Source: Prochlorococcus sp. AG-409-P01
Lineage (GTDB): Bacteria > Cyanobacteriota > Cyanobacteriia > PCC-6307 > Cyanobiaceae
Direction: 5' to 3'
Assembly: GCA_003215335.1 (NCBI GenBank)
Contig: QCKM01000002.1
Span: 1-64,000 of the forward strand
Length of the DNA: 64,000 nucleotides
Shown: one piece after another, positions 1 to 64,000 of the stretch
Position numbering within the stretch: position 1 is the stretch's first letter
Layout of the letters: every line of letters begins with the position of its first letter
Notes under the pieces: generated by a model
Told to the model about the DNA's origin: nothing
What the model saw: the letters and a program-made list of their open reading frames with translations, nothing else
Database searches by the model: none
Position numbers and translations under genes: made by a program

Positions 1-62
1 GAGATGCTTTACGAGGTCTTAACAGAATCAGCGAAACCCTTGATGGTTATTTGGCTTGTTGA
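1..62 (+). other. possible 3' end of a truncated upstream gene
   Basis: Two plus-strand frames are open from the window edge. One ends at a TGA at 60-62 and the other at a TAA at 64-66. The frame ending at 62 reads as a plausible protein tail (LNRISETLDGYLAC). Either would converge on, and slightly overlap, the minus-strand hydrolase that ends at 47. The stretch is too short to identify or to be sure that it is coding. Confidence 0.2.
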
Positions 63-979
63 ATAATTTGGAGCAGGACTTTATTTACCTCCTCTGGGCT
101 TTCATCATGGGGACAATGTCCCGACTCTTTTATTACTGCAAGAGATCTTATGCAGTTAATTGATGATGCCCAACTCTTTGCAATTTCAATTGGTTCCCAT
201 GGATCATCTTTTCCCCAGATAAGGTCCACAGGTACTTTCAGATCCTTCATGAGGTCTGGGGCCAAATGATCGTTGAAGATATTTATAAATCCTCGAAAAG
301 CTTCTGCTGCACCTGGTCTTTGACTGGGTAAGTGCAGCATTTTCACAAGGTCTTCATCTATATGTTTTCCACTTGGATATGCCTGTTTGAGGATCTTTCT
401 AATCACAGAAGGTTGTGCTGCATTATTGAAGAGACTTCTGCTTAGCCACCTTTGCTTGACCAAAGCTTTTAGCAAAGGCCTAGACCATTGCATTAACTTT
501 GGCTGTTCGGATAGGCGTTTGTCATCCATAGTCCTTTGGGCGCAGTCGATCAGAACGACACCCGAACAAGATTCCTCAAGCCTCTGAGCTGCCCTGAGGG
601 CCACCACTCCTCCAATTGAGTTGCCTATTAAGACAACAGGTTTTTGGACTATTTCGACACAGAAGTCTGCTATTTGGCATCCCCAGGAGTCGAAGCAATA
701 ATGGAAATCATTCTTTGACGTTGAGATATTTGCGAGCCTGGCATGGGGTTGGCTGCTGTTCCCGAAACCGATGAGATCGATTGCGAAGCATTGAGTTTGT
801 TGGGCTAATACTGGTTGATTGTGTCGCCAGTGCTCTTTGCAGGCTCCAAAGCCATGTATGAGGACTATTGCAGGGAGATTACTTTGGTCATTACCTTCTT
901 GGCTCCAGGCAACTTCCCAGTTTTTCCATGGCCAGATTTCGGTCAGTGATGAAGAGCAGTTTGAAGATGTCTTGGGCAT
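47..979 (-). CDS. alpha/beta hydrolase fold protein
   Basis: A 310-residue soluble alpha/beta hydrolase. The oxyanion region HGFGA is near residue 43, the nucleophile elbow GNSIGG near 118-123, the acidic residue lies in WGKDDPW near 255, and the catalytic histidine is in SGHCPHDE near 286. The complete Ser-Asp-His triad supports a working esterase, lipase or C-C hydrolase, but the substrate cannot be told from sequence. It is a paralogue of the hydrolase at 34071-34970: both share HGFGA followed by a HWR motif, and the GHCPHDE tail. Plastid-type chlorophyll dephytylases belong to the same broad group, so a pigment or lipid ester substrate is possible but unproven. It is divergent from mutY with a 54-bp gap. 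Confidence 0.8.
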   Translation of the reverse strand: MPKTSSNCSSSLTEIWPWKNWEVAWSQEGNDQSNLPAIVLIHGFGACKEHWRHNQPVLAQQTQCFAIDLIGFGNSSQPHARLANISTSKNDFHYCFDSWGCQIADFCVEIVQKPVVLIGNSIGGVVALRAAQRLEESCSGVVLIDCAQRTMDDKRLSEQPKLMQWSRPLLKALVKQRWLSRSLFNNAAQPSVIRKILKQAYPSGKHIDEDLVKMLHLPSQRPGAAEAFRGFINIFNDHLAPDLMKDLKVPVDLIWGKDDPWEPIEIAKSWASSINCIRSLAVIKESGHCPHDESPEEVNKVLLQIIQQAK

Positions 980-1033
980 ATTTAATGCTTATTGGATAGA
1001 GGAAATGTTTTGTAGTGTTTTTGGAAACCCACA

Positions 1034-2182
1034 GTGCTTGATACACGTTTTTTTTCAGATGAGATGCGGAAGCAGCTCCTTGAATGGTGGCAAATTCATG
1101 GACGACATGATTTGCCATGGAAGAGGGGTGACGTCATTTCTCTAGGGGCTTCTGATTTGCAAGGCAATACTTTCGAACTTGATCCATATCCGATTTGGGT
1201 GGCAGAAGTGATGCTTCAGCAGACTCAATTGAATGTCATGCTGCCTTATTGGAAGCGTTGGATGTTGGAGTTGCCAACGCGAGCGGATTTAATTTTTGCT
1301 TGCTTAGACAAGATACTTTTCCTTTGGAAAGGACTTGGCTATTACTCCAGGGCCCGTCGCCTTCATCAAGCAGCTATTCAATTAGGTGATGAACCTTGGC
1401 CTCGGACTTTGGATGCTTGGATGTCACTCCCTGGTATAGGCCGAACTACGGCAGGGAGCATTCTTTCAAGTGCTTTTAACCTTCCTTTCCCAATCTTGGA
1501 TGGGAATGTAACTCGAGTTTTGGCGAGGTTACAGGCATTTTCAATGCCACCAATCAAAGCAAAGACTTTGTTTTGGAGTTGGAGTGAAGCCTTGCTTGAT
1601 CGTGAGCAACCTCGAGATTTCAATCAGGCTTTGATGGATTTGGGTGCTTTGATTTGTATACCAGGGAAACCACAGTGCTTTTTGTGTCCATGGCAAGAAC
1701 ATTGCTCTGCTTACTCTTATGGTTGTCAGAGCAAATTGCCCGTGAAAGGAAAAGCTAGGGAGTCCCCTTACAAAGTTATTGGGGTCGGGATAGTTTTGAA
1801 TGAGCTTGGTGAGGTCTTGATTGATCAAAGGCACAATGAAGGCCTTCTAGGTGGGTTGTGGGAATTCCCAGGAGGCAAGCAAGACCCTGGTGAGACTATT
1901 CAAGCCACTATTTCTAGGGAATTAAAGGAAGAATTAGATATTGAGGTTGAGGTTGGGGAGGAGTTGATTGTTTTAAACCATTCTTATAGTCATATGAAGC
2001 TTTGCTTCGTAGTTCGTCTTTGCCGAATGATTGCTGGAAGGCCTAAACCACTGGCAAGTCAGCAAATTCGCTGGGTGCAACCAGAAGACCTTGATCAATA
2101 TGCTTTCCCTGCAGCAAATGCCAAGATTATTTCTGCTCTTTTGGAATATTTTCAAGATAAAAACTCTATTCCGATTCTTTAG
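1034..2182 (+). CDS. mutY: A/G-specific adenine glycosylase with C-terminal Nudix domain
   Basis: MutY removes adenine mispaired with 8-oxoguanine. EVMLQQTQ carries the catalytic Glu near residue 58. LPGIGRTTA (132-140) is the helix-hairpin-helix and LDGNV holds the conserved Asp156. Four cysteines (208, 215, 218, 224; spacing 6-2-5) form the [4Fe-4S] site. Between PWK (28-30) and PYPIW (51-55) lies an insert of about 18 residues compared with E. coli MutY. The C-terminal third (about 245-375) is a MutT-like domain with a nearly complete Nudix box at 281-304 (G-x5-E-x7-RE-L-x-EE, the late Gly replaced by Asp). The ATG at 1034 gives the full N terminus. Confidence 0.95.
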   Translation: MLDTRFFSDEMRKQLLEWWQIHGRHDLPWKRGDVISLGASDLQGNTFELDPYPIWVAEVMLQQTQLNVMLPYWKRWMLELPTRADLIFACLDKILFLWKGLGYYSRARRLHQAAIQLGDEPWPRTLDAWMSLPGIGRTTAGSILSSAFNLPFPILDGNVTRVLARLQAFSMPPIKAKTLFWSWSEALLDREQPRDFNQALMDLGALICIPGKPQCFLCPWQEHCSAYSYGCQSKLPVKGKARESPYKVIGVGIVLNELGEVLIDQRHNEGLLGGLWEFPGGKQDPGETIQATISRELKEELDIEVEVGEELIVLNHSYSHMKLCFVVRLCRMIAGRPKPLASQQIRWVQPEDLDQYAFPAANAKIISALLEYFQDKNSIPIL

Positions 2183-2199
2183 TTTTAACTAAATTCAAC

Positions 2200-3234
2200 T
2201 TGTCTGAGCGGGTGATTCAATCAATTGATTCTTTTCCAAGTGTGCTCTGTCTAGGAGAGGCCTTAGTAGATCGTTTGGGTCCTTTGGGAGGAGACCCTGC
2301 TATTGATCAACCAGTTGAAGATTGTTTAGGTGGAGCTCCAGCGAATGTTGCATGTGGGCTGGCGCGTTTAGGAGTGAAAGCAGCCTTTTTAGGTTGTCTT
2401 GGTGATGATTGGATCGGAGAAAGTTTTCAGGAATTGATGCGTTCAAGAGATATCAATATGGATGCTTTGCAAATTGATGCGTCTAGACCAAGTCGAATTG
2501 TCTTGGTAAGTAGAACGGTTACTGGAGAAAGGGTATTTAAAGGTTTTGCTGGGAGTAAAGGAGACGGTTTCGCTGATCAAGCAATAGAAGTGACACATTT
2601 AAAAAAACACTTGCCGTTGTTGGCAACCAAAGCTAAATGGTTGTTGCTTGGTTCAATCCCTTTGGCATCAAGGATCTCAGCTGAGTCCTTGCTTTGGACC
2701 ATTGAATATGTCAAGCGATTCAATCTGAGTATTGCGCTTGATGTGAATTGGCGACCAACTTTTTGGGATCCAACCCTTTCTCCTGATGTTGGCCCAACAA
2801 GTAATGCAATCCAAGCAATCGAAAGGCTTTTTGGGCATGCTGCTTTGATTAAGTTGGCCAGGGAAGAAGCGCAGTGGTTTTTCAATACAGATGAACCTGC
2901 AAGGATTGCTCGATCACTCACCACGCAGCCAGATGTTGTTGTCACTGATGGTGCCAATCCTGTTAAGTGGTGTATTGGGGGGTTGACTGGACAGACGGAG
3001 GCTTTGTCCCCAGCAGTGGTTGTTGATACCACTGGCGCTGGAGACGCTTTTACCGCAGGCTTGTTGCATCAATTTTTAACTCTGCATTTATCTTCAATAG
3101 ACGAACAAAAAGTTCATGAGATGGTGCGCTTTGCAGCTGCATGTGGAGCATTGGTATGTGGAGGGGCTGGCGCGATTGACCCACAACCAACCAAAGATCA
3201 AGCAGAGCTTTTTTTGTCTTCTCCTTTTGCTTGA
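2200..3234 (+). CDS. PfkB-family carbohydrate kinase (fructokinase-like)
   Basis: A 344-residue ribokinase/PfkB-fold sugar kinase. The first signature, GGAPANVACGLARLG, is at about 44-58. The second, DTTGAGDAFTAG, is at about 277-288 and contains the catalytic base Asp282 and the anion hole. The overall pattern resembles cyanobacterial fructokinases, which phosphorylate fructose to fructose 6-phosphate, but sugar specificity is inferred. The frame has no ATG near the conserved N terminus, so the start is TTG 2200 or GTG 2212. It begins 17 bp after mutY and is probably co-transcribed. Its last 37 bp overlap the convergent tsaE gene. Confidence 0.85.
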   Translation: MSERVIQSIDSFPSVLCLGEALVDRLGPLGGDPAIDQPVEDCLGGAPANVACGLARLGVKAAFLGCLGDDWIGESFQELMRSRDINMDALQIDASRPSRIVLVSRTVTGERVFKGFAGSKGDGFADQAIEVTHLKKHLPLLATKAKWLLLGSIPLASRISAESLLWTIEYVKRFNLSIALDVNWRPTFWDPTLSPDVGPTSNAIQAIERLFGHAALIKLAREEAQWFFNTDEPARIARSLTTQPDVVVTDGANPVKWCIGGLTGQTEALSPAVVVDTTGAGDAFTAGLLHQFLTLHLSSIDEQKVHEMVRFAAACGALVCGGAGAIDPQPTKDQAELFLSSPFA

Positions 3235-3716
3235 GGGGTCACTAGTTGAGCAATGCGGCCACCTTGTTGATGATGATCTATTTGAAGCAGCCATGCTTCG
3301 GACAAGCTCAGGCTTAATCTTTCGGGCCATTCAACAGCCATGATCGCGTTAATTGCTTGGGCTTCTTCCTCTTCTTGGAGGAAAAGTTCATTTGCCATTA
3401 AGGGGTTTTCTAGTCGATAAAGGTCTAGATGAATAAGTGGTGGCTTGCCATTCGGATAATGCTGGGCGAGGGCGAAGGTTGGACTTGTAATTGGCTCTCG
3501 GATCCCAATCTCGGAAGCAATGCCTTGTACTAAAGAGGTTTTCCCAGCTCCTAATGGCCCTTGAAGAAGTAGCACGGTGAAAGCCGGCTGAACTCTTACT
3601 AGATATGCGCCAAGGTTTTTTGTGGCTGTCAAGTCAGTTAAGACCCAGCACTTATCTGTAGATTGCTCCTCAAGCGAACCCGAAGCTTCGGAAAATTCGC
3701 AGAGATTCTTATCCAA
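3198..3716 (-). CDS. tsaE: tRNA threonylcarbamoyladenosine synthesis ATPase TsaE
   Basis: TsaE (YjeE family) is the small ATPase that assists TsaB/TsaD in making t6A37 on ANN-decoding tRNAs. The Walker A motif GPLGAGKTS is at residues 53-61. The switch region [12 protein letters not shown] and the acidic HLDLYRL strand follow in the family order. At 172 residues it is slightly longer than the typical 150-160, with a variable N-terminal extension. Its 3' end overlaps the end of the sugar kinase gene; its 5' end is divergent from ahcY with 26 bp between starts, a very compact promoter space. Confidence 0.9.
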
Positions 3717-3742
3717 GATTCCCCCTCAGGGAGCTTTTAACC

Positions 3743-5173
3743 ATGGTGGCAGTTCAAGCATCTACTTCGTCGAAGCAGGCAGTGCCTAACTACGTTGTAG
3801 CAGAAATAGGCTTAGCAGATTTCGGTCGTAAGGAAATCACCATTGCTGAAACTGAGATGCCTGGTCTAATGGCTTTGCGCAAGCGTTTTGGTGAAGAGAA
3901 GCCTTTGGAAGGAGCTCGTATTGCTGGCAGTTTGCATATGACAATTCAAACAGCAGTTTTGATTGAAACGCTGGTTGCTCTAGGCGCAGAAGTTCGTTGG
4001 GCGTCTTGCAATATTTTCTCAACTCAAGACCATGCTGCATCAGCGATTGCAGCAAGCGGAATTCCCGTTTTTGCTACTAAAGGTGAGACCTTAGAGGAAT
4101 ATTGGCAATACACCCATTACATCCTCGAATGGGGTGATGGAGGAACGCCAAACATGATTTTGGATGATGGTGGAGATGCCACTGGGCTTGTCATGCTTGG
4201 TAGCAAGGCAGAGAAAGATGCATCACTTCTTGAGAATCCTTCAAATGAGGAAGAGCAGGCTCTTTTTGCTTCTGTTCGCACAAAGTTGGCTGAGGATCCA
4301 ACTTTTTATTCACGTGTAAAAGGCAATATTCAAGGGGTTACTGAAGAGACAACCACTGGTGTTGCTCGTTTATATCAAATGCAGAAACGTGGTGAGTTGC
4401 CTTTCCCTGCAATCAATGTCAATGATTCCGTGACTAAGAGTAAGTTCGACAATTTATATGGCTGCCGTGAATCACTAGTTGATGGAATAAAGAGGGCAAC
4501 AGATGTAATGGTTGCCGGCAAGGTTGCTTTAGTCATGGGCTATGGGGATGTTGGCAAGGGCTCAGCTCAGTCACTTCGAGGCTTAGGTGCGACTGTGATG
4601 GTTGCTGAGATCGATCCGATCTGTGCATTGCAGGCTGCAATGGAGGGTTACCGAGTAGTTCGCTTAGATCAGGTTGTGAATGAGGTGGATATCTTTGTGA
4701 CTGCAACTGGAAATTTTCAGGTGATCCGACATGAACACTTGGTTTGTATGAAAGATGAGGCGATTGTTTGCAATATTGGTCATTTTGATAATGAAATTGA
4801 TGTTGCTTCCTTGAGAAAATATCAATGGGAAAACATCAAGCCTCAGGTTGATCACATCACTTTGCCAAGTGGGAATCGTATTATTCTGTTGGCTGAAGGT
4901 CGTTTGGTGAACTTAGGTTGTGCTACTGGCCACCCAAGCTTTGTTATGAGTAATTCATTTACAAATCAAGTGTTAGCCCAGATTGAGCTTTTTACTAAAA
5001 AGCAGGAATATCGCGATCAGGTTTATGTCTTACCAAAGCATCTTGATGAAATGGTTGCTCGTTTGCACCTGGAGAAAATCGGCGCTTGTTTAACTGAACT
5101 CACTCTTCAACAAGCTGAATACATAAACGTTTCTGTTGAAGGACCTTTTAAGCCAGATCACTATCGTTATTAA
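3743..5173 (+). CDS. ahcY: S-adenosylhomocysteine hydrolase
   Basis: A 476-residue adenosylhomocysteinase. It reversibly splits S-adenosylhomocysteine to adenosine and homocysteine and so protects SAM-dependent methylation from product inhibition. Conserved blocks visible are [24 protein letters not shown]-like substrate-site residues ([10 protein letters not shown]), the NAD-binding loop [11 protein letters not shown] starting near residue 266, and the C-terminal KPDHYRY that closes the NAD site of the neighbouring subunit. Length and the intact C terminus indicate a complete enzyme. The ATG at 3743 follows a purine-rich stretch. Confidence 0.97.
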
Positions 5174-5225
5174 TTTAGGTGCAGCTTCTTTTCATGCTTT
5201 CAAACAAGTTTTTTATCTGTAAGGG

Positions 5226-5885
5226 ATGGGAATTTCCGAGCTAATTATTCAGTTACCGCATTTAATCGGTAAAGCTGTTGAATCCAACCAGTTGATGGGA
5301 TACATCGCGATTTTGCTGGCGATGTTCTTGGAAAACTTATTCCCACCAATTCCATCAGAACTGATCATGCCCCTTGGGGGGTTTTACGTTCAACAGGGAC
5401 AACTTGATTTTTTGCCTGTTGTCATCGCTGGTTTGATGGGTACTTTGTTAGGTGCCCTCCCTTGGTATGGAATCGGGCGCTTAATAAATGAAGAACGTAT
5501 TGAGAATTGGCTCAGACGTTATGGACGTTGGATTGGCATTAGTGCTGATGAGTTAGCTCGTAGTCGCCGTTGGTTCAGTCGATATGGGACCTCCCTAGTT
5601 TTTTGGGGACGTCTTGTTCCAGGAATTAGAACTTTGATCTCAGTCCCAGCAGGTATTGAGATGATGCCTTTGGTACCTTTTTTGATTTGGACCTCACTGG
5701 GGAGCTTGATTTGGACCCTTCTCTTGACTTGGTCTGGACTCGTTTTAGGAGAGGGTTATCAGTCGGTTGAAATATGGATTGACCCTGTCTCTAAATTTGT
5801 GAAGGCAGGTTTGATTTTGAGTTTGATCGTTGGTCTGATTTGGTTGGGCTTACGAACTTTTCGCAAGTTGAATCAAAGTAAATGA
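5226..5885 (+). CDS. DedA-family inner membrane protein
   Basis: A 219-residue polytopic protein of the DedA (VTT/SNARE-associated) family, which moves or maintains polyprenyl-phosphate and phospholipids across the membrane. The family hallmarks are present: the early LENLFPPIPSELIMPLGG with an acidic residue, the reentrant-like G-rich segment LMGTLLGALPWYGIG, and the FWGRLVPGIRTLISVPAGI motif with conserved arginines. Four to five hydrophobic segments are visible. It lies 52 bp downstream of ahcY on the same strand and ends 16 bp from the convergent ssb gene. Confidence 0.9.
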   Translation: MGISELIIQLPHLIGKAVESNQLMGYIAILLAMFLENLFPPIPSELIMPLGGFYVQQGQLDFLPVVIAGLMGTLLGALPWYGIGRLINEERIENWLRRYGRWIGISADELARSRRWFSRYGTSLVFWGRLVPGIRTLISVPAGIEMMPLVPFLIWTSLGSLIWTLLLTWSGLVLGEGYQSVEIWIDPVSKFVKAGLILSLIVGLIWLGLRTFRKLNQSK

Positions 5886-5901
5886 GACTTTGGTATTGAC
5901 T

Positions 5902-6273
5902 TTAGAAGGGAATTTCATCGTCGTTTGGTGCCTGCCCAAAATTATTGGATTCCGAGTCCCGTTTAGATCCGAGCAGATCTAGCCTCTCAACACGAACAAC
6001 AGGCTTGCTTCTTTCTTCGCCAGTGTTGCGATCATTCCAGCGATCAAGTTTGAAGCTACCAGTAATACCTATTAGTGAACCTTTTTTGACATAGTCAGCT
6101 GCCACTTGGGCTTGCTTGCCCCAAATTTCTAAGTTGAACCAGTCTGGCTCGTCGTTTCTATTGCGGCGGTTTACTGCAATTGTCAGGTTTGCGACAACGC
6201 TCCCAGATTCGAAATAGCGGACTTCTGGGTCTCTGCCAGCTCGCCCAACCAATGTGATCGTATTGATACTCAT
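5902..6273 (-). CDS. ssb: single-stranded DNA-binding protein
   Basis: An OB-fold SSB that coats single-stranded DNA during replication and repair. The Met at 6273 gives MSINTITLVGRAGRDPEVRYF, matching the usual cyanobacterial N terminus, so the extra in-frame residues up to 6306 are probably not translated. The core GSVVANLTIAVNRR, WFNLEIWGKQAQVAADYVKKG and DRNTGEERSKP segments are present. The acidic tail ends in DDEIPF, the standard tip that recruits partner proteins. At 123 residues it has almost no disordered linker, typical of streamlined cyanobacteria. Confidence 0.95.
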   Translation of the reverse strand: MSINTITLVGRAGRDPEVRYFESGSVVANLTIAVNRRNRNDEPDWFNLEIWGKQAQVAADYVKKGSLIGITGSFKLDRWNDRNTGEERSKPVVRVERLDLLGSKRDSESNNFGQAPNDDEIPF

Positions 6274-6412
6274 AGGGGTTTTTAATCTTGGATTTTGCTT
6301 AATCATGCGACAAGGTGCGTAAGAATGGCTTCAAGAATTTTTGAATTCAACTTTTATTTATTTGGTGGCTTGCTAGGGCTCCTATGATTCGCCGAATTAA
6401 GAGTTAAGGATT

Positions 6413-7465
6413 GTGTTCTTCCGTCGTTTCAAGCTATCCCGCGATATCGGCATAGACCTTGGTACCGCTAATACCTTGATTTATGTGTCCGGTAAAGGAA
6501 TTGTTCTTCAAGAACCATCTGTTGTGGCAATGGATCTTGAGCAAGGTGTGCCGATGGCGGTTGGTGATGAAGCCAAGCTTATGCTGGGCCGCACTCCGGG
6601 GAATATTCGTGCTGTTCGTCCATTAAGAGATGGCGTCATATCTGATTTCTATGCCGCGGAACAGATGCTTAAGAGCTTTATACAAAAGTCAAATGAAGGT
6701 CGCGGAATTGTTGCTCCAAGATTAGTTATTGGAATTCCCAGTGGTGTTACAGATGTTGAGCGCCGCGCTGTGCGCGAGGCGGGAATGGCTGGAGCTAGGG
6801 AAGTGCATCTAATAGATGAGCCTGTTGCAGCAGCTATCGGTGCATCTCTTCCAGTAACAGAACCAGTGGGCACCATGATTGTGGATATTGGTGGAGGAAC
6901 TACTGAGGTGGCCGTATTAAGTCTTGGGGGAACAGTTTTGAGTGAATCTGTTCGGGTGGCTGGAGATGAAATTAATGATGCCATAGGTGTTTATTTGAAG
7001 AAGGTTCATAATCTTGTTGTTGGAGAGCGAACGGCTGAGGAGATCAAGATCCGCATTGGCTCTGCATTCCCAGATAATGATTTTGATCTTCAATCAATGG
7101 ATGTAAGAGGGCTCCACCTCTTATCTGGCCTGCCACGATCTATCAATTTGCAGGCAGGTGATTTAAGAGAAGCAATGGCAGAACCGCTTAATAAGATCGT
7201 TGAAGCTGTCAAGAAAACTCTTGAATTAACTCCACCTGAATTGGCCGCAGATATTGTTGATCGAGGAATCATGCTTGCTGGTGGAGGTGCAAAAGTCCGC
7301 GGTATTAGTGATCTGGTTAGCCATGAGACAGGGATCTTTACTCATGTAGCAGAAGAGCCTCTTCTTTGTGTTGTAAAAGGTTGTGGCCAAGTCCTTGAAG
7401 ATTTCAAGCGATTGAAGAGGGTGGTAGATACACCTGAATTTGCTCGTTCATCGCTCTCTGGATGA
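6413..7465 (+). CDS. mreB: rod-shape determining protein MreB
   Basis: A 350-residue bacterial actin that forms membrane-associated filaments guiding the wall elongation machine. The actin-fold phosphate loops are visible: DIGIDLGTANTLIY (phosphate 1), IVDIGGGTTEVAVL (phosphate 2), and the adenosine loop LAGGGAKVRG. The start is GTG at 6413, just before the amphipathic N-terminal segment FFRRFKLSRDIG. It heads an mreB-mreC-mreD operon in which each stop codon overlaps the next start. Many Prochlorococcus are small cocci, so the retained operon suggests a role in wall growth rather than rod form. Confidence 0.97.
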   Translation: MFFRRFKLSRDIGIDLGTANTLIYVSGKGIVLQEPSVVAMDLEQGVPMAVGDEAKLMLGRTPGNIRAVRPLRDGVISDFYAAEQMLKSFIQKSNEGRGIVAPRLVIGIPSGVTDVERRAVREAGMAGAREVHLIDEPVAAAIGASLPVTEPVGTMIVDIGGGTTEVAVLSLGGTVLSESVRVAGDEINDAIGVYLKKVHNLVVGERTAEEIKIRIGSAFPDNDFDLQSMDVRGLHLLSGLPRSINLQAGDLREAMAEPLNKIVEAVKKTLELTPPELAADIVDRGIMLAGGGAKVRGISDLVSHETGIFTHVAEEPLLCVVKGCGQVLEDFKRLKRVVDTPEFARSSLSG

Positions 7466-8214
7466 AGTTAATGGGGCCCTATCCATGGGCTTTGCCAGTA
7501 ATAATTCGTCGGTTTCGACGATTCTTGCCTTGGCTTTTAGTGGGTTGCAGCTTTGGCATTGTTCGTTGGAGTAAAGGGGCTTTTTTTGCTGATACTTATG
7601 CTTTTTTGAGTAGACCTTTTTGGCCTGGTACAGCTCAAAGAGAATGGATTCAAGCAGGACAGAGGCTTGAAAACAAAAGCAAAATTAGTTTGCTTGAAAA
7701 GGACAATGCAAGATTGAGGGGTCTTTTATCTCTTCAGAAATCTTTCAGGAACAATGAGACTTCTGCTGCGGTGATCTCGCGAAAAACTCAAGGATGGTCT
7801 CAACAGTTTGAACTTAGTAAGGGAAGCTTGCAAGGAATTGCTAAAGGTGATCCAGTCATGGGCCCCGGGGGATTAGTCGGGGTTATTGATAGCGTCACGC
7901 CATTGACATCTCGCGTCAGACTTCTTACTGCTCCTGGGAGCCGCATTGGGGTATGGGTACCCAGATCAAGCCATCACGGACTTCTTTTGGGGAGAGGAAC
8001 TAGTCGACCTCAATTGATTTTTCTTGCGAAGGACCCTTTGGTGATGCCAGGCGATCTTGTTAGCACCTCTCCTGTCAGTACTTTGGTTCCGCCGAATATT
8101 CCTATAGGGATTATTCAGTCTGTCGATAACCTTGCAATCCCAGCTCCGATTGCAGTAGTTCAATTAATAGCGGCACCTGAAGCCATTGATTGGGTGCAGG
8201 TAAAGATTCGATGA
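7462..8214 (+). CDS. mreC: rod-shape determining protein MreC
   Basis: A 250-residue bitopic membrane protein. One N-terminal hydrophobic segment (about residues 18-36) is followed by a short coiled-coil (KSKISLLEKDNARLRGLLSL) and the two beta-barrel domains. In the elongasome MreC links MreB filaments to penicillin-binding protein 2 and RodA. The ATG at 7462 overlaps the mreB stop as ATGA, indicating translational coupling. The glycine-rich GDPVMGPGGLVGVI motif in the first barrel is characteristic of the family. Confidence 0.93.
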   Translation: MKLMGPYPWALPVIIRRFRRFLPWLLVGCSFGIVRWSKGAFFADTYAFLSRPFWPGTAQREWIQAGQRLENKSKISLLEKDNARLRGLLSLQKSFRNNETSAAVISRKTQGWSQQFELSKGSLQGIAKGDPVMGPGGLVGVIDSVTPLTSRVRLLTAPGSRIGVWVPRSSHHGLLLGRGTSRPQLIFLAKDPLVMPGDLVSTSPVSTLVPPNIPIGIIQSVDNLAIPAPIAVVQLIAAPEAIDWVQVKIR

Positions 8215-8726
8215 TTCCAGTACGACTTCATAAACGTCCAATATGTTTGGCTTCGGTCCTTATGGTTCCACTCCTTTACCTTGGAGCTCCTAATTGGTTG
8301 AAGCTCTCTGGAGTTACGCCTTGTTGGGCAGTTTTGTGGTTGTTGCCTTGGGCTCTGGAGGATGGGCCTTTATCGGGAATTTGTGCAGGTCTATTTTTGG
8401 GTCTTTGGATTGATGGACTCAGTCTTGATGGACCTACTTATATCCCTACATTGATGCTTTTGGGTTTTTGGTGGGGCAGATTGGGTAGGCGCGGTCCGCC
8501 TATTGAGAGAAGTTATAACCTTGGTTTGTTGGGGTGGATAGGAAGTTTTTTTGTTGGTTTAAGTATCTGGGTGCAAATTATGTTTATTGAAATGAATACC
8601 CCTCTTGATTGGATTCATTCGTGGGGTTTTTATACGCTATTGGCTCAATCAATCCTTACGGGGATAATGGCTCCAATAATTGGTTCATGGCTCTTATTGC
8701 TTTGGCGCGGGAAGCTTTCTTCTTAA
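8211..8726 (+). CDS. mreD: rod-shape determining protein MreD
   Basis: A 171-residue, very hydrophobic protein with about five transmembrane segments, in the position expected of MreD after mreC. The ATG at 8211 overlaps the mreC stop (ATGA) and is preferred over the in-frame TTG at 8190. MreD sequences are poorly conserved, so the call rests mainly on hydrophobicity, size and operon position. The WALEDGPLSGICAGLFLGLWIDGLS segment resembles the loop found in other cyanobacterial MreDs. Confidence 0.85.
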   Translation: MIPVRLHKRPICLASVLMVPLLYLGAPNWLKLSGVTPCWAVLWLLPWALEDGPLSGICAGLFLGLWIDGLSLDGPTYIPTLMLLGFWWGRLGRRGPPIERSYNLGLLGWIGSFFVGLSIWVQIMFIEMNTPLDWIHSWGFYTLLAQSILTGIMAPIIGSWLLLLWRGKLSS

Positions 8727-8867
8727 ATCGTTAAAAATTAATTTCTTATCTAATTTAATGGTCAATGTTTTCTGCATCAATATTTTGGGCTTGAGATAGC
8801 AGATACTTTTGTGCTCAACTTGCTTTGCTGTTATCAAAAGTGACTAGCAAATATCGGATTTGCTAAG

Positions 8868-8873
8868 TATAAA
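8868..8873 (+). promoter_or_regulatory. possible -10 element upstream of the response regulator
   Basis: The 256-bp AT-rich gap between mreD and the response regulator contains TATAAA (within AAGTATAAATGC) about 110 bp upstream of the chosen start codon. I see no convincing -35 and no HLR1-type direct repeat. The gap suggests that the regulator has its own promoter instead of being read only with mreBCD. Confidence 0.3.
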
Positions 8874-8982
8874 TGCTGTCGAAATATAAAAAAAATAGAA
8901 AAACTCTGGACTTGTAGGCCTATTAGCGACTTTTAGATTGGGTGGGAAGGGTATAGTTGTTTTTCTACATGAGGAAATGCTG

Positions 8983-9795
8983 ATGTCCGGACGAGGCTCA
9001 TCACAGCTACATAGCATTGATGGTTCTGGTCGGAAGGAATATTCAGCACCTAAGGCATCCATTCTGGTTGTTGATGATGAGCCAGCTGTTTTAAGAGTTT
9101 TAGTGACTCGACTTCAGTTGGCTGGATATAGGGTTATATCTGCTGAAGATGGAGAACAGGCTCTAGAGGTTTTTCATCAAGAATCACCTGATCTTGTGGT
9201 ACTTGATGTAATGCTTCCAAAGTTAGATGGCTTTGCAGTATGTAGGCGTCTAAGAGCTGAGTCTTGTGTTCCGATTATTTTTTTAACTGCTCTAGAGGCT
9301 ATTTCTGAAAAAGTTGCTGGATTGGATCTTGGAGCAGATGACTATTTATCTAAGCCTTTTAGTCCGAAAGAACTTGAAGCAAGAATTGCAACTATTCTCA
9401 GAAGAGTTGGACCAGGTTCTGCAGTAGCTGAGCCCCGCAGAGATCTTCCTGCTGGTCAAGGTGTAATGAGGGTAGGGGATTTAGTGGTTGATACCAATCG
9501 TCGACAAGTTAGTCGTGCTGGTGAACGTATTGGACTTACATATACCGAATTCAGCTTGCTTGAATTGTTATTTCGTGAACCTGGCCGTGTAGTGCCTAGA
9601 GCAGAAATTTTAGAGCAGCTTTGGGGATACCCTCCTAGACGAGCCGCTGACCTCAGAGTTGTTGATGTTTACGTTGCCCGGCTTAGAGGAAAGTTAGAGC
9701 CTGATCCACGTAATCCAGAGCTAATCCTTACGGTCAGAGGGATTGGCTATGCGTCTCAACGCATGGGTGAGTTTCCTACAGCTATAGCCAGTTGA
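8983..9795 (+). CDS. rpaB: OmpR-family response regulator, RpaB-type
   Basis: A two-component transcription factor of 270 residues. After an unusual extension of about 23 residues comes a receiver domain (ILVVDDEPAVLRVL; phospho-acceptor Asp in LVVLDVMLPKLDGF; switch Lys in YLSKPFSPKELEARI). The C-terminal winged helix follows (LTYTEFSLLELLFREPG, WGYPPRRAADLRVVDVYVARLRGKLE, LTVRGIGYASQR). The linker and wing most resemble RpaB, the essential cyanobacterial regulator of high-light and PSI genes through HLR1 sites. The ATG at 8983 has a GAGG at 8971-8974 at good spacing. RpaA would be the main alternative. Confidence 0.8.
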   Translation: MSGRGSSQLHSIDGSGRKEYSAPKASILVVDDEPAVLRVLVTRLQLAGYRVISAEDGEQALEVFHQESPDLVVLDVMLPKLDGFAVCRRLRAESCVPIIFLTALEAISEKVAGLDLGADDYLSKPFSPKELEARIATILRRVGPGSAVAEPRRDLPAGQGVMRVGDLVVDTNRRQVSRAGERIGLTYTEFSLLELLFREPGRVVPRAEILEQLWGYPPRRAADLRVVDVYVARLRGKLEPDPRNPELILTVRGIGYASQRMGEFPTAIAS

Positions 9796-9866
9796 ACAAC
9801 CAAGTGGTTTGGGCTCCGCAGAGGCACTAATGAGCGGCAAGATGGCGCCTGTCTGCTAATCCATTC

Positions 9867-11366
9867 TTGTCTGAATTGCGTGAAACTCGCTTGGAAAAGG
9901 CGAAAGCCCTTGAAGCTTTAGGGCAAGGTCCTTATGCGTTGCGTTTTCAACCGAGTCATTCCACAGCTGTTTTACAGGAATCTCATGCTGATTTAGCCAA
10001 TGGGACTGAGAAGGCTGTTGAAGTTTCTGTGGCTGGAAGGGTTATGGCGCGACGGGTGATGGGGAAGCTGGCCTTTTATACCCTCGCTGATGAGACTGGC
10101 ACGATCCAGTTGTATCTAGACAAAGCAGTTCTTAACGTTGGTGCTTCTGAGCAGAGCGAAACTGGAGGTTTCAATCAAATCACTAATTTGGTTGATTCTG
10201 GAGATTGGATTGGTGTTACTGGTACGTTGCGCCGCACTGATCGTGGAGAGCTTTCGATTAAGGTCCACTCTTGGCAGATGCTTACGAAATCACTCCAGCC
10301 ACTTCCAGATAAGTGGCATGGGTTATCGGATGTTGAGAAGCGATACAGACAACGTTACTTGGATTTAATTGCGTCGCCCAATTCTCGGGAGACTTTTCGA
10401 AGAAGGGCAAAAATGGTTAGTGCCATTCGACGTTGGTTGGATGAGAAAGGCTTCCTTGAGATTGAAACTCCGGTTTTGCAAGCAGAGGCAGGTGGTGCAG
10501 ATGCCAGGCCCTTTGTTACACACCACAACACACTTGATTTGCCGCTTTATCTGCGAATAGCTACAGAGCTTCATTTAAAGCGTCTTGTTGTTGGTGGTTT
10601 CGAAAGGGTATATGAGCTAGGAAGAATCTTTCGTAATGAAGGAATTAGCACTCGACACAATCCAGAATTTACATCTGTAGAGATTTATCAGGCATTTGCT
10701 GATTATGTCGACATGATGGATCTCACCGAGAAGTTAATTGCTTCAGTTTGTAAGCAGATTTGTGGTGCCACTAAAATCAATTATCAGGATAATTTGCTTG
10801 ACCTGACTCCTCCTTGGCGCAGATGCTCAATGCATGAGCTGGTCGAGCAAGAAACTGGATTGGATTTCCTTAAGTTTGGTGATGATAGGCATGCAGCTTC
10901 AGCTGCAATGGTTGGTATAGGTTTAGATGCACCTGCCAAGGCTGATTCAGTGGGGCGCTTGCTGAATGAAGCTTTTGAACAGGCAGTCGAACCGACTTTG
11001 ATCCAACCGACTTTTGTTATTGATTATCCGATTGAGATATCTCCTTTAGCTAGAAAGCATCGAAGTAAACCTGGATTGGTTGAGCGGTTTGAATTATTTA
11101 TTGCTGGGCGTGAGACAGCTAATGCATTTAGTGAACTTGTTGACCCTATTGACCAAAGGAATCGCTTAAATGCTCAACAGGAACGGCGGTTAGCAGGTGA
11201 TTTAGAAGCGCAGGGAGTAGATGAGGATTTTTTACAGGCCTTGGAGGTTGGAATGCCTCCAACAGGTGGTTTAGGAATAGGAATTGATCGATTAGCAATG
11301 CTACTTACAGATAGTCCTTCGATTAGAGATGTGATTGCTTTTCCCCTTCTCCGACCTGACTCATAA
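9867..11366 (+). CDS. lysS: lysyl-tRNA synthetase, class II
   Basis: A 499-residue class IIb aminoacyl-tRNA synthetase that charges tRNA-Lys. The N-terminal OB-fold anticodon-binding domain (about 45-150, [22 protein letters not shown]) is followed by class II motif 1 ([20 protein letters not shown]), motif 2 ([28 protein letters not shown]) and motif 3 ([15 protein letters not shown]). The start is TTG at 9867; no ATG fits the conserved N terminus ([12 protein letters not shown]). It is followed by a small gene and a clear terminator at 11732. Confidence 0.97.
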
Positions 11367-11429
11367 ACATATATCTTGAAACCTGCCCCCCACAGTGGAT
11401 AATTAAGTAAGTGGCAAGGTCCTGTACCA

Positions 11430-11693
11430 ATGAGTGGTGAGCGCGTAGGTTTCCGCTTCAAACACGCCGATGCGGTGGTCAAGCGCAATCCCCAGGGCCG
11501 TTCTCGGCGTGGCTGGGTTATGGAACCTGTAGAACAAACCACTAGCCGTGGTACAAAGATGCCTGCTTATCGAATCCGATGGCGGGATAGTGAGCGCCCT
11601 GAGATTGTGCTCCAACATATGTTGATTGCGGATCCAGATCCAACTCCACCCCCGGAGAATGTGAGTCTTGAGCCCCCAGCAGCCAAAGGCTAG
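11430..11693 (+). CDS. conserved small protein of picocyanobacteria
   Basis: An 87-residue basic protein, rich in Arg and Pro, with no membrane segment. Motifs such as GFRFKHADAVVKRNP, RRGWVMEPVE and MPAYRIRWRDSERPEIVLQHML look like a small SH3-like barrel followed by a Pro-rich acidic tail. I recognise the type as a conserved hypothetical of marine cyanobacteria and cannot assign a function. It lies 63 bp after lysS and before the terminator at 11732, so it is probably co-transcribed with lysS. Confidence 0.7.
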   Translation: MSGERVGFRFKHADAVVKRNPQGRSRRGWVMEPVEQTTSRGTKMPAYRIRWRDSERPEIVLQHMLIADPDPTPPPENVSLEPPAAKG

Positions 11694-11731
11694 TTTGCTT
11701 CGTTCCTTACGGCTGGTCCAATTAAATCTTT

Positions 11732-11782
11732 AAAGGGTCGTTCATGCTCATTGTGAAAGACCCTTTATTTGTTTTGTTATTT
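11732..11782 (+). terminator. intrinsic terminator after the lysS operon
   Basis: An 8-bp inverted repeat, AAAGGGTC at 11732-11739 and GACCCTTT at 11759-11766, is followed by a T-rich run (ATTTGTTTTGTTATTTTTTG). It fits a rho-independent terminator for lysS and the small gene after it. The rest of the 296-bp gap to 11989 shows no other gene-like signal. Confidence 0.7.
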
Positions 11783-11989
11783 TTTGTATTCTCTTTGAAG
11801 TCAGTCGGTTCAAGGTTGGCATTTTGCTTCATTCATTAGCACTTCAGGCCTGCTTTATTGCGTTGTAAGGATTTTGATTTGTCTTTGGCGACTGAAGGAG
11901 ATGATCTTGCTAGAGACTATTCCATTGGTCTTTTTCTGACTCTCTGCCATGTCTCTTTCTAAGTTTTCGAGCTAGACGTGCCTGATCAT

Positions 11990-12214
11990 TTAATAGGGGG
12001 CTTTAGTGAGGATTGGTTCTTCGATTTTTTCTTTGAGAGGAGTAATTGCTGCTTCTTGAGAATTTAGAAACAGTTGTGCCAATTTGGCCACATCTCCTTC
12101 TTTGAGATCAAGAGTGCCAAGTCGGTCAAAATATTTGCGGTATAGAATCTCAAGCTCTTTGATCAGCCCTTCCCGCTCAATGCGCATGATTTTGTGTTGA
12201 TCTCCTCGACTCAT
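11990..12214 (-). CDS. conserved hypothetical protein, helical
   Basis: A 74-residue charged, probably all-helical protein (HKIMRIEREGLIKELEILYRKYF, LDLKEGDVAKLAQLFLNSQEAA). No known domain is recognised. It lies 132 bp downstream of smpB on the same strand. Coding is supported by the even use of charged heptads and a full-length frame with an ATG start; function is unknown. Confidence 0.6.
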   Translation of the reverse strand: MSRGDQHKIMRIEREGLIKELEILYRKYFDRLGTLDLKEGDVAKLAQLFLNSQEAAITPLKEKIEEPILTKAPY

Positions 12215-12346
12215 TAGTTGACTATCTCGATGTAGAGAATGGAAAAATTCAATTTCTATTGTAATTAAGTTAACAAAATATTGGCCATTCGAAATGTGAA
12301 TTTTTAATGAATATCTTTAAAAAAAGAAGCCAATTATATGGTTTAG

Positions 12347-12844
12347 CTAATATCTAGAAAGGATTGACCTCACTTCCTTTTCAGCCTGTTTTTTCTTTTC
12401 TTCTTGGCGCTTGTCATGTAACTTTCGTCCTTTCCCTAGCCCTATTGTTACCTTTATCCAGGAACCTTTTAGATGCAATTTCAAAGGGATAAGCGTAAAA
12501 CCCTTTCTTTCTAGCTTGATTTGAAGCTTGTCAATTTCACGACGGTGGGCTAACAACTTGCGAGTTCTCAAGGGATCGTGATTGAAAAAGCTGCCTGCGT
12601 GGCTATGAGGAGATATATGTACATTATGAAGTTGCAATTCACCTTTTCGAATTAGACAGAATCCATCTCGAAGATTTGCTTGCCCAGCTCTGATCGACTT
12701 CACTTCTGTTCCCACTAATTCGATGCCTGTTTCCAAGGTTTCAATGATCTCGTATTGATGTCTTGCTAGTCGGTTGTCTGCTAGCAGTCTGTTGGCTTCT
12801 GGTTTTGTGGAGTTTTTGACATTTTTAGTGTTGGTCTTTGCCAT
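12347..12844 (-). CDS. smpB: SsrA-binding protein SmpB
   Basis: SmpB binds tmRNA and delivers it to stalled ribosomes for trans-translation. The 165-residue frame shows the family core: [41 protein letters not shown], the [32 protein letters not shown] block, and the Lys/Arg-rich C-terminal tail ([21 protein letters not shown]) that becomes helical in the mRNA channel. The 5' end is divergent from ruvB. Confidence 0.95.
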
Positions 12845-12894
12845 TGTTGTTCATTGATGCTTTGACCTTATCCAGGTGTCGTTACCCTTCCAGC

Positions 12895-13956
12895 ATGGCG
12901 ATAGTTTCTTCCAAAGCGGGCCATGGAGAATTTCTCCCATCAATGGCTCAACGAAATACCAGGTTGGTGGATCCTGCACCTTCGAAAGATGAACTTTGCT
13001 TGCCTAGAGACGATGGACTGAGGCCCAAGTTGTTGGCTGATTACATCGGCCAGAATGATTTGAAGCAAGTCTTGGGAATTGCTGTAAAGGCAGCCATTGG
13101 AAGAGGTGATTGCTTGGATCATGTCTTGTTTTATGGCCCGCCTGGGTTAGGTAAAACCACTATGGCACTGGTTTTGGCGGAAGAAATGGGGGTGAAGTGT
13201 CGAATTACTAGTGCACCAGCTTTAGAACGTCCTCGTGACATTGTTGGATTGTTGTTGAATTTGCAGCCTCGTGAGCTTCTCTTTATTGATGAGATTCATC
13301 GCTTGACAAGGGTTGCAGAAGAATTGCTTTACCCAGCAATGGAGGATCGACGCTTGGATATCACAGTGGGTAGGGGCAGTACAGCACGGATAAGAGTCTT
13401 AGACCTCCCTCCATTTACCTTGATAGGAGCAACCACTCGAGCAGGTGCATTGAGCTCTCCTTTACGTGATCGATTTGGCTTGGTGCAAAGGTTGGAGTTT
13501 TATGGATTAGACGATTTGCAGGCAATTGTGGCTCGGGCGGCAGGTTTGCTTGGATTGACCCTCAATGAAGAAGCTTGTTTAGAGATAGCCAGGCGGTGTA
13601 GAGGAACACCAAGGATTGCGAATCGATTGTTGAGAAGAGTGCGGGATGTCGCAACTGTTTGCTCTAAAAGCAATTGCATTGATGCATCTTTGGTGGATGA
13701 AGCATTAACCCTTCACCGCGTTGATGAAAAAGGTTTGGATGCCAGTGATAGGCGCTTATTGGAATTACTTGTGAAGTCTCATGGTGGGGGCCCTGCAGGC
13801 TTGGAAACTCTTGCGGCAGCCTTGGGTGAGGATGCAGCCACTCTCGAAGCAGTGGTTGAACCTTTTTTATTGCAAATAGGCTTTTTGCAGCGGACGCCCA
13901 GAGGTCGTGTTGTTACACAAGCTGGTCGTACTCATTTGGGCGCGACTCATTTGTGA
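12895..13956 (+). CDS. ruvB: Holliday junction branch-migration helicase RuvB
   Basis: RuvB is the AAA+ motor that drives branch migration with RuvA during recombination repair. From the ATG at 12895 the product is 353 residues. The Walker A motif GPPGLGKTT is at about 81-89, Walker [10 protein letters not shown] at about 130, sensor 1 in [20 protein letters not shown] (which includes an arginine finger), and the C-terminal winged helix ends in [12 protein letters not shown]. An in-frame TTG at 12838 would overlap smpB and is disfavoured. Confidence 0.96.
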
Positions 13957-14753
13957 TGGTTTTTATGAGTTTGATTAGAGCTATTTCGTTGATTTTTTTG
14001 GCTTTGTTTTTAGTGATTGGCCAACCTTGCATTGTTGGCGCAACTTCATCAGCGTCACTTCTTTTTCAGAATGCTTTAGAGGCCAGTAGATCAGGTGATT
14101 TTTCTGACGCATTAGTTTTATGGGATCAATTTCTGGAATTCTTCCCCGAGGATGCTGCTGCTTGGAGTAATAAAGGTAATGTACTTTTAGCTTTAGGGGA
14201 CCCTAAAGGCTCTATTGCAGCTCAAACAAAAGCGATTGAATTGACTCCTGATGAGCGAGATCCTTATTTGAATCGAGGTATTGCTGAGGAGGCGCTTAAG
14301 GAATGGAAGCAAGCAGAGAGTGATTACAACTGGATTCTCCAACGCTTTCCTGATGATGCATCGGCTCTTTATAACCTTGCAAATGTGAATGGTTCTCTAG
14401 GAGATTGGTCGCAGGCTGAAAAGCTTTTTACAAAGTCATCTTTAGCTAGACCTGGCTTTGCAATGGCGCGATCTAGTCAAGCTTTGGCTCAATATCAATT
14501 GGGTGAATTCCATCAGGCTGAAGCGGAATTGCGAATGCTCATCCGTCGCTATCCAATGATGGCTGATGCAAGAGCTGCTCTTTCAGCACTTCTTTGGCGA
14601 CAGGGCTTGAATGGGGAAGCGGAAAGTCATTGGGTTGCAGCTTCTGGTCTTGATAGTCGATATAGAGAAAAGGATTGGTTGCTGGATATTCGTCGCTGGC
14701 CCCCACAACCTATTTCTGATCTGATGTCTTTTCTTGCGATGGAGAGAGTATGA
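13953..14753 (+). CDS. exported TPR-repeat protein
   Basis: A 266-residue protein with an N-terminal hydrophobic signal or anchor segment ([20 protein letters not shown]) and at least four tetratricopeptide-like repeats between about 35 and 230 (for example [29 protein letters not shown]). It probably acts as a thylakoid-lumen or periplasmic scaffold; the partner is unknown. The GTG at 13953 overlaps the ruvB stop (GTGA); ATG at 13956 is an equally good start. Its stop overlaps the next gene as ATGA, so ruvB, this gene and the peptidase are translationally coupled. Confidence 0.8.
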
Positions 14754-15940
14754 ATTCCATTCATGATTGGCATGAATATCTTGATGAAGTGATGCCTGAG
14801 TTGTTAGACCTTCGTCGTCATATTCATGCGCACCCTGAGTTAAGTGGTGAAGAGCATCAGACAGCAGCTCTAGTAGCAGGAGATTTGCGAACTTTTGGGT
14901 GGAAGGTTCGAGAGGGTGTAGGTCGCACTGGGGTGATGGCTGAATTGGGTCCTTCCAATGGATCCTTTGTGGGCTTGCGTGTTGATATGGATGCTCTCCC
15001 AGTAGAAGAACGCACTGGCTTGGCCTATGCCTCTCGTCGTCAAGGAGTCATGCATGCATGTGGACATGATTTGCACACAGCTATTGGCCTTGGTGTTGCA
15101 AGGCTTTTGGCAGCACAGGAGCCCTTGCAAAAAGGCGTCAGGTTGTTGTTTCAGCCTGCCGAAGAATTGGCAGAAGGAGCTCGTTGGATGCTTGCAGATG
15201 GTGTCGCTCAGGGTTTAGAGGCGCTGTTTGGTGTTCATGTTCTTCCTGAATTGCCAGCGGGATTTATTGGAGTTCGAAATGGCAGCCTGACTGCTGCTGC
15301 AGGAGAGCTGGAAATAAAGGTCATTGGAGCAGGTGGGCATGGTGCCAGGCCTCATCAATCTGTCGATGCCATCTGGGTGGCTGCAAAAGTAGTAAGTGGT
15401 ATTCAAGAGGCTATTAGCAGGCGTTTAGATGCTTTAAAACCTGTTGTGATCAGCTTTGGACGAATTGAGGGAGGCAAGGCATTTAATGTAATTCCTGACC
15501 AGGTCACCCTTTTAGGGACTGTTCGTTGTCTAGATGGGCAATTGCATGATGAACTCCCCAATTGGATTGAGGAGACAGTTCAGTCGATATGTTCTTGTTT
15601 CGGGGCCAAGGCTGTTGTTCGTTATCGGTGCATTGCGCCCCCAGTGCAGAACGACGTTGAATTGACAAAATTGCTTGAAAGTTGCGCAATTGCTCAATTA
15701 GGCGAAGAGCGTGTTTTACGCCTTGAAAATCCTTCTTTAGGAGCTGAAGACTTTGCAGAATTTTTGCAAATTGTGCCGGGCACAATGTTTCGCCTTGGTG
15801 TAGCTAGTGATAAAGGTTGTGCTCCTCTTCATAGTGGATATTTTTGTCCAGAGGAGAGTTCTTTAAAAGTTGGAGTAACAGTCATAACTGCCACAATTCT
15901 TTCTTGGATAAATCAAAACTCCGTTTTGGGGGATTCATAG
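14750..15940 (+). CDS. M20D-family amidohydrolase (hippurate hydrolase / N-acyl amino acid hydrolase type)
   Basis: A 396-residue metal-dependent peptidase-like amidase. The metal ligands typical of the M20D family are visible: MHACGHDLHT (Cys104, His106), QPAEELAEGARWM (Glu138-Glu139), His in LFGVHVLPELP, and the C-terminal LHSGYFCPEE. The dimerisation lid domain (GAGGHGARPHQSVDAIWVA) is present. Relatives include hippurate hydrolase, indole-acetyl-amino acid hydrolase and N-acetyldiaminopimelate deacetylase; the substrate here is not decided by sequence. Translation is coupled to the TPR gene through ATGA. Confidence 0.88.
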   Translation: MNSIHDWHEYLDEVMPELLDLRRHIHAHPELSGEEHQTAALVAGDLRTFGWKVREGVGRTGVMAELGPSNGSFVGLRVDMDALPVEERTGLAYASRRQGVMHACGHDLHTAIGLGVARLLAAQEPLQKGVRLLFQPAEELAEGARWMLADGVAQGLEALFGVHVLPELPAGFIGVRNGSLTAAAGELEIKVIGAGGHGARPHQSVDAIWVAAKVVSGIQEAISRRLDALKPVVISFGRIEGGKAFNVIPDQVTLLGTVRCLDGQLHDELPNWIEETVQSICSCFGAKAVVRYRCIAPPVQNDVELTKLLESCAIAQLGEERVLRLENPSLGAEDFAEFLQIVPGTMFRLGVASDKGCAPLHSGYFCPEESSLKVGVTVITATILSWINQNSVLGDS

Positions 15941-15942
15941 TT

Positions 15943-16203
15943 ATGAATAGAGTTGGCCATCCCTTTTTGTCTCTAGCAGCACCGTTTCTAATTATCTTGG
16001 GCTTGCTCGGTTTGTTTTATAGGCAGGGAAGTGATAGGCAACAGTCTTTTCCAGCTTTATTTGTTGGAGCAGGATTGGTGGTTAGCAGAGCATTGGGACG
16101 AGGGCTGCAAAGAAAAAAGCTTTTTTTAGCATTGCGTAAAAGTACTCATGATGACAATCAAAATGTTGGCCAAAAGCTTGATTTAGATCTAAGTGATTTA
16201 TAG
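15943..16203 (+). CDS. small two-segment membrane protein
   Basis: An 86-residue protein starting at the ATG 2 bp after the peptidase stop. Two hydrophobic stretches (about 8-24, PFLSLAAPFLIILGLLGLF, and 36-50, FPALFVGAGLVVSRALG) are followed by a polar tail. It resembles DUF3188-type cyanobacterial peptides, though I hold that family call loosely. It is the last member of the ruvB run before the thiC riboswitch. Confidence 0.6.
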   Translation: MNRVGHPFLSLAAPFLIILGLLGLFYRQGSDRQQSFPALFVGAGLVVSRALGRGLQRKKLFLALRKSTHDDNQNVGQKLDLDLSDL

Positions 16204-16264
16204 ATCTGCTTAAGTCGATTTGTTGAAAAAAGAATTGGACTAAAAATCCCGCTAGGTTGTATAC

Positions 16265-16354
16265 ACCACTAGGGGTGTCAACCGATGGTCTCATTGGTTG
16301 GCTGAGATCACACCCTCTGAACCTGCTCAGTTCATTCTGGGAAAGGGAAGTGAA
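16265..16354 (+). promoter_or_regulatory. TPP (THI-box) riboswitch controlling thiC
   Basis: The conserved thiamine pyrophosphate aptamer elements are present in order: AGGGGTG near 16270, GGCTGAGATCACACCCTCTGA near 16300-16320, AACCTG at 16321-16326, and AGGGAAGTG at 16344-16352, whose AGTG closes P1 against CACT at 16267-16270. It lies directly upstream of thiC. Binding of TPP in this class represses downstream genes. The sequence between the aptamer and the ATG can form a hairpin that includes the ribosome binding site (see findings). Confidence 0.95.
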
Positions 16355-16369
16355 AAGGCGTGGTCTTGA

Positions 16370-17806
<1,437 letters not shown>

Positions 17807-17872
17807 TAATATTTTAGATACGAAGAGGATTTGATCATCCTAGATAGGTTAATAAATTTTCCTTACTAAAGT

Positions 17873-18817
17873 TTATTTGACCATGCTCTTAAACCAGGGA
17901 ATAGTCATATCTAAGCCTTCTTCAAGAGAAGTGCTTGGCTCCCATCCTAATTCATTTTTTGCGAGATCAATTAATGGTTTTCTTCTTAGCGGATCATCTT
18001 CAGGAAGTGGCTTTTCAATTAACGGCAAGTTAGGGTTGATTCGCTCACATACTAACTTAGCAAGTTGTTTTATTGTGAATTCGCCTGGATTTCCTATATT
18101 TATTGGCCCACTATGACTTCCATTCATAAGAAGAATCATCCCACTAATGAGATCATCTACATAGCAAAATGAACGGGTTTGGTTGCCATCGCCGTAGATA
18201 GTCAATGGTTTCCCTTGAAGGGCTTGTGAGATAAAGTTACTGACAACTCTTCCGTCGTCAGGTAACATCCTTGGACCATATGTATTAAAGATTCTCATTA
18301 CTCTGATTTCAGTACCATGCATCCTTTGATAGTCAAAGCATAAAGTTTCTGCTATGCGTTTCCCTTCGTCATAACAGCTTCTTATTCCTGAAGTATTTAC
18401 TGACCCTCTATAGCTTTCTGGTTGGGGATGTATCTCTGGGTCGCCATAAACTTCACTAGTACTTGCAAGTAAAAGTCTTGCATTTAAACGTCTTGCAAGA
18501 CCAAGCATGTTGTAGGTTCCAAGGAAACTTGTTTTTGCAGTTTTAATAGGGTTGCTTTGATAGTGAACTGGAGATGCTGGACAAGCTAAATGCCAGATCC
18601 GATCAACTTCAAGCTTTATAGGTTCAGTGACATCATGACGAATGACTTCAAAACGTGGGTGGCCAATCCACTTGGATATGTTCTCTTTGCTGCCTGTGAA
18701 GTAATTGTCTAAGCAAATAACATCTTCATTCGACTGCATTAACCGATCAATTAGATGAGATCCTAGGAATCCCGCCCCTCCAGTTACTAGATTCCTATGA
18801 GTGGGGGTACTGGCCAT
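17873..18817 (-). CDS. UDP-glucuronate decarboxylase-type NAD-dependent epimerase
   Basis: A 314-residue extended SDR enzyme. [10 protein letters not shown] (about 13-22) binds NAD. The catalytic set is Thr/Ser in ASTSEVYGD and the YxxxK in CYDEGK. The pattern [22 protein letters not shown] and [11 protein letters not shown] is that of UDP-xylose synthases, which oxidise and decarboxylate UDP-glucuronate to UDP-xylose. A dTDP-glucose or UDP-galacturonate enzyme is less likely. The product probably feeds cell-surface polysaccharide or glycan. It sits between thiC and tktA, a place otherwise occupied by central metabolism genes. Confidence 0.88.
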
Positions 18818-18991
18818 TTTCTACTGTTAGAATATAAGATTAAAAAAGTAATAAATATCCTCAAAAGTTCTTATGGATGTCATTGGCAGTTTTAGGGAAG
18901 GTAATTAGTTCTATATGACAATAGTTGACTTGCTTTAATCGGTGAGCAGGTTGAACGAATCTGTATTTGATGTTCGTTAAAAATATACCCA

Positions 18992-21007
18992 TTATCCTTT
19001 TTCAAGGAGTTTTTTGGCTTTGCTAATTACATTTTCTACTGTAAATCCAAATTTTTCCATACAGGTTCCTCCTGGTGCAGAGGCTCCAAAGCGATTCATT
19101 GATATTGCATCTCCATCTAAACCTATGTATTTATGCCATCCAAATGACTCAGCAGCTTCTACAAGTAATCTTTTCCTCACTGAATTAGGAAGTACATCTT
19201 CTTTATAGCTTTCACTTTGTTCTTCAAAGAGCTCTACACAAGGCATAGACACCACGCGCACTTTTTTACCTTCAGATGAAAGTTGTTTAGCCGCTTGCAC
19301 GCATAAGTCGAGTTCACTTCCGGTTCCAATCATGATGAGATCAGGAGTCCCTTGACAGTCCTCCAATATGTAGCCCCCGAGAGCAACTTTTTCTATTGAT
19401 GAATTTTGTTGGTTATTCATGCCCTGTCTACTAAGACAAAGGGCACTAGGTCGTTTACGGTTTTCGATCGCAAGCTTATAGGCACCACTTGTTTCATTGC
19501 CGTCTCCAGGACGGAAAACGAGCATGTTGGGTATTGCACGAAGGGAGGGAATTGTCTCTATGGGCTGGTGAGTAGGACCATCTTCGCCCACACCGATTGA
19601 ATCATGGGTTAGTACGTAGATAACACCAAGCTCACTTAAGGCTGATAATCGCATTGAGCCCCGCATGTAATCCGCAAACACAAGGAATGTTCCGCCATAA
19701 GGAATCAAGCCACTGTTGTGGTATGCAATTCCATTGAGGACTGCGGCCATAGCGTGTTCGCGGACTCCAAAGTGCAAATATCGTTTCTCGGGTGAATTGG
19801 CTTGGAATGACCCTGTCTCACCTTTAATGTCTGTGTAATTTGAATGTGTTAGGTCGGCTGAACCTCCGATTAGTTCTGGAAGATTTGGCCCAAGTGCTCC
19901 AAGACAGATTTGTGAGTGTTTTCTAGTGGCTAGTCCTTTGTCAGTCGAAGCATAAGTAGGCAAGTCTTTACTCCAATCTTTGGGAAGCTCTCCTCGCAAC
20001 ATCCGCTCAAACTCTTCTGCTTCTTTGGGATAATTATTCCTGTAATCGGAAAGCGCTTTATTCCATTGGTCCTCAAGCGTTGCCCCTCTTGCTATCGCTT
20101 CTCTGTAATGCTCATAAGCCTCTTCAGGTATTTCAAATGGGGCATAGTTCCAATTGAGCTGCTGTCGAGTAAGAGTTGCTTCTTCTTCCCCTAAGGGTGC
20201 TCCATGGACTCCAGCCGTATCGCTCTTGTTCGGCGAGCCATAACCAATAGTTGTTGTGATTTTGATAATTGATGGCTTATCAGAAACGGCTTTAGCATTT
20301 TCAATCGCTTTAGCAATTCCATCTATGTCGTTGTTTCCATCAGCGACATGCTGAACATGCCACCCATATGACTCATAACGTTTTAAGACGTCTTCAGTAA
20401 ATGAAACTTCAGTATGACCATCGATTGTGATGTGGTTGTCGTCATATAGGGCAATTAGTTTGCCAAGTTTGAGGTGACCAGCAAGAGAGCAGGCTTCTGA
20501 TGCAACACCTTCTTGGTTGCAGCCATCTCCCATGACCACATATGTGAAGTGATCAACGATAGTTGCATCGGACTTATTGAATTTTGCTGCTAGATGTGCT
20601 TCCGCTATTGCTAGGCCAACCGCATTAGAAATACCTGCCCCAAGAGGCCCAGCGGTGACTTCTACTCCTGCGGTTTCGAATGTTTCTGGATGACCTGGAG
20701 TACGAGAGTTCCACTGACGGAATTGTTTGATGTCTTCAAGGGTTACTGAGTCATAGCCAGTGAGGTGTAAAAGCGCATACAGAAGCATGCAACCATGCCC
20801 AGCTGAAAGGACAAAGCGGTCTCGGTTGAACCACTTTGGGTTCTTGGGATTGTGATGAAGGAATTTGTCCCATAGGGCATAACCCATTGGAGCGCAGCCC
20901 ATAGGTAGCCCAGGATGGCCGCTGTTGGACTTGTTAACAGCATCGACAGCAAGCATGCGGATGCTGTTTATGCAGAGCGTGTCGAGGGGGGCGGGCGCAG
21001 CGACCAT
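18992..21007 (-). CDS. tktA: transketolase
   Basis: A 671-residue thiamine-diphosphate enzyme of the Calvin cycle and pentose phosphate pathway, transferring two-carbon units between sugar phosphates. Conserved blocks include [13 protein letters not shown], the ThDP/metal-binding [30 protein letters not shown] (with the catalytic Glu region [14 protein letters not shown] just before it), and [15 protein letters not shown] near the C terminus. It is the last gene of the acpP-fabF-tktA transcription unit, 53 bp after fabF. It needs the cofactor made via thiC, whose gene is nearby. Confidence 0.98.
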
Positions 21008-21060
21008 GTTGTTAAGTGGTGATGAAGGGATTCTGAATGATGGGTGGTAGATCTAGATGT

Positions 21061-22308
21061 TTAGGACATCTTGCGGAAGACCAAGCAAACGTTATGGCCT
21101 CCAAAACCAAAAGAGTTTGATAGCACTAAATTTAATTTTTGCTCTCTAGCTGTTTTGGGGACATAGTCGAGATCACAAGATGGATCTGGATTGTTCAAAT
21201 TGATGGTTGGAGGAATAAATGATTTTTGAATGGCGAGAACAGAGGCCACCGCTTCAATACCACCAGAGCCACCCAATAGATGTCCAGTCATAGATTTAGT
21301 TGAGCTGACTGGAGTTGCATAGGCCTTTGCTTTAAGGACGTTTTTGATTGCGGCTGTTTCATTACTGTCATTAGCAGGGGTGCTGGTGCCATGAGCATTG
21401 ATGTAATCAACTTGGTCTGGATTCAGTTGACCATCCTTTAAGGCTTGTCGGATAGCCTCAGCGCCTCCTAATCCTCCTGGAGTAGGAGAAGTGATGTGAT
21501 GAGCATCACAGGTTGTTCCATAGCCAACTAGTTCAGCGAGGATTGGGGCTTGTCTGCTTTTTGCATGGTCCAGGGTTTCAAGAATGAGTACCCCAGATCC
21601 TTCTCCAATAACAAATCCGTCCCTTTCAGAATCAAAGGGTCGACTGGCCGTTGAAGGATCGTCGTTGCGAAAAGAGAGTGCTTTTGCACTTGCAAACCCT
21701 GCTACTCCAAGTGGAGTAATGCTTGCTTCTGCGCCTCCGCAGATCATGGCTTGAGCTTTTCCAAGTTGCAGTAGTCGAAATGCATCACCAATGGCATTGG
21801 AGCCTGCGGCACATGCTGTTGCGACGGCTGAGCTTGGTCCTTTTGCGCCTAGAGCAATGGCTGTAAGACCTGTAGCCATGTTGGGAATCATCATTGGCAC
21901 AGTAAAGGGACTTACTCGGCTGGGACCTTTCCCTGAAAGCACATGTGCTTGGCTTTCCATTGTGAGTAAGCCGCCAACACCAGAGCCAATAATGACGCCA
22001 ACGTTAGAGGCATTCTCTTCAGTGATGATTAACCCAGAATTAGCAAGTGCTTCTTTTGCTGCAATTACACCAAACTTTGAGAATCGATCCCATCTTTTGG
22101 ATTCCTTTGGTTCAAGGATGCCAATTGGGTCAAAGTTTTTTATTTCTGCAGCAAAACGACAAGCATGGTTGGAAGCATCAAAAAGAGTTATGGCTTCAAC
22201 ACCATTACGGCCAGATGTAAGACCATCTAGATAGCCATTGACAGTGTTGCCAATCGGTGTGATCGCGCCTAGGCCAGTGACCACAACGCGATTTAGACCG
22301 TCCACCAT
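21061..22308 (-). CDS. fabF: 3-oxoacyl-ACP synthase II
   Basis: KAS II condenses malonyl-ACP with growing acyl-ACP in fatty acid elongation. The catalytic triad is complete: Cys166 in ATACAAGSNAIG, His306 in NAHGTSTPANDS, and His343 in TGHLLGGSGGIEA. At 415 residues it has the normal length. It starts 8 bp after the acpP stop, so it is co-transcribed with its protein substrate. Confidence 0.98.
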   Translation of the reverse strand: MVDGLNRVVVTGLGAITPIGNTVNGYLDGLTSGRNGVEAITLFDASNHACRFAAEIKNFDPIGILEPKESKRWDRFSKFGVIAAKEALANSGLIITEENASNVGVIIGSGVGGLLTMESQAHVLSGKGPSRVSPFTVPMMIPNMATGLTAIALGAKGPSSAVATACAAGSNAIGDAFRLLQLGKAQAMICGGAEASITPLGVAGFASAKALSFRNDDPSTASRPFDSERDGFVIGEGSGVLILETLDHAKSRQAPILAELVGYGTTCDAHHITSPTPGGLGGAEAIRQALKDGQLNPDQVDYINAHGTSTPANDSNETAAIKNVLKAKAYATPVSSTKSMTGHLLGGSGGIEAVASVLAIQKSFIPPTINLNNPDPSCDLDYVPKTAREQKLNLVLSNSFGFGGHNVCLVFRKMS

Positions 22309-22316
22309 TTTGATCC

Positions 22317-22559
22317 TCAGGCTTGCTTGTCTTCGATGTATTTGACGGCATCGCCGACAGTTGCAATGCCTTCAGCTGCTTCGTCAGGGATCTCTATGTC
22401 AAAGGCTTCTTCAAGAGCCATGACGAGTTCCACTGTGTCGAGAGAATCGGCACCGAGGTCATTTTGGAAATTAGAGTCCGGCTTAATTTCTCCGGCCTCC
22501 ACGCTCAGTTGCTCAGCAACGATCGAACGTACTTTCTCGAGAATCGCTTCCTGGGACAT
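22317..22559 (-). CDS. acpP: acyl carrier protein
   Basis: An 80-residue acidic four-helix carrier. Ser39 in [10 protein letters not shown] is the 4'-phosphopantetheine attachment site. The Met at 22559 ([13 protein letters not shown]) is preferred because the eight extra in-frame residues to 22583 are not part of the family. It is first gene of the acpP-fabF-tktA unit and divergent from psaC with 135 bp between starts. Confidence 0.97.
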
Positions 22560-22661
22560 AGCCTTTTTGATTAGACCAAGCATCCTACGAGTTTGGGTTC
22601 GGAGTTAACAACGATGAAGGCAATTAAAAGAATGTGTCGCAAGACGCAAAATGATGGTTAG

Positions 22662-22940
<279 letters not shown>

Positions 22941-23000
22941 TCCAATTTTTTGTAACTAACTAATTAAGGCTCTCGTGTTTTCGCGAACCCCTATAAGCTC

Positions 23001-23026
23001 AGCCCGGCAGTTGCCGGGCTTTTTTT
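23001..23026 (+). terminator. intrinsic terminator of psaC, abutting the glmS start
   Basis: AGCCCGGCA (23001-23009) pairs with TGCCGGGCT (23012-23020) in a 9-bp GC-rich stem with a minimal loop, followed directly by a run of T. It is a textbook rho-independent terminator. The final A of the tail is the first base of the glmS ATG at 23027, so the gene has no leader outside the hairpin. Confidence 0.9.
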
Positions 23027-24931
23027 ATGTGCGGAATCGTTGCAGTGATTGGTTCGAGGGAAGCGGCACCGCTTCTGCTTGGTGGCTTGAGGCAACTTGA
23101 ATATCGCGGCTATGACTCTGCAGGTATTGCAACAGTTAAAGCATCGCCAGAGAATGGTTTGGGTTTGCTTACTTGTCAGAGGGCTAAGGGGAAGCTGTCA
23201 AACCTGGCTTCTACCTTGGAAGAGCAGGGAGCGCCTGGCCAATTAGGTATCGGCCACACACGTTGGGCTACCCATGGCAAACCAGATGTTCACAATGCAC
23301 ATCCTCATTGCGATAGTTCCGGCCAAATAGCAGTTGTTCAGAACGGGATAATTGAAAATCATCGTGCTTTAAGAGAAGTTCTAGAAGCAGAGGGAGTGCA
23401 GTTTCTTTCGGAAACTGACACTGAAGTAATTCCTCATCTAATTGGGAGAGAGCTGAAGACATTGGAGCTTTCTGGTCGAAGCATTAGCGGTTCGATGCTT
23501 TTGGAAGCTGTACAAAATGTTTCCACTCAATTGAAAGGAGCGTTTGCGCTTGCTGTTGTTTGGTCTCAAACCCCCACAGCTTTGGTTGTTGCGAGGAGAC
23601 AAGCCCCTCTATTGATTGGCCTTGGAGAAGGTGAATTTTTATGTGCTAGCGATACACCAGCACTTGCAGGATTTACACGCGCGATTTTGCCAATGGAGGA
23701 TGGTGAAGTTGCTTTGTTAACTCCTTTAGGTATTGAACTTTATGACGAGAGTGGAGTACGACAGCAGAGAACTCCTTCTTTGCTTAGAGGAGTAGACCAT
23801 GTGGCGGATAAGCGTGATTTTCGACATTTCATGCTTAAAGAAATTCATGAGCAACCAGAAACTGTCGAACTTTGGGTATCAAGACATCTCCCTGTTGGTT
23901 TGTCATCAGAGAGACCTGTTGCGTTTCCTTTTGATGATTCTTTTTATAACGATGTTGAGCGTATTCAGATTCTTGCGTGTGGAACGAGCCGTCATGCAGC
24001 AATGGTTGGGGCTTATCTTCTAGAGCAGTTTGCTGGAATCCCTACTGAAGTTTTTTACGCAAGTGAGTTTCGTTATTCGGCACCACCACTGACTCCGAAG
24101 ACTCTCACTATTGGTGTTACTCAGTCAGGAGAAACTGCCGATACTTTGGCAGCATTAAATATGGAAGCTAAAAGAAGAGAATCTCATGGTGATTCTGCCT
24201 ATGCTTCTCTTCAGCTTGGTATTACGAATAGACCTGAAAGTTCACTCTCCCGCCAGGTGTCAAATATTCTAGATATTGGTGCTGGAATTGAAATAGGAGT
24301 TGCTGCAACTAAGACTTTTCTAGGACAATTACTGGCTTTTTATGGTTTGGCGTTGAACTTTGCGGCTTGTCGGAATTATCGTTCTGAATCAGAAATAAAT
24401 CAACTCATAGGTGAGTTAAGAGCTCTTCCAAATCAACTTCGAGTTCTTGTTAAAGAGCATGATCAACTTTCTGAGAACCTAGCGCATCGTTTTTCAGAAA
24501 CACAGGACATGATTTTTTTAGGGCGAGGTATCAACTATCCGATTGCTTTAGAGGGGGCTCTTAAATTGAAAGAGATTAGTTATATTCATGCTGAAGGATA
24601 CCCTGCTGGAGAAATGAAGCATGGGCCGATTGCTTTGTTGGATCCACATGTACCAGTGATATCTATTGCAATGCCTGGAGTAGTTTTTGAGAAAGTTTTA
24701 AGTAATGCGCAAGAGGCAAAGGCTCGTGATGCTCAGCTTATAGGAATTGCTCCTGAGGGACCTGACACGAAAATCTTCGATTCTTTATTGCCAGTTCCTG
24801 AAGTCAGTGAGTGGATTAGTCCAATCTTTTCGGTTGTGCCAATGCAGCTTCTTAGTTATCACATTGCAGCACACAGAGGTCTCGATGTGGACCAACCTAG
24901 GAACCTGGCGAAAAGCGTAACCGTTGAATGA
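23027..24931 (+). CDS. glmS: glutamine-fructose-6-phosphate aminotransferase (isomerising)
   Basis: GlmS makes glucosamine 6-phosphate from fructose 6-phosphate and glutamine, the first step to peptidoglycan and amino sugars. The N-terminal nucleophile Cys2 (MCGIVAVIG) fixes the start. The glutaminase domain (1 to about 235) shows RGYDSAG and HTRWATHG. Two SIS isomerase domains follow (ACGTSRHAA, VTQSGETADTLAAL, LGRGINYPIALEGALKLKEISY). The C-terminal LAKSVTVE closes the channel. At 634 residues it is complete. The start codon touches the terminator of psaC. Confidence 0.98.
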   Translation: MCGIVAVIGSREAAPLLLGGLRQLEYRGYDSAGIATVKASPENGLGLLTCQRAKGKLSNLASTLEEQGAPGQLGIGHTRWATHGKPDVHNAHPHCDSSGQIAVVQNGIIENHRALREVLEAEGVQFLSETDTEVIPHLIGRELKTLELSGRSISGSMLLEAVQNVSTQLKGAFALAVVWSQTPTALVVARRQAPLLIGLGEGEFLCASDTPALAGFTRAILPMEDGEVALLTPLGIELYDESGVRQQRTPSLLRGVDHVADKRDFRHFMLKEIHEQPETVELWVSRHLPVGLSSERPVAFPFDDSFYNDVERIQILACGTSRHAAMVGAYLLEQFAGIPTEVFYASEFRYSAPPLTPKTLTIGVTQSGETADTLAALNMEAKRRESHGDSAYASLQLGITNRPESSLSRQVSNILDIGAGIEIGVAATKTFLGQLLAFYGLALNFAACRNYRSESEINQLIGELRALPNQLRVLVKEHDQLSENLAHRFSETQDMIFLGRGINYPIALEGALKLKEISYIHAEGYPAGEMKHGPIALLDPHVPVISIAMPGVVFEKVLSNAQEAKARDAQLIGIAPEGPDTKIFDSLLPVPEVSEWISPIFSVVPMQLLSYHIAAHRGLDVDQPRNLAKSVTVE

Positions 24932-24937
24932 TGTGAC

Positions 24938-26392
24938 TTATTGGGAAAGTTTCTCATCTATTCGTTTGTAACTATCCTCGAAGCGAATGATGTCATCCTC
25001 TCCTAAATAAGCACCACTCTGCACTTCGATTAGCTCCATTGGCATACGTCCTGGGTTTGTTAGCCGATGTTTACAACCTAAAGGTATATACGTGCTTTGA
25101 TTTTCTCCAATTAATTGCTTTTCTCCATCTTTTTCAACTAATGCAGTTCCTTTGACAATAATCCAATGCTCAGCCCTGTGATGATGCATTTGTAGAGAAA
25201 GGCTTGCCCCAGGATTTACGACAATACGTTTTACCTGCCATCTATTATCCTCAACAACACCTGTGTAATGTCCCCATGGCCTATAAATTTTTCTATGAGC
25301 TTTTCCTTCTGGGCTTCCTGATGCTTCAAGTTGTTGAACAATATTTTTGACATCTTGACTATGCTTTTGGTCTGCAATAAGAACAGCATCATCTGTTTCT
25401 ACAACAATAAGATTATTTAGTCCAATACCTACAATTAATCTGTGCTCACTTCTTAGGTAACTGTTTTTAGTTTTGTTTGAAATGACATGGCCTCTTAGAA
25501 CATTACCATTTTCATCTTTATTTGCAGTTTCCCATAGAGCACTCCAGCTGCCTATGTCACTCCATCCTGCATTTAGTGGGAGGACTGTACCGAGCTTAGT
25601 TTTTTCCATGACTGCAACATCTATTGCCATATTTGGGCAATTATTAAATGCTTTTTTTTCTAGTCTTAAAAAGTCAAGATCTTGCATATCTTGTGCAAGT
25701 GCTTCTTTGCATGAGCTGACGATTTCAGGGGCTAATTTTTTGAGTTCACTAAGGATTGCACTGGCTTTAAAGAGAAATATTCCACTGTTCCAAGTGAAAC
25801 GTCCATCATCAACGAATTTTTTAGCAGTGGCTTGGTCTGGCTTTTCTACGAATCTAATGATGGGAACTCCTTTCTGATTGTTGTCCCGAAAAGCCTCTGT
25901 TCCTTCTATATAGCCATATCCTGTTTCTGGAGAAGTGGGTACTACTCCAAAGGTAACTAGTTTCCCTTCTTTAGCGTGGGGACAACCAGCCTTGATTGCT
26001 TCACAGAATTCCTTTTCATCCCTAATCACATGATCGGCTGATAGGACTAGTAATAGGGGGTCATCTCCTTGCTTTGTGGCTTCAAGGGCTGCCAAAGTTA
26101 TTGCTGGAGCTGTATTCCGACCAAATGGTTCAAGCAAAATGGCACTTGGCTCAACATTTATTTCACGCATTTGTTCTGCCACTATGAAGCGATGATCTTC
26201 ATGGCATACCAATAAGGGAGGAGCTAAATTCTCCAGTCCTTGAAGACGCTTTTGAGTCTGTTGGAGAAGGGTGGCATCACTTTGGTTTCCAAGTGCCCAG
26301 TATTGCTTTGGATAGCTTGCACGTGACAGTGGCCAAAGGCGCGTTCCTTTGCCACCGCACAAAATCACAGGAATAAGAGGACACACTTTCAA
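24938..26392 (-). CDS. manC: mannose-1-phosphate guanylyltransferase / mannose-6-phosphate isomerase (bifunctional)
   Basis: A 484-residue type II PMI-GMP enzyme. The nucleotidyltransferase domain (about 1-345) opens with LCGGKGTRLWPLSR and has FVEKPD and the WSDIGSW motif. The C-terminal cupin isomerase domain (about 365-475) has RPWGHY, SLQMHHHRAEHWIIV and GCKHRLTNPG, with the metal-binding histidines. It makes GDP-mannose from mannose 1-phosphate, for surface polysaccharide or O-antigen. It ends 6 bp from the convergent glmS stop and lies 55 bp downstream of rimM. Confidence 0.93.
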   Translation of the reverse strand: MKVCPLIPVILCGGKGTRLWPLSRASYPKQYWALGNQSDATLLQQTQKRLQGLENLAPPLLVCHEDHRFIVAEQMREINVEPSAILLEPFGRNTAPAITLAALEATKQGDDPLLLVLSADHVIRDEKEFCEAIKAGCPHAKEGKLVTFGVVPTSPETGYGYIEGTEAFRDNNQKGVPIIRFVEKPDQATAKKFVDDGRFTWNSGIFLFKASAILSELKKLAPEIVSSCKEALAQDMQDLDFLRLEKKAFNNCPNMAIDVAVMEKTKLGTVLPLNAGWSDIGSWSALWETANKDENGNVLRGHVISNKTKNSYLRSEHRLIVGIGLNNLIVVETDDAVLIADQKHSQDVKNIVQQLEASGSPEGKAHRKIYRPWGHYTGVVEDNRWQVKRIVVNPGASLSLQMHHHRAEHWIIVKGTALVEKDGEKQLIGENQSTYIPLGCKHRLTNPGRMPMELIEVQSGAYLGEDDIIRFEDSYKRIDEKLSQ

Positions 26393-26447
26393 AATGAATT
26401 CTTTGTTCTTCTAAGAATCGCTCAAGTTGCTTGTTCTTGTCGATTAC

Positions 26448-26981
26448 TCAAAGCTCTAAAAGTCCCGGGGGAGGATTCAGTGCTATCCATCTCTCTTCTA
26501 AGCATATTTCTGGAACAATTGCTTCAACGAAAGGTACGAGAACATTGCGCCCTTCCAAAAGCTTGATTTCAAGCAGATCATTCCCTCCACTAAGAAGGTT
26601 GGTGACGTGACCTATTGGAGCGCCTGTAGGAGCCAATCTGACTTCGACACCAACCAAGTCCAATAAGTGAAATTCACCGTCTTTAAGTGTTGGTCGATTG
26701 CTCGAAGGCACTAAAAGTGCTTGACCTATAAGCTCTTCTGCTTTGTTTCGGCTATTCACTCCAGCAAATTTCACAACATATATCCCTTTGCCTGGTAGTT
26801 GACGTCCTTTGACTAGTTCAACTTCTCTAGGTTCTCCAATGTTGTTTCTTTGTAACCACCGTTTCCCAGGTTTGGTGAAGCGTTCAGGGAAATCACTTTT
26901 TGGATTGACTCTGATCTCACCATTTAGGCCTTGAGCGGCAACTAAATGCCCCACAATTAGCCAGAATTCGGCTTCAGACAT
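26448..26981 (-). CDS. rimM: 16S rRNA processing protein RimM
   Basis: RimM binds S19 and helps mature the head of the 30S subunit. The N-terminal domain ([26 protein letters not shown]) is followed by the [29 protein letters not shown] strand-loop and a C-terminal PRC-barrel ([31 protein letters not shown]). At 177 residues it is of normal length. It is divergent from ndhS with 53 bp between starts. Confidence 0.93.
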
Positions 26982-27034
26982 TGTTCACAAGCATTTTGTT
27001 GATAATGGATGCATGATCAGTTCTCTTTTAAGTA

Positions 27035-27220
27035 ATGGATTCTCCTGAAGACCTAATACTGCCTGGATCCACCGTGATCGTGAGTGATTTGAGTTCTATC
27101 TACAATGGCTATAAAGGCTTTGTTCAACGTATTAGCGGTGATAAGGCAGCTGTCCTTTTTGAGGGTGGAAACTGGGACAAGTTGATAACTATTCCTGTCA
27201 AGGACCTTATTGCAACTTGA
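27035..27220 (+). CDS. ndhS: NDH-1 subunit S-like SH3-barrel protein
   Basis: A 61-residue protein whose core, ILPGSTVIVSDLSSIYNGYKGFVQRISGDKAAVLFEGGNWDKLI, matches the SH3-like subunit S of cyanobacterial and chloroplast NDH-1. That subunit forms part of the ferredoxin-binding site in cyclic electron flow around PSI. The product is as short as others of the family. The call rests on this core motif; another SH3-type photosynthetic subunit is less likely. Confidence 0.75.
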   Translation: MDSPEDLILPGSTVIVSDLSSIYNGYKGFVQRISGDKAAVLFEGGNWDKLITIPVKDLIAT

Positions 27221-27284
27221 TTCTCATTGATTTGGTATAGGATTTTTTAATCACATTAGAGATTTATTTCTTGACATACTTGGG

Positions 27285-28064
27285 TTATGAAATAGTCTTT
27301 TTTGACGTTTCTTTTTGGCTTTGATTAAGTTTTTCTAGTGCAAAGTATGCAGCTTGTTGTTCTGCTTCTCTTCTCGAACCGCCCCAGCCTTGTCCGAGTT
27401 CGTTGCCTTCAAGTTGAACTTGGCAAAAAAATCGACGGGAATTGCCATGTTTTTTGTTGCGTTCCTCAATCAAATATGTTGGCCTGTTAAGGCCTCTTCC
27501 TTGGCTCCATTCCTGAAGAGCTGATTTTGAATTGTATTTTTCAGGGTTTTGTAAAACTTTTTCGCTGGTTTCTATCCAAAAAGGCGTTAGCCATTTGTGG
27601 ATTATGTCGAGACTTTTGACGCATTCATATAAAGCTCCTATTAATGCTTCAGTGGCTTCAGCCTCGAGGGTGCTACTTGCCGAATTGTCTTTAGCAGCGT
27701 TGGCTCCAATGATTAGGAAATCTTTGATATTGAATTGCTTGCCTATTTGAGCAAGCCACTTGTCACTTACAAGCTGAGCTCTCAAACTAGATCTTTCTCC
27801 TACTTCTAATTCAGGGAATTTTCGATCAATGAATTCTGAAGCTGCCAATCTGAGGACAGCATCTCCAAGGAATTCAAGGCGCTCGTAATTTTTTGCTCTT
27901 TGAGCAGAAGTATGTGTAAGGGCTTCATGGAGGATGTGCAGTTGATCTGAATCATTGGATAAATCCACAGTGTCTTGTGAGGTGTCAAGGCCAAGACTTT
28001 TGAGCAGGGTGAGCAGCTGATTCACTCGCTCATTAGGGAGACGGGAATTTGTGCTTGATGACAT
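27285..28064 (-). CDS. rnc: ribonuclease III
   Basis: RNase III cuts double-stranded RNA in rRNA and mRNA maturation. From the Met at 28064 (MSSSTNSRLPNERVNQLL) the product is 259 residues. The catalytic signature ERLEFLGDAVLRLAASEF is near residue 60-80, and the second acidic pair lies in EAEATEALIGALY. A C-terminal double-stranded RNA-binding domain (SALQEWSQGRG, GNSRRFFCQVQLEG, SRREAEQQAAYFALEKL) follows. The frame stays open to 28196, but that extension runs into the RNase P RNA gene and gives the well-known spurious peptide, so the later start is chosen. Confidence 0.95.
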   Translation of the reverse strand: MSSSTNSRLPNERVNQLLTLLKSLGLDTSQDTVDLSNDSDQLHILHEALTHTSAQRAKNYERLEFLGDAVLRLAASEFIDRKFPELEVGERSSLRAQLVSDKWLAQIGKQFNIKDFLIIGANAAKDNSASSTLEAEATEALIGALYECVKSLDIIHKWLTPFWIETSEKVLQNPEKYNSKSALQEWSQGRGLNRPTYLIEERNKKHGNSRRFFCQVQLEGNELGQGWGGSRREAEQQAAYFALEKLNQSQKETSKKTIS

Positions 28065-28137
28065 CAAGTTGAAGAGAAGGGATTCGGCTTTGAATATCAA
28101 ACTTTCTGAATTTTTTAGTAAAGAAACAAAAAAGGAT

Positions 28138-28536
28138 GAAAGCAGGTCATAAGCCGGGTTCTGTTCACCTGCCTTAAAAGGTAGGTGGATGATCATCTAT
28201 CTGGGACCGTCGTTACCGGCAGCCTCAAGCGGCGCGTTTAGTTGGAATTAAGCACATGGCCAGCTTTTGTTCCTTGGCCTTGCTCCCAGCCGGGGTTTAC
28301 CTAGCCAGCACCTCTCGATGCTGCTGGTGCGCTCTTACCGCACCTTTGCACCCTTGCCTGTGCCAGGGAAATTCCCAAATAGGCCATCGGCTGTGTTTTT
28401 CTGTGGCACTCTCCTCACGGTCACCCGCACTGGGCATTACCCAGCAAGCTTGGCCATAGGGGAGCCCGGACTTTCCTCAATCTCACAGGCCACTATGCGT
28501 GGCTGTTTAATGATTGCGATCACCTCTCCTGCTTTC
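28138..28536 (-). ncRNA. rnpB: RNase P RNA (M1 RNA)
   Basis: The catalytic RNA that trims tRNA 5' leaders. On the minus strand the conserved 5' box GAGGAAAGTCCGGGCTCC lies at about 28459-28476, and the 3' box AGAACCCGGCTTATGACC at about 28145-28162. Helix P1 pairs GAAAGCAGG (28528-28536) with CCTGCTTTC (28138-28146), which sets both ends. The length is about 399 nt, as in cyanobacterial type A RNAs. It is transcribed toward rnc, with 73 nt between the RNA end and the rnc start. Confidence 0.95.
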
Positions 28537-28577
28537 ACAGTCCATAATGCCCTGTGTGTGGATTTTCTTCCACTAGT

Positions 28578-28651
<74 letters not shown>

Positions 28652-28746
28652 TATTTCATAAGATGAATAATTGTGTCCTGTACTACATCTGGTGGGCTGG
28701 GCAAATCTCCCACTGTCGCTAGCGTTGCTTTAGTGAAACAGTCTCA

Positions 28747-29076
28747 ATGACCCAGCTTCACGATTTAAGGCTTCGCCTTCTTGTTCAGCAAGAAAGTGAA
28801 AACATTGCAAATTCTCAACCGAATGACTTAGATCTCTCGGTTGTTCAGGCTCGGTGTCTTTGTTGGCTTGCTCTTTTGGCTGAGGCCCATGAAGAGCAAG
28901 CGAATGATGCTGAACGAAGGGGTGATACTGAGCAGGCAATGGGTTGGTTTGCCGATTCCATGCGTCTTCGGGATGTGATTCAAGTTGTAACGACTATCGA
29001 AATCCCTTTGCCAGATTGTGGAGATGCGGAATCTGATGATGACTGCCTTTCAGGGGACCCACCCTTGGCGGCATGA
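28747..29076 (+). CDS. conserved hypothetical protein, helical with acidic tail
   Basis: A 109-residue protein with a helical N terminus (DLRLRLLVQQESENIA; SVVQARCLCWLALLAEAHEEQANDAERRG in two helices) and a strongly acidic C terminus (DCGDAESDDDCLSGD). No family function is recognised. It is followed after 15 bp by another unknown gene, and a 12-bp tandem repeat spans the junction. The two probably form one unit. Confidence 0.6.
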   Translation: MTQLHDLRLRLLVQQESENIANSQPNDLDLSVVQARCLCWLALLAEAHEEQANDAERRGDTEQAMGWFADSMRLRDVIQVVTTIEIPLPDCGDAESDDDCLSGDPPLAA

Positions 29077-29091
29077 TAGATGTCATGATAG

Positions 29092-29568
29092 ATGGGAGCT
29101 ATAGGGATTTCGTTGCCTGAAGAGCCCTGTCAATGCCCTGACTGTCAAAGGTTCTATAGGGAGCATGATCGTCTTATTCGTGAGCGACCTACTCTGCGAC
29201 AGCAGCAGGAGCTAAATTGGGCTGCTCTTCAATCCTTTAGAACACTTTCTGGTCGAGTTTTAGAAGACCTTCAGAAGCAATCTGCCGCAAGAAATGATTC
29301 ATCGGACACCCAACTAACAGCTGCGGGTAGTGTTGAGCAGCAGGTTGATGACATTCAGCAAGCAATTGCGGACCTTGAAAACATAAATGCACATCTTTTT
29401 TCTATAGAAGCTTTGATGGAGAGAGTTTTTGATGTAAGGGTTCCTGAAGCTGTTGAGCAAAAGTTCCGTGAGCTTGCAGGAGAACTTGCCCCAGACCCTC
29501 TTAATGCAGATCGGCTTCGATTGAATCGTTTGCTACATCAAACCCCTGACTTGCCTGATCGTGGTTGA
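29092..29568 (+). CDS. conserved hypothetical protein with N-terminal Cys motif and coiled coil
   Basis: A 158-residue protein. The N terminus has a CQCPDC cluster (a possible half metal site), followed by a long helical region (RPTLRQQQELNWAALQSF; SVEQQVDDIQQAIADLENINAHLF) with heptad character. No known function is recognised. It follows the previous unknown gene with a 15-bp gap and ends 102 bp before the convergent glgP stop. Confidence 0.6.
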   Translation: MGAIGISLPEEPCQCPDCQRFYREHDRLIRERPTLRQQQELNWAALQSFRTLSGRVLEDLQKQSAARNDSSDTQLTAAGSVEQQVDDIQQAIADLENINAHLFSIEALMERVFDVRVPEAVEQKFRELAGELAPDPLNADRLRLNRLLHQTPDLPDRG

Positions 29569-29670
29569 TAAATGATATTTTCTGTTTCTTCACTTGAAGA
29601 TTGTTTCTATAAATAAGACTTCAAAACTAAATTAAGAAAGTGCTCCTTTCCTTAGGGAAGGGTAATTAAT

Positions 29671-32193
29671 TTAATGGACATCACAAGTTATCTCTACATT
29701 AAGTGGCTTTACTTTCCATATTGATTCGCAGTACTCGCGAATCGAACGATCTGATGAAAAGAAGCCTGACCTTGCTGTATTAAGAAGAGACATTTGATTC
29801 CATTGATATCTATCTGTCCATGCACGACTGACATTATCTTGTACACGAAGGTAGTCAGCAAAGTCTGCCATGACAAAGAATGGATCACTGTTCATGAGGT
29901 TTTCAGTTAGCGGGCGAAATAATTCACCATCTCCATTGCTGAAGTGGCCTAATTCAATTAGCCTAAGTGCTTCAGTCAGTTCTGGCATAGCTTTAATTGA
30001 ATCAATTGGTCGATATTCAGAATTTTGTAGTTCCATTATTTCTGATTCAGTTTTTCCAAATAAAAAGAAATTTTCTGCTCCAACTCTTTCTCTAATTTCA
30101 ATATTGGCTCCATCTAATGTACCTATCGTTAATGCACCATTCATGGCAAATTTCATATTGCCAGTACCTGAAGCTTCTTTCCCAGCAGTTGATATTTGTT
30201 CGGAAAGATCTGTTGCTGGATAAACCTGCTCCCCAAGCTTTACATTGTAATCTGGTAAAAAAACTACTCTCAATTGACCATCCATATCTGGGTCAGCGTT
30301 AATTGTTTCAGCAATTCCATTTAGAAAGCGAATGATTAGCTTTGCCATGTAATACCCAGGCGCTGCCTTACCCCCAAAGATGACTGTTCTTGGCGCCATT
30401 CCTTGTGCTTTCCCATTCTTAATACGTAGATATTGTGTAATTATTTGTAGTGCATTTAGATGTTGTCTCTTGTATTCGTGGATCCTTTTGACTTGTACAT
30501 CAAAAAGACTTGAAGGGTCTACTAATACACCAGTTTGCCTATGAATGTATCCAGCAAGCTTTCTCTTTATAGAAAGTTTTGTAGCCCCAAACTCTTCTAA
30601 GAACCCTTTATCTGCTTCTTTACTTTCAAGTTGTTTTAGTAATTCCATGTTGGTAATCCAATCTGGCCCAACTTGTTTTTCCAGCAGTTTCGATAATTCG
30701 GGATTAGCAAGTGCAACCCACCTTCTTGGTGTTACGCCGTTGGTGACATTTGTAAATTTGCCTGGCCAAAGTTCAGCAAACTCGGGTAAAAGTTGACGCT
30801 TAACTAGATCAGAGTGAAGAGCGGCTACGCCATTGACATGGTGTGCACCGATAGTGGCCAGATTGGCCATTCGCACTGCTTTTCCACCTTCTTCATCGAT
30901 TATTGATAATTTTCTCTGGATTAAATCGTTTCCTGGAAAGCGAAGACGTACTTGTTGTAGAAACCTGCTGTTGATTTCGTAGATCAGTTCAAGATGTCGA
31001 GGTAGCAGACTTTTGAATAGGGAAAGGTCCCATTTTTCGAGAGCTTCAGGCAGAAGAGTGTGGTTTGTATACGCAACGGATGCAGTGGTTATTTCCCAGG
31101 CTTTTTCCCAAACAAAGTGATGATCATCTATGAGAAGGCGCATTAACTCAGCAACTGCGATAGCAGGGTGAGTGTCGTTTAGTTGAACAGTCCAATGAGA
31201 TGCAAAATCCTCAACTGGCAAATCTCTTTTTTCAAGACTACGTAGCATGTCTTGAAGTGAGCAACTCACAAAGAAGTGTTGTTGTTTCAGTCGGAGACGC
31301 CGTCCTTCATCAGTTCCGTCATTGGGGTATAGAACTTTTGAAAGCGTTTCTGAACCGACTTTTTCTTCAACTGCCCCGTAATAGTCACCAATATTGAAAG
31401 CATAGAAATCGAAGCTTTCAGTTGCATCAGCCCGCCACAGTCTTAGTCGATTGCAGCTATTAACTCGATAGCCAAGGACTGGTACATCGTGCGGAACTCC
31501 GATTGCATGCTCTGCAGGAATCCATCGCGACCGATAGTTCCCGTTGTCATCACGGTAGCTTTCTGTTCGTCCTCCAAAACCTACAAAACAGGCTTCGTCG
31601 GGTTGAGGGAGTTCCCATGGCCATCCTCCTTTTAGCCATTTATCAGTCACTTCCACTTGCCATCCATCACGAATTAGTTGATTGAAAATGCCAAATTCGT
31701 AGCGGATTCCATATCCAGTTGCTGGAACTTGCAGGCTGGCAAGTGACTCCATATAACAAGCAGCTAGTCGACCTAGCCCTCCATTCCCTAAACCAGGTTC
31801 TTCCTCAACCTCAAGAATATGTTCCAAGGATTCGATGCCAAACCTACGCAGTGCTTCTTCAGCTTCCTTTTGAATGCCAAGGTTCAGAAGATTGCTATTG
31901 AGTTGTGGGCCAATCAGGAATTCTGCAGATAGATAAGCAACTGATTTTTGTGGTTGTGCTCTGATTGCCTCCATGCTGGCTAGATATCGAGTCATTAGTC
32001 GATCTCTCACTGCATAGCTGAGAGCCTTATAGAGGTCATGAAGACTTGCAGTTGGAGCGAGTTTCCCAATAGTGAAGAACAAATGTTCTGTCATTCCGTC
32101 GAAAACGGCATCAGCTCCTGTGCCTGCGCGTTCAGGATCTGCATAGCAGCCTGGAGTTGGTAAGCGCAGGTCTAGAGGCTGAGAGCTACTCAT
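29671..32193 (-). CDS. glgP: glycogen phosphorylase
   Basis: An 840-residue GT35 alpha-glucan phosphorylase that releases glucose 1-phosphate from glycogen, the night-time carbon reserve of cyanobacteria. Hallmarks are SVAYLSAEFLIGPQL, GLGNGGLGRLAACYMESLASL, the VKRIHEYKRQHLNALQII loop, and the pyridoxal-phosphate lysine motif EASGTGNMKFAMNGALTIGTLDGAN in the last quarter. No obvious N-terminal phosphorylation segment or extension is seen. Three small hairpins lie in the 366-bp gap upstream. Confidence 0.97.
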   Translation of the reverse strand: MSSSQPLDLRLPTPGCYADPERAGTGADAVFDGMTEHLFFTIGKLAPTASLHDLYKALSYAVRDRLMTRYLASMEAIRAQPQKSVAYLSAEFLIGPQLNSNLLNLGIQKEAEEALRRFGIESLEHILEVEEEPGLGNGGLGRLAACYMESLASLQVPATGYGIRYEFGIFNQLIRDGWQVEVTDKWLKGGWPWELPQPDEACFVGFGGRTESYRDDNGNYRSRWIPAEHAIGVPHDVPVLGYRVNSCNRLRLWRADATESFDFYAFNIGDYYGAVEEKVGSETLSKVLYPNDGTDEGRRLRLKQQHFFVSCSLQDMLRSLEKRDLPVEDFASHWTVQLNDTHPAIAVAELMRLLIDDHHFVWEKAWEITTASVAYTNHTLLPEALEKWDLSLFKSLLPRHLELIYEINSRFLQQVRLRFPGNDLIQRKLSIIDEEGGKAVRMANLATIGAHHVNGVAALHSDLVKRQLLPEFAELWPGKFTNVTNGVTPRRWVALANPELSKLLEKQVGPDWITNMELLKQLESKEADKGFLEEFGATKLSIKRKLAGYIHRQTGVLVDPSSLFDVQVKRIHEYKRQHLNALQIITQYLRIKNGKAQGMAPRTVIFGGKAAPGYYMAKLIIRFLNGIAETINADPDMDGQLRVVFLPDYNVKLGEQVYPATDLSEQISTAGKEASGTGNMKFAMNGALTIGTLDGANIEIRERVGAENFFLFGKTESEIMELQNSEYRPIDSIKAMPELTEALRLIELGHFSNGDGELFRPLTENLMNSDPFFVMADFADYLRVQDNVSRAWTDRYQWNQMSLLNTARSGFFSSDRSIREYCESIWKVKPLNVEITCDVH

Positions 32194-32559
32194 AGTGGGG
32201 GAAGACGTTGGAAGGGGGAGGGAAGCTCTCTTGGTAAGAGGTTTGATTAGGCTTTGCTTCTTTTGGCTGTTGCTTAGCCAAATAGTGCACCAAGGGAATT
32301 AATGATTGTGCTCTTGATGAGAGCATGAAAAGATTTATTAGTCTCTGAGGTGCAGCTTTTAAATCTCTTCTCTTGTGGGGAAGTGGTTTCTAGTGGTTTA
32401 TCCGCACGACGTTAGCCTTAAGTCTGTGTGGAAGTTCTTGAGTAACTTCAGATCAACACCTGCTTAGATCTGTCTCAAGCCTAAGCAAAATTGCTTGCAA
32501 AGGTTTTGATAGGTCTTCACGGTCATTTATGTTTCATCAGAAGGAATTGAAAAACTGTC
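32194..32559. other. 366-bp divergent intergenic region with three small hairpins
   Basis: No open frame or RNA gene is recognised. Three perfect short inverted repeats are present: TTTGGCT/AGCCAAA (32262-32282), TGCTCT/AGAGCA (32309-32325) and TGCTTAG/CTAAGCA (32461-32487). The region must hold promoters for glgP (minus) and the antiporter (plus); I cannot place them with confidence. Confidence 0.5.
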
Positions 32560-33936
32560 GTGATTTTTTTGCCTCCGCTCTTACCTGTTCTGAGTACTCA
32601 TGATGTCGAGATTGCAGAGACTCTTATTGGTGTAATCAATTTTCTGCTGATTTTTGTAGCTGCAAGAACCTTCGCTGAGGTGTTGGTTCGTTTGCAATTG
32701 CCCACCATTGTCGGGGAACTACTTGCTGGGGTTGTCATAGGGGCATCTGGACTACACCTTTTAATGCCGCCGAGTACTAGTGCTCAGTTGAATGAAGGAT
32801 TTGTGAATTTGATTAGTTCATTAGCTTCTGTTCCACCAGCGGCTGTGCCTGATCTTTATTTTGAAACTTTCCCTTCTCTACAGGCAGTCGCAACACTTGG
32901 TTTATATGCGTTGTTATTCCTTACGGGTTTAGAAAGTGAGTTAGAAGAACTTGTGGCAGTGGGCGTTCAAGCATTCACTGTGGCTATGGCAGGCGTGATT
33001 TTGCCTTTTGCTTTTGGCACATTTGGCCTGATGTTTATCTTCCATGTGGATTTGATACCGGCCATTTTTGCTGGAGCTTCTATGACGGCTACAAGCATTG
33101 GCATCACAGCAAGTGTTTTTGGTGAACTTGGTTATCTCAAAACACGCGAAGGACAGATTGTTATTGGTGCTGCTGTACTTGATGACATCCTTGGAATTGT
33201 GATTCTTGCAGTGGTTGTTGCGTTAGCTACTGGCGGATCTTTGGAAATTGCACCAATTGTCAAGCTTGTTTTAGCTGCCACCGTTTTTGTAATAGGTGCC
33301 ATAGCACTCAGCAGAACAGCTGCTCCAGCATTTGATTGGTTACTAGAAAGACTTAAGGCTCCTGGTGCTGTGGTTGTTGCATCTTTTGTGATTCTTGTCT
33401 TGAGTTGTTTTGTTGCTACCGCGATTGGTCTGGAAGCTGCGCTGGGTGCATTTGCTGCTGGCTTAATCCTTAGTAGCTCTAAGAACAATCATGCAATTCA
33501 GCAGTCAGTGCTGCCTCTTGTCTCTCTCTTCGCAACAATCTTTTTCGTGTTAGTCGGAGCTGGCATGGATTTATCAGTCATAAATCCTTTAGATCCATCC
33601 AGCCGTTCTGCACTTATCGTGGCTGGCTTTTTGTTGGTGGTCGCAATTTTGGGTAAGATCGCTGCAGGATGGTCTTTCTTAATTGACAAACCAACTGATC
33701 GATTGGTTGTTGGTTTGGGGATGATGCCCCGAGGTGAAGTTGGTTTGATTTTTCTTGGACTTGGCACCAGCGCAGGTCTACTTACACCATCGCTTGAGGC
33801 TGCAATTTTGTTGATGGTGATAGGAACAACCTTTCTTGCACCAGTACTTCTTCGCGTTGTACTTAAAGACAAACCCCCTGGTGGAGGCAATTCAATACCT
33901 GATGATGTTGCTGCTAACCCAGTTGGTCTTGTTTAA
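32560..33936 (+). CDS. CPA2-family Na+(K+)/H+ antiporter
   Basis: A 458-residue membrane antiporter with about 12-13 hydrophobic segments. VGELLAGVVIGASGLHLL near the N terminus and the double aspartate AVLDDILGI (Asp208-Asp209) are the CPA2/NapA hallmarks; the two acids bind Na+ and H+ in electrogenic exchangers. MTATSIGITASVFGELG is the crossed-helix motif before it, and MMPRGEVGLIFLGLG follows the second repeat. There is no C-terminal RCK/TrkA domain. The start is GTG at 32560 with AAGGAA at 32541-32546. It likely keeps Na+ or pH balance in seawater. Confidence 0.93.
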   Translation: MIFLPPLLPVLSTHDVEIAETLIGVINFLLIFVAARTFAEVLVRLQLPTIVGELLAGVVIGASGLHLLMPPSTSAQLNEGFVNLISSLASVPPAAVPDLYFETFPSLQAVATLGLYALLFLTGLESELEELVAVGVQAFTVAMAGVILPFAFGTFGLMFIFHVDLIPAIFAGASMTATSIGITASVFGELGYLKTREGQIVIGAAVLDDILGIVILAVVVALATGGSLEIAPIVKLVLAATVFVIGAIALSRTAAPAFDWLLERLKAPGAVVVASFVILVLSCFVATAIGLEAALGAFAAGLILSSSKNNHAIQQSVLPLVSLFATIFFVLVGAGMDLSVINPLDPSSRSALIVAGFLLVVAILGKIAAGWSFLIDKPTDRLVVGLGMMPRGEVGLIFLGLGTSAGLLTPSLEAAILLMVIGTTFLAPVLLRVVLKDKPPGGGNSIPDDVAANPVGLV

Positions 33937-34070
33937 GACTGTTAAAAGGGTTGCCCACAGTATCTATTGATTTTTTTCGCAACAAAAATGTGATACTCCA
34001 CAAAGGACTGCAGTCTGAGGGCTTCAGTGTTTAACATCTTCATTCTGAAGTCTCTCGCTGCACTCTTCTC

Positions 34071-34970
34071 ATGTCTGTGGTAGCTGCTGAAGTTAATTCT
34101 CCTTGGAGCTATCTGGGTCATGCTGTTCATTGTGTGAGCAGCAGACCCAGGAATCAATCTGCTGAAGGACCCGCTGTTCTTTTGGTGCATGGTTTTGGAG
34201 CTTCAACTGATCATTGGCGATTCAATATTCCAGTTATTTCTCAAACGCATGAAGTGCATGCCTTAGATCTCCTTGGTTTTGGTCGTAGCGCTAAACCATC
34301 CGAGCTCAACTATGGAGGTGAACTATGGCGCGAACAGCTGGTTGCCTATGTGAAAGAAAGGATTGGTCGACCTACGGTTTTGGTTGGCAATTCTTTAGGG
34401 GGGTATGCAGCCCTTGCTGCAGGAACAGACCTTGGGAGTGATGCTGCTGGTGTGGTCTTATTGAATGCTGCGGGGTACTTCAGTGATAGTTCTAAGAAGA
34501 AAGCGGCACAGAATTGGTGGTCAAAGGCTCGTCAAAGTATTGGGGCCGGTGTTATGAGGGATCCTCTTGTGCAGCGACTTATTTTTGAAAATCTTCGTAA
34601 GTCGTCCACTATTCGCAGAACTTTGAATCAGGTTTATATAGACAGCACTAATGTCGATGATGATCTTGTTGAGTCAATTCGTAGGCCTTCACTTGATCCT
34701 GGGGCTTTTGGTGTTTTTCGAAGCGTTTTTGATGGCAGTGGGCCTAAGGGCCAACCATTAGATGAATTGTTTTCAGAACTTAAGGCTCCACTCCTTTTGC
34801 TTTGGGGCAATCTTGATCCATGGATGAATGCAGCAGGGAAAAGAGCTGCTTTCCAGCGTTATGCACCTTCTGCAACTACTGAGGTTGTTCTACAGGCAGG
34901 ACATTGCCCACATGATGAGGTCCCAGAACAAGTTAATTCTGCTTTAGTTGATTGGTTGAACAGTTTGTAA
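34071..34970 (+). CDS. alpha/beta hydrolase fold protein
   Basis: A 299-residue hydrolase. The oxyanion motif LVHGFGAS is near residue 38, the nucleophile elbow VGNSLGGYAA near 108-117, the acid in LLLWGNLDPW near 250, and His in AGHCPHDE near 280. The triad is complete. It is a paralogue of the hydrolase at 47-979 and the substrate is likewise unknown. It stands on the same strand as the mutarotase-like gene, 66 bp ahead, with a near-perfect 20-bp palindrome at 34979-34998 between them. Confidence 0.8.
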   Translation: MSVVAAEVNSPWSYLGHAVHCVSSRPRNQSAEGPAVLLVHGFGASTDHWRFNIPVISQTHEVHALDLLGFGRSAKPSELNYGGELWREQLVAYVKERIGRPTVLVGNSLGGYAALAAGTDLGSDAAGVVLLNAAGYFSDSSKKKAAQNWWSKARQSIGAGVMRDPLVQRLIFENLRKSSTIRRTLNQVYIDSTNVDDDLVESIRRPSLDPGAFGVFRSVFDGSGPKGQPLDELFSELKAPLLLLWGNLDPWMNAAGKRAAFQRYAPSATTEVVLQAGHCPHDEVPEQVNSALVDWLNSL

Positions 34971-34978
34971 TTGATCTA

Positions 34979-34998
34979 AATGTTCAATATTGATCATT
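34979..34998. repeat. 20-bp near-perfect palindrome between the hydrolase and mutarotase genes
   Basis: Nine of ten base pairs match around the centre CAATATTG, flanked by AATG and CATT. It starts 8 bp after the hydrolase stop. It has no T-run on either side, so it fits an operator better than a terminator; the protein that would bind it is unknown. Confidence 0.4.
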
Positions 34999-35036
34999 AT
35001 GAGTGTTGGTTCTTTCTACAATTTTAACTTACATTC

Positions 35037-35930
35037 ATGGCCATTTTACTTACTCAAAAGGATACTCCATATAACCATTGGGAAGCAGTTGATAGTGAAA
35101 ATGGAGACCGCTTAAGAATTGTTCCTGAGCGTGGGGGGTTAATTTCAGAATGGCAGTGTAAAGGTAGAGAAATCTTGTATTTTGATCAGCATAGATATAT
35201 GGACAAGTCAAAAAGTATCCGAGGTGGAATTCCTACTCTCTTCCCAATTTGTGGAGACTTGCCAGGTGATTTATTGCCAATTAATAGTCGAAAGTTCACC
35301 CTTAGGCAACATGGATTTGCAAGGGATCTTCCATGGGAGCTAAGTTTAAATAAAGAAAAAAGTGCTGTTTTAATAAGTCTTTCGGATAGTGAATTCACCC
35401 TTCAGAGTTTCCCATTTCGCTTTCTTTTGGAAATAGAGGCTCGACTTATTTTAGGCGGACTCTCAATCAAAATCAAAGTTCAGAATCGAAGTACAACGAG
35501 AATGCCTTTTAGTATTGGATTACACCCTTATTTTAGAGTCAGTGACCTTTCAAAGGTCGGCATTCAAGGATTGCCTCCTATTGCATTTAATCATTTAGAT
35601 ATGTCGGAGGTGGAAACATCTTCTCTATTGAAAAATTTATCTGAGGGGGTTGATTTTCTGAGTGGACCTGTTTCTTCGGTGACTCTTGTTGATCAAAGAG
35701 AGAAAACTCATCTTCGGATCAAACAGGTAGAACCTATGGATTTGACAGTTGTGTGGACTGATCCGCCAAGGCCTATGGTTTGCGTAGAGCCATGGACTTC
35801 TCCTAGGAATTCTTTGATTAGCGGTGATAGAAAGTTGTATATAGAGCCAGATTCAATCAAACAATTCGAATGTAGTTATACAATCTTTGATGAATCACAC
35901 ACTCCTGGTAGTCTTCCTGGTGCCAGTTGA
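35037..35930 (+). CDS. galactose mutarotase-like protein (aldose-1-epimerase fold)
   Basis: A 297-residue member of the aldose 1-epimerase superfamily, most like the D-hexose-6-phosphate mutarotase branch (YeaD type). The fold is shown by ERGGLISEWQCKGREILYFD, KSIRGGIPTLFPICGDLPG, the LRQHGFARDLPW region with its catalytic histidine, and FSIGLHPYFRV with the second histidine. The C-terminal FVCVEPWTSPRN-type motif (MVCVEPWTSPRNSL) carries the catalytic Glu. The exact sugar is not fixed. The last 55 bp overlap the convergent glcE end. Confidence 0.85.
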   Translation: MAILLTQKDTPYNHWEAVDSENGDRLRIVPERGGLISEWQCKGREILYFDQHRYMDKSKSIRGGIPTLFPICGDLPGDLLPINSRKFTLRQHGFARDLPWELSLNKEKSAVLISLSDSEFTLQSFPFRFLLEIEARLILGGLSIKIKVQNRSTTRMPFSIGLHPYFRVSDLSKVGIQGLPPIAFNHLDMSEVETSSLLKNLSEGVDFLSGPVSSVTLVDQREKTHLRIKQVEPMDLTVVWTDPPRPMVCVEPWTSPRNSLISGDRKLYIEPDSIKQFECSYTIFDESHTPGSLPGAS

Positions 35931-37111
35931 TGATGAGGATCAAATTGATATTTTACTGATTTAATTAGAGCCTTTGACTTTGAATCTAACCATGAAGGTA
36001 GGCGATCATTGGTTAGGCTCGGTTGATTTAGCAAAGTTAGATTCCCACCTAGTAGATGGACCTTATCTCTCATGTCTTGTATTGGTTTTTTGAAGTTGAT
36101 AATTGTTTTAAAAGAAGCTATTTGCCAGATATCGCCAGTTCCTAGCCCTGCGGCTATTCGATATTCGAAGTTAGGCATTTTTTGAAGTTCATTGCTTGCT
36201 AGTAGTTGGTGTGTTTTAGCTGGGGGTAGGGCGATTCGGATTAGCCAAAAATTGCTCTCTAAAGAATGATTTGGGTATTTTTGTTCTATAAAAGGCCCAT
36301 TCCACTCATGACTATTTGCACGACAATTGTGCTGTTCGGCAAGTTTCTGCATGCCTTGTAATTGACTGGTTATTGCCTCATTGCTCACACTGGCTAGTCC
36401 AATTTCAAGTAGGCATTTATTTGGAGTTGTTCCTACCCAGTCGCAATATTCAGGAGTAAAGCTCGTTTTCAAGAGTGCAGCCCTGAACCCCTCTAGACTT
36501 TTCAAGGGACCTTCGATATCAAGACGGGTGTGCCAGGACTTAATTGGTTGGGTCCTAAGAGTTAGTTCGGTTATTAATGCCAGGCTTCCCCAGCTACCAT
36601 TAAGTAGTCTCATGAGGTCATAGCCCGCTACATTTTTAACTACTTTCCCTCCTGCATGAGCTAAGACACCATCACTGCGAAGTAATCCGATACCTATTAT
36701 TTGATCTCGCGTACCCATATATCTTTGTCTCAAACTCCCTGATAGCCCGCGAGCAATTAGTCCTCCAATACTTCCACATTTAATTGGTTCAAAATCTGGT
36801 TGACTTCCCCATGGCCAGTCGACTGGTAGCCATTGATTAGATTTGGCAAGTGAGGCTTGAAGCTCAGCCAAAGGCATTCCTGCTGAAACAGTGACCGTTA
36901 AATCGTCAATTGCGTGGTTGATGATGCCATTTAGATTTCTTGTACTTACTGGTTGACAAGGTTGATTTAAAGGAGGTCCCCAATTGAGTCGAGTAGCGAG
37001 TCCGCAAGGGATAAAAGGGGTCTTCTCTAAGTGCAGTTGCTTGAGAAGATCTGAAAAAGCTTTCTCTGTCGATGGGGCTATGGAAGAGGATATTTTTGGA
37101 GGAGTTTTCAC
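35876..37111 (-). CDS. glcE: glycolate oxidase FAD-binding subunit GlcE
   Basis: A 411-residue FAD-linked oxidoreductase subunit. It shows the PCMH-type FAD-binding blocks LTVTVSAGMPLAELQASLA, CGSIGGLIARGLSGSLRQRYMGTRDQIIGI and GGKVVKNVAGYDLMRLLNGSWGSLALITELTLR. With GlcD and GlcF it oxidises the photorespiratory product glycolate to glyoxylate at the membrane. glcD is not in this window. It is on the same strand as glcF but separated from it by a kinase gene on the opposite strand, with both ends of the trio overlapping or nearly so. Confidence 0.88.
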   Translation of the reverse strand: MKTPPKISSSIAPSTEKAFSDLLKQLHLEKTPFIPCGLATRLNWGPPLNQPCQPVSTRNLNGIINHAIDDLTVTVSAGMPLAELQASLAKSNQWLPVDWPWGSQPDFEPIKCGSIGGLIARGLSGSLRQRYMGTRDQIIGIGLLRSDGVLAHAGGKVVKNVAGYDLMRLLNGSWGSLALITELTLRTQPIKSWHTRLDIEGPLKSLEGFRAALLKTSFTPEYCDWVGTTPNKCLLEIGLASVSNEAITSQLQGMQKLAEQHNCRANSHEWNGPFIEQKYPNHSLESNFWLIRIALPPAKTHQLLASNELQKMPNFEYRIAAGLGTGDIWQIASFKTIINFKKPIQDMRDKVHLLGGNLTLLNQPSLTNDRLPSWLDSKSKALIKSVKYQFDPHHQLAPGRLPGVCDSSKIV

Positions 37112-37125
37112 GAATCGATCTTGAT

Positions 37126-38481
37126 ATGAAGATTGTTGTGATAGATGACGATCCCACTGGCTCTCAGACGGTACATGGCTGTTTGTTGTTGCTTTCTTGG
37201 GATGTTGATCTTCTTAAGGAAGGTTTGCGGCATCCATCTCCATTTCTTTTTGTCTTAGCTAATACAAGAGCTTTATTGCCTGATGACGCAGCAGACCGTA
37301 ATCGTGAGATTTGTCTTGCATTGCATCAAGCCATTAGGGAAGAGGGGCTAAAGCTTGAAGATATTGTGCTGGTTAGTCGAGGGGATTCAACTTTGAGAGG
37401 TCATGGAGTTCTCGAACCCAATGTGATTGCAGATGTAATGGGACCTTTCTCCGCCACACTTCATATTCCAGCATTTTTCGAGGCAGGACGCATAACTGTT
37501 GATGGAGTTCATTTGCTTAATGGAGAGCCTGTTCATAAAACCCCCTTTGCACAAGATCGGCTTTTTAGCTACACGACAAGTGATTTAGCTGCTTGGTTGG
37601 AGGAAAAGAGTAAAGGTTCTATTCCGAAGGAAAATGTGCAGAGAATATCGCTCGATCAGCTGGATGAAGGGGCTTCTAGTGTGTCTGGCTTGGCCTCTTT
37701 GCAAGAGTGGTTGTGTCGTTTGAATCACAACCAGCCTGTAGTCGTTGATGCTGAGAAGTTAGAGCAATTGATTGCTTTAAGTAATGCTGTGAAGAATTTG
37801 ATTGGGGAAAAACGATTTCTTTTTCGATCTGCAGCCAGCTTTATTAATGCTTTGGTTGGTCTGAAACCAAAATTAATAGGAGGAAAATCTTTGGCGAGGT
37901 ATCGCCGAAAGGATGACTTTGGATCTCCAATGCCAGGGATGGTCATAGTTGGTTCACATGTGCCACTTGCAGATAGGCAATTGGCAAGATTGCTTGAAGC
38001 ACCTGATTGTGTGGGTGTTGAGGTTGAGGTAAAAAAGCTTCTCGAAGTTTTTAATAGTGACTCGCAAGAATTATTTTTGTCGGATTTGGAAAGGAGATGG
38101 TCTGATCAACTCCATGAACTGGTTATGAACGGCAAAACCCCAGTTCTTTTTAGTAGCCGTGGTGAACTTCTTTTCTCCTCTGCAAAGAAACGTTTGCTTT
38201 TTGGCAGTTTTCTTGCTCAGTCGATGTCAAGAATGGCAATTTCATTGGCACCTGAGTTGGGCTATTTAATTAGTAAAGGTGGTATCACTACTAATACACT
38301 TCTAGTTAAGGGTATGGGTTTAAATAAGGTTCATCTTGAAGGGCAAGTTCTGCCTGGTTTATCTCTTGTTCGTGCTTTTGAAGAAGGATCGCAATCCAAT
38401 ATTCCCATCTTGACTTTCCCAGGAAACCTTGGTGATGTGAGTTCACTTCATGATGCTTGGCGTCTTATGGAGGCCTGCTGA
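37126..38481 (+). CDS. four-carbon acid sugar kinase family protein (DUF1537 type)
   Basis: A 451-residue two-domain kinase. The N-terminal motif DDDPTGSQTVHG and RGDSTLRGHG, and the C-terminal SKGGITTNTLLVKGMG, are those of the DUF1537 family, whose studied members phosphorylate acid sugars such as threonate and erythronate. The Met at 37126 starts the conserved domain (MKIVVIDDDP); the in-frame ATG at 37072 would overlap the divergent glcE and is disfavoured. The gene lies between glcE (14 bp away) and glcF (39-bp end overlap) but on the other strand. A role in acid-sugar or glycolate/glycerate salvage is an inference from context. Confidence 0.85.
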   Translation: MKIVVIDDDPTGSQTVHGCLLLLSWDVDLLKEGLRHPSPFLFVLANTRALLPDDAADRNREICLALHQAIREEGLKLEDIVLVSRGDSTLRGHGVLEPNVIADVMGPFSATLHIPAFFEAGRITVDGVHLLNGEPVHKTPFAQDRLFSYTTSDLAAWLEEKSKGSIPKENVQRISLDQLDEGASSVSGLASLQEWLCRLNHNQPVVVDAEKLEQLIALSNAVKNLIGEKRFLFRSAASFINALVGLKPKLIGGKSLARYRRKDDFGSPMPGMVIVGSHVPLADRQLARLLEAPDCVGVEVEVKKLLEVFNSDSQELFLSDLERRWSDQLHELVMNGKTPVLFSSRGELLFSSAKKRLLFGSFLAQSMSRMAISLAPELGYLISKGGITTNTLLVKGMGLNKVHLEGQVLPGLSLVRAFEEGSQSNIPILTFPGNLGDVSSLHDAWRLMEAC

Positions 38482-39822
38482 CCGAGCCAGTATTTCCATG
38501 GGATGGGCTACTGGTAATTGATTGTTCAGATGGCGTCGTAGTTGGAGAGAGCATCCGATATTGGCGCTTGCGATTAGCTCTGCTCCAGTTTGCATCAGAT
38601 CATTGACTTTGATTTTGCCTAGTTCAGCAGCTTCCTCTGGTTGGACAATGTTATAGATCCCTGCACTACCACAACAAACTCCTGCTTCTGTTGCCTCGCG
38701 AAGATTAATAAAAGGAATAGCTTCTAAAAGTTTTCGTGGTTGATTAGTGATCCCTTGTCCGTGGATCATGTGACATGCATCGTGATAAGCCAGAAGAAAT
38801 TGAGAGTGCTCTTTCGCTGGGTCTCCATTTTCATGATTAAGAGGTTGGAGGCTTTTGAGGAAATCTGCAGATAAACCTTTTTCGAACAAGAATTCATGCA
38901 CATCAAGAACAGGGACGTCAAAGACATCCGCTTCATCGAGTAATTCGCCATAGGCTTTCATTGTGTGTCCGCAACCAGACGCAGCAATTAAGATTGCATC
39001 TAATGGTTCTCCTCCAGCTAGCTGGTTAGGTTCAAGAACTTGCTTGAAACTTTGGATAAGCTCTTTGGCAAGTTTTTGAGTCTCAGGGATCTTGCCTTGG
39101 TGGTGGGTTATTGCTCCACAGCAACCTTGATTGGCTGGAATAATTACTTCGAAGCCATTAGCTTGAAGCACTTTAAGTGTGGCCTTATTCACGTTTGGAT
39201 CGAAACAGCGTTGAACGCAGCCAAGGACAAGTCCCACTCTTCCTCGGCGAACGCCATCTGTTTTATTTATTACTGGCCAATCGTCAATGAAGCATTCTCT
39301 AGAGAGAGGTGGGAGCAAAGCTTCCATGGCTGCGAGCTGAGGGCCGAAAAGGTTTGACAAACCAAAATTTTGGGCGATTTTTTGTACTGAACTTCCTGCA
39401 TAACTCCTCATTGCTTTCAGAATGACTCTCAATCTTGCTGGGTAGGGAAGAATGGATAAGAGGAGTTGTCGTAATACGTTCTGACATGGTTTTCGTAAGC
39501 CTGGCTTGTTTAATTGTGGGCGAGTGGATTCGATCAGTTGGTCGTAGCGAACTCCAGAAGGACAAGCAGTTACACATGCAAAGCAACCAAGGCATGTATC
39601 GAAATGACTGGCAATAGTTGCATCCATTGCTAACTCACCTTTCCCCAAAGCTTTAAGGGTATGGATACGTCCTCGTGGAGAATCCATTTCTGTGCCAAGT
39701 ACTCGATAACTTGCACAGGTTGGCAGGCAAAATCCGCAGTGAACACATGGATCTATTAGTCCATCAGGCAGCTCATGGAGTTTTCCCTGAGGTATAGATT
39801 CAGAGGAATTATTGGAAGTCAT
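38443..39822 (-). CDS. glcF: glycolate oxidase iron-sulfur subunit GlcF
   Basis: A 459-residue protein with two N-terminal ferredoxin-type [4Fe-4S] motifs, CVHCGFCLPTC and CLGCFACVTACP. Two cysteine-rich CCG domains follow (GCCGAITHHQ, and the GVCCGSAGIYN region near the C terminus). It carries electrons from the GlcD/GlcE flavins to the membrane quinone pool. It overlaps the convergent DUF1537 kinase by 39 bp. Confidence 0.95.
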   Translation of the reverse strand: MTSNNSSESIPQGKLHELPDGLIDPCVHCGFCLPTCASYRVLGTEMDSPRGRIHTLKALGKGELAMDATIASHFDTCLGCFACVTACPSGVRYDQLIESTRPQLNKPGLRKPCQNVLRQLLLSILPYPARLRVILKAMRSYAGSSVQKIAQNFGLSNLFGPQLAAMEALLPPLSRECFIDDWPVINKTDGVRRGRVGLVLGCVQRCFDPNVNKATLKVLQANGFEVIIPANQGCCGAITHHQGKIPETQKLAKELIQSFKQVLEPNQLAGGEPLDAILIAASGCGHTMKAYGELLDEADVFDVPVLDVHEFLFEKGLSADFLKSLQPLNHENGDPAKEHSQFLLAYHDACHMIHGQGITNQPRKLLEAIPFINLREATEAGVCCGSAGIYNIVQPEEAAELGKIKVNDLMQTGAELIASANIGCSLQLRRHLNNQLPVAHPMEILARSAGLHKTPSIMK

Positions 39823-40026
39823 TTCTTCATGTTCTTAGGTGGAACATTGTTCTAATTAGCTGTTTAAAGATTCTTTGCTTAGTAATTTTTTTAGGGAAAT
39901 GAAGTTCAGAGCTTTTTATTTAATCAGGTGATTGATTAAGGACTCTTTGTTTCTAAGAACCTGTCAAAAGTCAATATAAAGAGGCCTCTAAATTATGGAA
40001 AGCCAAAATTTTCTCTAGTCATTGCC

Positions 40027-41454
40027 TTAGTCAAATCGCTCAATAATTGCGCTAGCCAAACCACTACAACTTAGAGGGTGAACCGGAGGTTCCATTAATC
40101 TAGCCAGGTCATAAGTTACTTGTTTGTCAGCTATCGATTCACTAAGACCTTTAGTGATTAATGCAGCAGCTTCTTGCCATCCAAGGAACTCCAACATCAT
40201 TACTCCACTTAGTATTACTGAGCCAGGATTGATTCGATCTAGTCCAGCATGTTTTGGGGCAGTGCCATGAGTGGCTTCGAAAATAGCAGCTTCATCGCCA
40301 ATATTTGCTCCTGGGGCCATGCCTAGACCACCAACGATTGCAGCAGCAGCATCAGAAATGTAGTCACCATTCAAATTGAGTGTTGCAAGTATTGAGTATT
40401 CTTGAGGCCGAGTTTGAATTTGTTGAAAAATGCTATCTGCTATTCGATCGTCGACCATCACCATTTGATGCCATTTTCCTGAACCATGGCTTGCTCCGAT
40501 TGAGTCGATTACTTTCTTGACTTCTTCGCAGATTGATTCTTTTTTTTCAGAAGTGAGCCCTTCATAACCTGGGTCAATAAGCTTTGCGTTGTCTTCAATA
40601 GTTAAGTTAGGATTTTTATCTGCATTTTCGAGTATCCAACTTTCTCGTTCTATTATACATTCATTGCGAAATTCTGTGGTTGCCAGTTCGTAACCCCAAT
40701 CACGAAATGCTCCTTCAGTAAATTTCATGATATTACCTTTGTGAACAAGGGTTACGTGCCGTTTTTTGTTTTCCAACCGCAGGGCATGTTGAATTGCCTT
40801 ACGAATATGTCTTTGACTTCCTTGCTTGCTTACAGGTTTAATCCCTATGCCTGAACCATCAGGTATATATCGCTCACCTAGCTTTCCATTTGCTGGGATC
40901 ACTTCGGAATTTAGATGGTTGCGGAGTTTTTCTCCGATAGGGTCATTCGCTTCCCATTCGATTCCCATATAAATGTCTTCAGTATTTTCTCGGTAGACGA
41001 CAACATCTAAGTCCTCAGGCCTTTTGTGGGGACTTGGTGTACCTGCGTAGTAACGGCAAGGGCGTACACATGAATAGAGATCAAAAATTTGTCGAAGAGC
41101 AACATTTAAGGATCGAATTCCTCCTCCGATTGGGGTAGTGAGTGGCCCTTTGATGGCTACGCCATAGGTTCGGATTGCTTTGATTGTGTCTTCAGGTAGG
41201 TACTGAAACGTGCCATAGAGATCACATGCTTCATCACCTGCATAGATCTTGAACCATTCAATACGTCGATTACCGGAATAAGCCTTTTCTATGGCGGCAT
41301 CTATTACTCTCTTGGCCGCAGGCCAAATGTCGACTCCAGTTCCATCTCCTCTTATGAATGGAATGATCGGGTCATTAGGTACTACTGGCTTTCCGTCTAA
41401 GAAGTGGATTGGAGTTCCCTGATTTGGTGGGTTGAGCTTTGTGAATTTGACCAT
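40027..41454 (-). CDS. icd: NADP-dependent isocitrate dehydrogenase
   Basis: A 475-residue decarboxylating enzyme that supplies 2-oxoglutarate, the nitrogen-status signal and carbon skeleton for ammonium assimilation. The substrate loop SLNVALRQIFDLYSCVRPCRYY (with the phosphate-site Ser), the VYRENTEDIYMGIEWE motif, KGNIMKFTEGAFRDWGYE, and the metal site in LNGDYISDAAAAIVGGLGMAPGANIG are intact. No GTA-N8-TAC NtcA site is obvious in the 138-bp divergent gap upstream. Confidence 0.97.
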   Translation of the reverse strand: MVKFTKLNPPNQGTPIHFLDGKPVVPNDPIIPFIRGDGTGVDIWPAAKRVIDAAIEKAYSGNRRIEWFKIYAGDEACDLYGTFQYLPEDTIKAIRTYGVAIKGPLTTPIGGGIRSLNVALRQIFDLYSCVRPCRYYAGTPSPHKRPEDLDVVVYRENTEDIYMGIEWEANDPIGEKLRNHLNSEVIPANGKLGERYIPDGSGIGIKPVSKQGSQRHIRKAIQHALRLENKKRHVTLVHKGNIMKFTEGAFRDWGYELATTEFRNECIIERESWILENADKNPNLTIEDNAKLIDPGYEGLTSEKKESICEEVKKVIDSIGASHGSGKWHQMVMVDDRIADSIFQQIQTRPQEYSILATLNLNGDYISDAAAAIVGGLGMAPGANIGDEAAIFEATHGTAPKHAGLDRINPGSVILSGVMMLEFLGWQEAAALITKGLSESIADKQVTYDLARLMEPPVHPLSCSGLASAIIERFD

Positions 41455-41592
41455 AATTAGATCTGAGGCTTCTTAATCAGCTAATAGTGAGCCTATGACT
41501 CAGTCGCATTATTTATTTCAAGATTTGGTTTTCAAGCCTTTTTTGGTGAAGCTGTTTTCATCTATAGAAGTTATTACATCAGTCACAAGCGA

Positions 41593-42576
41593 ATGTTGAA
41601 TAATTTGTCTAAGGCAGCTTCAGAAGAGGAGAAGATCTGGGTTGTGGCGGCTTGTTTTAATGAAGAGGAACTGATTTGTGAGTTTATTCAACGGATTGTC
41701 TCTTTGCCTCAGGTGAGTTGCTTGGTTCTAGTAGATGATGGTTCTAGTGATGCCACTGTTGCTCAGATACGTTCTTCCCAAAGAAATTTAATCAGTGAAG
41801 CAGGCAAAGCCAATGTGATTTTGATAGAGCTCACTCGTAATTTTGGTAAAGAAGCCGCAATGTTGGCAGGGTTGGATCATGCGAACGGTCATTGTTCAGG
41901 GGTTGTTTTGATCGATTCTGATTTGCAGCATCCTCCTGATCTGATTGAGGAAATGGTTCATGCTTGGCGAAATGGGGCTGAGATTGTTACAGCTGTCAGA
42001 GATGATCGCGATCAAGAATCACTCTTTAAGGTCGCAACCGCATCTTGGTTTTATAAGGTTTTTAATCGAATAGTTGATTCAATTCAGTTAATTGAGGGCG
42101 CTGGTGATTACCGTCTCCTTAGCGCGCCGGTAGTAGATGCTTTGACCAGGATGCGTGAATTTAGTCGCTTTTCTAAAGGGTTGTTGCCTTGGACTGGTTA
42201 CCGTAGTGTTGAAATTAGCTATAGCCGCTTATCTAGACTTGCTGGGAGAAGTTCTTGGAGTCCAGTTAAACTCTGGAGGTATGCCCTTGATGGAATATTT
42301 TCCTTTTCTGTAGTGCCCTTGAAGATATGGAGCTTTCTTGGATTAACAGTTTCAACAATTAGTCTTTTATATGCATTTTTGATTGTTTTGAGAACTGCAT
42401 TTATTGGTGTTGATGTCCCTGGCTATGCATCATTAATGACAGCTGTTTTATTCCTTGGTGGAATTCAGCTCATAGGAGTCGGAGTTCTTGGTGATTATAT
42501 AGGCAGAATTTATGTAGATGCAAAAGCTAGGCCTCATTATTTTGTTAGGGCTATTCATGGTAAACATCCAGATTAA
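41593..42576 (+). CDS. GtrB/DPM1-like polyprenyl-phosphate glycosyltransferase (GT2)
   Basis: A 327-residue GT-A fold transferase. The nucleotide-binding VDDGSSDAT, the DxD-like IDSDLQHPPDLI and the GAGDYRLLS motif match the DPM1/GtrB/ArnC group, which loads a sugar on undecaprenyl phosphate. Two C-terminal transmembrane segments (about 242-265 and 279-303) are typical of GtrB. The last 4 bp overlap the convergent GtrA-ChbG gene, and GtrA is the usual partner flippase. Confidence 0.93.
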   Translation: MLNNLSKAASEEEKIWVVAACFNEEELICEFIQRIVSLPQVSCLVLVDDGSSDATVAQIRSSQRNLISEAGKANVILIELTRNFGKEAAMLAGLDHANGHCSGVVLIDSDLQHPPDLIEEMVHAWRNGAEIVTAVRDDRDQESLFKVATASWFYKVFNRIVDSIQLIEGAGDYRLLSAPVVDALTRMREFSRFSKGLLPWTGYRSVEISYSRLSRLAGRSSWSPVKLWRYALDGIFSFSVVPLKIWSFLGLTVSTISLLYAFLIVLRTAFIGVDVPGYASLMTAVLFLGGIQLIGVGVLGDYIGRIYVDAKARPHYFVRAIHGKHPD

Positions 42577-43874
42577 TTATATTCTTCTTTGGTAGGCGGG
42601 TTGAATTTTTTCAGTGCATCCCATTCCATTTGTCTCCCACGAGAACTCATAAAGTCAATTGATAGAGTAAACTTTGAGAGTGCAGCATTGAAGATTTCGG
42701 ACTCAGGTTTTGCTCCTGGATGGCTCAAAACTATAGGCTCTGTTTCTAGTCCCCCTGGTGAAAGCATCTTTAGTTCATTCCAGGCACTTTTCAGATTTGA
42801 ATTTGACATTTTTCCAGTAAATAAGACCCCGGAAAAACCTTTATTAGTTCTTAGTCTTGCATTCTTGATCTTAGGTTTTGCAATGAGTGTTAGAAATTGA
42901 AGAATGATCCATTTCAGCCATCTGTTTTCACTCAATATGATAAGCAAGCATCTTAATGAAATTCCGGACGGTAAAGGTTCAGATGCTGTCCTGACCCATT
43001 TGATTTTTGTTGTCTTTGCAAGTTCTAGTATTACTTCCAAGACTATTGGAACAAGATGAATATATTGGTGCCCATCTACCCTGACTGAGGTCATACCAGT
43101 CAGTTCTTTGAAACGAGATATTTGTGCAATCAATTCATTGTGAATTTGTTGTTTTATGTTTCTCCTAAGGATGGAATTTTTTGGGAGAATTGATATTAGA
43201 AGTAATTTTGAAAAAGATGCATTTAGAGTACCATTTTTAGTTGTTAAATCAGTTACTTCATGTTGCTTTGATAGGGTTGGACCTTCCGTCAGGCAGATGT
43301 GCAAACTTAAAGGTATTGAGAGATCATTCTTCCAGCTCTCTAATGCTGAACTTACTGCTGTTCCATTCACAATCAAGCTTGCACTATCTAACTTTCCACT
43401 TTTAGCTAGATCAATGATTGCGGTATTCGTGGCATCAGAAAGGCCGAAATCGTCTGCATGGAGATTGGGTAAGGAATGATTAATCATTTGACGCTTAAGG
43501 CTGAATTTTGCAGCCTTATTCCAGATCAGAGCATTGATAGAAGTTGGGGTAAAAATAAATATCATTGTAGTTAAATTTGAGTCTGCCCATCTGCTTAGAA
43601 CAATAGGTAGCAGCGCGCTAATAGACATATTGACTAGAAATTGAATGATTAACCATCTGCGTGCAAAGCGTTTGCCTAATGTTTCATGCCTAAAAGTGAA
43701 TAAGGCATGGCCTAAATAGCTAACAATAGATGCTGCAAAAAAACCAAATAAATTGCTAAGCCAAAGTGGGAGTACTTGGGAGCAAGCTAATAGGGTGAAG
43801 GCGTGAATCGTTGCTGAAGTTATCCCTACCATTCCATATCGTCCAACTCGCCTTGCGAGATTCAATATTTTCAT
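42573..43874 (-). CDS. GtrA-like flippase fused to a ChbG/YdjC deacetylase-like domain
   Basis: A 433-residue fusion. Residues 1-128 are GtrA-like with four hydrophobic segments (about 14-34, 38-60, 73-94, 102-121). Residues about 133-420 are a ChbG/YdjC-type hydrolase: LHADDFGLSDATN (Asp141-Asp142), LHICLTEG (His192) and VDGHQYIHLVP (His269, His273). The middle histidine of the usual HxHxH is Tyr271. Both GtrA termini are expected on the cytoplasmic face, so the hydrolase would be cytoplasmic. An in-frame Met at residue 130 could serve as a separate start of the second domain. With the convergent GT2 it suggests a polyprenyl-sugar modification unit. Confidence 0.88.
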   Translation of the reverse strand: MKILNLARRVGRYGMVGITSATIHAFTLLACSQVLPLWLSNLFGFFAASIVSYLGHALFTFRHETLGKRFARRWLIIQFLVNMSISALLPIVLSRWADSNLTTMIFIFTPTSINALIWNKAAKFSLKRQMINHSLPNLHADDFGLSDATNTAIIDLAKSGKLDSASLIVNGTAVSSALESWKNDLSIPLSLHICLTEGPTLSKQHEVTDLTTKNGTLNASFSKLLLISILPKNSILRRNIKQQIHNELIAQISRFKELTGMTSVRVDGHQYIHLVPIVLEVILELAKTTKIKWVRTASEPLPSGISLRCLLIILSENRWLKWIILQFLTLIAKPKIKNARLRTNKGFSGVLFTGKMSNSNLKSAWNELKMLSPGGLETEPIVLSHPGAKPESEIFNAALSKFTLSIDFMSSRGRQMEWDALKKFNPPTKEEYN

Positions 43875-44026
43875 GATGGAGCATTGGTTCTTTTGAAATT
43901 GCCTTGAGGGAAGAGATTTTTTTGATTAATCATTCATTCAATGACCGTTAAAAGGCATATTGTGAACGTGCCAGATCCCTAAATGCATGGCATGTTCATG
44001 AAGTATGGGATTTCTTGGAGTTTTTA

Positions 44027-44470
44027 GTGAACGCTGCTGATCAAGTGCAAAGTGTTGATTGTGCTCATGCGTTGGCTTCAGTGGTGACTCTTGTGCGTCA
44101 ACATTTTCCTGCAGCGACTGCAAACTTAACTCCTTGGCGAGATGATCCATTTACGCGTCTTTGGGAAGAGACTGAAACCATTGACCTTGCTTTTCATTTC
44201 CCTGGATGGAGTCCTAGGTTGCAATGTCGAAGTCTGCTTTTGCAGTTGAGGTTAAGTTCTGATGCTGCTGATTTCCTTCCTGCTTTGTTGGGGGTAGTAG
44301 TTCGTGGTATGACCTTTGAGGGTGAGCGATGGCGCCTTGTCACAGTTGGAGATTGGGAAGCTACTGGGTCGCATTTGCCTCAAAAGGAACAGATGGTTCA
44401 TTTACATGAGATTTGTCGGGATTTGTTTTTACTCTTCCCTTCAGGGTCTTCTTCTAGAGAGAATGAGTAA
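44027..44470 (+). CDS. conserved cyanobacterial hypothetical protein upstream of ho1
   Basis: A 147-residue soluble protein with ALASVVTLVRQHFPAA, the acidic WRDDPFTRLWEETETI and HFPGWSPRLQCRSLLLQLRL. No function is recognised. The GTG at 44027 has GGAG at 44017-44020 with good spacing and is chosen over the in-frame TTG at 44015. It ends 73 bp before ho1 and may be read with the bilin genes, but I do not see evidence that it acts in that pathway. Confidence 0.65.
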   Translation: MNAADQVQSVDCAHALASVVTLVRQHFPAATANLTPWRDDPFTRLWEETETIDLAFHFPGWSPRLQCRSLLLQLRLSSDAADFLPALLGVVVRGMTFEGERWRLVTVGDWEATGSHLPQKEQMVHLHEICRDLFLLFPSGSSSRENE

Positions 44471-44543
44471 GATTGCCAGCTAACGACTGTTCATGGACAG
44501 AAGGCTTTAATTTCTCTCAATCCTTTGTATCGCATTCTTTTCA

Positions 44544-45251
44544 ATGGCTATAGAGCTAGCTAAACAGCTTCGGGAAGGTACTAGGAAGGCTCATACTATG
44601 GCTGAAAATACTGGATTTGTTAAATGCTTCCTTAAAGGTGTAGTAGATAAAACTAGTTATCGGAGATTGGTGGCGGATTTATATTTTGTTTATTCAACTA
44701 TGGAGGATGAGGTTGGCAGGCTTTCTCAAGAAGGCCATCCTGTTGTCTCTTCCATATTTTATCCAGAACTTAATCGGCAAAAGGCTTTAGAGAAGGATTT
44801 GCTTTTCTATTTTGGTTTGAATTGGCAACAAGTTATTTCACCGACCCCATCTGCCAAAGCTTATGCAGAAAGGATTTCTAGTATTGCTAAGGAGTCACCT
44901 GAATTGCTCATTGGGCATCATTACACTCGATATATAGGTGATCTTTCTGGAGGTCAGATTCTGAGGAAGATTGCACAAAAGGCAATGAATCTGAAGGAGG
45001 AAGAAGGTCTTTATTTTTATGATTTTGATTTAATTGATGACGAGAAGAATTTCAAAAATCAATACAGCGCAACTCTCGACTCATTGCCAATAGATCAACC
45101 TATGGCTGAAAGGATTGTCGAAGAGGCGAATTATGCTTTTAAATGCAATATGGATATGTTTCAAGAGCTAGAAGGGAATCTTGTGGCATCTATAGGAAAG
45201 GTTTTGTTTGCTTTTCTTACCAGTCGTGAGCGTCCAGGCAGTACAAACTAA
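44544..45251 (+). CDS. ho1: heme oxygenase
   Basis: A 235-residue all-helical enzyme that opens heme to biliverdin IXalpha, CO and iron with ferredoxin. The proximal histidine lies in TRKAHTMAENTGF (His17). The distal-helix glycines are in IGDLSGGQILRKIA, just after HHYTRYIGD. The length and motifs match cyanobacterial HO1. It opens the ho1-pebA-pebB group, but 223 bp separate it from pebA. Confidence 0.97.
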   Translation: MAIELAKQLREGTRKAHTMAENTGFVKCFLKGVVDKTSYRRLVADLYFVYSTMEDEVGRLSQEGHPVVSSIFYPELNRQKALEKDLLFYFGLNWQQVISPTPSAKAYAERISSIAKESPELLIGHHYTRYIGDLSGGQILRKIAQKAMNLKEEEGLYFYDFDLIDDEKNFKNQYSATLDSLPIDQPMAERIVEEANYAFKCNMDMFQELEGNLVASIGKVLFAFLTSRERPGSTN

Positions 45252-45426
45252 GTCAAAGATCTATTACAAGAAATCTTTAGCGAATAAGTCGTAGAGAATC
45301 CTTTGTCTCTGGTTGAACATTGATCTTGTGAAATTGGGTGGAGAATTCAGATCTATTTAGGAATTTAACTATTGTTATTTTCATATAAACATGCACTTCT
45401 GCATTAAATGGCGCTGCAGGTTCTGA

Positions 45427-46200
<774 letters not shown>

Positions 46201-46202
46201 CC

Positions 46203-46979
46203 TTGATAAGGAATTCTCGAGTAAGCAGCCTTGACCCCATTTCCTTGTCTGGATGGCGCTGGACTCCTTTCCTTGATAAGGCAATCCAATTACTCAATGC
46301 GCAGAACCCAGAGCCATGTTTGATAGCACCTCAATTTCTGCATAATGAGTCAAATTTTGTATTAAGAGGCGAGTCTCGGAGTGTTGTGACACAGACATGG
46401 GCATGTAAAACATCGAAATTGAGAAATGTGAGGTCAGCTTGTTTAGAAGCAGGTCCATCAGCATCGGTACTTAACTTTGTTGCGAGTCCCTTTCATACAT
46501 ACGAAATCCCTTTTTTTGGGGCAGATTTTGTGACGCTTCCATCGGGACATTTGTTGGCATTGGATTTTCAACCCGCATTGCCTAATGATGAGTTGCACAT
46601 AAGATTAATTGCTGAATATTTGACACCTTTGCACAATAAATGGCAGTCACTTCTACCTGATGGAGGACCTATACCTGAGAAGGCTAAATCATTTTTCTCC
46701 CCAGGATTTCTTTGGACTAGAATTCCATTAGGTGAAGAAGGTGATAGGCTGATTTCAGAAGTTATTTGGCCTGCATTTTGTAACTATTTTCAAACATATT
46801 TGGAGATAGTAGAACAGGCTTCTCTAGTGGATGATGTTCGTGCATTAATGCTTTTGGACGGACAAAAACAATATAAAAGTTATCGTGCAATCAATGACCC
46901 GGCTAGAGCTATGCTTACTAGATTTTATGGAGCTGAATGGACAGAAACCTATATTCATGATGTCCTTTTTGATTTCTGA
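46203..46979 (+). CDS. pebB: phycoerythrobilin:ferredoxin oxidoreductase
   Basis: A 258-residue HY2-family reductase that takes 15,16-dihydrobiliverdin from PebA and makes phycoerythrobilin. Motifs are PFFGADFVTLPSGHLLALDFQPA, FFSPGFLWTRIPL and YRAINDPARAMLTRFYGAEW. It starts at TTG 46203, 2 bp after the pebA stop, matching the known tight PebA-PebB coupling with intermediate channelling. Low-light Prochlorococcus make phycoerythrobilin for residual phycoerythrin although they lack phycobilisomes. Confidence 0.94.
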   Translation: MIRNSRVSSLDPISLSGWRWTPFLDKAIQLLNAQNPEPCLIAPQFLHNESNFVLRGESRSVVTQTWACKTSKLRNVRSACLEAGPSASVLNFVASPFHTYEIPFFGADFVTLPSGHLLALDFQPALPNDELHIRLIAEYLTPLHNKWQSLLPDGGPIPEKAKSFFSPGFLWTRIPLGEEGDRLISEVIWPAFCNYFQTYLEIVEQASLVDDVRALMLLDGQKQYKSYRAINDPARAMLTRFYGAEWTETYIHDVLFDF

Positions 46980-47002
46980 AGTTCACGTTAAGAAAACTTG
47001 TG

Positions 47003-47028
47003 AATATGTAATACTAGAATTACATATT
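47003..47028. repeat. 26-bp near-perfect palindrome between pebB and the phosphatase gene
   Basis: AATATGTAAT (47003-47012) is exactly repeated inverted at 47019-47028 around ACTAGA, whose inner CTAG is itself palindromic; only one base pair of 13 is mismatched. It lies 24 bp after the pebB stop and about 60 bp before the phosphatase start. It could be an operator, or a stem that protects or ends the peb transcript, although a T-run is weak. Confidence 0.6.
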
Positions 47029-47086
47029 GGATTCTTTTAATCCAATTGTCATTTCTGACTTTATTCAATTAGCAGATCTTTTTCCT

Positions 47087-47566
47087 ATGCAGAAACGCTT
47101 ACTATTTGTTTGCTTGGGTAATATTTGCCGCTCGCCCGCAGCAGAAGGTGTTTTCTTGAGTTTAATTAAGAGCAAAGGTCTTGAAGGAAATTTTTTAGTT
47201 GATTCTGCAGGAACTGGGGCATGGCATGTAGGAAATCTACCGGATGAAAGGATGTTGTTGGCTGCAAAAAAACGTGGAGTTTTTCTTACAAGTAGAGCTA
47301 GACAAATAGTTCTAGAGGATCTGAAAAAATTTGATTTAATACTTACCATGGATTCCGATAATTTATCTCAGGTGAAATCATTGGCGGCTAGTTTGCCCCC
47401 GACCGATTTAGCCGAAATAAAGCCAATCTTGAGTTACTCTCGAAATACAAATCTTCTTGATGTCCCCGACCCATATTATGGGGGAGAGGCTGGGTTCGAG
47501 GAAGTTTTAAATTTACTAGAGGATTCTTGCAAAGGACTATTGAAAGAACTTATGGATGATCAATAG
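47087..47566 (+). CDS. low-molecular-weight protein tyrosine phosphatase
   Basis: A 159-residue phosphatase. The P-loop VCLGNICRSP (Cys9, Arg15) and the general acid in VPDPYYGG are the family signature. The Met at 47087 (MQKRLLFVCLGN) is preferred; the TTG at 47027 overlaps the palindrome at 47003-47028. Such enzymes often reverse tyrosine kinases that regulate polysaccharide export, or act on arginine phosphate; no kinase partner is in this window. Its last 17 bp overlap the convergent panC-cmk gene. Confidence 0.92.
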   Translation: MQKRLLFVCLGNICRSPAAEGVFLSLIKSKGLEGNFLVDSAGTGAWHVGNLPDERMLLAAKKRGVFLTSRARQIVLEDLKKFDLILTMDSDNLSQVKSLAASLPPTDLAEIKPILSYSRNTNLLDVPDPYYGGEAGFEEVLNLLEDSCKGLLKELMDDQ

Positions 47567-49025
47567 GCCAGACTTCTTTGGGTATCCTTGAGTGGAATAT
47601 TTCTAATATTGAATCAATTACATTTTCAATTGTCATGCCATCACTAATGAGTTCAATTGCATCATCTGCTTTAAGTAATGGAGAGATCTTCCTTGTGCTA
47701 TCTATTCGATCACGCTCTTTTATTTCAGCTTCGAGAGTGTTCAAATCTTGTGTAGCAAAACCTCTGCTTTTTAGATCAGATGCCCGACGTCTTGCTCGTT
47801 CAACTGCGCTGGCGGTAAGAAAAATCTTTAAGTCAGCATCAGGGAAAACGGCTGTTCCGATGTCACGACCTTCTGCGACTAAACCTCCTTTAATTCCAAT
47901 TTGTTTTTGTTGAATAGTTAATGCTTCGCGCACAGAATTGATTGCAGCAACCGTGGATACAAAACTAGTAACTTCCGGTGAACGAATTATTTCTGTAACA
48001 TCATGACTATTAATTAAAATTTTTTGATCTCCTGCTTCTGATTGATTTAACTCCAGATTGAGATTTTCAAGAATTCGCATCACAGCAATATTGTCTTGAG
48101 GATCGATATTTTGTGTTTGTATTAGCCAAGTTACAGCTCGATACATTGCACCTGTGTCGAGATAAATCAAATTCAATCTTTTTGCTAATGCACGAGTAAC
48201 TGTGCTTTTCCCAGCCCCTGCAGGGCCATCAATGGCAATGATGGGTGGTCTTGGCATCAAAAATGTGTGATCGATAAGACGAGTGCCTCCACAATTCACC
48301 GCAGCGGCCAAGATGCAGATTTTCTGATCAGTCTTGGTGGATTGCAGTTGAAATGGATCGACAGTTTCGACATATTCCACCTCAAGATTATGTTGTTCCA
48401 ACATATTTTGAAGATCTTTTAGGTTAACCGAATTGCCATATCGAACTTCTTTGGCTGCGTTAGCTAATAAGCGCGGCAATGCCAAGGCTTTTTGGCGTTG
48501 CTCTGGAGTTAGATATTTATTGCGGGAACTGTATGCAAGCCCATCAGCGTCTCGCACGGTATCAATTCCAACTATTTCGATTGGTAGTCCAAGGTTGTTT
48601 ATTAAATGTCGCAAAATAACTAGCTGCTGCCAATCTTTTTCTCCAAGAAAAAGTTTTTGAGGCCTCACGAGTGTTAAAAGACGAACCATTACCGTTGCCA
48701 CTCCATCGAAGTGGCCTGGTCGCTTGGGCCCACAAAGATGTGCTTCAAGATTTGAAGGCACTTTGAGTTGGAAGTGAGATGACGCTCCTCCCTTAAAAAC
48801 TTCTTCAAAGGAAGGGGCCCATATTGCTGAAGCTCCTGATGCCTTAGCTAAGGCACAGTCATTTTCAAGGTTGCGTGGATAACGCTCGAAGTCTTCATTG
48901 TCGCCAAATTGCAGAGGATTGATAAAAACACTTACTAGGACTTTTGAGGACTTAGTAGCGTCTAAGTCCATTGCACTTTTAATAAGTTTTGCGTGCCCTT
49001 TATGGAGGGAACCCATTGTTGGCAC
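47550..49025 (-). CDS. panC/cmk: bifunctional pantoate-beta-alanine ligase / cytidylate kinase
   Basis: A fusion found in cyanobacteria. The N-terminal half is pantothenate synthetase: PTMGSLHKGHAKLI, FINPLQFGDNEDFERYPR, LCGPKRPGHFDGVATVM and FLGEKDWQQL. The C-terminal half (from about residue 260) is CMP kinase: DGPAGAGKSTVTRALA, YLDTGAMYRAV and GRDIGTAVFPDADLKIFLTAS. The GTG at 49025 is the first usual start, but it cuts off the family's first strand. The frame stays open upstream to 49109 and encodes matching residues without any ATG, GTG or TTG (see findings). The true start is therefore uncertain, with CTG at 49098-49100 as one candidate. Confidence 0.93.
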   Translation of the reverse strand: MPTMGSLHKGHAKLIKSAMDLDATKSSKVLVSVFINPLQFGDNEDFERYPRNLENDCALAKASGASAIWAPSFEEVFKGGASSHFQLKVPSNLEAHLCGPKRPGHFDGVATVMVRLLTLVRPQKLFLGEKDWQQLVILRHLINNLGLPIEIVGIDTVRDADGLAYSSRNKYLTPEQRQKALALPRLLANAAKEVRYGNSVNLKDLQNMLEQHNLEVEYVETVDPFQLQSTKTDQKICILAAAVNCGGTRLIDHTFLMPRPPIIAIDGPAGAGKSTVTRALAKRLNLIYLDTGAMYRAVTWLIQTQNIDPQDNIAVMRILENLNLELNQSEAGDQKILINSHDVTEIIRSPEVTSFVSTVAAINSVREALTIQQKQIGIKGGLVAEGRDIGTAVFPDADLKIFLTASAVERARRRASDLKSRGFATQDLNTLEAEIKERDRIDSTRKISPLLKADDAIELISDGMTIENVIDSILEIFHSRIPKEVWPIDHP

Positions 49026-49381
49026 GAAATGAATGTTGTCTGTCTGCTCAATGCGCCATAAATGCAGTTCAGACTCTGTGCGGAGTATGGAGAAGTTCAG
49101 AACAGCACCTCAAGCGAGAGCATTCTCCAGACATTGTCTTTGTTTGTTCTGGATGTGATGCATCCTTGAATCTCATCAAAGATACTTTGAAGGAAATCTG
49201 TCTTTCTGTGTTTTATCTTTATCACAGCACCACTTCTGACTTTGAAAATTCAGGCGTGAAAATACCATGGAGATTCAGTGAATTTATATCCATTTGCTTT
49301 TGGTCTAATGCTATTCATCTCAAAGAAGCTTTTGGCTGTTGATCCCATGAATGACCACGGTTATTAGAGGTTGAGAATTTT

Positions 49382-50419
49382 ATGGACTACAAGACCTCGG
49401 GAGTGGATATTGAAGCCGGCAGGGCTTTCGTAGAGCGAATCAAATCGTCTGTTGAGGGCACACATCGAAGAGAGGTGATTGGCGGCCTTGGTGGTTTCGG
49501 AGGCTTGATTCGACTACCGGCAGGCTACAAACGACCTGTGCTTGTTGCTGGTACTGATGGAGTTGGCACAAAACTGGACTTAGCACAAGAGCACCAGGCT
49601 CACTATGGCGTGGGCCTTGATTTGGTTGCAATGTGTATTAACGATGTAATTACTAGTGGAGCGGAACCACTCTTCTTTCTTGATTACATAGCTACAGGCT
49701 TATTGGGACCTGAGGCTTTAGCTCAAGTGGTAGAGGGAATTGCAGAAGGCTGCCGTCAAAGTGGTTGTGCTTTATTAGGTGGCGAAACAGCTGAAATGCC
49801 TGGGTTTTACCCTCAAGGACGTTATGACTTGGCTGGATTTTGTGTGGGTGTAGTGGATGAAGAGAAATTGTTGGATATCCACAATGTTCTTGAGGGTGAT
49901 CAGATAATTGCTGTTGCGAGTAGTGGTTTACACAGCAATGGATTCAGTTTGGTTCGCAAGGTCTTGGATATGTGCGATGCGAATGACCAAAAACGATTCG
50001 GATTAGAAAATCTTTCTTTGATTCAGCTTTTGTTGAAGCCGACAACAATCTATGCCGAGCTGGTCAAAAGATTATTGGAAGCTAATGTTCCGCTTAAAGG
50101 CATGGCTCATATAACAGGTGGCGGACTTCCTGAGAATCTTCCTCGCTGCTTGCCAGAAGGATTGACGGCTTTTGTGGATACAACCAGTTGGAAAAAACCT
50201 GAGATTTTTTCTTGGTTGCAAGAAAAAGGTCAGATACCCGAAATTGATATTTGGAATACTTTTAATGTTGGAGTTGGGTTTTGTTTGATCGTCTCTTCTG
50301 AAGTCGTAAATGATGCTATCGAGATTTGTTCCGAACAAGGACTAGAGGCATGGATTATGGGACGAATAGAGAGGAGTTCATCTGCCGGAATCAAGTCTAT
50401 AAAGGGTCTTCCTATCTAA
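49382..50419 (+). CDS. purM: phosphoribosylformylglycinamidine cyclo-ligase
   Basis: A 345-residue AIR synthetase of purine synthesis. [24 protein letters not shown], the catalytic Asp-rich [50 protein letters not shown] and [15 protein letters not shown] are all present. AIR made here is also the substrate of ThiC, linking purine and thiamine synthesis. It starts at ATG 49382, 281 bp from the possible PanC start at 49100. Confidence 0.97.
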
Positions 50420-50569
50420 AGGGATCAAACTATTTGACTTGTCAAAATGCTTCGGAGTAGTAAGAGCTTTATTTCTTCTTCGCAGTAAAGAATTGATTTG
50501 AGTAGAATCTCGCATAGGCAAGCCGAAGATCTCTTCGGTATTCGCGTCGTCACATTTTTAATTACTTCG

Positions 50570-51205
50570 ATGCCTTTTGATAACCCTCAACGCTCAACGC
50601 GTAGACGTAGCTCGGCAGGTCCAGTTCCACCTCGTCGTCCACTTGTTAGTGATCATTTAAGTAACGGTGTTAATCGTCAAGGTCCTAGGCCTACGTTTTT
50701 GACACTGAGAGACCACGGCAAGGTATATGTTGCAGACATGCCGAATCTTTCTGATGGGCAGCTGGCTCATATCGGCAAAGAAGCCGAAGAAGTTCTGGAT
50801 AGCCTTGATCGTCGGATAGCTGATCTTGAGCGTGAGGTTGGAAATGGTCTAAGTGATAGCGACACATTCATTAAGGCTTCCACGAAACGGGATGTGACTC
50901 GCAGATTTATACGAGCAATTCGTGAGGAACAAGACCATCGTCGCAATAATCCAGCTGTTAAAAGCGCAGCATCTGAATCTCTTCCAAGAACTTTTTTGGA
51001 AATTGCTCGTCACAGACTCCCAGGGGCTACGTTTGATTCGCTTCTTCGAGAGGCATTGACTGCATGCTCACAAGATGAGTCAACACCTCAGCCACCAGCA
51101 CCACCAGAGCCTCCTGTGAAGGTTTTGCAACTTAGATCTCAATCAACAAGTATGCCTGTAGTTGTAAGCCCTGATCCGGATTTTTCTAATCCAAGCAGTG
51201 CATAA
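50570..51205 (+). CDS. conserved hypothetical protein of picocyanobacteria
   Basis: A 211-residue protein. A disordered Arg/Ser/Pro-rich N terminus (PQRSTRRRSSAGPVPPRRP) precedes a helical core (LAHIGKEAEEVLDSLDRRIADLEREVG; STKRDVTRRFIRAIREEQDHRR) and a Pro-rich tail. I do not recognise a domain. The start at ATG 50570 is preferred because residues before it (from 50498) look like read-through of non-coding sequence. It stands alone after purM. Confidence 0.6.
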   Translation: MPFDNPQRSTRRRSSAGPVPPRRPLVSDHLSNGVNRQGPRPTFLTLRDHGKVYVADMPNLSDGQLAHIGKEAEEVLDSLDRRIADLEREVGNGLSDSDTFIKASTKRDVTRRFIRAIREEQDHRRNNPAVKSAASESLPRTFLEIARHRLPGATFDSLLREALTACSQDESTPQPPAPPEPPVKVLQLRSQSTSMPVVVSPDPDFSNPSSA

Positions 51206-51292
51206 TTACCCTTATTTTAGATAGCTTTTATGCTTTATATTGCTATTTTGACTTGGCTTTAAAGGCTAGATGGTAACTTATTTATTGATCTA

Positions 51293-51454
51293 ATGATAAC
51301 AAATCAAGCCAAGCAATTGAATTCATATGAGCAAGAAACTTTGTTTAGTTCTGAATTAGATAACAAAGATCAAATCCTCTGCCACCACTGCAAAAGGACC
51401 TCAAATAATGGTATTCGTTGTAAGGGGATATGTGTCTCAGAAAGCGAGTATTGA
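51293..51454 (+). CDS. Cys-rich micropeptide (candidate zinc-binding)
   Basis: A 53-residue frame with ATG start. The C-terminal half reads CHHCKRTSNNGIRCKGICVSESEY, a C-x2-C-x9-C-x3-C arrangement suited to one zinc ion. I have a weak memory of similar small picocyanobacterial proteins that end in a CxxC-type motif and DSEY-like tail; I cannot name the family. It is too short for most gene finders. Codon choice is typical of the neighbouring genes. Confidence 0.5.
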   Translation: MITNQAKQLNSYEQETLFSSELDNKDQILCHHCKRTSNNGIRCKGICVSESEY

Positions 51455-51525
51455 GTTAGTTTTAAAGCTTTGCTTGTTTTGAGGAATTTTACATATTTTC
51501 CTACTTATTATTTTTGAGAATTTGT

Positions 51526-51789
51526 TTATTCAGGAACACAGCACGCATATATAGGCTTCTCAGGTATTTGTATCCCAAATTGATCATATTCATTTCCAAT
51601 TTGATAGCACATTTCTTGAGGGTGGTCTTCCATGAGTCTTACGAAAGCAGACCTCCCTTTAGGGCGCGGCAAAGTTGTCTCTCCATATTTGATTTCACAG
51701 ATTTGAGGTTGTGGAAGGCCTGGTGCTTGATTCAGGAACAACACTCCTGTAAATATTGCAAGGCGACTTCTCACAAGATCTATTTTCAA
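51526..51789 (-). CDS. hypothetical protein, possibly picocyanobacterial
   Basis: An 87-residue frame from TTG 51789. Residues such as PGLPQPQICEIKYGETTLPRPKGRSAFVRL and QIGNEYDQFGIQIPEKPIYACCVPE look protein-like rather than random. A later TTG, shortly after a GGAG on the minus strand, would give about 71 residues. Function is unknown. The opposite-strand frame at 51514-51798 is its shadow. Confidence 0.45.
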   Translation of the reverse strand: MKIDLVRSRLAIFTGVLFLNQAPGLPQPQICEIKYGETTLPRPKGRSAFVRLMEDHPQEMCYQIGNEYDQFGIQIPEKPIYACCVPE

Positions 51790-52039
51790 GGTGTTTAAGT
51801 ATCGCGCATGCGTTGTATTAGTCTACTAAAATCAATTTTTTTAAAAGCTTTATAGAAGTACTTATTAGAACATTGTTTTAGAAACAGTTTTTTAAGAATA
51901 AGAATTCGATCTAGCTCTCTGTGTATGTTCTGGAAATAGTATTGTTTTTGGATCACTTTTTCTTTTAGTAATCATCTGTTTGTTTGTTGACGTTTGGATT
52001 TCATTTGCTTAGTACTTAAGGAATGAGAGCTTGTTCACA

Positions 52040-52189
52040 ATGCCGTTCAACATTCCTCGATGCTCTAATTGCAAGAACTTTTCTGGATGTGCTGTTTCAG
52101 GAGGTTTTTGTCGACTTTGGTGTGTTGTTGTCCCTCCAGATCAAGTGAAGTCAATTAAGTGCCAACATTGGTCTGCTAAGGGCAATTGA
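52040..52189 (+). CDS. Cys-rich micropeptide (candidate zinc-binding)
   Basis: A 49-residue frame with ATG start: CSNCKNFSGCAVSGGFCRLWC in the first half and CQHW near the end. Six cysteines in 49 residues and a Trp/His pair suggest a small metal-binding or disulfide-bonded fold. It lies alone between 51.8 and 52.6 kb. No family is recognised. The high share of Cys in an AT-rich region argues against chance. Confidence 0.5.
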   Translation: MPFNIPRCSNCKNFSGCAVSGGFCRLWCVVVPPDQVKSIKCQHWSAKGN

Positions 52190-52675
52190 AATTTAGGGAT
52201 GACATCAATTCAATTCCCTCGTTGATAAGTCAATAAAAGGCATTCAGAAGTGATTTTTCTTTCTTCTTAGAAAAAAGAATTCTCAAAGGTATTTTTTCCA
52301 TTCTGTCTACTTGGTAAGTAAAGCAAGACTTCAGCACTTCTTAATGATTATGGGTTTCCAGCTAGTCAAGCTTGTCAAGCCACCCAAGGCCTAGAAACTG
52401 GTCTTAACTCTTAGGACAATCGTGCCATCACTCACTGTTCTGAGAAGACGATTCAAGAACGAGATCCAAAATGCAAATTTCCTGTATCTCGAAACAAGCC
52501 AGAGTGCAGGTAATGACTTGGTGGTACACAGACGGCATACTGAAAACAGGGCGATGGTACTAGCCGTGTACCACGTATGTACTACCACCATTTATGGCGA
52601 AAAGGATTAGAAAAAGAGATCTAATAATTGAGTTCTTGCAACTGATCACAGGGATCGGTCTTAAGAAAGGTAAGA
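52190..52675. other. gene-poor stretch upstream of tRNA-Cys
   Basis: In these 486 bp I see no credible gene. Frames of about 60 residues on both strands at 52391-52610 mirror each other and lack a family look. The notable element is the inverted repeat at 52521-52574. A small RNA would be compatible with the region, but no known RNA family is recognised. Confidence 0.4.
52521..52574. repeat. inverted repeat with 9-bp perfect arms
   Basis: GTGGTACAC (52521-52529) and GTGTACCAC (52566-52574) are exact reverse complements. GGC (52534-52536) and GCC (52563-52565) extend the pairing inward after a 4-base bulge. A further GTACTACCACC at 52580-52590 is a partial copy of the arm's complement. The shape fits a stable RNA stem or a paired binding site. 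No T-run follows. Confidence 0.55.
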
Positions 52676-52746
52676 AGGCGGCACCCAGATTCGAACTGGG
52701 GATAAAGGATTTGCAATCCTCTGCCTTACCACTTGGCCATGCCGCC
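52676..52746 (-). tRNA. tRNA-Cys (anticodon GCA)
   Basis: A 71-nt cloverleaf read on the minus strand: acceptor GGCGGCA/TGCCGCC, anticodon loop ATTGCAA with anticodon GCA, T-arm CCCAG TTCGAAT CTGGG, and U73, the discriminator required by cysteinyl-tRNA synthetase. CCA is not encoded. The plus-strand frame passing through it is spurious. Confidence 0.97.
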
Positions 52747-52803
52747 GAGAGGGAGGATGCTCTCCCTACATCGGATCGTATCAGCCACGCCTCTCAAAGA
52801 TTA

Positions 52804-54069
52804 TTGGTGATATGTAATGGACATGGAGAGGATCTGATTGCATTACGAGTGCTAGAGCAATTGCATCAACTTTGCCCAAAGATCAGATTTGAAGTGCTTC
52901 CATTAGTTGGTGAAGGCAAAATCTTTGAGCGAGCTGTTGCAGAGGGCTGGTTGGTGCGTCTGGGCCCGACAATTCGATTGCCAAGTGGTGGATTTAGTAA
53001 TCAAAGTCTTCGAGGCTTGATTAAGGACATCTGTGCAGGGGTTATATCGACAACCTTTTCTCAGCTGGGTTGTGTCAGAAATGCATTAGCAAAAGATCAG
53101 GTGATTTTGGCAGTAGGTGATTTATTGCCTCTTTTCATGGCATGGCTGAGTGGAGTCCCATATGGATTTATAGGGACTCCTAAGAGCGATTACACCTGGA
53201 GAACCACATTTGGCCTTGCTATTAGTGATTACTACCACAGATGCAAAGGATCTGAATGGGATCCATGGGAATGGATTTTCATGAGATCTTCTCGATGTCA
53301 AATGGTTGCCGTGCGTGACCTATTGACTGCTCGTGGGCTAAGGCGTAAAGAAGTTAGAGCCATTGCACCTGGCAATCCAATGATGGATTGCTTTGAAAAT
53401 CATTCAATACCAGATTTGATTAAGGACCATCGAAGATTGATCTTGCTTTGTGGAAGCAGAATGCCTGAAGCAAAGGAGAATTTTCAAAGGTTATTGCTTG
53501 CGGTTGAAAAGCTGGACTTGCTCGAACCTCTGGTCATATTGGCTGCCTTAGGTGCGGAGCCATCCTGCACACAATTGGAAGATTTCCTAAGGCGCAGAGG
53601 CTTTTCAATGCAAGATTCAGCTCCTCAGCTTTTTGGCGCGAATGCTTTTTGGATCAAAGGAGCTCAGCTTCTCTTCCTTGGGGTTGGTCAATTTTCTCTT
53701 TGGGCGCCTTGGGCAGAGTTGGGATTGGCTAATGCGGGTACTGCCACTGAACAATTGGTAGGACTTGGCATTCCTGCACTATCTCTCCCGGGTTCAGGAC
53801 CTCAGTTCAATAATGCCTTTGCCATTCGTCAAAGCCGCCTCTTGGGTGGGGCTGTGATGCCTTGCAGTAGTGAAAAAGAATTTCTTGAGAGGTTAAAGGT
53901 CTTACTTAGTGATGAGGGGCTGCGTCATAGGTTGGGAGAAATTGGTATGAGACGTATGGGTTCGGATGGTGGAAGTGCTGTTTTGGCTTCTTTGGTGAAG
54001 AACGTTGTGCTTGGAGATCCTATGTTTTCTAAAAAGAACAGCAAGTTCATTCAAGATTTGTCTATTTAA
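52804..54069 (+). CDS. lipid-A-disaccharide synthase-related protein (TIGR03492 type)
   Basis: A 421-residue protein with the N-terminal LVICNGHGEDLIALRVLEQL, APGNPMMDCFE in the middle and a C-terminal glycosyltransferase-B-like domain (GTATEQLVGLGIPALSLPGSGPQF). These features match TIGR03492, a cyanobacterial family related to LpxB; it is not LpxB itself, and the reaction is unknown. The frame stays open upstream to 52594, but that part crosses the tRNA-Cys gene. TTG 52804 or GTG 52807 right at the conserved strand is therefore the likely start. Confidence 0.8.
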   Translation: MVICNGHGEDLIALRVLEQLHQLCPKIRFEVLPLVGEGKIFERAVAEGWLVRLGPTIRLPSGGFSNQSLRGLIKDICAGVISTTFSQLGCVRNALAKDQVILAVGDLLPLFMAWLSGVPYGFIGTPKSDYTWRTTFGLAISDYYHRCKGSEWDPWEWIFMRSSRCQMVAVRDLLTARGLRRKEVRAIAPGNPMMDCFENHSIPDLIKDHRRLILLCGSRMPEAKENFQRLLLAVEKLDLLEPLVILAALGAEPSCTQLEDFLRRRGFSMQDSAPQLFGANAFWIKGAQLLFLGVGQFSLWAPWAELGLANAGTATEQLVGLGIPALSLPGSGPQFNNAFAIRQSRLLGGAVMPCSSEKEFLERLKVLLSDEGLRHRLGEIGMRRMGSDGGSAVLASLVKNVVLGDPMFSKKNSKFIQDLSI

Positions 54070-54078
54070 ATTGTTCTG

Positions 54079-54348
54079 ATGGCAGCTATTCAAGATCACG
54101 AATACATAAAAATCTGTGCCAAATTGGCCAGATGCCTCAATATCAGCCTTGCTTCCGCTAGGAAAAATGTTGATTTAGTTGCCAGTAAGCAGGGCGTTAG
54201 GGATTTAGCTACTCGAAAAACAATTGCCCAACGTCTTTTGGATCAAGCTGAGGCTCGCCTCCAATCGAAAGAAGATTCACCTGCTCTGCAATTAGATCGT
54301 TTATTGGAAGCTTTAGCTGAGGAAGATAATTTTATGCTGGAGGATTAA
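54079..54348 (+). CDS. conserved cyanobacterial hypothetical protein
   Basis: An 89-residue helical protein (YIKICAKLARCLNISLASARKNVDLVASKQG; ATRKTIAQRLLDQAEARL) with an acidic C terminus. The N-terminal half could be a small helical nucleic-acid or protein-binding domain, but no function is known to me. It starts 9 bp after the preceding gene and is probably in its operon. It ends 15 bp before the convergent RNase D gene. Confidence 0.65.
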   Translation: MAAIQDHEYIKICAKLARCLNISLASARKNVDLVASKQGVRDLATRKTIAQRLLDQAEARLQSKEDSPALQLDRLLEALAEEDNFMLED

Positions 54349-54363
54349 TTTTTTAGCAATATT

Positions 54364-55008
54364 TTAGTGCTCAAATATTTGCCCAAAACGCCATCTATCT
54401 AGTTCAGCCATTACCGGGATACACCTAAAGCATTTTTCAGCTAGTTCCCAACGGTTTTCTCTACGAAGCATTTTTTCAAGTTTTTGTCTGACTGTAAGAA
54501 GATATCGAACATCGTTTGCTGCATAGGCAAGCTGGGAATCACTGAGCTCTTCAACTCGACCCCAATCACTACTCTGGGATTGTTTATCTAGTTCTAGCCC
54601 CACTAGCTCATGGACTACGTCTTTTAGACCATGCCGAGGGCTATACGTTCTGGCTAATCGGCTACCTAACTTTGTGCAGAAGATGGGATTGACATCTATT
54701 CCTAAGCCACTTGCAAGAGCAGCTACATCAAATCGAGCGAAATGAAAAACTTTTTCAATGGATGTATTTTCCATTAATGCTTTTAAATGTGGTGCTGAAT
54801 TTTGGCCTATGTGAATTTTGATGCATCCGACATTGTCAGATTGATCGCACATTTGAACGAGACAGAGTCTGTCTCGACCATGGATCAATCCCATAGCCTC
54901 TGTATCTACAGCTAGTTTTGATGCTTGAGAAAAGCGATCAAACCACTCTTTGTCCAGATCCCTATCTAGGACAGCAAAATTTTTAGGGTTTGAAGAAATG
55001 TTAGTCAT
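54364..55008 (-). CDS. rnd: ribonuclease D-like 3'-5' exonuclease
   Basis: A 214-residue DEDDy exonuclease. Exo I is LAVDTEAMGL (Asp35, Glu37), Exo II lies in FHFARFDVAALA, and Exo III is YAANDVRYLL with the catalytic Tyr and Asp. There is no HRDC domain, so it is the short single-domain form common in cyanobacteria. It probably trims stable RNA precursors such as tRNA 3' ends. Confidence 0.9.
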   Translation of the reverse strand: MTNISSNPKNFAVLDRDLDKEWFDRFSQASKLAVDTEAMGLIHGRDRLCLVQMCDQSDNVGCIKIHIGQNSAPHLKALMENTSIEKVFHFARFDVAALASGLGIDVNPIFCTKLGSRLARTYSPRHGLKDVVHELVGLELDKQSQSSDWGRVEELSDSQLAYAANDVRYLLTVRQKLEKMLRRENRWELAEKCFRCIPVMAELDRWRFGQIFEH

Positions 55009-55156
55009 GGTCGAATTGGTTTATTGCGAATGCTTGTAGACCCACTCTGAGAGGTCAGGGGCTTTGGTCAACAAATCATTTCGATAGAAAGATGAAATCT
55101 TTGTGGGTTGTCAATTGTTCAAGTCGCTTTGAAGTCTTAGAAAGGAGGGCCTAGAT

Positions 55157-55726
55157 ATGACCTCTCATTTGATGTCTTTCCCTTTGTCTTCTACTCTTTT
55201 GTTGACAGTTCTTTTGGCCATAGGCTTGGTCTTTTTCCTGCGTGCAGCAAGTAAAGATCGAACTACTGTTGTGGAGGTGCAGTCACCTCGCCCAGCAATA
55301 GAAGTCTTAGACGGTTTGACTGGTTGGTTGGAAAAGAGAGGCTGGCAGGGAGATGGAGGTGATGCGGAAAGACAGGTCTTGCGCTTTCGAGGAAATGTCA
55401 CTTCTAGTCGACCATTGGGGGTTTTGTTGTCGGTATTTGGAACTCTTGGTGCAGGTTGTTTAGGCCTTGTTGTTCGACAGTTGTATCCCAGTTTTGGTTG
55501 GTGGTCATTAATGCTTGCTGCATTTGGACCATTTGCAGGAGTTATATATCATCGGCGAGCTGCCCGTATTGAATTTGTAGAACTACGTTTGCTTAGCTCT
55601 GAAAAGGGTTCAAGAAGCACTTTTCGAGTCAGGGCGCATAGAGATGAACTTATTGCTATGGAACTTGAGCTTTCTAAGACTCTTGAATTGGCTAGTGATG
55701 GGGCACTCCTTTCTTCACCAATTTAG
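55157..55726 (+). CDS. two-segment membrane protein, possibly a cytochrome b6f cofactor-assembly (CCB-like) factor
   Basis: A 189-residue protein with an N-terminal transmembrane segment (about 9-28) followed by the short FLRAASKDRT. A hydrophobic pair lies at about 92-133 (PLGVLLSVFGTLGAGCLGLVVRQL; WWSLMLAAFGPFAGVIYHRRA) and a soluble C-terminal domain follows. The overall shape resembles cyanobacterial proteins annotated as cofactor assembly of complex C subunit B, but I hold that assignment loosely. It has an ATG start after GGAGG at 55143-55147. Confidence 0.5.
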   Translation: MTSHLMSFPLSSTLLLTVLLAIGLVFFLRAASKDRTTVVEVQSPRPAIEVLDGLTGWLEKRGWQGDGGDAERQVLRFRGNVTSSRPLGVLLSVFGTLGAGCLGLVVRQLYPSFGWWSLMLAAFGPFAGVIYHRRAARIEFVELRLLSSEKGSRSTFRVRAHRDELIAMELELSKTLELASDGALLSSPI

Positions 55727-55818
55727 TTAAATGACTTTGACTATTTTTATTCTGCTAAGAATTTCGTTAATTGTAGTAATAATCTAAAGACAAAATTTCT
55801 TTGTATTCATTTAATTAA

Positions 55819-56724
55819 ATGCGATTTTTATTTACTTACATAAAAGGCACTTCCTTTGCTTTATTAGTCTTAAGATCACTGCTCTGCTTGCCATCTATGG
55901 CAATTAGTCAAAATGAACATTTTGGAGAATTAAAATATTTTACTTACGGCTTTTCAAGGCTTGATTGCAAAACTTTTTGTTTTAGTCATCCTTCAAAAAA
56001 AATATCTGGACTTCTCATAAGCCAGAACCCAAAACCTTCTGATGCAAAACTCAAGATACAGTCAAATGATTCTTTAACAGGAACTCGTGTAAGGCTTCCT
56101 ACTTATTGGACTGGGAAGCAAGTAGTGCCGAAATCTGTTCCAATTTTGATTTTGGCTGGCCATTCTGATTCTCAGGGAATTATGGGAGCAGGAACATCTG
56201 GTGAATCGGTTGCTTTGAAAGGTGCTGCTCCGATGGATTCAAATATGAGTGATGAACTATTTTGGAATATAAAAATACGTGATTCAGTTGTGAAACTAGG
56301 AAGGAAGAAAGGTTTAAATATTAATTCTTACGATGCTGGAGTTAGACAAATCATTGATGGGAATGACCCTCGCACTAATTGGTCAGTTGGGCATCGCCAT
56401 AGTCAACAAGGAGGGTATGCTTTAGAAATTCATTTTGATGCTTATGGAAAATATGGCTTTGGATCTGGACTTATTCCTGCATTCACAAGAAAGTTAAACA
56501 CATTGGATGAAAGCTTAGCCAAGAGTTTTGGTAGATACCCACTATTTTTTCGAGGAGGACTTGGGGCGGCAAGGCGTGGAATCAGAATTCTTGAAATTGG
56601 GAAATTAGAAGGCAATCTTGAAGCTAATTTGCGTGATTCTCGTTTAAGAGAAAAGACAGTTCAAACAATTGCATTGCGCATTGTAAATGCAATTCATGAA
56701 GGGTTACTCGCAGATGAAAAGTAG
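55819..56724 (+). CDS. secreted amidase_3-like protein
   Basis: A 301-residue protein with an N-terminal signal peptide (hydrophobic about 11-28). The motifs LAGHSDSQG (His115), LEIHFDAYG (Glu203, His205) and RILEIGKLEGN (Glu259) are placed like the zinc ligands and catalytic Glu of N-acetylmuramoyl-L-alanine amidases (AmiC type). There is no N-terminal AMIN or cell-wall-binding domain. A role in peptidoglycan cleavage is likely, but the spacing differs from classic amidases. It stands alone between the membrane protein and the convergent hemF. Confidence 0.65.
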   Translation: MRFLFTYIKGTSFALLVLRSLLCLPSMAISQNEHFGELKYFTYGFSRLDCKTFCFSHPSKKISGLLISQNPKPSDAKLKIQSNDSLTGTRVRLPTYWTGKQVVPKSVPILILAGHSDSQGIMGAGTSGESVALKGAAPMDSNMSDELFWNIKIRDSVVKLGRKKGLNINSYDAGVRQIIDGNDPRTNWSVGHRHSQQGGYALEIHFDAYGKYGFGSGLIPAFTRKLNTLDESLAKSFGRYPLFFRGGLGAARRGIRILEIGKLEGNLEANLRDSRLREKTVQTIALRIVNAIHEGLLADEK

Positions 56725-56727
56725 CTT

Positions 56728-57849
56728 TTAATTAATTGCGTTATGTGGTCGACATTTTTCTTCCAAAGTTTGATCGTCAAACCAGTTTTGTGGCTTAGTA
56801 AAGAGTTCTGTTAACAGAGCTTCCCTAGAACCTGGCGGTGCTTGATATCCATATTCCCAACGAGCTAAAGGAGGCAGTGACATAAGAATTGACTCTGTCC
56901 GCCCATTTGTTTGAAGTCCGAAAATAGTTCCTCGATCCCATACCAAGTTGAATTCAACATATCTGCCACGGCGATAAAGCTGGAAATTGCGTTCTCTATC
57001 TTCATAGGGTTGGTCTTGTCGCTTTTGAATAATTGGTGCATAAGCGGGTAGGAATGCTTTTCCACAAGCTTGACCTAATTGGAAGAGTTCATCCCAAGTA
57101 GATTTAACTGGCCCGAGCTCGTTCGAAATAGAAGCAGCAGAGCCTTTAGGATTTTGACCTTTGTAGAGCTGGCTAGATCCGTCCTGATAGTCATAGAAGA
57201 TTCCGCCAATTCCTCTTGTCTCGTTCCGGTGTTTTAAAAAGAAGTATTCATCACACCAAGGTTTGAAGACTTTATGGAAGTATGCATTGACTGAATCACA
57301 TGCTTCTTTGTGGGTTTTATGGAAGTGACGGGCATCTTCTAAATAAGGGTAGAAGGGGGTTAAATCGGCTCCTCCTCCAAACCACCAGACTGGACCTGCT
57401 TCGAAATATCTGTAATTCAGGTGCACAGTAGGTATATATGGATTTCGAGGATGAAGAACCATTGAAGTACCAGTTGCGAACCAAGGATGCCCCTTTGCTT
57501 CAGGTCTTTGATTAATAATCGATGGTGGTAATGCGTTTCCATGCACTTCTGAGAAATTCACTCCACCTTGTTCAAAGACTTTTCCGTTACGCATAACTCT
57601 TGATCTGCCCCCTCCGCCTTCTGGCCTATCCCAGCTCTCTTCTTGAAAACGGCCAATACCATCAATAAGCTCGAGACCACTACAGATTTCATCCTGAAGC
57701 CCCATGACCATATTTCTTGCTCTTTCGCGCGAATCTGCAGGAGGTAAGGAAGAATTTGTTGATTCAGGAGATAGGTCATCTCCTGCTCTGTTGTTATCAG
57801 TCAAACTTTTTGATCCATTGATCAACTCTTTAAGAAAGGAACGGATCAT
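56728..57849 (-). CDS. hemF: aerobic coproporphyrinogen III oxidase
   Basis: A 373-residue oxygen-dependent enzyme of the chlorophyll/heme pathway that makes protoporphyrinogen IX. The conserved [56 protein letters not shown] and [31 protein letters not shown] blocks are intact. An N-terminal stretch of about 45 residues (rich in Ser, Asn and Asp) goes beyond the usual start and may be disordered, or the true start may be internal. It feeds the same tetrapyrrole pool used by ho1-pebA-pebB. Confidence 0.96.
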
Positions 57850-57967
57850 GAGTGAATCAGGAAGAATCTAAGGTTACCCTTTCAGCTCGAGAGTACCTTT
57901 AATAAACAACTTTGAGAGTAACTCTTAAGATTGCCGCCTTAGGATCTGTTTCAACTGAACGGAATGA

Positions 57968-59044
57968 ATGTCTATTGCCGAAGAGGCACGACTAGTTCTT
58001 GATCGTGTTAAGGATGCTGGTAGTGGTCGTTCGGCCTTGGAATTGGGTTGGATAGACCACATTCGAATTGATCCACCTCGAGTGGTTTTGCTTTTAAAAC
58101 TACCTTCTTTTGCCAGTAGCCAAAGAGATCGCATTGCTAAGGAAATAAGAGAATCCTTATTGGGTTTAGATGGTATTGAGGATGTGCAGATTGAACTTGG
58201 AGACTCATCAGCTCAGGCAGCCATAGGGCAAGCCGGCCATGGGCAACCAGCTGAGCGCCAGAGTATCCCTGGAGTCAAAAAAGTAATTGCAGTAAGTAGT
58301 GGGAAGGGAGGAGTGGGCAAGAGCACAGTGGCTGTGAACCTTGCTTGCGCACTGTCTCAAAAGGGTTTAAAGGTTGGTTTGCTGGATGCTGATATTTATG
58401 GTCCTAATACTCCAACAATGCTTGGTGTTTCTGATCGGACTCCTGAAGTGAAGGGAAGTGGAGCTGAGCAGCAACTAATTCCAATTGAAAGTTGTGGGAT
58501 TGCCATGGTTTCCATGGGATTTCTTATAGATGACAACCAACCAGTGATTTGGCGAGGCCCAATGTTGAACGGAATCATTCGACAGTTCTTATATCAGGTC
58601 ACTTGGGGTGAAAGAGATGTTTTGGTAGTAGATCTTCCTCCAGGGACTGGAGATGCTCAGCTTTCACTAGTCCAGGCAGTGCCAATTACAGGTGTGGTAA
58701 TTGTTACGACACCTCAGAGAGTTTCTATAGAGGATTCGCGCCGTGGTTTGGCGATGTTTACGCAAATGGGTGTGAAAGTTCTAGGTGTTGTCGAAAACAT
58801 GTCTGCTTTTGTCCCCCCTGATAATCCTGAACGCAGCTACCGTCTATTTGGAAGTGGAGGTGGAGAGCAACTAGCTCGCGAAAGTCAAACACCATTAATT
58901 GCTCAGATTCCTATAGAACTGCCAGTTCAGGAAGGTGGAGATGAAGGCATGCCAATATTGGAAAGTCGGCCAGAGTCCATTAGCGCAAAGGCTTTTCGAA
59001 ACATGGCTACCAGAGTTTTGGAATATTCCTCTCAAGCCCACTAA
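57968..59044 (+). CDS. mrp: Mrp/NBP35-family iron-sulfur carrier ATPase
   Basis: A 358-residue protein with an N-terminal MIP18/DUF59-like domain (about 1-80, ARLVLDRVKDAG...VQIEL) and a ParA/MinD-like ATPase domain. The deviant Walker A VSSGKGGVGKSTVAVN is at about 109-124 and LLDADIYGPNTPTMLG follows. It carries or transfers iron-sulfur clusters to apo-proteins. The C-terminal CxxC cluster motif of some relatives is not seen. It leads a mrp-rodA-kinase operon; rodA starts 3 bp after its stop. Confidence 0.93.
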   Translation: MSIAEEARLVLDRVKDAGSGRSALELGWIDHIRIDPPRVVLLLKLPSFASSQRDRIAKEIRESLLGLDGIEDVQIELGDSSAQAAIGQAGHGQPAERQSIPGVKKVIAVSSGKGGVGKSTVAVNLACALSQKGLKVGLLDADIYGPNTPTMLGVSDRTPEVKGSGAEQQLIPIESCGIAMVSMGFLIDDNQPVIWRGPMLNGIIRQFLYQVTWGERDVLVVDLPPGTGDAQLSLVQAVPITGVVIVTTPQRVSIEDSRRGLAMFTQMGVKVLGVVENMSAFVPPDNPERSYRLFGSGGGEQLARESQTPLIAQIPIELPVQEGGDEGMPILESRPESISAKAFRNMATRVLEYSSQAH

Positions 59045-59047
59045 AAG

Positions 59048-60331
59048 ATGCTTTTTAGTCTTTCAAGGCGACGTAAAGCAAAGTCTTTGCGTGTTGGGGG
59101 ACGAAAGAATAATTGGGAGCAAGTGAATTTATTGCTTTGGGGTGTTCCTTTATTAATGGCTTTCATCTCAGGGTTTTTGATTGCAAGCACGCAAAGGCAG
59201 GCCAATTACGCCGATTGGTATAACCACTGGATTACTGCTGCACTAGGGATTGGAACTGCATTGGTATTAGGCAGACTTCAAGTGGAAAGATTGCGTCCCT
59301 TTTTGATTCCTATTTATGGCTTGACGGTAATTAGTTTGATCGCGGTTCGGATTATTGGAACATCTGCTTTAGGGGCACAGCGTTGGATAAGTATTGCTGG
59401 TGTCAATGTGCAACCTTCGGAATTTGCAAAGTTGGCGGCAATTCTTTTGTTGGCAGCAGTTCTTGATCGCCACCCTGTCAGGAGCTCTGTTGACTTAATA
59501 AGACCTTTAGGAGTGATAGTTGTCCCTTGGGCATTGGTATTTGTTCAGCCAGATTTGGGCTCTTCATTAGTTTTTGGTGCTGTTTTACTTGCAATGTTGT
59601 ATTGGGCTGGAATGCCGCTTGAGTGGTTGTGTTTGGTTGTTTTTTCTTTATTGACTGCTCTTTTTGCTGGATTAATACCTTTGCTTTTAATTGGATGGAT
59701 TCCGTTGATGGGAGTTTTAGCTTATCGATCCTTTTCATCCAGAGTCCTTGGAGCTTCAATAATAATTGCTTGCCAAGGAGCCATTGCTTCAATGACTCCT
59801 TGGCTATGGGCTCATGGCTTAAAGGATTATCAAAGAGATCGTTTATTACTTTTTTTGGATCCTTCTAAAGATCCCTTAGGAGGCGGCTATCACTTGCTTC
59901 AAAGCAAAGTAGGTATAGGTTCTGGTGGATTGTTTGGCACAGGTTTATTGCAAGGCAAGCTCACTCAATTGCAATTTATTCCTGAGCAACATACTGATTT
60001 CATATTTAGTGCTCTTGGAGAAGAGATGGGCTTCTTGGGAACCCTTCTTTTGATAATAGGAGTGGCTTTGCTGATGAGACGATTTCTTCAAGTAGCTCGA
60101 AATGCTCGTACTGATTTTGAGTCCCTACTGGTGGTGGGTGTTGGAACTATGTTGATGTTTCAAATAGTAGTAAATATTTTTATGACCATAGGTTTAGGCC
60201 CAGTGACAGGAATCCCATTGCCTTTTATGAGCTATGGCAGAACGGCTTTGTTGATGAATTTCATGTCTCTTGGCCTTTGTATTTCTGTCGCTAGGCGTGG
60301 TCACATCATAAGTAAGAGTAAAAACTGGTGA
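59048..60331 (+). CDS. rodA: rod-shape determining SEDS glycosyltransferase RodA
   Basis: A 427-residue polytopic membrane protein with about ten segments. FtsW/RodA hallmarks are visible: QPSEFAKLAAILLLA, VPWALVFVQPDLGSSLVF (with the catalytic Asp), GSGGLFGTGLLQGKLTQLQFIPEQHTDFIFSALGEEMGF, and the C-terminal IPLPFMSYGRTALLMNF. It polymerises lipid II with PBP2 in lateral wall growth, guided by MreBCD (at 6.4-8.7 kb). RodA rather than FtsW is preferred for its length and the PFMSYG version. Confidence 0.93.
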   Translation: MLFSLSRRRKAKSLRVGGRKNNWEQVNLLLWGVPLLMAFISGFLIASTQRQANYADWYNHWITAALGIGTALVLGRLQVERLRPFLIPIYGLTVISLIAVRIIGTSALGAQRWISIAGVNVQPSEFAKLAAILLLAAVLDRHPVRSSVDLIRPLGVIVVPWALVFVQPDLGSSLVFGAVLLAMLYWAGMPLEWLCLVVFSLLTALFAGLIPLLLIGWIPLMGVLAYRSFSSRVLGASIIIACQGAIASMTPWLWAHGLKDYQRDRLLLFLDPSKDPLGGGYHLLQSKVGIGSGGLFGTGLLQGKLTQLQFIPEQHTDFIFSALGEEMGFLGTLLLIIGVALLMRRFLQVARNARTDFESLLVVGVGTMLMFQIVVNIFMTIGLGPVTGIPLPFMSYGRTALLMNFMSLGLCISVARRGHIISKSKNW

Positions 60332-61710
60332 GCAAAATCATCTCTTTAATTGATATTCAAAGAAGAATGGCGGAGGATGTTCCTCCTGGGAAGGTTGATG
60401 AGTCCACTGTTCGACGACTTTGGTGGGCCGCGTTAGAGACTTTGCAGCATGATCTTTTATTGCCAAATGCACAGATTAGAGGGCTTTGGATTGCAGCACC
60501 TCTACCAGCACTTTATGAACCAATTCTGTTGGAACAATTACAAGGATGGGTTTGGGCTCCAGAAGGACTTGATTCTTTGTATCTTCCACAAGCAGGTCTT
60601 TTGCCACCTAGCACTGTCAGATCTTTTAAAGAAGAAAAGTATTCACTATCACGCAGTTATAGACGGTTTCCTTTATTAAAGGATGATGGTAATGATCCAC
60701 TTTTATTAATAATTACTCCTGAAGTGCAGGTTGCATTAGCAGTTCAAGGAGAACCAGATCAAAGACATCTTTTGATGCGTAGTGATCCAGAAACTTTAAG
60801 TGATCTCTTACGAATGCTTGACCTTCGTTTGGAGTACGAAGATCAAGAAGAGGCAAGTCAACTTAGAAATGCTTTGGCTGATCTAGGTCAATTACAAAGC
60901 TCTGATTGTTTGGAGAAGCGTTTTTGGCCAAGGTTGTCCGAACGTTTGGCAGCAATTGCACCTAGCTTGACTCTTCAAAATCTTCCAGAAAAATCATCAA
61001 ATTCTGATTCCAGTACAAAAGATACATTTTCTGAATTGGCTCTCTTGGAGGCCCTGACTCATGAAGTTCGCACTCCATTAGCCACAATCAGAACTTTGAT
61101 TCGGTCATTGCTTCGCAGAAAAGATTTGCCTCCTGTAGCGATGACTCGCTTGCAGCAAATGGATGCCGAATGCACTGAACAAATTGATCGTTTTGGTTTG
61201 ATTTTCAATGCAGCTGAGTTGCATCGTCAGCAAGGTGAATCGTCAATGTTGGCCAGTACCGATTTGGGCATGATGTTGGAACATTTGTCTTCAGGCTGGA
61301 GTCATCAGTTGGAACGTCGAGGAATCAAACTTGTTTTTGATATCACACCTAACTTGCCCCAGGTTCTTAGTGACCCAGAAAGGCTTGAACCCATGCTTGG
61401 AGGATTGGTTGATCGCAGTAGTCGAGGCTTAAAGCCTGGTGGCATCTTGTCATTGAAGTTACGGCCGGCTGGTCAGCGTTTAAAACTTCAAATACTTGGC
61501 AAAGATCCAAATGTCAAAGGCCAGCGTTTACCCCAAATTCAACAAAACTCAGAGTTAGGTCCAGTCCTTAGTTGGGATCCAAGTACCGGAAGTTTGCAAC
61601 TAAGCCAAACTGCTACTCAGCAACTTTTAGCAAGCCTGGGAGGACGCCTGACCCATCGCCGTGACAAGGGTTTGACAGTGTTTTTCCCCATCGCTGACAG
61701 CAATCGTTGA
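60328..61710 (+). CDS. histidine kinase-like protein with a degenerate ATPase domain
   Basis: A 460-residue soluble protein; GTG 60328 overlaps the rodA stop. An uncharacterised N-terminal domain (about 1-200) precedes a classic HisKA dimerisation helix, LLEALTHEVRTPLATIRTL (His245). The following HATPase_c region is not canonical: the N box reads MLGGLVDRSSRGL instead of having the usual Asn, and no DxGxG (G1) box is seen around ILGKDPNVKG. It may be a pseudokinase or partner of another kinase. It lies directly upstream of psaD. Confidence 0.82.
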   Translation: MSKIISLIDIQRRMAEDVPPGKVDESTVRRLWWAALETLQHDLLLPNAQIRGLWIAAPLPALYEPILLEQLQGWVWAPEGLDSLYLPQAGLLPPSTVRSFKEEKYSLSRSYRRFPLLKDDGNDPLLLIITPEVQVALAVQGEPDQRHLLMRSDPETLSDLLRMLDLRLEYEDQEEASQLRNALADLGQLQSSDCLEKRFWPRLSERLAAIAPSLTLQNLPEKSSNSDSSTKDTFSELALLEALTHEVRTPLATIRTLIRSLLRRKDLPPVAMTRLQQMDAECTEQIDRFGLIFNAAELHRQQGESSMLASTDLGMMLEHLSSGWSHQLERRGIKLVFDITPNLPQVLSDPERLEPMLGGLVDRSSRGLKPGGILSLKLRPAGQRLKLQILGKDPNVKGQRLPQIQQNSELGPVLSWDPSTGSLQLSQTATQQLLASLGGRLTHRRDKGLTVFFPIADSNR

Positions 61711-61760
61711 TGATTTTTTTGGGTCTGCATTGTTGACGGGTGTGAAGGTTGCCCCCATTC

Positions 61761-61776
61761 AGTGACATAGATCACA
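61761..61776. promoter_or_regulatory. CRP-like palindrome upstream of psaD
   Basis: AGTGACATAGATCACA matches the CRP consensus TGTGA-N6-TCACA in nine of its ten fixed bases and is symmetrical apart from its outer A/A pair. It is located 54 bp before the psaD ATG. CRP-family factors in cyanobacteria include SyCRP1 and NtcA; the latter prefers GTA-N8-TAC. Binding here is inferred from the pattern alone. Confidence 0.5.
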
Positions 61777-61829
61777 AAACACAGTGCTACTTTTCACTTG
61801 TAACGGCATGCCGATTTTCGAGATTAGCC

Positions 61830-62261
61830 ATGACAGACCAGGCACTGAAAGGTCAACTTCCACAGTGCATCGGCAGTACCGGTGGACTTTTAAATTCTGC
61901 CGAGACTGAAGAAAAGTACGCCATCACTTGGTCCAGTTCAAAAGCTCAAGCGTTTGAGCTGCCTACTGGAGGTGCGGCCATCATGAATGAAGGGTCGAAC
62001 ATCATGTACTTCGCACGCAAGGAACAATGCTTGGCCTTGGGTACTCAATTAAGGAGTCAATTCAAGCCAAAAATTGAGGACTACAAGATTTATCGCATCT
62101 TCCCTGGTGGGGACACTGAATTCCTACACCCTAAAGATGGGGTATTCCCTGAGAAAGTAAATGAGGGGAGGACAATGGTGGGTCATAACCCCCGTCGTAT
62201 CGGGGAGAATCCAAACCCAGCCAGCATTAAGTTCACTGGCAGGGCCACTCACGACGCCTGA
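61830..62261 (+). CDS. psaD: photosystem I subunit II PsaD
   Basis: A 143-residue stromal PSI protein that docks ferredoxin and anchors PsaC. Motifs include [79 protein letters not shown] and the C-terminal [14 protein letters not shown]. The Met at 61830 is the family start; the longer in-frame reading to 61749 includes promoter sequence. The 5' leader contains the 10-bp palindrome CGGCATGCCG at 61804-61813. Confidence 0.98.
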
Positions 62262-62282
62262 TTGACTTTCTTGTTGCTTGTC

Positions 62283-62322
62283 AGGGATCTTTGATTTCAA
62301 GGCATCAGCTGCCAAGATCCCT
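62283..62322 (+). promoter_or_regulatory. hairpin ending 2 bp before the trpE start codon
   Basis: AGGGATCTT (62283-62291) pairs with AAGATCCCT (62314-62322) in a 9-bp stem. GGCA (62301-62304) and TGCC (62310-62313) form an inner 4-bp stem; an unpaired stretch of nine bases lies on the 5' side. It lacks a T-run and occupies the place of the ribosome binding site of trpE. Confidence 0.6.
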
Positions 62323-62324
62323 AC

Positions 62325-63845
62325 ATGCTCAGTTCTGATAGAAGATCATTCAAAGAGGCTGCCTCTAATGGGGCCAATTACATTCCTGTGGCTATTAGTT
62401 GGCCCGCAGATCTTGAGACGCCTCTTACTACTTGGCTAAAGATTGGAGATGGTAGACCTCCTGGGGTTTTACTGGAATCCATTGAAGGTGGAGAAAGATT
62501 AGGTAGATGGAGTGTGGTTGCTTGTGATCCTCTATGGACAGCCACCGCAAGAGGCAATCAATTAACTAGACTTTGGAGGGATGGGCGTGAAGAGGACTTT
62601 GAAGGTAATCCATTCATAGGACTAAGGGACTGGCTTGCTCCATACAACACTTGCTCATTGCAAGGCCTTCCTCCTGTTGGACAGCTTTATGGCATGTGGG
62701 GCTATGAATTGATTCGATGGATTGAGCCGAAAGTGCCTGTTTATCAAGTTGATGAAGAAGCGATCCCAGATGGGATTTGGATGTTTATGGACAATATTTT
62801 GATATTTGATCAAGTCAAACGTCTGATTACTGCAGTTGCTTATGGGGATTTAACTAATGGACAATCTATTGACTTCGCTTGGGAACAAGCGAAAGGACGC
62901 ATTAAAGATCTTCAAAAGCGTATGGCTTCCAGACTTCCTGCAATGAAGCCTTTGCCATGGAGGCCTAAGCCGAACAAGTACCCTTCAACGAAGAGTAATT
63001 TTTGCCAATCTGATTTTGAATTAGCAGTTGAAAAAGCGAGGGAACATATCGCAGCTGGTGATGTCTTTCAGTTGGTTATTAGCCAAAGATTAGAAACAAC
63101 AATCTCGCATCAACCTCTTGATTTATATCGCAGTCTCAGGATGGTCAATCCGTCCCCTTATATGGCTTTTTTTGATTTTGGTGATTGGCAATTGATTGGC
63201 TCTAGTCCTGAGGTGATGGTTAAGGCAGAACCCACTGAGAGGGGACTTCGTGCCAGTCTGAGGCCTATTGCAGGCACCAGACCAAGAGGTGCTAATGATT
63301 CGCAAGACCTCAATCTTGAGAGTGAATTACTTGCAGACCCCAAAGAGCGAGCAGAGCATGTGATGTTGGTTGACCTAGGGCGTAATGACTTAGGAAGAGT
63401 ATGTAAACCAGGAAGTGTTTTAGTGAAGGATCTCATGGTGATAGAGAAGTATTCGCATGTGATGCATATCGTCAGTGAAATTGAGGGATATTTATCTAAC
63501 GATTTGGATGTTTGGGATCTTTTAATGGCAGCATTTCCAGCTGGAACTGTGAGTGGAGCTCCCAAGATTCGTGCAATGCAATTGATTCATGCACTTGAAC
63601 CACAAGCTCGGGGAGCTTATTCCGGTGTTTATGGCTCTGTGGATTTAGGAGGAGCATTAAATACAGCTATTACTATTCGCACCATGGTTGTTAAACCTCA
63701 AAAGGGAGGTGACTGGAAAGTAGAGGTTCAAGCAGGTGCGGGAGTTGTTGCTGATTCTGTTCCTAGGGCTGAGTATCAAGAAACTCTTAATAAGGCCAAA
63801 GGAATGTTGACAGCACTTGCTTGTTTGAGTGGTAGCAAAAAATGA
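62325..63845 (+). CDS. trpE: anthranilate synthase component I
   Basis: A 506-residue chorismate-using enzyme that commits carbon to tryptophan. The chorismate-binding core shows SPEVMVKAEPTERGLRASLRPIAGTRPRG, ELLADPKERAEHVMLVDLGRNDLGRV, KYSHVMHIVSEIEGYL and the signature AAFPAGTVSGAPKIRAMQLI. The N-terminal lid has the LLESIEGGERLGRWSVV feedback-type motif (Ser of the LLES region). trpG is not adjacent in this window. The ATG at 62325 is preceded by a hairpin. Confidence 0.97.
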   Translation: MLSSDRRSFKEAASNGANYIPVAISWPADLETPLTTWLKIGDGRPPGVLLESIEGGERLGRWSVVACDPLWTATARGNQLTRLWRDGREEDFEGNPFIGLRDWLAPYNTCSLQGLPPVGQLYGMWGYELIRWIEPKVPVYQVDEEAIPDGIWMFMDNILIFDQVKRLITAVAYGDLTNGQSIDFAWEQAKGRIKDLQKRMASRLPAMKPLPWRPKPNKYPSTKSNFCQSDFELAVEKAREHIAAGDVFQLVISQRLETTISHQPLDLYRSLRMVNPSPYMAFFDFGDWQLIGSSPEVMVKAEPTERGLRASLRPIAGTRPRGANDSQDLNLESELLADPKERAEHVMLVDLGRNDLGRVCKPGSVLVKDLMVIEKYSHVMHIVSEIEGYLSNDLDVWDLLMAAFPAGTVSGAPKIRAMQLIHALEPQARGAYSGVYGSVDLGGALNTAITIRTMVVKPQKGGDWKVEVQAGAGVVADSVPRAEYQETLNKAKGMLTALACLSGSKK

Positions 63846-64000
63846 GAAATCAATTGTTATTGAAGGGGTTTGAAGTGGAGCTGTTTACGGGGCGTCCAAG
63901 TGGGGAGCACGTAGGAGTGGCAAATGAAGTTAAAAGGGACTTGCCTGATTTTGTGACGGAACCTGATCAACGTAATTTGGAATACATCACTCTTCCGCAT
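63842..64000 (+). CDS. gshA: glutamate-cysteine ligase, cyanobacterial type (partial, 5' end)
   Basis: The window cuts this gene after 53 codons. The N terminus LLLKGFEVELFTGRPSGEHVGVA and DFVTEPDQRNLEYITLP matches the cyanobacterial gamma-glutamylcysteine synthetase, which makes the glutathione precursor. The ATG at 63842 overlaps the trpE stop (ATGA), so the two are translationally coupled. Confidence 0.85.
   Translation, partial: MRNQLLLKGFEVELFTGRPSGEHVGVANEVKRDLPDFVTEPDQRNLEYITLPH

Follow-up and report, generated by a model that had tools for sequence, protein, structure and literature searches.

In the NaxD/FlmF2/FlmK pathway, the acceptor of the amino sugar is lipid A, at its phosphate. 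The Arn pathway employs a NodB-type deformylase (ArnD) and an SMR-type flippase (ArnE/F), which belong to families other than YdjC and GtrA. HpnI and HpnK, a GlcNAc transferase and a YdjC-family deacetylase, make glucosaminyl-bacteriohopanetetrol, and LgmC of Bordetella is likewise a YdjC-type enzyme. NaxD deacetylates GalNAc on undecaprenyl phosphate (Und-P), according to PMC10927774. Deacetylation of an Und-P-linked N-acetylhexosamine (HexNAc) by a YdjC-family enzyme is thus already known, and load-deacetylate-flip logic is not new. Glucosamine modification of Bordetella lipid A depends on lgmA, lgmB, and lgmC (PMC4993483). Here, we report a computational analysis of two convergent genes in the window (the whole 64,000-nucleotide stretch of DNA analyzed), one encoding a GtrB-type GT2 and the other a GtrA domain joined to a YdjC/ChbG-type deacetylase (Table 1).

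Both open reading frames, their convergent orientation, and their 4-bp overlap are as the original prediction had described them. The pair is likely an amino-sugar editing and export module on Und-P, which would load, deacetylate, flip, and transfer its sugar. Computation supports this reading through the arrangement of the domains, active sites that are complete, the predicted topology, the conserved pairing of the two genes, and co-varying residues. Because the genes are convergent, they are not co-transcribed, and an operon reading was dropped.

Table 1. Features of the GT2 gene and the GtrA-YdjC fusion gene (window positions)
Feature	Position	Strand	Basis
GtrB-type GT2, 327 aa	41593..42576	+	Pfam/NCBIfam; relatives of solved structure; conserved GtrB catalytic and lipid-handling residues
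DSDLQH motif, GT2 residues 108-113	41914..41931	+	Alignment
4-bp overlap of the convergent genes at their stops	42573..42576	.	ORF coordinates
GtrA-YdjC fusion, 433 aa, one uninterrupted frame	42573..43874	-	ORF, Pfam, conservation in relatives, AlphaFold2
GtrA membrane domain, residues 1-128, four helices, predicted N-in/C-in	43491..43874	-	Pfam PF04138; AlphaFold2; loop charges
GtrA His56	43707-43709	-	Alignments
YdjC/ChbG-type deacetylase domain, residues 133-427	42594..43478	-	Pfam PF04794, E 6e-43; top fold match ChbG 7vi8
Asp141-Asp142, general base and metal ligand (ChbG D10, D11)	43449..43454	-	Invariant in 11/11 and 21/21; ChbG roles PMC9402603
His192, metal ligand (ChbG H61)	43299..43301	-	Alignments; ChbG roles PMC9402603
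His269, metal ligand (ChbG H125)	43068..43070	-	Alignments; ChbG roles PMC9402603
His385, probable general acid (ChbG H206; matched by motif and order only)	42720..42722	-	Invariant in both alignments

Assignment of the GT2 to the GtrB/ArnC type was upheld by Pfam/NCBIfam and by relatives of solved structure, the nearest being GtrB of Synechocystis (sll0501; E 5e-83), followed by ArnC (E 2e-39). Aligned to GtrB, the window GT2 retained the DXD (D108/D110) and the catalytic D172 (GtrB Asp157), and R136, K146, A150, Y154, R215, L227, A231, and R305 corresponded to R122, K132, A136, Y140, R200, L212, A216, and R290 of the GtrB lipid path. All features by which we recognized GtrB/ArnC polyisoprenyl-phosphate GT2s (DXD, catalytic Asp, and eight lipid-path residues) were therefore present. 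GtrB is inactive when lipid-path residues are mutated (PMC4728340). From its sequence, the window GT2 is predicted to charge Und-P with a HexNAc; that its nearest solved relative is glucose-specific counts against this reading. The enzyme might instead act on a phospholipid or other glycolipid, the product staying as a cationic membrane lipid, as in Pseudomonas, where the synthase-deacetylase-flippase set GpgSDF makes glucosaminyl-phosphatidylglycerol (PMC12713373). This is very unlikely, as GpgS (GT4), GpgD (COG3233), and GpgF (YbhN) are of other families than the window's proteins, and the window GT2 retains the residues that have been assigned to the Und-P path in GtrB.

The proposed union of GtrA and YdjC/ChbG in one frame was verified by a Pfam domain search of the 433-aa protein, which placed GtrA at residues 12-97 (E 2e-9) and YdjC at residues 138-422 (E 6e-43). 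The GtrA match scored 38.3 bits (gathering cut-off, 26.1) and, together with the four helices, identifies a GtrA-family domain; it covered columns 1-89 of the 117-column PF04138 profile, with columns 90-117 unmatched. Structure prediction with AlphaFold2 (based on a 21-sequence alignment; mean pLDDT, 91; pTM, 0.83) gave four long helices (2-31, 37-64, 72-92, and 100-129) followed by the hydrolase domain, and the best fold match of the model was the deacetylase ChbG (PDB 7vi8). Lys plus Arg counts in the GtrA loops were 4 at the N-terminus, then 0, 5, and 1, then 4 past the fourth helix. By the positive-inside rule, both GtrA termini are predicted to be cytosolic, which would put the hydrolase on the side of the GT2 catalytic domain and agrees with the cytosolic hydrolase of the original prediction. 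ChbG binds its metal through D11, H61, and H125, with D10 and H206 proposed as base and acid (PMC9402603). The corresponding set in the fusion (D142, H192, H269, D141, and probably H385) is complete and invariant in two alignments (11 and 21 fusions), so that the metal site (D142, H192, and H269) ascribed to the hydrolase is present in full.

Among 60 relatives, the fusion was found full length in 11 genomes (including the window's own), with the frame intact and a GT2 ortholog adjoining it in all 11 (61-76% identity in the other ten). Within 300 family genomes, 72 carried the fusion, 72 the GT2 ortholog (455 bits or more, against 345 for the next GT2), and 70 both; the fused frame was intact in about 70. 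Since it recurs in this way in relatives and family genomes, the fusion is not an assembly artifact, and the expectation that other genomes would carry it unbroken beside the GT2 was borne out. The two genes were convergent in 70/70 genomes with both and within 100 bp of each other in 67, and the same arrangement was seen in 22/22 named loci (GTDB genomes of Prochlorococcus, Synechococcus, Cyanobium-like strains, and Vulcanococcus). Two genomes had the fusion and no GT2 ortholog: in G074, a different GT2 (30% identity), also with the His at position 113, occupies the same convergent place, and in G309, the contig ends there. Two others (G142 and G153) had the GT2 with the YdjC part broken or missing, and their GT2s are without an otherwise invariant Arg. 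The GT2-fusion pair is a real, conserved unit.

A reading in which the two genes are mere neighbors, their order kept by slow genome rearrangement, would fit their convergence and the synteny of the flanks (icd side and heme oxygenase side) in most carriers. It is nonetheless most improbable: the pair stays joined where the flanks differ (L045, L078, L081, L160, and L161), both genes have decayed in G020, the two lie far apart in 0/70 genomes, and separate-gene triads and fusions recur in other phyla.

Some carriers show local variation. At the G153 and G142 loci (L148 and L149), the GT2 frame is still open, the invariant Arg is gone (GAGDYRLL to GAGDQLILL), and the module may be in decay or being put to another use. 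In one close relative, a 342-aa protein without a Pfam match (L036 11549-12577) overlaps the GT2 gene start by 4 bp. In several Synechococcus loci (L071 3799-4545, L076 4364-5137, and also L070, L075, and L080), the fusion start is abutted or overlapped by an MTA/SAH nucleosidase gene, its function having been scanned in L071 and L076; this phosphorylase-like gene was considered as HpnG and rejected as an ordinary MTA/SAH nucleosidase.

Outside the cyanobacteria, GT2, GtrA, and YdjC occur as separate, tight same-strand neighbors in gamma- and betaproteobacteria (L089, L134, L205, L206, L213, L215, L220, and L241). Those from L205 onward come from a class-wide sample (185 genomes around Herminiimonas, with GT2s picked irrespective of YdjC), which held near neighbors in other genomes. 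An uncultured bacterium carries a reverse-order YdjC-GtrA fusion with a GT2 directly upstream (L092 5980-7236), and Deltaproteobacteria carry GT2-YdjC fusions, confirmed with Pfam and with no GtrA seen, from a separate fusion event (L103 5278-6894 and L110 1649-3445). That these partners have been fused independently is good evidence for joint action of GT2, GtrA, and YdjC. That the three activities form one module, as originally proposed, is thus backed by convergence in 70/70 genomes, the separate-gene triads, and the independent reverse fusion.

Two residues track linkage to YdjC. His113 of the GT2 aligns with Asp99 of GtrB and His94 of PfDPMS, at the donor-sugar contact position; Asp99 is predicted to contact O3 of glucose, and the position has a donor-sugar contact role in DPMS (PMC5526996). 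All 38 fusion-linked GT2s have His there. Asp is found in the sister GT2s of the cyanobacterial family (L144-L146, L157, and L158), which adjoin a stand-alone GtrA and no YdjC, and in the glucose GtrBs of Synechocystis and P22, so the window GT2, with His113, departs from the glucose-specific type, which has Asp at the O3 contact. In the class-wide sample, His113 was present in 13/15 readable YdjC-linked GT2s versus 10/65 unlinked ones (p 1e-6, uncorrected for phylogeny), the remaining unlinked GT2s having mostly Asp, or Asn as in ArnC types. Cyanobacterial fusion-linked GT2s nest in the tree among Asp-type enzymes, away from the proteobacterial YdjC-linked clade, and His113 therefore seems to have arisen more than once. 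When His113 and YdjC linkage were compared in a phylogeny-aware pair test, power was too low (about three of eight pairs informative) and the outcome was not significant (median p 0.25), with all informative pairs agreeing in direction. By alignment, His113 argues against a glucose donor and fits HexNAc rather than proving it, because mannose-using DPMS also has His there.

The same position bears on whether the substrate could be an N-acyl sugar other than a simple HexNAc (e.g., 4-acetamido or formamido, as in Arn), with the same logic and a different product. The relationship of the GT2 to ArnC and the ArnT-like transferases at two loci would suit such a sugar, but ArnC-type GT2s have Asn113 and the fusion partners His113, like the GT2 of Francisella-type loci (L109 and L127), and ChbG-type hydrolases deacetylate N-acetylhexosamines. 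We regard it as quite unlikely.

At GtrA position 56, His was found in 9/11 YdjC-linked versus 2/17 unlinked sequences (p 4e-4, uncorrected for phylogeny) and in every fusion of both cyanobacterial alignments, with Asn in P22 GtrA and Gln in the reverse fusion (L092). GT2 113 and GtrA 56 would serve as two single-residue markers for predicting donor-sugar type from sequence. GtrA flippase activity is unproven for the family and is disputed for the mycobacterial GtrA protein Rv3789 (PMC7389260), and flipping by the fusion is accordingly termed putative. The GtrA domain could merely be a membrane anchor or scaffold keeping the deacetylase by the GT2 while another protein flips. A case has been made that Rv3789 anchors rather than flips (PMC7389260), the fused GtrA diverges at its C-terminal end, and a tether would look like a deacetylase fusion. 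Set against this, the GtrA domain of the fusion holds strongly invariant positions in 21/21 sequences, its residue 56 differs between YdjC-linked and unlinked proteins, as expected if it meets the sugar, and glycosylation in Listeria and Bacillus needs GtcA. An anchor alone is, in our judgment, unlikely.

Modification of hopanoids in the manner of HpnI/HpnK would agree with HpnK being the top NCBIfam model for the YdjC domain (E 9e-31), yet that match reached 107 bits against a cut-off of 232.6. Squalene-hopene cyclase was absent from 11/11 fusion carriers among the 60 relatives, and only G005 had it among 37 family genomes searched; there, a separate stand-alone YdjC lies beside a B12-binding radical SAM gene. 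With the HpnK score short of its cut-off and the carriers not being hopanoid genomes by this measure, a hopanoid role is scarcely credible and, barring an unrelated cyclase, is refuted for these genomes. The stand-alone YdjC genes of G005 and G296 (L055 10459-11346 and L155 6945-7829; the L055 copy being the one beside the radical SAM gene) look like HpnK/HpnJ hopanoid loci.

For amino-sugar editing on Und-P, we infer the identity of the sugar, the order of the steps, the flipping, the final transferase, the acceptor, and the charge given to the surface glycan as follows. The GT2 would move an N-acetylhexosamine from a UDP-sugar to Und-P at the cytosolic face. Held against that face by the GtrA domain, the YdjC domain would strip the acetyl group with its Zn-type Asp/His/His site, and the GtrA domain would carry the Und-P-hexosamine outward across the membrane. 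Transfer of the amino sugar to an envelope glycan, which may thereby gain positive charge, would fall to a GT-C enzyme (ArnT-like or DUF2079-like) whose gene lies outside this locus in the window genome. In a stricter form, the fusion would be a coupled deacetylase-flippase whose GtrA domain takes only the deacetylated, positively charged Und-P-hexosamine, with His56 and His113 as a matched recognition set, so that editing would gate export; in its separate-gene form, this module would supply the flippase of many proteobacterial NaxD-type pathways. We offer this form tentatively and think it rather doubtful.

Candidates for the terminal transferase come from linked genes in other carriers. In two Cyanobium-like loci (L078 and L079), an ArnT-like GT-C protein ends 7 bp before the fusion start; in L078, the ArnT-like gene scanned was the one directly upstream of the fusion, and in L079, it was a second one further upstream. 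In the window genome, the pair has no linked terminal transferase, and PMT_2 and DUF2079 proteins are encoded away from it; a close homologue of the L078 gene was rejected as the transferase here, with no match in that genome at E <= 1e-20. In L082-L084 (L082 8183-9874 and L084 7016-8686), the GT2 gene shares a 4-bp overlap with the gene of a DUF2079 membrane protein, and a further DUF2079 protein lies divergently beside the fusion in L161 (8519-9946). DUF2079 was not retained as the terminal transferase, being also common in genomes without the fusion; a literature search returned nothing on DUF2079. On another contig of the window genome, outside the window, a cluster holds two DUF2079 proteins, one PMT_2 protein, and a GT2 match (G000:C3:218342-224216), and it is a likely source of periplasmic glycosyltransferases. 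In marine Synechococcus WH8102 and CC9311, lipid A is reported without phosphate, and the LPS contains some glucosamine and galacturonic acid (PMC4515613). The acceptor here is therefore probably not lipid A phosphate.

Under this reading, the envelope of Prochlorococcus and marine Synechococcus, organisms with little-known surface chemistry, should carry an amino-sugar decoration. By joining GtrA to a deacetylase, the fusion also suggests which protein may be the flippase in those NaxD-like pathways that, in other bacteria, influence polymyxin sensitivity.

Among the known systems, GpgSDF and HexSDF (synthase, deacetylase, and flippase) combine activities of the kinds proposed here, with other protein families and a glycolipid product. 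The HpnI/HpnK system is unlike the window in that fusion carriers are without squalene-hopene cyclase. LgmABC, likened here by description rather than by sequence, shares a glucosamine modification and is unfused. The three-component Gtr systems (GtrA, GtrB, and a GT-C) have a GT2 and a GtrA of the same families, and every mapped catalytic and lipid residue is also present in P22 GtrB. Gtr systems have no deacetylase, and in P22 the residues at GT2 113 and GtrA 56 are Asp and Asn, where the window has His at both. Arn (ArnC, ArnD, ArnE/F, and ArnT) is alike in loading, deacylating, flipping, and transferring, and unlike in the Asn113 of ArnC and in its NodB-type ArnD and SMR-type ArnE/F, the fusion domains being YdjC and GtrA. 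The Arn-like logic of the original prediction stands to that extent and gains from the ArnT-like gene beside the fusion in two Cyanobium-like loci; its further claim, that such logic with a YdjC-type hydrolase was undescribed, gives way to the NaxD precedent (PMC10927774) and to the Francisella-type YdjC/GT2 loci recovered in our search (L109 and L127). A full-text search of open papers returned none naming both GtrA and YdjC. NaxD/FlmF2/FlmK (Francisella; NaxD also in Acinetobacter) is alike in having a deacetylase that acts on Und-P-linked GalNAc. We take the Francisella-type locus to be NaxD/FlmF2 from its gene order and the gene numbers in PMC8149597. Its YdjC protein, so taken as NaxD, is 28% identical to the window domain over 260 residues, and its neighboring GT2 shares His113. 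Of the marks of a NaxD-type locus, the window has YdjC/GT2 adjacency and His113, and a GT-C at the locus (FlmK/ArnT-like) occurs in L078 and L079. The Francisella system differs in its separate genes, free of a GtrA fusion; it is this GtrA fusion, with the co-varying residues, that appears to be new here.
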